Source: a virus. Taken from it: a DNA stretch of 21,577 nt. The stretch covers positions 1 through 21,577 of IMG/VR virus record IMGVR_UViG_3300018039_000032. One strand, written 5' to 3'. Below are positions 1 to 21,577 of the stretch, one piece after another. The notes under the pieces were generated by a model. The model had not been told where the DNA came from. It did not search any database and saw only the letters and a list, made by a program, of their open reading frames with translations. Positions within the stretch are counted from its first letter, which is position 1. The number at the start of each line of letters is the position of its first letter. The position numbers and the translations under genes are program-made.

Positions 1-2
1 CA

Positions 3-1349
3 GCCGTAGCTGTTATCCTTCATTATATCCTATTTAATGAATATAAAACCGTAGCCATTCTAGCGAACAAAGGTGATTCTGCTAGAGAGGTTCTCAGTAG
101 AGTTCAGTTGGCATATGAAGCACTTCCCAAATGGATTCAGCAAGGTGTTGAGGAATGGAACAAAGGTAATATAACTTTAGAAAACGGTTGTAAGATTTAT
201 GCAGGGACGACATCCTCGAGTGCTATTCGTGGTAAATCTATTGCCTTTCTGTACCTGGATGAGGTTGCATTTATTGAAGGCTACGATGATTTCTTCGCAT
301 CGGTTTATCCGACAATTTCATCTGGTGAAACTACCAAATTGTTGATGACATCAACACCCAACGGTTTGAATCATTTTTATAAAACTTGTAAAGGTGCTGA
401 AGAGCAAACAAACGGCTATGAATTTGTCAAGGTAATGTGGAACGATGTTCCTGGACGAGACGACAAATGGAAGGATGAAACACTAGCTGCATTGGATTAT
501 GATGACCAGAAGTTCCGACAAGAATATTGCTGTGAATTTTTAGGTAGCTCTGGTACTCTAATCGACGGCTCAAAACTCAAGGAACTAGTATACTCTCGTC
601 CCATATTAGAAAAAGATAATATTTGCCAATATGAAAAACCAATAGATGATCACGTGTACGTTATGACGGTTGACGTTTCTCGTGGTAAAGGTTTGGATTA
701 TTCGACATTCAATGTTATTGATATTACACAGATGCCTTACAGACAAGTGTGTACGTTTAGAGATAACTTTGTAACACCGGTTGATTTCGCTAGTGTTATA
801 TATAGAATAGGGAATTTTTATAACGAAGCAGCAGTATTAGTAGAAATAAATGACATTGGTGAGCAAGTAGCCGATGTACTTTTAATGGATTATGGATACG
901 AAAATATTCTTTATACAGAAAATGCAGGACGAAGTGGAAAAAGAATATCTAGTGGATTTGGAAAAGCAGTTGATAATGGTATTAGAACAACCAAAAGCGT
1001 TAAATCAATTGGATGTTCTATTTTGAAAATGTTAATAGAACAAAATCAATTATTATTGCAGGATTTTAATACTATCCAAGAACTATCAAGATTTTCAAAA
1101 AAAGGATCTTCATATGAGGCTGAATCAGGTTCGCACGACGATTTGGTCATGAATTTGGTTATCTTCTCTTGGCTCACTGACCAGGGATATTTTAAAGATA
1201 TGACCGATATAAATACGATGATGGCACTAAGAGAAAAAACTGAAGAGCAAATTGAGGAAGATCTTCTACCTTTTGGCTTTATTGATGTAGGCGATGACTA
1301 CGGTGACGATGAAGGCTTCGTGGCGGTGGACAGTGATTGGACTTATTAA
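3..1349 (+). CDS. gp17: Large terminase subunit (T4 gp17-like), 5' partial
   Basis: This is the DNA-packaging motor: the ATPase drives DNA into the prohead through the portal and the C-terminal nuclease cuts the concatemer. The frame is open to the left edge (first full codon at 3), so the N-terminus with Walker A is outside the window; TTG 108 is an internal codon, not the start. In the 448 visible residues, Walker B reads FLYLDEVAF (D86, E87) and is followed by a coupling-type STPNG. The nuclease domain shows MTVDVSRG (D224), VEIND (E281) and GSHDDLVMNLVIF (D379/D380), matching T4 D401, E458 and the HDD motif around D542. KSIGCSILKMLIE also matches T4 closely. It is followed by the sheath gene, as in T4. 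Very sure of identity. Confidence 0.97.
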   Translation, partial: AVAVILHYILFNEYKTVAILANKGDSAREVLSRVQLAYEALPKWIQQGVEEWNKGNITLENGCKIYAGTTSSSAIRGKSIAFLYLDEVAFIEGYDDFFASVYPTISSGETTKLLMTSTPNGLNHFYKTCKGAEEQTNGYEFVKVMWNDVPGRDDKWKDETLAALDYDDQKFRQEYCCEFLGSSGTLIDGSKLKELVYSRPILEKDNICQYEKPIDDHVYVMTVDVSRGKGLDYSTFNVIDITQMPYRQVCTFRDNFVTPVDFASVIYRIGNFYNEAAVLVEINDIGEQVADVLLMDYGYENILYTENAGRSGKRISSGFGKAVDNGIRTTKSVKSIGCSILKMLIEQNQLLLQDFNTIQELSRFSKKGSSYEAESGSHDDLVMNLVIFSWLTDQGYFKDMTDINTMMALREKTEEQIEEDLLPFGFIDVGDDYGDDEGFVAVDSDWTY

Positions 1350-1360
1350 AACAATATTTT

Positions 1361-1368
1361 TATAAATA
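1361..1368 (+). promoter_or_regulatory. Late promoter, TATAAATA, upstream of tail sheath gene
   Basis: A perfect T4-type late octamer preceded by a T-run (ATTTTTATAAATA). It lies 12 bp after the terminase stop and 62 bp before the sheath start, so the transcript should begin near 1374. There is no -35 element, as expected for promoters recognised by a gp55-type late sigma. The same extended motif recurs before genes 22 and 23. Confidence 0.85.
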
Positions 1369-1429
1369 AACATAGTGACATGAACTGAAAAAGAAACCGT
1401 TTCTAAAATAATATATAAAGGAGAAAGAT

Positions 1430-3478
1430 ATGGCTTTTACCGTAAGTCCTTCCGTCATTGTTCGAGAGGTGGACGCATCGGCAACAGTACCGGCCATCGC
1501 AACACCGCCTGGCGCAATAGCCGGCGTTTTCAGATGGGGTCCAGTTAACGAACCTGTTCTCATTACATCGGAAGATCAATTAGTAAATCGTTTTGGTAAA
1601 CCAACTGACGATAACTTTGAGACATTTTTTACCGCAGCCGATTTTCTAGCATATGGTAGTCCATTATTTGTATCACGTGCTGATAATGGTGCTGCTACGG
1701 CAACCGGTAGCGATAACGTATATTTTACAGCTGATACTGCCTATGCAAATACTGCAGCACCAGGTTATGTTGAAGGTACCACGCCAGGTTCCATAGGGGC
1801 ACTTGATACGGCAAATTCAACCGTGGGTGCTTTTGCGGCAAAATATCCTGGAGCAGTTGGTAACTCTATTGAGGTTGCTATTGCTAGAGGTGACGACTTT
1901 GAAAGTGTTGTAATTGATGATATTCCAGCATTACATACAGCATTTTCGGCAGTTGCTAATACAGCACCGAGTAATGATATTGAATTCAACACATCATCGT
2001 ATACATTCCAACACCCAATTACTGCAAATACTGATTTTCTGGGTGCTCATGCAGGCGGTGCTAATACCACTGATGCATTTAACGTCGGTGATGTTATTGT
2101 TATCGGTAGTGACAGATCAGGCTATCAGGAACTTGAGGTTTCTGCCTTTTCAACAACATCAGTTGATTCAACAGGCGTAGAATTGACTGGTAACGACGCT
2201 GGTAATGCTAATCTTGCAGCTGCAGAAAACGTGACAATTAGTTTTGCTAAAAACTATACAATGTCAGAAACAGAGGCCACAAGGCTAAAAATTACAAGAA
2301 AATGGAAATATGCTAACCTATTTGGTAAAGCAGCTGATTCTAATGATCATTTCCACGTGGCTGTTGTTGACGGAGATGGTAATATTTCCGGTGCAGCTGG
2401 TACTGTTTTGGAATTATATAACAACGTATCAAAAGTGGCTGGCGCTCAATTAAGCGATGGCACTGATCAATATTATGAAACAGTAATTAATAATAGATCA
2501 GAATGGGTAAAAATCAACGATAAACCAACTTTTGAGGCTATCACCACAGCATATGAAACATTTGCTGAAGGTACTGATGGCAGATCTGAATCAGCAGCAA
2601 CCATTGCTGATCTAGGCCCTGCGTATGATACATTTAAAAATGCAAACGAAATTGATGTACAATTCGTGATGCAAGGTAAAGGTGATACTGCAGGTAATGT
2701 GGCAAATTATATTGTTTCAAATGTCGTTGATTACAGAAAGGATGCGGTTGCATTTATTTCACCAGACAGAACAAGTGCTACTGCAGCAACAACTCAAGCT
2801 AAACTAGATGCAATTATTGGGTATCGTAATAAGATCCAAAATTCATCTTATTGGTTTATGGATTCAGGCTATAAATATCGCTTCGATAAGTATAACGACG
2901 TATATCGTTGGGTTCCATTGAATGGTGATATGGCCGGTCTTGCTGCTCGTGTTGAATCTTGGGAATCACCTGCTGGCTTCAGAAAAGGTGTTATCAAAAA
3001 TGTTGTTAAACTTGCATTTAATCCAGATAAGGCACAACGTGATCAGCTATATGCAGCGGATGTTAACCCAGTAATTTCACAGGTTGGACAAGGTATTGTT
3101 CTATTTGGTGATAAGACAGGGCTTGGAACAACTAGTGCATTTGATAGACTGAATGTTCGCAGACTGTTTATTGCAGTTGAAAAAGCCATTGCGAATGCAT
3201 CTCAATCATTCCTATTTGAACTGAATGACGAATTTACTCAAACTCAGTTTAAAAATGCAATTGATCCATTCCTAAGAGATATTCAAGGGCGTAGAGGTAT
3301 TATTGACTTCCGTATCGTTTCGGATGCATCAATAAATACTCCAACGGTGGTTGATGCTAATAAGTTTAGGGCTAATATCTTTATCAAACCTGCTAGATCC
3401 ATCAACGTCATTGAATTGACATTCGTGGCCACAAGAAGTGGTGTAGAATTTGATGAGATTGTCGGTCAGTTGACATAA
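1430..3478 (+). CDS. gp18: Tail sheath protein (T4 gp18-like)
   Basis: Contractile tail sheath subunit; it polymerises around the tail tube and contracts on infection. It has 682 residues (T4 gp18 has 659). The N-terminus has the typical sheath opening, SPSVIVREVD followed by PGAIAGVFRWGPVNEP, then a GSPLFVSRAD strand. The variable middle (about 200-330) is rich in A/T/D/N. The C-terminal third has the conserved polymerisation domain, with SSYWFMDSGYKY, FNPDKAQRDQLY, NPVISQVGQGIVLFGDKT, a GRRGI stretch and a final FIKPARSINVIELTFVATRSGVEF. ATG 1430 follows AGGAG at 1419-1423. Its own late promoter lies just upstream, and the last stop overlaps the octamer assigned to gene 19. Confidence 0.97.
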   Translation: MAFTVSPSVIVREVDASATVPAIATPPGAIAGVFRWGPVNEPVLITSEDQLVNRFGKPTDDNFETFFTAADFLAYGSPLFVSRADNGAATATGSDNVYFTADTAYANTAAPGYVEGTTPGSIGALDTANSTVGAFAAKYPGAVGNSIEVAIARGDDFESVVIDDIPALHTAFSAVANTAPSNDIEFNTSSYTFQHPITANTDFLGAHAGGANTTDAFNVGDVIVIGSDRSGYQELEVSAFSTTSVDSTGVELTGNDAGNANLAAAENVTISFAKNYTMSETEATRLKITRKWKYANLFGKAADSNDHFHVAVVDGDGNISGAAGTVLELYNNVSKVAGAQLSDGTDQYYETVINNRSEWVKINDKPTFEAITTAYETFAEGTDGRSESAATIADLGPAYDTFKNANEIDVQFVMQGKGDTAGNVANYIVSNVVDYRKDAVAFISPDRTSATAATTQAKLDAIIGYRNKIQNSSYWFMDSGYKYRFDKYNDVYRWVPLNGDMAGLAARVESWESPAGFRKGVIKNVVKLAFNPDKAQRDQLYAADVNPVISQVGQGIVLFGDKTGLGTTSAFDRLNVRRLFIAVEKAIANASQSFLFELNDEFTQTQFKNAIDPFLRDIQGRRGIIDFRIVSDASINTPTVVDANKFRANIFIKPARSINVIELTFVATRSGVEFDEIVGQLT

Positions 3479-3481
3479 ATA
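3474..3481 (+). promoter_or_regulatory. Possible late promoter, CATAAATA, upstream of tail tube gene
   Basis: Matches the NATAAATA form reported for T4-like cyanophages, but not the strict T4 TATAAATA. It overlaps the sheath stop codon and lacks the preceding T-run. A start near 3487 would leave a leader of only about 17 nt, which still includes the GAGGAG ribosome-binding site. Weaker than the four TATAAATA sites. Confidence 0.45.
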
Positions 3482-3503
3482 AAAGTAAACGAGGAGAGAA
3501 GAT

Positions 3504-4037
3504 ATGAGTTTTAATATAAACGAGTTTAAATCACAACTAGTCGGTGGTGGCGCTCGTCCTACGCTCTTCCAATGTCAAATCTTGAATCCTATTGCTCCCG
3601 AGGCCGACTTTAAGGTTCCTTTCATGGTACGTGCCGCTGGTATCCCAAGCTCTAGCTTGGGTGCCTATACGGTTCCATACTTCGGTAGGAATGTTAAATA
3701 CGCAGGAGAGAGAGTTTTTGAGGATTGGACCGTAACGGTTATTAATGATGAGGATTTCCTTATCAGAAATGCAATGGAAGCCTGGACAAATGCTATCAAT
3801 TCGCATGATGCCAATACAAGGGCACTTCCACAACAATATAAATCAAATGGTGTCATTACACAATTCAGTAAAGATGGTAATGCACTACGTTCATATATTT
3901 TTGAAGGAATGTTCCCAATTGCTGTCGAAGGAATTCCAATGGATTGGAGTGCTACAGACACAATCGAGGAGTTTTCAGTGACCTTCCAATACGATCTATG
4001 GAGAGTTGAGGGCGTTACTGGTATTCCAACTACATAA
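3504..4037 (+). CDS. gp19: Tail tube protein (T4 gp19-like)
   Basis: Subunit of the inner tail tube through which DNA passes. It has 177 residues (T4 gp19 has 163). The start reads FNINEFKSQLVGGGARPTLF, followed by VPFMVRAAGIPSSSLG and YFGRNVKYAGERVFEDWTVTVINDEDF, the usual order in T4-type tube proteins. It ends in an EEFSVTFQYDLWRVEG strand. ATG 3504 is preceded by GAGGAG at about 3491-3496. It sits between the sheath and portal genes exactly as in T4. Confidence 0.96.
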   Translation: MSFNINEFKSQLVGGGARPTLFQCQILNPIAPEADFKVPFMVRAAGIPSSSLGAYTVPYFGRNVKYAGERVFEDWTVTVINDEDFLIRNAMEAWTNAINSHDANTRALPQQYKSNGVITQFSKDGNALRSYIFEGMFPIAVEGIPMDWSATDTIEEFSVTFQYDLWRVEGVTGIPTT

Positions 4038-4065
4038 TTTACTATATTAATGAAGGAATAAAATT

Positions 4066-5613
4066 TTGAAATTATTCGGCTTTGAAATAAAGAGGGAAGT
4101 GGACGAGGCCCAAAATGCCCCGGTTTCGTTCGCTGAGCCTCTTAATGATGATGGTGCCATTACAGTTGGTAATGCTTTAGGTGGCTTTTATGGCACTCTT
4201 CTTGATATGGAGGGTGCTGCTAAAAGTGAGTCTGAGCTTGTCACAAAATATCGTGGTATGGCAAATCAACCAGAAATTGCGCAGGCCATTGATGAGATTG
4301 TAAACGAAGCAATTTCTATTGATGTTAATGATCAGGTTGTTGAGATTGTCTTGGAAGATACGGATCTGCCGGATAAGGTAAAAGAAAAAGTATCAGAAGA
4401 ATTTGAAAACGTTTTAAGATTACTTGATTTTACTAATAACGGTTATGATACATTCAGTAAGTTCTATGTTGACGGAAGACTAAATTATCATATTATTATT
4501 GACAATGATGATCTAAAGCGCGGTATTATCGAATTACGTTATATTGACCCACGAAAAATTAAACTTGTAAAAGAGGTTGATAAACGTAAAAAGGATCCAC
4601 ATTCCGGTGTGCCGACCAAAAAACTAAAAAATGAATATTATCTATATTCTGAGAGTGGGTTTACTAATACAAATTCTGGTGCCAGTGGTGGCAATACTCA
4701 AGGTTATAGAATCTCAAAGGATTCCATTGCTCGAGTAACATCTGGTATTATGAACGAAAATAACTCAATGGTTTTAGGAAATTTGCACCCAGCAATTAAA
4801 CCATTAAACCAATTAAGGATGCTCGAAGATGCTACAGTCATTTACACTCTTACACGAGCTCCTGAAAGACGAATTTTCTATATTGATGTTGGGAACCTAC
4901 CTAAATCGAAGGCTGAACAATATCTGCGAGATATGATGATTCGCCATAAAAACAAGCTTCAGTATAACTCATCCACTGGTGAAATATCTGATTCTCGTAA
5001 AATGATGACCATGACAGAAGACTTTTGGTTCCCACGTAGAGGCGGGGAAAGATCAACAGAGGTTGACGTTATGGCTGGTGGAAATGCGGCTGGTTTAACC
5101 GATGATACAAACCTACAGTATTTTCAACGGAAATTGTATAAGTCATTGAAAGTTCCTTTATCAAGACTTGAGCCGGAAACAATGTACTCATTTGGTCGTG
5201 TTTCTGAGATCAGTCGTGATGAGGTTAAATTTGGTAAGTTTGTAAAGCGGCTTCGTGCTCGATTCTCTTGGCTATTCAGTATAATTCTTGAAAAGCAGCT
5301 TATTCTTAAAGGTATTATGGGACCAGAGGATTTTGCTGAAATCAGAAATAATATTCGTTATGACTTTATTCAAGAAAATTACTTTGATGAACTCAAAGAT
5401 GCGGAAATTCTTAGAGAACGTATGTCTACCTTACGAGAGGTAGAGGATCACGTTGGTACATATTATTCTAGAGAATGGGTTGTCAAAAATGTTCTTCAGC
5501 TCACGGAAGATGAATGGAAAGAAGAACAGGAAAGAATGAATGCAGAAAAGGAATCTGAACCAGATCCAGATGCTGACATTGATACTGATAATTCACAAGA
5601 ACCTGAACTTTAA
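4066..5613 (+). CDS. gp20: Portal vertex protein (T4 gp20-like), TTG start
   Basis: Forms the dodecameric portal through which DNA is packaged and ejected, and initiates prohead assembly. It has 515 residues (T4 gp20 has 524). Family hallmarks include LVTKYRGMANQPEIAQAIDEIVNEAI near residue 60-85, ELRYIDPRKIKLVKEV, LTRAPERRIFYIDVGNLPKSKAEQYL, NKLQYNSSTGEI, EDFWFPRR-GGERSTEV and SRLEPETMYSFGRVSEISRDEVKFGKFVKRLR. The start is TTG 4066, placed 8 nt after AAGGA at 4053-4057; no ATG fits the conserved N-terminus. No late-promoter octamer lies in the 28-bp gap before it, so it probably depends on the gene 19 transcript. The C-tail is acidic. Confidence 0.96.
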   Translation: MKLFGFEIKREVDEAQNAPVSFAEPLNDDGAITVGNALGGFYGTLLDMEGAAKSESELVTKYRGMANQPEIAQAIDEIVNEAISIDVNDQVVEIVLEDTDLPDKVKEKVSEEFENVLRLLDFTNNGYDTFSKFYVDGRLNYHIIIDNDDLKRGIIELRYIDPRKIKLVKEVDKRKKDPHSGVPTKKLKNEYYLYSESGFTNTNSGASGGNTQGYRISKDSIARVTSGIMNENNSMVLGNLHPAIKPLNQLRMLEDATVIYTLTRAPERRIFYIDVGNLPKSKAEQYLRDMMIRHKNKLQYNSSTGEISDSRKMMTMTEDFWFPRRGGERSTEVDVMAGGNAAGLTDDTNLQYFQRKLYKSLKVPLSRLEPETMYSFGRVSEISRDEVKFGKFVKRLRARFSWLFSIILEKQLILKGIMGPEDFAEIRNNIRYDFIQENYFDELKDAEILRERMSTLREVEDHVGTYYSREWVVKNVLQLTEDEWKEEQERMNAEKESEPDPDADIDTDNSQEPEL

Positions 5614-5619
5614 TAAATA
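5612..5619 (+). promoter_or_regulatory. Possible late promoter, AATAAATA, before the prohead-core-type gene
   Basis: Fits NATAAATA and overlaps the last bases of the portal stop codon. The surroundings are a simple TAAATAAAATAAAAATT stretch, so chance is a real possibility. It is 35 bp before the ATG at 5654. Confidence 0.4.
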
Positions 5620-5653
5620 AAATAAAAATTAAACAACTTATAGGAATCGAAAA

Positions 5654-6742
5654 ATGAAAAGGTTTAGAAACATTCTTTCTGAGGTCGCAGAGCCCAAAGG
5701 CGCCGAGGAAAAGAAATTTAAAGACCAACACCAAGTAGAGATTATTGATCCGCTAGGTTTGGGTGACCAGGAAGGTTACAAGCCAAAGGCAATGCCGAAA
5801 AAGCGATTGGCTGATTATATGAAAGGCCAGGATGAAACGGCTTATGATCAGGCTCATTCTCAGAGAAAAGAAGGTCAGGCAAAACTTGATCGGGCTCCTA
5901 AGTATGAATCTACTGAATTGAACGAGGATCCATCTGAAGAGATTCCTATGATGGTCGGTCAACTAAGATTCATTGAATATGCTGCAAGAGAAATCGAGGA
6001 CTTTATTACGGATACCACAATGGATCCAGAAGAATGGTTCCAGAACAAATTGGCCGCGGCTCACGGCGAATTGAAAACACTTCATGCATATGCCGAAGGT
6101 AAGAGATATGAACCTCCGCATGATGATGACGATGATGAAGATATCATTAAATTGGCGGCTGGTTATCCAATGTATTCATCATATTATGAGGCATTGGAAG
6201 AAGGTACTGTGGACCATGGACATTATACATTTACGGTCGGCCCTAAGAAAAAGGGTGGCAGTGAAGGTGCTCCATCTCACGTAGCGGCAAAAAGATCAAA
6301 GATGACAAAGGCTGGAATCCCACATCACAATGAACCAGGTGAATACGGCGATACAGTTCATGTCAAAGTTACAAATAATAAAACAGGTGCCACAACTAAT
6401 CACCACGTATATCAAAGAGACACAGATAAGGACTCAGCAGAAGCTCTAATGTCTACACGTACTGTTGGTGCTAATAAATCAGCTGATGCAGCGGCTCATG
6501 AAAAAGCCTTACATCATTATTTGTCAGGTAAAAGACCATCGTCTCTAAAGGAAGGTGTGAAGCCTGGGATGATGAGGTTGAAAGATGGCAAATCAGTCAA
6601 GGTATCTGCTCAGGAAGCTAAAATGCTAAATGACGTAATGAAATCTCTAAATCCTAAAAACCGTAAGGAAATGGAATCCACAATGATGAAGGATTCGCAA
6701 GGATTTAAGGACATTATTGCATTTGCAAAGGAAGCTGAATAA
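5654..6742 (+). CDS. Modular prohead core / virion structural protein in the T4 67-68 position
   Basis: A 362-residue protein in the place of T4 genes 67 and 68 (prohead core proteins), between portal and protease. Its N-terminus MKRFRNILSEV is of a type I associate with structural proteins of marine T4-like phages. Four regions are visible: a basic/acidic N-region (1-95); a helical module with QLRFIEYAAREIEDFI and PEEWFQNKLAAAHGEL (about 100-150), ending in a run of D/E (157-163); a His/Lys-rich module (184-295); and a C-terminal module (301-362) with KEMESTMMKDSQGFKDIIAFAKE. The last two borders fall at LEE|G (183/184) and LKE|G (300/301), which fit the T4 gp21 cleavage rule. ATG 5654 follows AGGA at 5642-5645. 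The role as a core protein is inferred from position and cleavage sites, not from clear similarity to gp67 or gp68. Confidence 0.75.
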   Translation: MKRFRNILSEVAEPKGAEEKKFKDQHQVEIIDPLGLGDQEGYKPKAMPKKRLADYMKGQDETAYDQAHSQRKEGQAKLDRAPKYESTELNEDPSEEIPMMVGQLRFIEYAAREIEDFITDTTMDPEEWFQNKLAAAHGELKTLHAYAEGKRYEPPHDDDDDEDIIKLAAGYPMYSSYYEALEEGTVDHGHYTFTVGPKKKGGSEGAPSHVAAKRSKMTKAGIPHHNEPGEYGDTVHVKVTNNKTGATTNHHVYQRDTDKDSAEALMSTRTVGANKSADAAAHEKALHHYLSGKRPSSLKEGVKPGMMRLKDGKSVKVSAQEAKMLNDVMKSLNPKNRKEMESTMMKDSQGFKDIIAFAKEAE

Positions 6743-6744
6743 GT

Positions 6745-6752
6745 TATAAATA
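6745..6752 (+). promoter_or_regulatory. Late promoter, TATAAATA, upstream of prohead protease gene
   Basis: Exact late octamer 3 bp after the preceding stop and 32 bp before the gene 21 ATG. It has no upstream T-run, unlike the sites before genes 18, 22 and 23. Confidence 0.75.
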
Positions 6753-6783
6753 AAATAAAATTATAAAGAAAAGGTATATTACT

Positions 6784-7476
6784 ATGAAGCTTATAACCGA
6801 GGTTACAGATTGCGAGGTACTTACCGAAGCAAGTGAGGAAGGCAAAAAGTCTTACTTCATCGAAGGTATTTTTATGCAAGGCGATATCAAGAATCGTAAC
6901 GGTCGAGTATACGCTAGTGACATTCTTGACAAGGAAATGCAAAGATACCAAAAAGATTTTATTAACGAAAAAAGATCGCTTGGTGAACTTGGCCACCCAG
7001 ATGGGCCACAGATCAACGGCGACAGAGTTTCGCACCTCATTACTGAGTTGAAAAGAGATGGTTCTAACTTTTATGGTAAGGCCAAAATTCTTGGAACTCC
7101 AATGGGTGAGATTGTTAAAACCTTCATTGATGAAGGGGTTAAAATTGGTGTATCCACAAGAGGCTTAGGTTCCGTTAAACAAACTAAAGATGGTATTATG
7201 GAAGTACAACCAGACTTTCATCTTTCAACTGTTGACATCGTAACTGATCCTTCTGCTCCTAGCGCCTTTGTAAATGGAATCATGGAAAATGTGGAATACT
7301 ATTATGACATTGCTTCTAACGCTTGGTTGCCTGCTCAGGTCCAAGAAGAAGTTGCAGAGGTTATTGAGGAAATACAGAAGGAAGCTAAAGTACGTTATAA
7401 CAGAATCACACATACGATCGATGAAAGTGCTGCGGCACGGATGTTTGAAACGTTTATTTCTTCGTTAAAAAAGTGA
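6784..7476 (+). CDS. gp21: Prohead core protease (T4 gp21-like)
   Basis: Serine protease of the herpesvirus-assemblin/T4 gp21 type. It digests the scaffold and trims the capsid proteins after prohead assembly. It has 230 residues (T4 gp21 has 212). The catalytic His lies in SLGELGHPDG (H71) and the catalytic Ser in KIGVSTRGLGS (S124). IKNRNGRVY and HLSTVDIVTDPSAPSAFVNGI are also typical of phage prohead proteases. A possible self-cleavage site, LTE|A after residue 15, equals the one predicted in the capsid protein. ATG 6784 has an AAAGG-type site at about 6769-6774. It has its own late promoter and precedes its scaffold and capsid substrates. Confidence 0.95.
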   Translation: MKLITEVTDCEVLTEASEEGKKSYFIEGIFMQGDIKNRNGRVYASDILDKEMQRYQKDFINEKRSLGELGHPDGPQINGDRVSHLITELKRDGSNFYGKAKILGTPMGEIVKTFIDEGVKIGVSTRGLGSVKQTKDGIMEVQPDFHLSTVDIVTDPSAPSAFVNGIMENVEYYYDIASNAWLPAQVQEEVAEVIEEIQKEAKVRYNRITHTIDESAAARMFETFISSLKK

Positions 7477-7480
7477 TTTT

Positions 7481-7488
7481 TATAAATA
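7481..7488 (+). promoter_or_regulatory. Late promoter, TATAAATA, upstream of scaffold gene
   Basis: Exact octamer in the extended form GATTTTTATAAATATT, 4 bp after the gene 21 stop and 44 bp before the gene 22 ATG. A second, weaker AATAAATA lies at 7496-7503. Confidence 0.85.
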
Positions 7489-7531
7489 TTTTAGTAATAA
7501 ATAATTCATAATCGAACAGAGGAGAATACCA

Positions 7532-8509
7532 ATGGCAGAAGATAAAGGAAAGCGATTCGTTGCCGATGACGGTGTTTCAAGCGTACCAGAGCCTGTAACC
7601 CCAGCCGGTGGCGAAGACAAAAAGAAGAAAGGCAAGCCAGAAGAAAAAATGGATGCCGTAACACCTGCTGCTGGCGATAAAGCCGGTGGTGTGAAGGAAG
7701 ATGCTGAAGTTGAAGCAACTGATGAGCAAATCGAAGTTGTGGAAGAAGAGGTAATTGAGGTTGAGGAATCAATCCAACAAATTATCGAAGGCATGGATCT
7801 TTCAGAAGAATTTAAATCTAAGATTTCCGTTGTTTTTGAAGCGGCAGTTAATGAGTCTGTAAAGGCTCGTGTTCAGAAAATCGAAGAAGAGCTTAACGAA
7901 AAGCTTGAAACTGAATTGTCTGAAGCTGTTGAATCAAAGGTTACAGAGATCGTTGATAATCTTGATTCCTATCTTGACTATGTAGTCAATGAATGGATGA
8001 CAGAGAATGAAGTTGCTATTGAAGCCGGAATCAAGGTAGAAATGGCAGAATCGCTTATGGATGGATTGAAAGATCTATTCACTGAGCATAACATCGAAAT
8101 CGATGACGAGAAGTTTGATATCGTCAAAGATTTGGAAGAGGAATTGGCAGAATCTAATGATCGTGCCAATGAGGTCGTTAATGAAAATATTGAGCTCACA
8201 AAAGAGATTGCCTCTCTAAAATGTGCTAAAGTTTTTGAGGAATCTACTTCCGATCTGACTGTCACTCAAAAAGAGAGACTACGTACTCTTGCTGAAACAC
8301 TTGATACGTCAGACATTGATGAGTATACTCAAAACCTCAACACAATTAGGGAGACCTTCGTCTCGGAGTCAACCTCGGCTACGACAACAGAAGATGTTCT
8401 TGATGAGGAAGATGAGATTATCACAGAAGAACAGGAAACGGTGAAGAAGACAGTCTCTGACTATGCTTCTGTCAACGCTCTTGTTGAGGCGCTCAACGCA
8501 AGAAAATAA
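7532..8509 (+). CDS. gp22: Prohead scaffolding core protein (T4 gp22-like)
   Basis: Main component of the scaffold around which the capsid shell assembles; in T4 it is degraded by gp21 before packaging. It has 325 residues (T4 gp22 has 269). The N-terminal 60 residues are low complexity (K, P, A, G, D/E). From about 60 to 230 it is strongly acidic and helical, with probable coiled coil (KIEEELNEKLETELSEAVES; KDLEEELAESNDRANEVV). The C-terminus ends in SVNALVEALNARK. Several (I/L)xE sites fit gp21 cleavage, including IIE|G, LSE|A, LAE|S and LVE|A. ATG 7532 follows AGAGGAG at about 7519-7525. Identity rests on composition, the helical core and its place between 21 and 23. Confidence 0.92.
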   Translation: MAEDKGKRFVADDGVSSVPEPVTPAGGEDKKKKGKPEEKMDAVTPAAGDKAGGVKEDAEVEATDEQIEVVEEEVIEVEESIQQIIEGMDLSEEFKSKISVVFEAAVNESVKARVQKIEEELNEKLETELSEAVESKVTEIVDNLDSYLDYVVNEWMTENEVAIEAGIKVEMAESLMDGLKDLFTEHNIEIDDEKFDIVKDLEEELAESNDRANEVVNENIELTKEIASLKCAKVFEESTSDLTVTQKERLRTLAETLDTSDIDEYTQNLNTIRETFVSESTSATTTEDVLDEEDEIITEEQETVKKTVSDYASVNALVEALNARK

Positions 8510-8525
8510 TTGAAAATTAAATTTT

Positions 8526-8533
8526 TATAAATA
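8526..8533 (+). promoter_or_regulatory. Late promoter, TATAAATA, upstream of major capsid gene
   Basis: Exact octamer in the extended form AATTTTTATAAATATT, 17 bp after the gene 22 stop and 37 bp before the gene 23 ATG. Confidence 0.87.
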
Positions 8534-8569
8534 TTAACAGTAATCAAATAATAACAAGGAGATAGAAAT

Positions 8570-9901
8570 ATGTCAGAGACAAACTATCAAAAGCTTGTGA
8601 AAAAGTGGGGGCCAATCCTTGAGCACGAATCTTTTTCACCTATTCAGGACTCTCACCGTAAGTCCGTAACGGCTACAATTCTGGAGAACACAGAAAAAGC
8701 CCTACAGGAATCTGGTGATCTTTCTGCTAACATGAGCATGCTTACAGAAGCTCCTACCAATGATGCTGGTACTGGTGGCTTCGGTTCAGGCTCTCCTGAA
8801 GGTGGACCAACTGCTGGTTATGACCCAGTGTTGATTTCACTTGTTCGCCGTTCTATGCCAAACTTGATTGCATATGATATCTGTGGTGTTCAGCCAATGA
8901 CTGGCCCAACAGGTCTTATCTTTGCAATGCGTTCACGCTATGACACTCAAGCGGGTAACGAGGCATTCTATGGTGAGGCAGATACAACTCACGCAGGTAC
9001 AGGTGCACAGGTTGGTTCAACTGGTGGTGCAGGCACAGGTAATACTTCACTGTTTGACACAGGTGCAGGTATGGCAACTGCTGCGGCTGAAGCTCTAGGC
9101 GACGGTAACGGTACAAACTATGCAGAAATGGCATTCTCTATTGAGAAGGTTACTGTTGCTGCTAAGTCACGTGCGTTGAAAGCAGAATACACAACTGAAC
9201 TTGCTCAGGACCTTAAGGCAGTTCATGGCTTGGATGCAGAATCTGAGTTGGCGAACATCCTTCAGTCTGAAATCCTGACTGAGATCAACCGTGAAGTTGT
9301 TCGTACAATCTACACCACTGCTTCTGCTGGTGCTACAAACACTGCTTCTTCAGGCATCTTTGACTTGGATGTGGATGCTAACGGCCGTTGGTCTGTTGAG
9401 AAGTTCAAAGGACTTATGTTCCAAATTGAACAAGAAGCTAACCAAATCGCAAAAGACACAAGACGTGGAAAAGGTAACATGGTTATCTGTTCTTCAGATG
9501 TAGCTTCTGCTCTTCAAATGGCTGGTGTACTTGACTATGCACCTGCTCTTAATGGTAACTCTTTGGAAGTTGATGACACAGGCAACACATTTGCTGGTGT
9601 TCTTAACGGCCGCTATCGTGTATACATTGACCCATATGCTGGTTCAAACTACATGGTTGTTGGTTACAAAGGTTCATCTGCATTTGATGCAGGCTTGTTC
9701 TACTGCCCATACGTTCCTCTACAGATGGTCCGTGCCATCGGTGAGAACAGCTTCCAGCCAAAAATCGGGTTCAAAACTCGCTACGGCATGGTTGCAAACC
9801 CATTCGCGGAAGGCGCAGTTCAAGATGCACAAGGTCTTGGTGCTCTTACAGCTAATGCTAACAAGTACTACCGTCGTGTACGTGTGGCAAACTTGTTCTG
9901 A
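8570..9901 (+). CDS. gp23: Major capsid protein precursor (T4 gp23-like)
   Basis: HK97-fold shell protein of the head. It has 443 residues (T4 gp23 has 521). VRRSMPNLIAYDICGVQPMTGPTGLIFAMRSRY matches T4 gp23 almost position for position, and the C-terminus KIGFKTRYGMVANPF...YYRRVRVANLF is also typical. The N-terminal 60 residues are probably removed by gp21: LTE|A after E60 fits the (I/L)xE rule and corresponds to T4 cleavage after residue 65. ATG 8570 follows AAGGAG at 8556-8561. The reading frame ends in three consecutive in-frame stops (TGA TAA TAA), and a strong terminator follows. Codon use is more C-rich than in its neighbours, as expected for the most abundant virion protein. No gene 24 (vertex) copy follows it here. 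Confidence 0.98.
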   Translation: MSETNYQKLVKKWGPILEHESFSPIQDSHRKSVTATILENTEKALQESGDLSANMSMLTEAPTNDAGTGGFGSGSPEGGPTAGYDPVLISLVRRSMPNLIAYDICGVQPMTGPTGLIFAMRSRYDTQAGNEAFYGEADTTHAGTGAQVGSTGGAGTGNTSLFDTGAGMATAAAEALGDGNGTNYAEMAFSIEKVTVAAKSRALKAEYTTELAQDLKAVHGLDAESELANILQSEILTEINREVVRTIYTTASAGATNTASSGIFDLDVDANGRWSVEKFKGLMFQIEQEANQIAKDTRRGKGNMVICSSDVASALQMAGVLDYAPALNGNSLEVDDTGNTFAGVLNGRYRVYIDPYAGSNYMVVGYKGSSAFDAGLFYCPYVPLQMVRAIGENSFQPKIGFKTRYGMVANPFAEGAVQDAQGLGALTANANKYYRRVRVANLF

Positions 9902-9913
9902 TAATAAAAAGAA

Positions 9914-9930
9914 GGGCGGATCAACCGCCC
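9914..9930 (+). other. GC-rich hairpin between capsid stop and terminator
   Basis: GGGCGG-ATCAA-CCGCCC: a perfect 6-bp stem with a 5-nt loop, without a following T-run. It may protect the 3' end of the capsid mRNA or help slow polymerase ahead of the terminator at 9949. Confidence 0.55.
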
Positions 9931-9948
9931 CACTTTACCAACAAACTT

Positions 9949-9975
9949 GGGAGATCTTCGGATCTCCCTTTTTTT
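9949..9975 (+). terminator. Intrinsic terminator of the late structural block (UUCG loop)
   Basis: GGGAGATC-TTCG-GATCTCCC followed by seven T: an 8-bp perfect stem, the very stable UUCG tetraloop and a T-tract. It ends plus-strand late transcription behind the capsid gene. The final T residues overlap the stop codon of the convergent minus-strand gene at 9974. There is no equal T-tract in the other direction. Confidence 0.93.
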
Positions 9976-10147
9976 ATTTCATTTCTAATTCGTGTTCAAT
10001 AAACTCTGCTTCTACTTTGCAGTTAGGATATTTACGGTCAAGATAGAGAAGTTCTTCTGAAGTTGCATAACCAGAATATTCTTCTCCTTTATGAACAACA
10101 ACTCCGGCTTCGTTAGTAACTGTAATTTTGTAAAATCTTTTCCACAT
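9974..10147 (-). CDS. Small conserved-type phage protein, 57 aa, unknown function
   Basis: Not recognised. It encodes MWKRFYKITVTNEAGVVVHK and so on, with a GEEYSGYATSEELLYLDRKY middle and an acidic C-terminus ending EHELEMK. No membrane segment; it looks like a small alpha/beta cytoplasmic protein. The ATG is preceded by AAGGAGACACGGA (spacing about 7), and the gene has its own promoter at 10174-10200. It is convergent with the capsid gene, its stop touching the T-tract of the terminator. Real because of promoter, ribosome-binding site and full-length frame; function unknown. Confidence 0.75.
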   Translation of the reverse strand: MWKRFYKITVTNEAGVVVHKGEEYSGYATSEELLYLDRKYPNCKVEAEFIEHELEMK

Positions 10148-10173
10148 TCCGTGTCTCCTTTTGATATAACCAT

Positions 10174-10200
10174 ATTATATCATATGAAAACAAATGTCAA
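10174..10200 (-). promoter_or_regulatory. Sigma70-type promoter for the 57-aa gene
   Basis: Read on the minus strand: TTGACA, 15-bp spacer, TATAAT, with TG one base before the -10 (extended -10, TGATATAAT). The spacer start TTTG is shared with most of the other minus-strand promoters. The short spacer is offset by the extended -10. Confidence 0.8.
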
Positions 10201-10217
10201 TAGTTAATTTTACTTTT

Positions 10218-10373
10218 TTATTCCATATCTTTTCGCCATTCGCAATAATAATCCCAAACATGAAAGACTAAAAAATATGCAGCAATACCACCAAAAATAG
10301 GTACACCAAAGAAAAGTGCGACTGTTAAATCTGCTACTATAAATGTTGCGATATAATCATACCAACGTATCAT
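10218..10373 (-). CDS. Small membrane protein, 51 aa
   Basis: Function unknown. MIRWYDYIAT is followed by a hydrophobic stretch from about residue 10 to 37 (one long or two short membrane segments with VPIFGG as a possible turn), then a charged, aromatic tail (HVWDYYCEWRKDME). The start overlaps the stop of the 28-aa gene as ATGA, so it is probably translated by coupling; no separate strong ribosome-binding site is visible. It is the last gene of the minus-strand unit before the promoter at 10174-10200. Confidence 0.6.
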   Translation of the reverse strand: MIRWYDYIATFIVADLTVALFFGVPIFGGIAAYFLVFHVWDYYCEWRKDME

Positions 10374-10456
10374 TTATTCATTTCTGTTACTGCGATAATA
10401 TAAAAGCCAATTATAATTACGGCTAAGATACTAATTGCTGTTGCTACTTCACCCAT
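10370..10456 (-). CDS. Very small single-pass membrane protein, 28 aa
   Basis: Encodes MGEVATAISILAVIIIGFYI followed by IAVTEMNK: nearly the whole protein is one membrane helix with a short charged tail. It starts 8 nt inside the end of the DsbA-like gene and ends in an ATGA overlap with the next membrane gene, so it is held by coupling on both sides. The ribosome-binding site (GCGAG) is weak. Its size makes it uncertain, but the junctions and clean hydrophobic profile favour a real gene. Confidence 0.5.
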   Translation of the reverse strand: MGEVATAISILAVIIIGFYIIAVTEMNK

Positions 10457-10751
10457 TGTCACTCGCAATCTGGCGTTCGAATGGTGCCATTACTGCTTCG
10501 GCAAATTCCATAAATTCCTCATTTCGAGCCGCCTCTTCCATGAGATTGGACGCATGATAAATTTTTGCTAATTTATTAAACTCTCGTTTGGGAACACCAA
10601 TTTCATCGAGCATTTTTTGTGCAATATCTTTTTGCAGATCTTTTTCTGCTGACACTCGAGTCATTGAATCTGACATTTCACGCAGAGCATTTTGAATATC
10701 CTTGCGATCCTTGTCTGTAATTGTCGTGGGTAGACCACCATTATTATCCAT
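10449..10751 (-). CDS. dsbA: DsbA-like double-stranded DNA-binding protein
   Basis: The 100-residue product resembles T4 DsbA (89 residues), a double-stranded-DNA-binding protein reported to bind late-promoter regions. The match is best in the C-terminal part: DEIGVPKREFNKLAKIYHAS aligns with T4 DELGVDGKMFNRLLALYHKD, followed by an acidic EEFMEFAEAVM corresponding to EEVVELYDTVF. The N-terminus (MDNNGGLPTTITDKDRKDIQ) is helical and differs. ATG 10751 follows TAAGGAG (spacing about 5). It is near the end of a long minus-strand operon and overlaps the following 28-aa gene. The assignment is by motif memory; a profile search would settle it. Confidence 0.72.
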   Translation of the reverse strand: MDNNGGLPTTITDKDRKDIQNALREMSDSMTRVSAEKDLQKDIAQKMLDEIGVPKREFNKLAKIYHASNLMEEAARNEEFMEFAEAVMAPFERQIASDNG

Positions 10752-10753
10752 AA

Positions 10754-11176
10754 TTACTCCTTAATTTTAAGTTCAAACTCACCATTTTTTACTGCAAATG
10801 TACCAAATAATTCACCAGAAAATCTGACATATTCTCTGCCGCCGTCAATCATATTCCCATCAATAACAAGCATATCATGATGACATTGACTATACCATAG
10901 ATTATTATCCTTATCCTCAATCATCGCAAACTCTAGTTCTTCAATGACATCAGCATTGGTAATCAATATATCATTTTCGTATGAATATGTCAAACCAAAA
11001 TATCTATTACCAAATTCTGGGTGAGGAGTTTCCCTATAGAATACATCATATGGGCGATCAGACTGACGCAGGTCGGTCGTACATACATATTTTATTGGTA
11101 CACCATCTTTCTTTTCATAAATCTTCACCACCTCATCTACGTTAAAGATATTGGCGTGTTTGATTGAAAAGGACAT
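10754..11176 (-). CDS. Hypothetical phage protein, 140 aa
   Basis: Not recognised. No membrane segment. It is rich in aromatic and acidic residues (RPYDVFYRETPHPEFGNRYF; SYENDILITNADVIEELEFA) and looks like a beta-rich soluble domain. Three closely spaced residues C, H, H (YSQCHHDML) could bind metal, but there is no second cluster. ATG 11176 follows TTAGGAGAATATT. Two bases separate its stop from the dsbA-like start, within the same operon. Confidence 0.8.
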   Translation of the reverse strand: MSFSIKHANIFNVDEVVKIYEKKDGVPIKYVCTTDLRQSDRPYDVFYRETPHPEFGNRYFGLTYSYENDILITNADVIEELEFAMIEDKDNNLWYSQCHHDMLVIDGNMIDGGREYVRFSGELFGTFAVKNGEFELKIKE

Positions 11177-11185
11177 AATATTCTC

Positions 11186-11533
11186 CTAATCTATAATTCT
11201 CAAAGGGCCTTCTGTTCTAATAAGTAATTTAATTAATTTATTGATTTCCAGACCGCCTGCGTTTCTTGCTTTTTGAGCCTCCGGAACACCAGCCTCGTTA
11301 TCATACGGCCAAGATTCCTCAAATAAGTCTGGCCCAAGCGTCATCAATTCGTAGCCTGTGTTTGATTGTTCCGTCTTATTAATCACAAATTGAAAGGCAC
11401 CGTCCCATTGTAAAATAACCTGTTCATAATTTTCACCAGGTACGGTTCTAAACATTCCTTTTGATATCATATCATTGATTGTCAGTGCTGACATCCGAGG
11501 ATCGTCAATCTCTTCTATTTCTGTATTTGCCAT
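11186..11533 (-). CDS. Hypothetical phage protein, 115 aa
   Basis: Not recognised. A soluble, acidic protein: MANTEIEEIDDPRMSALTIN, a likely beta-rich middle (NYEQVILQWDGAFQFVINKT), and a helical ALNKL-like end with LEINKLIKLLIRTEGPLRIID. ATG 11533 follows AGAGGTTAAT. It lies 9 bp from the next gene and 14 bp from the previous one, in the same direction. Confidence 0.8.
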   Translation of the reverse strand: MANTEIEEIDDPRMSALTINDMISKGMFRTVPGENYEQVILQWDGAFQFVINKTEQSNTGYELMTLGPDLFEESWPYDNEAGVPEAQKARNAGGLEINKLIKLLIRTEGPLRIID

Positions 11534-11547
11534 ATTAACCTCTTTTT

Positions 11548-12084
11548 TTAGTTATTTACCTCAAGAGGGTTACCACTCTCGTCGCAAGGTGTAAGAATAA
11601 TTGGACAATGAATTTCAACAAAGAAAATATCTTCATCATAACCGAGGTCATTTACACCTTCGTTGTAATTTTCTTGCCAGGCCTCTTCAAGATCCTCTAC
11701 GTATTCATCAATGTTTGCATGAACTTCATCCTTAGAAGGACCCCATGCATGAATATGCCACTCCTCTGAAATGCCATCCCAGGTTTCAATCAGTTCATAA
11801 TCATAATCATCAAGCTCGTGATAAGTCGTTTCCTCATCATCGACAGGCATTAAGGCTTCTCGGCACTCGTCATAGCCGCCATAATCCTCTACAAGGATAT
11901 CTCGGTTTTCAGCCCAGGCGTCAAGTTCCTCGTTTGTCTCTGGAACCTGAATTAAATATTTCCCCCATCGCCAACATGTTTCTAATGTGGCAAATACGGT
12001 GGTACCATCCTCAAGTGTTTTCTTGAAACGCTCAGATTCATATACGGATTTTTTCCATTTAGGTTCAAGTGTATAATATCTCAC
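11548..12084 (-). CDS. Hypothetical acidic phage protein, 178 aa, GTG start
   Basis: Not recognised. Strongly acidic (DDEETTYHELDDYDYELIE; DEYVEDLEEAWQENYNEG) with a basic, aromatic N-terminus (MRYYTLEPKWKKSVYESERF), which could suit a protein or nucleic-acid mimic role, though nothing proves it. The only start upstream of the conserved-looking N-terminus is GTG 12084, placed 6 nt after GGAG; it overlaps the upstream stop as GTGA. The ATG two bases earlier is followed at once by TGA and ends the upstream gene. Confidence 0.8.
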   Translation of the reverse strand: MRYYTLEPKWKKSVYESERFKKTLEDGTTVFATLETCWRWGKYLIQVPETNEELDAWAENRDILVEDYGGYDECREALMPVDDEETTYHELDDYDYELIETWDGISEEWHIHAWGPSKDEVHANIDEYVEDLEEAWQENYNEGVNDLGYDEDIFFVEIHCPIILTPCDESGNPLEVNN

Positions 12085-12320
12085 ATCAAACTCCCAGTAA
12101 AGTTTTCAGGACCAGGATACATGGATTCATCCTTTGATCCAATTTTAACAACAACACATTTTCCAGCAGTCTGAACTGCACACTTTTTTGCCTCGTCAAC
12201 TGTGTCAAATTCCTTACGAAACGTTTTAGATGTTTTTAAAAAACGACTAGTTTTTGTTTCAGTGACCCATACCCAGCCAATATCTGGACGATACATTTTT
12301 ATACCATATTTGTCACTCAT
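12081..12320 (-). CDS. Hypothetical phage protein, 79 aa
   Basis: Function unknown. Begins MSDKYGIKMYRPDIGWVWVT and has a basic middle (TSRFLKTSKTFRKEF) followed by FDTVDEAKKCAVQTAGKCVVVKIG. The pattern 'DTVDEAK..A' with flanking strands resembles small phage proteins that read out a residue code over a beta-alpha-beta fold, similar to the products at 19076 and 20438. The longer frame to 12371 would add an unlikely hydrophobic head that overlaps the upstream gene completely. I chose ATG 12320, which overlaps the end of the 58-aa gene by 8 nt and follows GAAGGTGATTATGAAG. Confidence 0.75.
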   Translation of the reverse strand: MSDKYGIKMYRPDIGWVWVTETKTSRFLKTSKTFRKEFDTVDEAKKCAVQTAGKCVVVKIGSKDESMYPGPENFTGSLM

Positions 12321-12489
12321 CTTCATAATCACCTTCATAATAAGGCTCAGAATCATAAGCAAAATAATCACGCACTACATCATCTACAAAATTAATAGAG
12401 GTATCTGTATATTTTGCAATTTCGTTATTAGGAACACCTTGCTGTGCAAGCTCTTGAATGTGTACAATTACATTACCCATTTTACTCAT
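12313..12489 (-). CDS. Small HTH-like protein, 58 aa
   Basis: Residues about 10-40 (HIQELAQQGVPNNEIAKYTD followed by TSINFVDDVV) have the spacing of a helix-turn-helix: helix, G turn, 'NNEIAKYTDTS', recognition-type helix. The C-terminal tail is very acidic (DSEPYYEGDYEDE). ATG 12489 follows TTAGGAG with a 5-nt spacer, and the stop overlaps the next start by 8 nt. Small proteins of this pattern are frequent in T4-like marine phages, where their job is unknown. A regulator is one possibility. Confidence 0.72.
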   Translation of the reverse strand: MSKMGNVIVHIQELAQQGVPNNEIAKYTDTSINFVDDVVRDYFAYDSEPYYEGDYEDE

Positions 12490-12497
12490 AACATCTC

Positions 12498-12782
12498 CTA
12501 AATCTGAATAGGTTCGTTTCCTGTCATTGTGACCATCTTTTTTATAATAACATCAATGTCGTTCTCTGTCAACCATCCTTTTATGGTATCACCAGCTTCA
12601 GTAATTCCAGGTGCCTCCACCATAGAACCATCCTTAAAAACACCCACTTCCCAGAGATTTTGTTGGTGGCCGTAGCTTGCCTCATTACGAACAATACTAA
12701 GTTCCCACCTTCCAAAATCTAAAATTACCTGTTCTCCAATGGGAGAATTTGTTTTTCTTTTTTCAAAATCAGAAAATTTCAT
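12498..12782 (-). CDS. Hypothetical phage protein, 94 aa
   Basis: Not recognised by name. Reads MKFSDFEKRKTNSPIGEQVI, then LDFGRWELSIVRNEASYGHQ and LWEVGVFKDGSMVEAPGI, ending in a helix around GDTIKGWLTENDIDVIIKKM. The pattern of a curved beta sheet (FGRWELSIVRN...YEVGVF) plus a C-terminal helix is that of a small conserved phage protein. ATG 12782 overlaps the AbrB-like stop as ATGA and follows GAGG by 4 nt. Confidence 0.82.
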   Translation of the reverse strand: MKFSDFEKRKTNSPIGEQVILDFGRWELSIVRNEASYGHQQNLWEVGVFKDGSMVEAPGITEAGDTIKGWLTENDIDVIIKKMVTMTGNEPIQI

Positions 12783-13015
12783 TCTACCTCAAACCCAGGA
12801 TTATCGAGGATTTTTTGTGCTCTCATCTCCTCGTACTCCTCTCTGGTCTGCTCCTTTTTACGGAATACCAAGGAACCATTATCGGTTTCCCATTCAATTG
12901 TATCGCCAGGTCTTAAACCTATCTCCTCACATATTTCCTCTGGAATAGTAAAGATAACGTTGTTTGCATCGTTTGGATCATCCTGGAATAAATCTTCTAC
13001 TTTATATGTGGTCAT
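12779..13015 (-). CDS. AbrB/SpoVT-type DNA-binding protein
   Basis: A 78-residue protein with a swapped-hairpin AbrB-type domain near its start: NNVIFTIPEEICEEIGLRPG followed by DTIEWETDNGSLVFRK (about residues 18-53). This is the usual 'xxIPxxI...LGLxxGDxV' pattern of antitoxins and transition-state regulators. The C-terminal helix (EQTREEYEEMRAQKILDNPG) may carry a partner-binding region. No toxin-like gene is evident next to it. ATG 13015 is preferred over ATG 13027: it follows GGTGG and overlaps the upstream stop as TAATG. Role inferred: a DNA-binding regulator, possibly of this phage's own operon. Confidence 0.78.
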   Translation of the reverse strand: MTTYKVEDLFQDDPNDANNVIFTIPEEICEEIGLRPGDTIEWETDNGSLVFRKKEQTREEYEEMRAQKILDNPGFEVE

Positions 13016-13224
13016 TATTCCACCCATACGTGATGGAATTTTTCAGGAAGATTTTCACATGAATATTGGTCAGCCTCAACATAGTTTAGAACTTTGACAC
13101 ACTCACCAGTGGAATGACTAAACCAAACATCAGGCAGTTCTGCTGCGGACAGCATGGCATATGTAAAACCAAACACTAAAAGAAAAACGGCCAAGCCAAT
13201 TGAAATAGTTTCAGTATTAATCAT
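13015..13224 (-). CDS. Secreted or membrane-anchored small protein, 69 aa
   Basis: Starts MINTETISIGLAVFLLVFGF with a hydrophobic helix at about residues 7-26, a signal peptide or anchor. The exposed domain contains DVWFSHSTGECVKVLNYVEA and YSCENLPEKFHHVWVE, with two Cys that could form a disulfide. The 'TGECVKV...YSCENLP...VWV' pattern is shared by small proteins of many T4-like marine phages; function unknown. ATG 13224 follows GAGGAAACTTATC; the longer start at 13248 has no such site. It overlaps the upstream gene by 8 nt and the downstream one by TAATG. Confidence 0.8.
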   Translation of the reverse strand: MINTETISIGLAVFLLVFGFTYAMLSAAELPDVWFSHSTGECVKVLNYVEADQYSCENLPEKFHHVWVE

Positions 13225-13441
13225 GATAAGTTTCCTCGAACCATTCATAGAAAATTTCTATCGCCTCATCTCGGTTAAGGCCAAAGCGCCGACGTAGCAG
13301 ACGAGGACCCTGATATAGGTTTGAAATATCCTCATCAATCTTATCCGCAAGATAAATACGATATTGCTTAATATCAAGATCGTCAATCGGATCGTTAATC
13401 CGGGTTAATTCCGGAACTTCAGTTCCCTCGTAAGTAATCAT
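13217..13441 (-). CDS. Hypothetical phage protein, 74 aa
   Basis: Unknown function. Starts MITYEGTEVPELTRINDPID and continues with a charged helical domain (QYRIYLADKIDEDISNLYQG, LLRRRFGLNRDEAIEIFYEW). The 'FGLNRDEAIEIFYEWFEETYH' end resembles a DNA- or protein-binding helical hairpin. ATG 13441 follows GGGAGG (spacing 5) and overlaps the upstream stop as ATGA. Confidence 0.78.
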   Translation of the reverse strand: MITYEGTEVPELTRINDPIDDLDIKQYRIYLADKIDEDISNLYQGPRLLRRRFGLNRDEAIEIFYEWFEETYHD

Positions 13442-13977
13442 GCTGCCTCCCATGTAGTAAATTCAACAATGTTTTCCAACCGCTTGACCAGCTCACGGCC
13501 ATAGTCAGTAAATAGAATGCCTCGGTTCCAAACCCAATGTTCGACATCCTGACCGTGATAAAAATCATCACCTTGAGTCAACCAGCGAAGAGCAGTGTCC
13601 TCATCGCCTGCACCCATGTCGATGGTCTTTTGGACCAATTCTTTGAACTCACGAAGATCGGCCTCGGCTTGGGCTACTTCAAGCTCATATTGTTCACGAG
13701 CAGCCTCAGCGACCCGGTCGGCCTCCTTCTGCAACTCTTCCATTGACATGGATTTAAAATCCATGAAACGAGGGCGGATGCCATACGCATCCTTATACGC
13801 GTCCCAGATAAAGGACTCAAGCTCATGCCGCTTGAAGTCCTCGACGGTGTGCACACCGTACTCGGCCCAGTGGTCAAGATCAGTAGTGATCATGCCAGTC
13901 CAAGAACCAGGATTGGCATCAAGCCAAGCCTGACTTTCGGCGTTGAGGGATTCGATGTGTTGAAGAAGAGTAGTCAT
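13438..13977 (-). CDS. Conserved phage protein, 179 aa, unknown function
   Basis: Soluble, helical. It carries the motif ELESFIWDAYKDAYGIRPRF at about residues 52-71, which recurs in hypothetical proteins of many marine phages of different families; its function has not been assigned to my knowledge. A coiled coil follows (MEELQKEADRVAEAAREQYE and onward). The C-terminus reads ALRWLTQGDDFYHGQDVEHWVWNRGILFTDYG. ATG 13977 follows TAGGAG by 7 nt. It is second in the operon from promoter 14337-14364. Its GC-rich third codon positions resemble those of the other promoter-proximal genes. Confidence 0.85.
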   Translation of the reverse strand: MTTLLQHIESLNAESQAWLDANPGSWTGMITTDLDHWAEYGVHTVEDFKRHELESFIWDAYKDAYGIRPRFMDFKSMSMEELQKEADRVAEAAREQYELEVAQAEADLREFKELVQKTIDMGAGDEDTALRWLTQGDDFYHGQDVEHWVWNRGILFTDYGRELVKRLENIVEFTTWEAA

Positions 13978-13989
13978 AATGATCTCCTA

Positions 13990-14304
13990 TTAAGCGATCT
14001 CTTTAAACCCAACAGCGGCAACTTCGTATTTTTTGCCTTCAAAGAACATTTGGTCACCCATAGATGTTGAACGCAAACCGTATTCAATACCGTCAACAAC
14101 TTCCAAGGGAGCCATAACAGTAACGTCATCATTGCCATCTTGTGGCATTTTCTTTGACCAGCTGTCCATGATATTTTGTGTCCAGCGATAAGCATATTCT
14201 AAGGCTTCATCACCAGTACGTTCGCCAACCTCAACGAGAGCAACCGTACGAGGTGCCTCATTTACGTCAAGAAAAGCAGAGTGGATAACAGCAACAGAAC
14301 TCAT
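13990..14304 (-). CDS. Hypothetical phage protein, 104 aa, first gene of an operon
   Basis: Unknown function. Begins MSSVAVIHSAFLDVNEAPRT and contains GERTGDEALEYAYRWTQNIM and GLRSTSMGDQMFFEGKKYEV. The 'RTGDEALEYAYRWTQNI' part resembles small phage proteins of unknown role. ATG 14304 follows AAGGAAATATATT. The upstream in-frame GTG at 14325 would put the ribosome-binding site inside the gene and is not used. Promoter 14337-14364 gives a leader of about 25 nt. Confidence 0.82.
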   Translation of the reverse strand: MSSVAVIHSAFLDVNEAPRTVALVEVGERTGDEALEYAYRWTQNIMDSWSKKMPQDGNDDVTVMAPLEVVDGIEYGLRSTSMGDQMFFEGKKYEVAAVGFKEIA

Positions 14305-14336
14305 AATATATTTCCTTTTTTTCACCTTATATAACT

Positions 14337-14364
14337 AATATATACCATCTATAGTAAAAGTCAA
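14337..14364 (-). promoter_or_regulatory. Sigma70-type promoter with upstream A-tracts, for the 14304-to-10218 operon
   Basis: Minus strand: TTGACT, 16-bp spacer, TATATT, with TGG just before the TATA run. A-tracts at 14368-14374 and 14389-14394 lie upstream, 21 bp apart (plus-strand T-runs). The next gene starts at 14304. This probably drives the run of 14 genes down to 10218, as no other promoter or terminator is evident in that run. Confidence 0.82.
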
Positions 14365-14392
14365 CCATTTTTTTAAAAAAATTTCAACTTTT

Positions 14393-14647
14393 TTAGGCTG
14401 CCTTACGAGCAAGGACAGCCTCAGCATCAAATACAGAATACCAGATCATCTTACGATTTCCTTCTTCATCCAATTCCTTAGAGAAACGGAACAGAGAAGC
14501 AACAGCCTTGATGCCTTTCATATTCTTTCCAGACACACCCATCTCACGAACGGCTTGTTTGAATGTGCAAACAGAATCCACACCAACAGCTGCCAAGATA
14601 GCTGCATTTTTGCCAGAGTATTGATATCCAGTTACATAGTTTTTCAT
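14393..14647 (-). CDS. Hypothetical phage protein, 84 aa
   Basis: Unknown function. A basic, small protein: MKNYVTGYQYSGKNAAILAA, then VDSVCTFKQAVREMGVSGKN, ending in MIWYSVFDAEAVLARKAA. The middle 'TFKQAVREMGVSGKNMKGI' has a helix-turn-helix-like spacing but no certain fold. ATG 14647 follows CGGAG by 8 nt; the in-frame TTG at 14668 is rejected. It has its own promoter at 14682-14709 and is a single-gene unit, with the next promoter abutting its stop. Confidence 0.8.
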   Translation of the reverse strand: MKNYVTGYQYSGKNAAILAAVGVDSVCTFKQAVREMGVSGKNMKGIKAVASLFRFSKELDEEGNRKMIWYSVFDAEAVLARKAA

Positions 14648-14681
14648 AAGAATTTCTCCGTTTTTCAAACCTTATATAACT

Positions 14682-14709
14682 ATACTACCATACTATGAGC
14701 AAATGTCAA
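14682..14709 (-). promoter_or_regulatory. Sigma70-type promoter with upstream A-tracts, for the 84-aa gene
   Basis: Minus strand: TTGACA, 16-bp spacer starting TTTGCT, TAGTAT, with TGG just before. A-tracts at 14713-14719 and 14734-14740 lie exactly 21 bp apart, upstream of the -35. Confidence 0.82.
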
Positions 14710-14762
14710 CCCTTTTTTTGAAATTATTTTAAATTTTTTTGTTATAACGATATATTTCTTTG

Positions 14763-15152
14763 TTATAAAGAAAGTGAGGATACTAGATTCATAGCAACTG
14801 CGGTCCCACTGATACTGGATCCAATCATAATTGCTCTATCGCCCCATTGCATACCTACAAATACCCAGCCCATTGAGCTGAGGATATATGCTATTTGACC
14901 AATCTGTACAAAATTGGCACTTATTGAAAAGACCCCTATAACTGCAAGGATCATAGCAATCCATTTTACATACCAGTCCAAAGTTCCAGTAGGGGTAGTT
15001 GGCGTGAGGTCCTCAACCTCACTTTGTAATTCAGCAAGTTCCTGTTTTAATCGCTTGCGTTCCTTTGAAAGCTCAGCCGCAAGTGCTGATGCTCTATTTT
15101 CTCTGGAAGCTTCCTTAAATTCTTGCTGAGTAGTAGTCTCGTCCAAGTTCAT
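14763..15152 (-). CDS. Coiled-coil membrane protein with three helices, 129 aa
   Basis: The N-terminal 50 residues form a charged helix, probably coiled coil (ASALAAELSKERKRLKQELA followed by ELQSEVEDL). After a TPTTPTG linker come three hydrophobic segments, about 61-80, 85-102 and 107-126, with WGDRA in the last loop. The N-terminus is probably cytoplasmic. Small phage proteins of this build are common in marine T4-like genomes; function unknown (inner-membrane modifier is one guess). ATG 15152 follows GAGG by 5 nt. It is the last gene of the unit that begins at the DUF932 gene. Confidence 0.82.
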   Translation of the reverse strand: MNLDETTTQQEFKEASRENRASALAAELSKERKRLKQELAELQSEVEDLTPTTPTGTLDWYVKWIAMILAVIGVFSISANFVQIGQIAYILSSMGWVFVGMQWGDRAIMIGSSISGTAVAMNLVSSLSL

Positions 15153-15158
15153 TGGCCC

Positions 15159-15590
15159 TCATATTTCATATTCAAAGTTCTGACAGGTTTCACCCCGCCG
15201 TAAAAATTTAGCACCGTTCCGAAGATGGAACTTTTCAGCCATTTCGGTTAAAGGACTCAATGTACAAAACCGGTTAATGTGTGGCTTTTCTCGTTTAATG
15301 ACATCGGCTGTATCAAAAATAATTTGTCTACCAGCACCTCTAGCATAACTCCATACTGTATAGAACATTGCAGTATCTGGTTCGTCAGTATTGTTTAGAT
15401 CATCCTCGGTGATACCAACACCTTTCGTATATGCGACACATACGACAGCTCTCATAATACCATCGCCTTCTTCTGTCAAGCCATAGACTTCACGCCCATC
15501 AGATGTCCGCCATTCCTTTGTTAAATGCGGCCGAACCGGATCGTCGTTTATATGTCCTAATTGCCAATCATCATTCAAAAGTATTAACAT
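15159..15590 (-). CDS. GNAT-like acetyltransferase-type protein, 143 aa
   Basis: The C-terminal two thirds have the layout of a GNAT N-acetyltransferase: a strand (MRAVVCVAYTK, about 46-56), FYTVWSYARGAGRQIIFDTA (77-96) with GAGR in the place of the acetyl-CoA pyrophosphate loop, then RFCTLSPLTEMAEKFHLRNGAKFL, whose 'FHLRNGAKFL' corresponds to the usual 'lyeklGF' end. Similar proteins are frequent in marine phages. The substrate is unknown and the pyrophosphate loop (RGAGR) is shorter than Q/RxxGxG/A, so activity is not certain. I chose ATG 15590, 1 bp after the upstream stop, over ATG 15638, which would overlap that gene by 47 bp. Confidence 0.68.
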   Translation of the reverse strand: MLILLNDDWQLGHINDDPVRPHLTKEWRTSDGREVYGLTEEGDGIMRAVVCVAYTKGVGITEDDLNNTDEPDTAMFYTVWSYARGAGRQIIFDTADVIKREKPHINRFCTLSPLTEMAEKFHLRNGAKFLRRGETCQNFEYEI

Positions 15591-15591
15591 T

Positions 15592-16170
15592 TTAATCCCA
15601 TAAGTTCTCAAAGTATTTTCCGAATAGTCGGAAGCCATTACTTATTCTTTCTTGTTCTGCTTTCATTTCTTCTCTATCTTCAAAACGAATAAACACATCG
15701 TCCTTATTTGCCTTGCAATCAAAGGCATATATCATTTCATCCATAACCCAATCCCAACGAGCAAAATATTTAGGATCAACTTCACCGTTCATACCGTAGG
15801 CTTCAATTTGTTTTTTTGTAGCACGAAGTTCTTTTGGCACGTCGGCATTATCAACAAACGGAGCACCGTGTTTAGTTTTCTGTAACTGTTTGAGCATAGG
15901 CAAGATAATAGGAGCAAGTATATGATCCATGCTCCAAGTGTCCCATGGATCAATGTGAACCTTAACTTTTTGTTCTCTGCGATCGATGAATAGATTAATC
16001 GTACAGTTATATATGCTCTGTAACAGATCCTCGAACTTTTCAAGGAATTGTTCAAATCTAGTATATTCCTTAGCTCGTGGCCAATCTACGTATCCATACT
16101 TATCGTTCATATAATTTGTATGGATATTACTGATCCATCTGTTGGGATAGGGTCCTATTTTAACTTTCAT
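15592..16170 (-). CDS. Conserved phage protein, 192 aa, unknown function
   Basis: Starts MKVKIGPYPNRWISNIHTNY and ends in ISNGFRLFGKYFENLWD. Between lie HIDPWDTWSMDHILAPIILP and WDWVMDEMIYAFDCKANKDD. Both the N-terminal 'KVKIGPYPNRW' and the C-terminal 'RI.NG..LF.KYF.NLWD' recur in hypothetical proteins of many marine phages; no function is known to me. Conserved acidic and histidine residues (HIDPWDTW) could suggest metal binding or catalysis. ATG 16170 follows GGAG by 4 nt and lies next to the glyA stop (TAATATG). Probably co-translated with glyA. Confidence 0.82.
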   Translation of the reverse strand: MKVKIGPYPNRWISNIHTNYMNDKYGYVDWPRAKEYTRFEQFLEKFEDLLQSIYNCTINLFIDRREQKVKVHIDPWDTWSMDHILAPIILPMLKQLQKTKHGAPFVDNADVPKELRATKKQIEAYGMNGEVDPKYFARWDWVMDEMIYAFDCKANKDDVFIRFEDREEMKAEQERISNGFRLFGKYFENLWD

Positions 16171-16171
16171 A

Positions 16172-17314
16172 TTACTCCAGAATATCTGCAATTTTATGGG
16201 CTAGTTGACGGAACCACATTTCGTCGTGGCCTCGAGTTGTCTCCGCAGCAGTTCCAATTCGGATGCCACTTGTTTCCATAAATGATCTAGGATCATTAGG
16301 AATGCCATTTTTATTTACTGTAATATCACCAACAGTTTCAAGAAGATCTGCTGCTTCACGACCACTATGTCTACTGTCCTTTAGATCAATCAGAATGATA
16401 TGACTATCGGTTCCACCAGTCTGTACCGTCAATTCACGTTGACGTAGGGTGTCACACATTGCCTTTGCATTACGTACGACTTGAGCCGCATATTCTTTAA
16501 ACTCAGGTGTGTTTGCTTCAATAAAACATTGAGCCTTTGCGGCAATGATATTCATTAGTGGACCGCCTTGAGTTCCTGGGAAAACAGCACTATTAATCTT
16601 TTTGGTAAAGGCATTATCGTTCCAAAGAATAATACCACCACGAGGCCCTCGTAGCGTTTTATGAGTCGTACTGGTTACGATATCTGCATAATCACAAGGA
16701 TTATCATAAACTCCACCAGCAATCAGCCCTGAATAATGAGCCATATCAACCATCAGTAGAGCACCAACCTGGTCTGCAATAACACGGAACGCTTCCCAAT
16801 CAATCTGCCGAGGATATGCGGAAGCACCAGCAATAATCATTGCTGGGTTAACTTCTGCTGCTTGCCGCATTATTGCATCATAGTCCAACCAACCAGCATC
16901 ATCAACACCATAATGATGTGCTTCGTAGTTTTTACCAGAAATATTTACTGGAGCACCGTGAGATAAGTGACCGCCAGATGCTAGATCCATACCGAGGATC
17001 TTATCACCTGGTTTTAGAAATGCTTGAAATGCAGCAACATTGGCGTTTGCACCAGAGTGTGGTTGGACGTTTGCGAATTTTACATCATAGATTTCCTTCA
17101 GTTGGTCAATCGCCAACCGTTCAATCTCATCCATATGCATACAGCCATTATAATACCGCTTTCCAGGATAACCTTCGGCATATTTGTTTGTAAAACAACT
17201 TCCTGCTAAATCCATGACAGCATCACTTGCAAAATTTTCACTTGCGATTAGTTCAATTGTTGTGTGTTGTCTGTCTGCTTCTCGTGCAAGAATTGCACTA
17301 ATTCTGCTGTCCAT
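16172..17314 (-). CDS. glyA: Serine hydroxymethyltransferase, compact phage form
   Basis: PLP-dependent enzyme that interconverts serine + tetrahydrofolate with glycine + 5,10-methylene-THF, the one-carbon donor for thymidylate or hydroxymethyl-pyrimidine synthesis. It has 380 residues; E. coli GlyA has 417. The active-site signature VTSTTHKTLRGPRGG contains the Schiff-base lysine (K219; E. coli K229). DMAHYSGL supplies the PLP-binding Asp (D190), KYAEGYPGKRYYNGC the catalytic Glu, and SGIRIGT the carboxylate-binding Arg. Compared with E. coli, about 15 N-terminal residues and about 25 C-terminal residues (the last helix region) are missing, while all catalytic motifs remain. ATG 17314 has a GGAG 10 nt upstream. 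It lies between the sulfotransferase unit and two conserved phage genes. Probably functional; phage role inferred as nucleotide supply. Confidence 0.96.
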   Translation of the reverse strand: MDSRISAILAREADRQHTTIELIASENFASDAVMDLAGSCFTNKYAEGYPGKRYYNGCMHMDEIERLAIDQLKEIYDVKFANVQPHSGANANVAAFQAFLKPGDKILGMDLASGGHLSHGAPVNISGKNYEAHHYGVDDAGWLDYDAIMRQAAEVNPAMIIAGASAYPRQIDWEAFRVIADQVGALLMVDMAHYSGLIAGGVYDNPCDYADIVTSTTHKTLRGPRGGIILWNDNAFTKKINSAVFPGTQGGPLMNIIAAKAQCFIEANTPEFKEYAAQVVRNAKAMCDTLRQRELTVQTGGTDSHIILIDLKDSRHSGREAADLLETVGDITVNKNGIPNDPRSFMETSGIRIGTAAETTRGHDEMWFRQLAHKIADILE

Positions 17315-17332
17315 TAATAATTCACTCCAAAA

Positions 17333-17632
17333 TTAAAAAGAAAAATTAAGCTGTTTTGGCCCTCTCGGATTAAAGGATTCTACATTAGGTTTTGCAAGAG
17401 GCATTGTTGTACTCGTGTCGTGATAATCACCGTCTGCTGAATAAACTCTAGTAACGACATCTTTATATACAGTACCATTTCGCCAACGATATGTCGACAT
17501 TTCCCTACGAATTACACCTTCAGTGTCAGAATCAAAAGCTGATTTAAATGGTCCTTCTTGCATTGATAGTTCCTCCCTTTGAGTTTCTTCCTTATATCGC
17601 CGAAGCATATAATCGTAGTATCCTTCTCGCAT
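17333..17632 (-). CDS. Hypothetical protein, 99 aa, coupled to the sulfotransferase
   Basis: Not recognised. A charged, helical N-terminus (MREGYYDYMLRRYKEETQRE) is followed by a beta-rich part (STYRWRNGTVYKDVVTRVYS) and a Pro/Asn-rich tail ending NFSF. There is no membrane segment. Its ATG overlaps the sulfotransferase stop as TAATG and follows AAAAGGA by 6 nt, so the two are probably made together. It may be a structural or accessory partner, but nothing in the sequence shows this. Confidence 0.78.
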   Translation of the reverse strand: MREGYYDYMLRRYKEETQREELSMQEGPFKSAFDSDTEGVIRREMSTYRWRNGTVYKDVVTRVYSADGDYHDTSTTMPLAKPNVESFNPRGPKQLNFSF

Positions 17633-18321
17633 TAAAAATCCTTTTCGTATCTAAACCAATCAAAGTCTCGTTTAAAATAATTGTATACCATATCTTTTGT
17701 TTCCTCGTCGTAATACTCCTGCCATGGCCGATGTTTTGACGTGTTTTCATGTGGAAGTGGCATATCTCTATTACACAATCTCTGTATGTGTTTAAAATCC
17801 TCTTCTAAATGTTCCATCCTTAAAACCCATGTTGGTCTTTTTTTAGGATGCAGAAACCATACCTGGCCTACCAAAAGATGAAAATTCGGATGTCTAACTT
17901 TACCACCCGTTGGTTGTTTTAGAACCTCTCTTACAAAATTTTTAAACGATCCATCATATATATTCTCTGGGCGAGGAGGGATTGGCTGACCTTTAAATTT
18001 TGCCTTATTTTCGGACATTTTTTGAAGTCTATCCATTTGTTCCCTCCAAAAATGTTGCCAACTCACCATTCTCGAATAGGGATTCCTAGACACTAAAAAG
18101 TATCTGTAATCCTGCCCAGGATATTTTTTTAAAAAATTATTTTCAAATTCTAAACACGAAGCATGTTTTGCGGTAAAGTCTCTTCCAATTCTTTCATGTG
18201 GCTGTGCACGGTACCGAGTGTCAAATCCTTCTCGATTTGTTACCCATCTGTCTATTGACATTCCCCCATTCTTAGGGATGTGGATAAAAGCCACTTTTGT
18301 GTCAGGAAAGTATATAGTCAA
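17632..18321 (-). CDS. Sulfotransferase (HNK-1 / Sulfotransfer_2-type), TTG start
   Basis: A 229-residue protein with the PAPS-binding motifs of membrane-type carbohydrate sulfotransferases: the 5'-phosphosulfate loop FIHIPKNGGMSI (residues 13-23) and the 3'-phosphate motif VSRNPYSRMVSW (77-88). The C-terminal YNYFKRDFDWFRY matches the usual 'Y..DF..F.Y' end of this family. There is no signal peptide, so it acts in the cytoplasm. The likely reaction is transfer of sulfate from PAPS to a sugar or glycan; the acceptor is unknown. The start is TTG 18321, 7 nt after AGAGG and directly after the upstream stop; the next ATG would delete the PAPS loop. No PAPS-synthesis gene is in the window, so host PAPS would be needed. 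Confidence 0.87.
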   Translation of the reverse strand: MTIYFPDTKVAFIHIPKNGGMSIDRWVTNREGFDTRYRAQPHERIGRDFTAKHASCLEFENNFLKKYPGQDYRYFLVSRNPYSRMVSWQHFWREQMDRLQKMSENKAKFKGQPIPPRPENIYDGSFKNFVREVLKQPTGGKVRHPNFHLLVGQVWFLHPKKRPTWVLRMEHLEEDFKHIQRLCNRDMPLPHENTSKHRPWQEYYDEETKDMVYNYFKRDFDWFRYEKDF

Positions 18322-18567
18322 TTAGGTACCTCTGAACCTATTATTTAACTCCATAGTAAAGCACTGGCTTTGTTTAGAATCCTCAAAATAAAACGTGTGC
18401 TGGTACACGTCGGTCCATCGGACCACATGCCAACTTTGTTTTTCTAGGTGGCGTTTACACCAATCCTTCGCAGAACTTTCCAAATCACTATGGACTGCTA
18501 CTCTATAATTATCGCCGGAGGCCATCCATCTATTTTTATATTCAGATATTTCAAGTGGTGTCATCAT
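18322..18567 (-). CDS. Conserved phage protein, 81 aa, unknown function
   Basis: Contains NYRVAVHSDLESSAKDWCKR followed by HLEKQSWHVVRWTDVYQHTFYFED. The 'WCK.HLEK..W...R.T.VY..TF.FE' pattern is common in small proteins of marine T4-like phages. A compact alpha/beta fold without membrane segment is likely. The start is ATG 18567 or the adjacent ATG 18564; the ribosome-binding site (AAAGG) is distant and weak. Its stop directly precedes the sulfotransferase TTG. Confidence 0.82.
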   Translation of the reverse strand: MMTPLEISEYKNRWMASGDNYRVAVHSDLESSAKDWCKRHLEKQSWHVVRWTDVYQHTFYFEDSKQSQCFTMELNNRFRGT

Positions 18568-18582
18568 TATCTAAAGTACCTT

Positions 18583-18831
18583 TTAAATTGCTTTCCCTTC
18601 GAGATAGGGAATCAAATCTTTCTGCAATTGTTGTTCGTTTATACATGCTACACCCACAATAGGCATCGGTCGAGCAAACTCTATAACCAATCTCTGTACG
18701 TATTTTTGTATATCTTCCTGATTTTGCATTGATTCCATACATTCTTCTTGTGTTTCAAATGTTGGATTCGTAAAAACAAAAGCAGGAACTTCTTCCCATT
18801 GTGCAAATAGCACCAGTAAAAACCAAGTCAT
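18583..18831 (-). CDS. Small secreted or membrane protein, 82 aa
   Basis: N-terminal MTWFLLVLFAQWEEVPAFVF could serve as a short signal peptide or anchor. The rest carries two Cys (EECMESMQNQEDIQKYVQRL; VGVACINEQQ) that may form a disulfide outside the cytoplasm. Unknown function; the pattern of a hydrophobic start, ETQEECM and a later ACIN is seen in small phage proteins. ATG 18831 follows GAGAGG by 8 nt and overlaps the upstream stop as ATGA. Confidence 0.78.
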   Translation of the reverse strand: MTWFLLVLFAQWEEVPAFVFTNPTFETQEECMESMQNQEDIQKYVQRLVIEFARPMPIVGVACINEQQLQKDLIPYLEGKAI

Positions 18832-19064
18832 TCGTCTGACCTCTCTAAAAGTTTCTTGGACATTTCGTCCCTTATATCTATAACTTGTTCATTTTCAATC
18901 ACACGAATGATAGTATTTGTTAAGTCTACCTCACGCCTGAGCCAATACATTTTTTCCTGTAATTTCTCGAGCTCTTTTTGGTAAAACTCTAGTTCTTTTT
19001 CTTTGCGGAGTTTTTGCTCAATGACCTCACTGAGCAAAATAATCTTTTTGGGTACCTCTTCCAT
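18828..19064 (-). CDS. Coiled-coil protein, 78 aa
   Basis: Residues about 10-50 are heptad-like and highly charged (QKLRKEKELEFYQKELEKLQ, EKMYWLRREVDLTNTIIRVI), so a dimeric coiled coil is likely. The C-terminus is IRDEMSKKLLERSDE. ATG 19064 is used; the codon before it is TTG. The ribosome-binding site is weak. Unknown function; its overlap with the next gene (ATGA) suggests they are made together. Confidence 0.75.
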   Translation of the reverse strand: MEEVPKKIILLSEVIEQKLRKEKELEFYQKELEKLQEKMYWLRREVDLTNTIIRVIENEQVIDIRDEMSKKLLERSDE

Positions 19065-19075
19065 CAAATTCGACT

Positions 19076-19258
19076 TTATTCTTCTGACTCGAATACAAGA
19101 TAGTATTTAGCACCTTCTGGACTTGTATTATCACGAGCCCAACGTTTTGCTTCCAGTTCGTCCGTAAATGTTAACTGAACAGAAGGATCTGTTTCGTCCA
19201 TTACAGGAGTCCGTTCTCCTATAGGTGACACATTAAACATTTTAAATACGAATGCCAT
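19076..19258 (-). CDS. Hypothetical phage protein, 60 aa
   Basis: Short soluble protein: MAFVFKMFNVSPIGERTPVM, then VQLTFTDELEAKRWARDNTS and AKYYLVFESEE. The 'FTDELEAKRWARDN' helix between two strands resembles the small beta-alpha-beta proteins at 12081 and 20438. ATG 19258 has the strongest ribosome-binding site of the region (AAAGGAGGTAAT). Confidence 0.82.
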   Translation of the reverse strand: MAFVFKMFNVSPIGERTPVMDETDPSVQLTFTDELEAKRWARDNTSPEGAKYYLVFESEE

Positions 19259-19268
19259 ATTACCTCCT

Positions 19269-19406
19269 TTAGAAAAATCCTCGTCCTGGGATTATAGCAT
19301 GATCAATGATAAGTAAAACAAGAGCACCTACAATTCCCCAGAAAACAACTTCCAAAGGTGTCAGTTCAGACACCTTTGTGTTAAGACGGCTCAACCAATC
19401 AAACAT
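19269..19406 (-). CDS. Small single-pass membrane protein, 45 aa
   Basis: Encodes MFDWLSRLNTKVSELTPLEV followed by a hydrophobic helix (VFWGIVGALVLLIIDHAII, about residues 21-39) and a PGRGFF tail. It looks like a one-helix inner-membrane protein with the N-terminus in the cytoplasm. The ATG overlaps the DUF932 stop as TAATG and follows GGAGG by 7 nt, which is strong evidence for translation. A perfect 10-bp inverted repeat lies inside it (19353-19378). Function unknown. Confidence 0.7.
   Translation of the reverse strand: MFDWLSRLNTKVSELTPLEVVFWGIVGALVLLIIDHAIIPGRGFF
19353..19378. repeat. Perfect 10-bp inverted repeat within the 45-aa membrane gene
   Basis: CAAAGGTGTC, 6-nt loop, GACACCTTTG. 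It falls inside codons for TKVSELTPLE and is not followed by a T-tract in either direction, so it is not an ordinary terminator. It could be an operator, an RNA processing stem or an attenuator inside the operon headed by the DUF932 gene. Confidence 0.85.
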
Positions 19407-20362
19407 TAAGCGGCCTCCGCCATTTCCAAGGCAACGTTGAGAGCATCAACCTTACGCTTGGCATTTGTACCGAACCATGCAGAGGTCATCCGAGTATCGG
19501 CTGAACGACCCAACTCGTGGTCAGTCAAATAGGTGACTGCATTATATGCATTCCACCATGAACCAGGACGGAATTCAGCACCAGGCTGAGACTCTACAAT
19601 GTCCATGGCTCGTTGAGCGGTGCGAGACAATTCCTTACCTTCCTTCTTAGACTCACCAAACACCTCAACAAGGAACTTCTGAAGATCAAACTTGTTGTAT
19701 TGCTTAGAGCCAAGGAAGTTTGCAGCCTCTTCGAATTTCTCAATTCGCTGGTGAGACAGACCAAGGATCTCCTTCACACGCTGAGGGTTAAACTCAGAAC
19801 GGTGATTAACACGGACACCAGGCATACCCTTTTCATTTAGAGCAACAGTCAAGGTGTTATTGCAAACGACACGTTCCATAACGAATTTGATGTCGATTGA
19901 TTTTCCGTATTGGTGTGGGTTAGAAAACAGAAGGTAGCCCTTTACCTCGTCACCATTAAATAGGCTGAAACCATCACGGACATCAGCAAGAGCCCAGACG
20001 ATTTGACCGTCCTTAAGCGAACCAGCGGTGTCCATAATCATATCACCGTTAGAAACAAACTCCGTGAAGAAGTCAAACGCCTCAGCATTCTGTACAGGAT
20101 TCCAACCAGGGCCAACCTGAGTTAGGATCTTACCATCGCTTGAGCGTACGAGAGCTTGTGAACCAGTCGCAACATTATCACCTTTATAGCGAATAAACGT
20201 GTCAACCTTCTCTACTTCCCAATCAAGACCAGCTGCCTCCATCATCATCTGTGGAGTCATAAAGTCGTGTACGGGAGTACCAAGTCCGTGCCAAGGCTTA
20301 CCCTTGGATTCACGGTATGCCATTTGAGCCTGGCCAGCTACAATTTCAAGTTCATGTGCCAT
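19406..20362 (-). CDS. DUF932 / TIGR03299-type phage-plasmid protein
   Basis: The 318-residue protein begins MAHELEIVAGQAQMAYRESK with PWHGLGTPV a few residues later, the hallmark start of the DUF932/TIGR03299 family of phage and plasmid proteins. Further typical stretches are VGPGWNPVQNAEAFDFF, YLLFSNPHQYGKSIDIKFV, VCNNTLTVAL and SWWNAYNAVTYLTDHELGRS. Its molecular function is not established. ATG 20362 follows GAGGAG by 7 nt; the in-frame TTG at 20383 is not used. It has its own promoter (20396-20424) and heads a unit that continues through 14763. Confidence 0.93.
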   Translation of the reverse strand: MAHELEIVAGQAQMAYRESKGKPWHGLGTPVHDFMTPQMMMEAAGLDWEVEKVDTFIRYKGDNVATGSQALVRSSDGKILTQVGPGWNPVQNAEAFDFFTEFVSNGDMIMDTAGSLKDGQIVWALADVRDGFSLFNGDEVKGYLLFSNPHQYGKSIDIKFVMERVVCNNTLTVALNEKGMPGVRVNHRSEFNPQRVKEILGLSHQRIEKFEEAANFLGSKQYNKFDLQKFLVEVFGESKKEGKELSRTAQRAMDIVESQPGAEFRPGSWWNAYNAVTYLTDHELGRSADTRMTSAWFGTNAKRKVDALNVALEMAEAA

Positions 20363-20395
20363 GATGTATCTCCTCAATTTCAATCATCATATAGT

Positions 20396-20424
20396 AATAT
20401 ATATCATTTTAAAGCAAATGTCAA
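20396..20424 (-). promoter_or_regulatory. Sigma70-type promoter with upstream A-tracts, for the DUF932 operon
   Basis: Minus strand: TTGACA, 17-bp spacer starting TTTGCTTT, TATATT, with TGATA just upstream. A-tracts at 20429-20434 and 20449-20454 lie 20 bp apart. The leader to ATG 20362 is about 28 nt. Confidence 0.85.
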
Positions 20425-20437
20425 CAACTTTTTTCGA

Positions 20438-20617
20438 TTAATTTAAACTTTTTTCAATGCCTTCATTTTGTTGCAATGCATCGTGTTGTTCTGACAAATC
20501 TTCATTTTCAATAGTGTAATGAGTTTTATCAAGCTTAGTCGTTACCCATGCTTGAGCATCTTCAGACCGACTACAAAAGCAGATGACCTCATTATTAGCG
20601 TTTTTAACTGTGTACAT
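20438..20617 (-). CDS. Hypothetical phage protein, 59 aa
   Basis: Starts MYTVKNANNEVICFCSRSED followed by AQAWVTTKLDKTHYTIENED. The 'SRSEDAQAWV' helix between two strands is the same layout as the proteins at 12081 and 19076. ATG 20617 overlaps the upstream stop as TAATG and follows AGAGG by 7 nt; the longer reading frame to 20662 would run deep into the neighbour and is rejected. Unknown function. Confidence 0.8.
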   Translation of the reverse strand: MYTVKNANNEVICFCSRSEDAQAWVTTKLDKTHYTIENEDLSEQHDALQQNEGIEKSLN

Positions 20618-21012
20618 TACGCTGCCTCTTTGTCCAAGGAATATTCGACGGGTTTGAAGCAAGGGAACTCGTCACCGTAAAGATCGGCGACCAACCACTC
20701 ATTTGTCTGTGAGTCGTAAAGATAAAGATATTCAGCACCAAAATAATCACCAGCATCAGCTAGGTAAGAATTTCGATCCGAATATTGTTCTGGGAATTGA
20801 TTTTTGTGGACCGCTTTTTCCAGGTCCTCGTATAGGTTTTCAGTCAAACCTGACAGATAACCAGCATTGGCAACTGCCTCAGCATCATATGATTCGCTGT
20901 AATTGCGAACCAACAATTTACCATTATAAGAAACGTAACCGTCGTAGTGGCAATAAGTCGCCGTTACAGTTCCGTCAGCCTTTTCATAAGCAATCATTGA
21001 TGCAGTACCCAT
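20617..21012 (-). CDS. Conserved phage/plasmid protein with YCHxDGY motif, 131 aa
   Basis: The N-terminus MGTASMIAYEKADGTVTATY followed by CHYDGYVSYNGKLL is the start of a family seen in many phages and plasmids ('DGTV...YCHWDGY'). The C-terminal half contains EYLYLYDSQTNEWLVADLYG. Function unknown; no membrane segment. ATG 21012 follows CGGAG by 8 nt; the in-frame GTG at 21033 is not used. Its own promoter lies at 21045-21073. Confidence 0.88.
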   Translation of the reverse strand: MGTASMIAYEKADGTVTATYCHYDGYVSYNGKLLVRNYSESYDAEAVANAGYLSGLTENLYEDLEKAVHKNQFPEQYSDRNSYLADAGDYFGAEYLYLYDSQTNEWLVADLYGDEFPCFKPVEYSLDKEAA

Positions 21013-21044
21013 AATGTATCTCCGTTTTTTCACCTTATAGTACT

Positions 21045-21073
21045 AATATAATACATTAAAAGCAAAATGTCAA
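21045..21073 (-). promoter_or_regulatory. Sigma70-type promoter with upstream A-tracts, for the YCHxDGY gene
   Basis: Minus strand: TTGACA, 17-bp spacer starting TTTTGCTTTT, TATATT. A-tracts at 21087-21094 and 21097-21104 lie one helical turn apart, with further A/T-rich sequence behind. The leader to ATG 21012 is about 26 nt. Confidence 0.83.
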
Positions 21074-21103
21074 CACGTTGGAACGATTTTTTTTAATTTT
21101 TTT

Positions 21104-21355
21104 TCAAATATTTTCAAATTCATTTTTGTGTGTCTTTTCAAGGGTATATGCCCCTTCTGGTAGTTTCCACGCTTCCATCATTTTTAAATACATTTCTGGC
21201 TTCATCGTGACCACATCAAACATCTGGGTCTTTTCGTTCCACTGTCTGATATGGCAATATTCGTCATAAAGAAGTATACCGACATCCTCTAATTCTCCAG
21301 AGGCGTCTAATATTGTTATTAGGGTTTCATCCCCGTCCATTTCTATGGTAAACAT
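21104..21355 (-). CDS. Conserved phage protein, 83 aa, unknown function
   Basis: Begins MFTIEMDGDETLITILDASG, followed by EDVGILLYDEYCHIRQWNEK and MKPEMYLKMMEAWKLPEGAY. The pattern 'MF.IE.DGDET...LD..G..EDV......IRQWNE...D...L.P.M' recurs in small proteins of T4-like marine phages. Soluble and acidic. ATG 21355 directly follows the upstream stop and has AAAGGA 4 nt ahead. Its stop codon region runs into the A-tracts of the next promoter. Confidence 0.87.
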   Translation of the reverse strand: MFTIEMDGDETLITILDASGELEDVGILLYDEYCHIRQWNEKTQMFDVVTMKPEMYLKMMEAWKLPEGAYTLEKTHKNEFENI

Positions 21356-21577
21356 TCATCCTTTCCCCTTATACCACTTTTCGTACACATACTTTATTTT
21401 ATGCTTTTCTGGGTGTCTGTGTATCCACTGGCCCGTGGAAGGATCAAAATTTTTCTTAAACCAATTATCTAATTTTCTGTTTCCTGTTTTAACATCAAGA
21501 TTTACGGTTTTACATTTTTCGTCAAACTCATGATCTGACATAATGCTGTCATTTTCAACCTCATAGGCATATGCTGC
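21356..21577 (-). CDS. Hypothetical phage protein, possibly 5' partial
   Basis: The frame is open from the right edge to the stop at 21356. It contains CKTVNLDVKTGNRKLDNWFK, NFDPSTGQWIHRHPEKHKIK and YVYEKWYKGKG: a basic C-terminal half with His, Trp and Lys, suggesting nucleic-acid contact. ATG 21541 could start a 61-residue protein, but no clear ribosome-binding site precedes it, while nearly all neighbours have one. I therefore treat it as continuing beyond the window, with ATG 21541 as the alternative. Function not recognised. Confidence 0.65.
   Translation of the reverse strand, partial: AAYAYEVENDSIMSDHEFDEKCKTVNLDVKTGNRKLDNWFKKNFDPSTGQWIHRHPEKHKIKYVYEKWYKGKG

Follow-up and report, generated by a model that had tools for sequence, protein, structure and literature searches.

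A modular protein encoded between the portal and prohead protease genes of a marine T4-like phage: a probable internal head protein precursor with a capsid-targeting-type leader

Gene neighborhood and head protease

The DNA analyzed here (21,577 nucleotides, hereafter the window) comes from an uncultured marine T4-like phage. Its genes run in the order terminase, sheath, tube, portal, X, gp21, gp22 and gp23, which is the T4 order. X is a modular protein of 362 residues (5654..6742, + strand), encoded between the genes for the portal protein gp20 and the prohead protease gp21. As the earlier note on this DNA had pointed out, the place is that of genes 67 and 68 in T4, and the gene order bears this out. 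Homologues of X occupy the same position wherever a locus holds gp20, X and gp21 together. Three other contigs carry the X open reading frame (ORF) at 100% identity, which excludes an assembly error.

The adjoining gene (6784..7476, +) encodes a gp21 prohead protease of the Peptidase_S77 family (Pfam PF03420, 1.3e-34), which is the presumed cutter of X; its residues H71, S124 and D151 are conserved in an alignment with T4 gp21. A co-encoded S77 prohead protease is one mark of a T4-type processed internal head protein. Local gp21 specificity was calibrated on gp23: LTE60|A61 in the window (8741..8749, +) is the counterpart of the known T4 gp23 site LTE65|A, and gp23 of X-bearing loci shows L-x-E|(A/T/S). 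The N-terminus of window gp21 (6784-6830) also carries MKLITE|V and VLTE|A, where the protease might process itself; LIE9 of T4 gp21 is a site of this kind.

In many relatives, a small ORF of 75-93 amino acids that is absent from the window lies between X and gp21. It is of at least two unrelated kinds (L025 3714-3959, L033 2770-3027 and similar loci; L numbers designate loci). We considered whether it is a split-off C-terminal module of X and rejected this, as it is a different protein. Elsewhere, on the - strand, the window holds a complete serine hydroxymethyltransferase gene (16172-17314; PF00464, 3.9e-145), a metabolic gene in a phage, as well as genes for a sulfotransferase family protein (17632-18321; PF03567, 1.5e-11) and a DsbA-type late transcription regulator (10449-10751; PF11126). 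According to one paper, no dsbA homologue was known in cyanomyoviruses (PMC2984593).

The X family

A scan of viral contigs with gp21 as its anchor yielded 80 loci, a set biased towards close gp21 relatives. In nearly all of them an X homologue stands directly before gp21 or before the small unrelated ORF. Family members range from about 200 to 860 residues and share three parts: the N-terminus, consisting of the leader and following segment (MKxFxxxLSEVAxPKxxEEKxFKDQH); a middle (M) block (EEIPMMxxQLxFI...DPEEWxQNKL), which is missing from many mosaic members; and a C module (KLKDGxSVKVS...GFxEILxFAREAL). The modules between the shared parts recur in differing order and number.

Minimal X proteins occur in the isolated phages phiM12 (135 amino acids) and RHph_I1_18 (239 amino acids), both confirmed by profile comparison; the RHph_I1_18 link was initially found in a loose search (E 0.6). 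PHROG_26626 matched residues 1-72 of X (1.1e-4) and 12 of 21 family members, and tblastn with a hand-written consensus reached phiM12 at 1e-12. Searches of isolated phages by tblastn with X itself and with the X of L080 gave no match at 1e-5. Judged by sequence, the nearest named relative of X is gene 070 of Sinorhizobium phage phiM12 (PHROG_26626).

A leader of capsid-targeting type

X begins with MKRFRNILSE (5654..5683, +), ending at the predicted site LSE10|V11. Positions 4, 7, 8 and 10 carry the same residue types as the capsid-targeting sequence (CTS) of T4 IPIII, in register; in IPIII, positions 4 and 7 serve targeting and positions 8 and 10 serve processing (PMC9026906). X thus has an N-terminal CTS of about ten residues as a pattern match, as distinct from a packaging assay. 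The pattern is selective: the fetched loci offered 2165 distinct start positions, of which it matched 37, namely 35 X genes, gp154 of Synechococcus phage S-CREM2 and one small ORF of Caulobacter phage Cr30. Within the family, few residues are conserved as well as E10 and E300.

The gp154 protein is a cytidylyltransferase that begins with MKNFSSFLTE|A and that mass spectrometry reportedly found in S-CREM2 virions (PMC10665884); S-SM1 virions also contained a cytidylyltransferase (PMC3037559). By analogy, this virion protein with an X-type leader comes closest to experimental support for X. The S-CREM2 locus (L117) encodes two virion-reported proteins in all, at 8309-9169 and 12043-12936: the cytidylyltransferase, whose CTS-type leader is perfect, and a modular protein with (I/L)SE|(A/G) borders. 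The Cr30 ORF (L115, 7143-7463; 106 amino acids, MKTFKQFFNE|SLTE|S...) has weak matches to ADP-ribosyltransferases of PARP/KptA type and may be a packaged enzyme, recalling T4 Alt. Leader-like copies inside proteins were only marginally above chance (p about 0.03-0.06), and we do not rely on them as general evidence.

Modules and candidate cleavage sites of X

T4 gp21 processing follows an (I/L)xE rule (PMC9026906), and X has exactly four [IL]xE motifs, ending at residues 10, 91, 183 and 300 (LSE10|V, LNE91|D, LEE183|G184 and LKE300|G301). The earlier note had claimed the last two as sites that fit the rule, and both are present. It had listed LSE10 and LNE91 as mere extra candidates; both exist, and the borders they mark equal or surpass the one at 183, 91 being at least as good. 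The residue after the cut (P1') is Val at site 10 and Asp at site 91, which differ from the A/T/S of gp23. Conservation of the four sites is graded, being strong at 300 and 10, moderate at 91 and weak at 183.

The N module (residues 11-91; 5684..5926, +) contains the conserved segment VAxPKxxEEKxFKDQH, seen in the family alignment and in the PHROG_26626 match, and ends in LNE91. The M module (residues 92-183; 5927..6202, +), delimited by AlphaFold2 (AF2), family alignments and a match in Pelagibacter phage HTVC008M, has a two-helix core at 93-148 (EEIPMM...DPEEWFQNKL) followed by an Asp run, and ends in LEE183; residues 92-183 carry a net charge of -17 with a pI of 4.2. In HTVC008M the M block lies elsewhere in the genome (hhalign E 4.7e-9), and S-SM2_109 contains a weaker match. 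The third module (residues 184-300; 6203..6553, +) is basic and His-rich (11 His, net +5, pI 9.5) and ends in LKE300. It is a lineage-specific insert confined to loci at least 82% identical, and no viral contig showed it in a different context. The C module (residues 301-362; 6554..6739, +), conserved across the family, is predicted by AF2 to form two strands and three helices. Visibly different modules had been proposed to meet at these borders, and the acidic, basic and small, mostly helical modules are indeed distinct; the Asp run, however, lies at about 157-161 and ends some 20 residues before 183 instead of at that site.

AF2, run on X with 21 sequences, was confident in two regions, 93-148 and 301-362, and otherwise only in a short segment near 16-25 (pLDDT mostly 66-78 at residues 101-150 and about 80-87 at 301-360). 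The two confident domains start at 93 and 301, just past E91 and E300. Of five models of residues 184-300 on their own, only the best was good, with pLDDT 82 and pTM 0.79. Neither the C module nor the 184-300 module had a convincing fold match among PDB or viral structures (best Z 3.2 and 4.7), and we assign no function to them.

Site number, site position and conservation

The number of (I/L)xE motifs in X is at chance level and is no evidence by itself, because composition predicts that number. X has 2 strict [IL]xE|[AGS] motifs where shuffling predicts 0.7, and it has as many mirror-image motifs. Across the family the mirror motif is nearly as frequent as the motif (56 vs 46). Motif counts, not clearly above the mirror motif in either the window or the family, were accordingly rejected as evidence, and so was the distance of loose [ILVMF]xE motifs to module starts, for which the mirror performs equally. 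The case for the sites rests on their positions and conservation, not on their number. In a post-hoc test, the probability that four random positions fall at most 3 residues before both AF2 domain starts was about 0.0008. Family-wide, well-supported homology starts lay near strict sites (0.29 vs 0.07) and less so near the mirror motif (0.14 vs 0.07); with the C junction masked, the signal was modest (0.15 vs 0.05, p 0.004; mirror 0.12). The association of strict sites with well-supported module starts is therefore specific, but the C border supplies much of it.

The LKE300|G301 junction (6545..6556, +) is the best supported predicted gp21 site. In 28 clusters at 70% identity, which are not independent events, the C junction has Glu at P1 in 26, I/L at P3 in 21 and A/S/G at P1' in 24; P2 and P4 are free, and the upstream modules are unrelated. 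The strict motif is found there in 17 of the 28, against 0.5% per position. The C border fits the local protease, because gp23 of the same loci shows the L-x-E|(A/T/S) pattern. Variants occur in one clade (YGE|S, AYE|S or SYE|G in L060, L073 and L083), L007 and L009 keep the site as MVE|G despite an 8-residue insertion, and in the 28-cluster comparison it is absent from L070 and L078. Inside the C module, the family has 4 [IL]xE motifs versus 11.2 expected from shuffled copies (P 0.007).

At the border corresponding to 91, nearly every member with an EEIPMM block shows [LIM]xE|(D/N/S/A) ahead of it. L020 and L044 encode the chain as two genes, the second of which starts with a leader; near the border where that gene begins, the fused protein of L007 and L009 carries a leader-like RSFKSFLEE|AP, a few residues upstream of the EEIPMM block. 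Site 183 is the weakest of the four. It is conserved in close relatives only (ESLEE|G in L007 and L009), because its downstream module occurs only there; in L011, which does not have the 184-300 module, the junction reads IDE|I. The earlier note had made a lack of conservation in homologues a ground for refutation, and the comparison did not refute it: E10 and E300 come out well, the pattern at 300 being kept over unrelated upstream modules, and 183 does so in close relatives only.

Among the insert modules of the family, the RNDVVKAL one is preceded by LKE|G in L031 and L044 but stands at the start of an ORF in L045, with the leader MKKFSDIYE|S. In the contexts listed, all 7 copies of a SKKTL module and all 8 of a KKPV module are preceded by (I/L/V)xE, directly or a few residues away, with L/I or T/V at P1'.

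Interpretation

From the observed anatomy of X, its conservation pattern, its domain borders and the co-encoded protease we infer packaging and cleavage: X is probably the precursor of prohead core or internal proteins, with a leader that targets it to the capsid, and gp21 would cut it into a few pieces. The ten-residue leader would bring X into the prohead core. On shell closure, gp21 would cut after (I/L)xE at the module borders, that is, after residues 10, 91, 183 and 300, detaching the leader and freeing the N module, the acidic helical M module, the basic His-rich module and the conserved C module. The basic module would be the part that varies from lineage to lineage; in the wider family, leader and C module would be retained and the intervening modules gained, lost, duplicated or moved to leader-bearing genes. 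By analogy with T4, variable basic modules may stay with the DNA and acidic pieces leave. The idea of a polyprotein cut at module borders is thus partly upheld: the borders agree with AF2 domains, and the leader at 1-10 had been overlooked.

An alternative that we regard as unlikely is that X is a disposable core protein standing in for T4 gp67, gp68 or gp22, cut only so that its pieces can leave the head; the borders would then hold sites owing to the accessibility of linkers, and the pieces would be functionless after release. X shares the gene place of 67 and 68, its M piece is very acidic, and most fragments of the cleaved T4 core proteins leave the head (PMC5694885, PMC9026906). However, T4 gp22 has 20 [ILV]xE in 269 residues and marine gp22s are likewise rich, whereas X has few, at borders; the swapping of modules between lineages is more like variable cargo; and the modular S-CREM2 gp160 was found in mature virions. 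Still less probable is a head, neck or DNA-binding role for X without cleavage, with (I/L)xE-(A/G) tetrads that are helix caps or linkers copied with modules in recombination, since, although E-rich linkers such as EEVEQIDE yield motif and mirror alike and the window count is at chance level, the C border is constrained only at P3, P1 and P1', in the gp21 pattern and over variable P2, P4 and upstream sequence, one module can stand behind quite different linkers or behind an N-terminal leader, and the X leader is in register with the T4 CTS.

A broader reading can be offered tentatively, which we hold to be possible but on the whole doubtful: marine T4-like phages would load their heads by cassette, shuffling a pool of small folded modules behind a leader with gp21 sites between them, and a single protein would enter the head intact and be cut in the capsid into several different internal proteins delivered into the host. 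In the part of the literature that was searched, we met no previous account of a modular precursor of this sort. Marine myovirus virions contain many hypothetical proteins without an assigned role (PMC3037559, PMC10665884). A leader and a site rule readable in the sequence would pick out the packaged cargo among such proteins and predict the ends of their mature forms, which could be checked against semi-tryptic peptides in existing virion mass spectra; it would also show T4-like phages changing head content through module swaps.

Comparison with known systems

The phiM12 protein gp070 (135 amino acids, hypothetical) is encoded directly upstream of gp21, as X is, and has the leader MKSFKQLVE, the N segment and the C module, which is also present in RHph_I1_18. 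As at the X junction, LLE|G immediately precedes its C module. Unlike X, it is a minimal form, with neither the M block nor insert modules.

T4 gp67 and gp68 share with X the place between genes 20 and 21, (I/L)xE sites, and acidic and basic parts; they are two small genes, whereas X is one modular protein. The description of X as prohead-core-type accordingly stands by position, and no sequence relation to either protein was detectable: X did not match the family models of gp67 (PF17634, phrog_1064), which T4 gp67 itself matches, or gp68 (phrog_1049). Homology to gp68 was rejected on a profile comparison probability of 0.2%. Cyanophages have been reported to lack gp67 and gp68 (PMC2984593).

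Internal head proteins of phiKZ-like phages and SPN3US, processed by gp175/gp245, resemble X in having long propeptides and several sites cut after Glu; they differ in A/S-x-E specificity and unrelated sequences, and the parts of the source available to us report no shuffled-module architecture (PMC5694885).

Four proteins, S-CREM2 gp160, S-SM2_109 (T4-GC119), a 682-residue protein of Cr30 and a 1006-residue protein of P-TIM68, are module mosaics like X, with (I/L)xE|(A/G/S) at many of their borders, and some have modules in common with the X family. Unlike X, they are encoded elsewhere in the genome and start without the X leader. The virion-detected, modular gp160 has LSE|A and ISE|G borders, and in S-SM2_109 a Pfam DUF192 domain (339-441) is flanked by VKE329|S and IEE443|G. 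The latter gene (L118, 2207-4333) lies between gp16 and gp17 and combines an M-block-like segment with DUF192 and DUF6321. The repeated-module Cr30 protein (L115, KF301602, 3795-5843), away from gp20-gp21, has INE|A, INE|S, LEE|S and IHE|S joints and several SKKTL-type copies. Neighboring module-mosaic genes also occur in Methylophilales phage Melnitz-3 (L112, 863-3007) and in HTVC008M (L111, 950-2647); they include an EF-hand-like DIDNDGDVD module and adjoin a probable nucleotidase gene.

T4 IPI-IPIII and Alt share with X the ten-residue leader, with an aromatic residue at position 4, a hydrophobic one at 7, I/L at 8 and Glu at 10 (PMC9026906). The residue after the leader is Val in X and Ala in the T4 internal proteins. 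In T4 there is one gene per cargo, whereas X carries several modules behind one leader.
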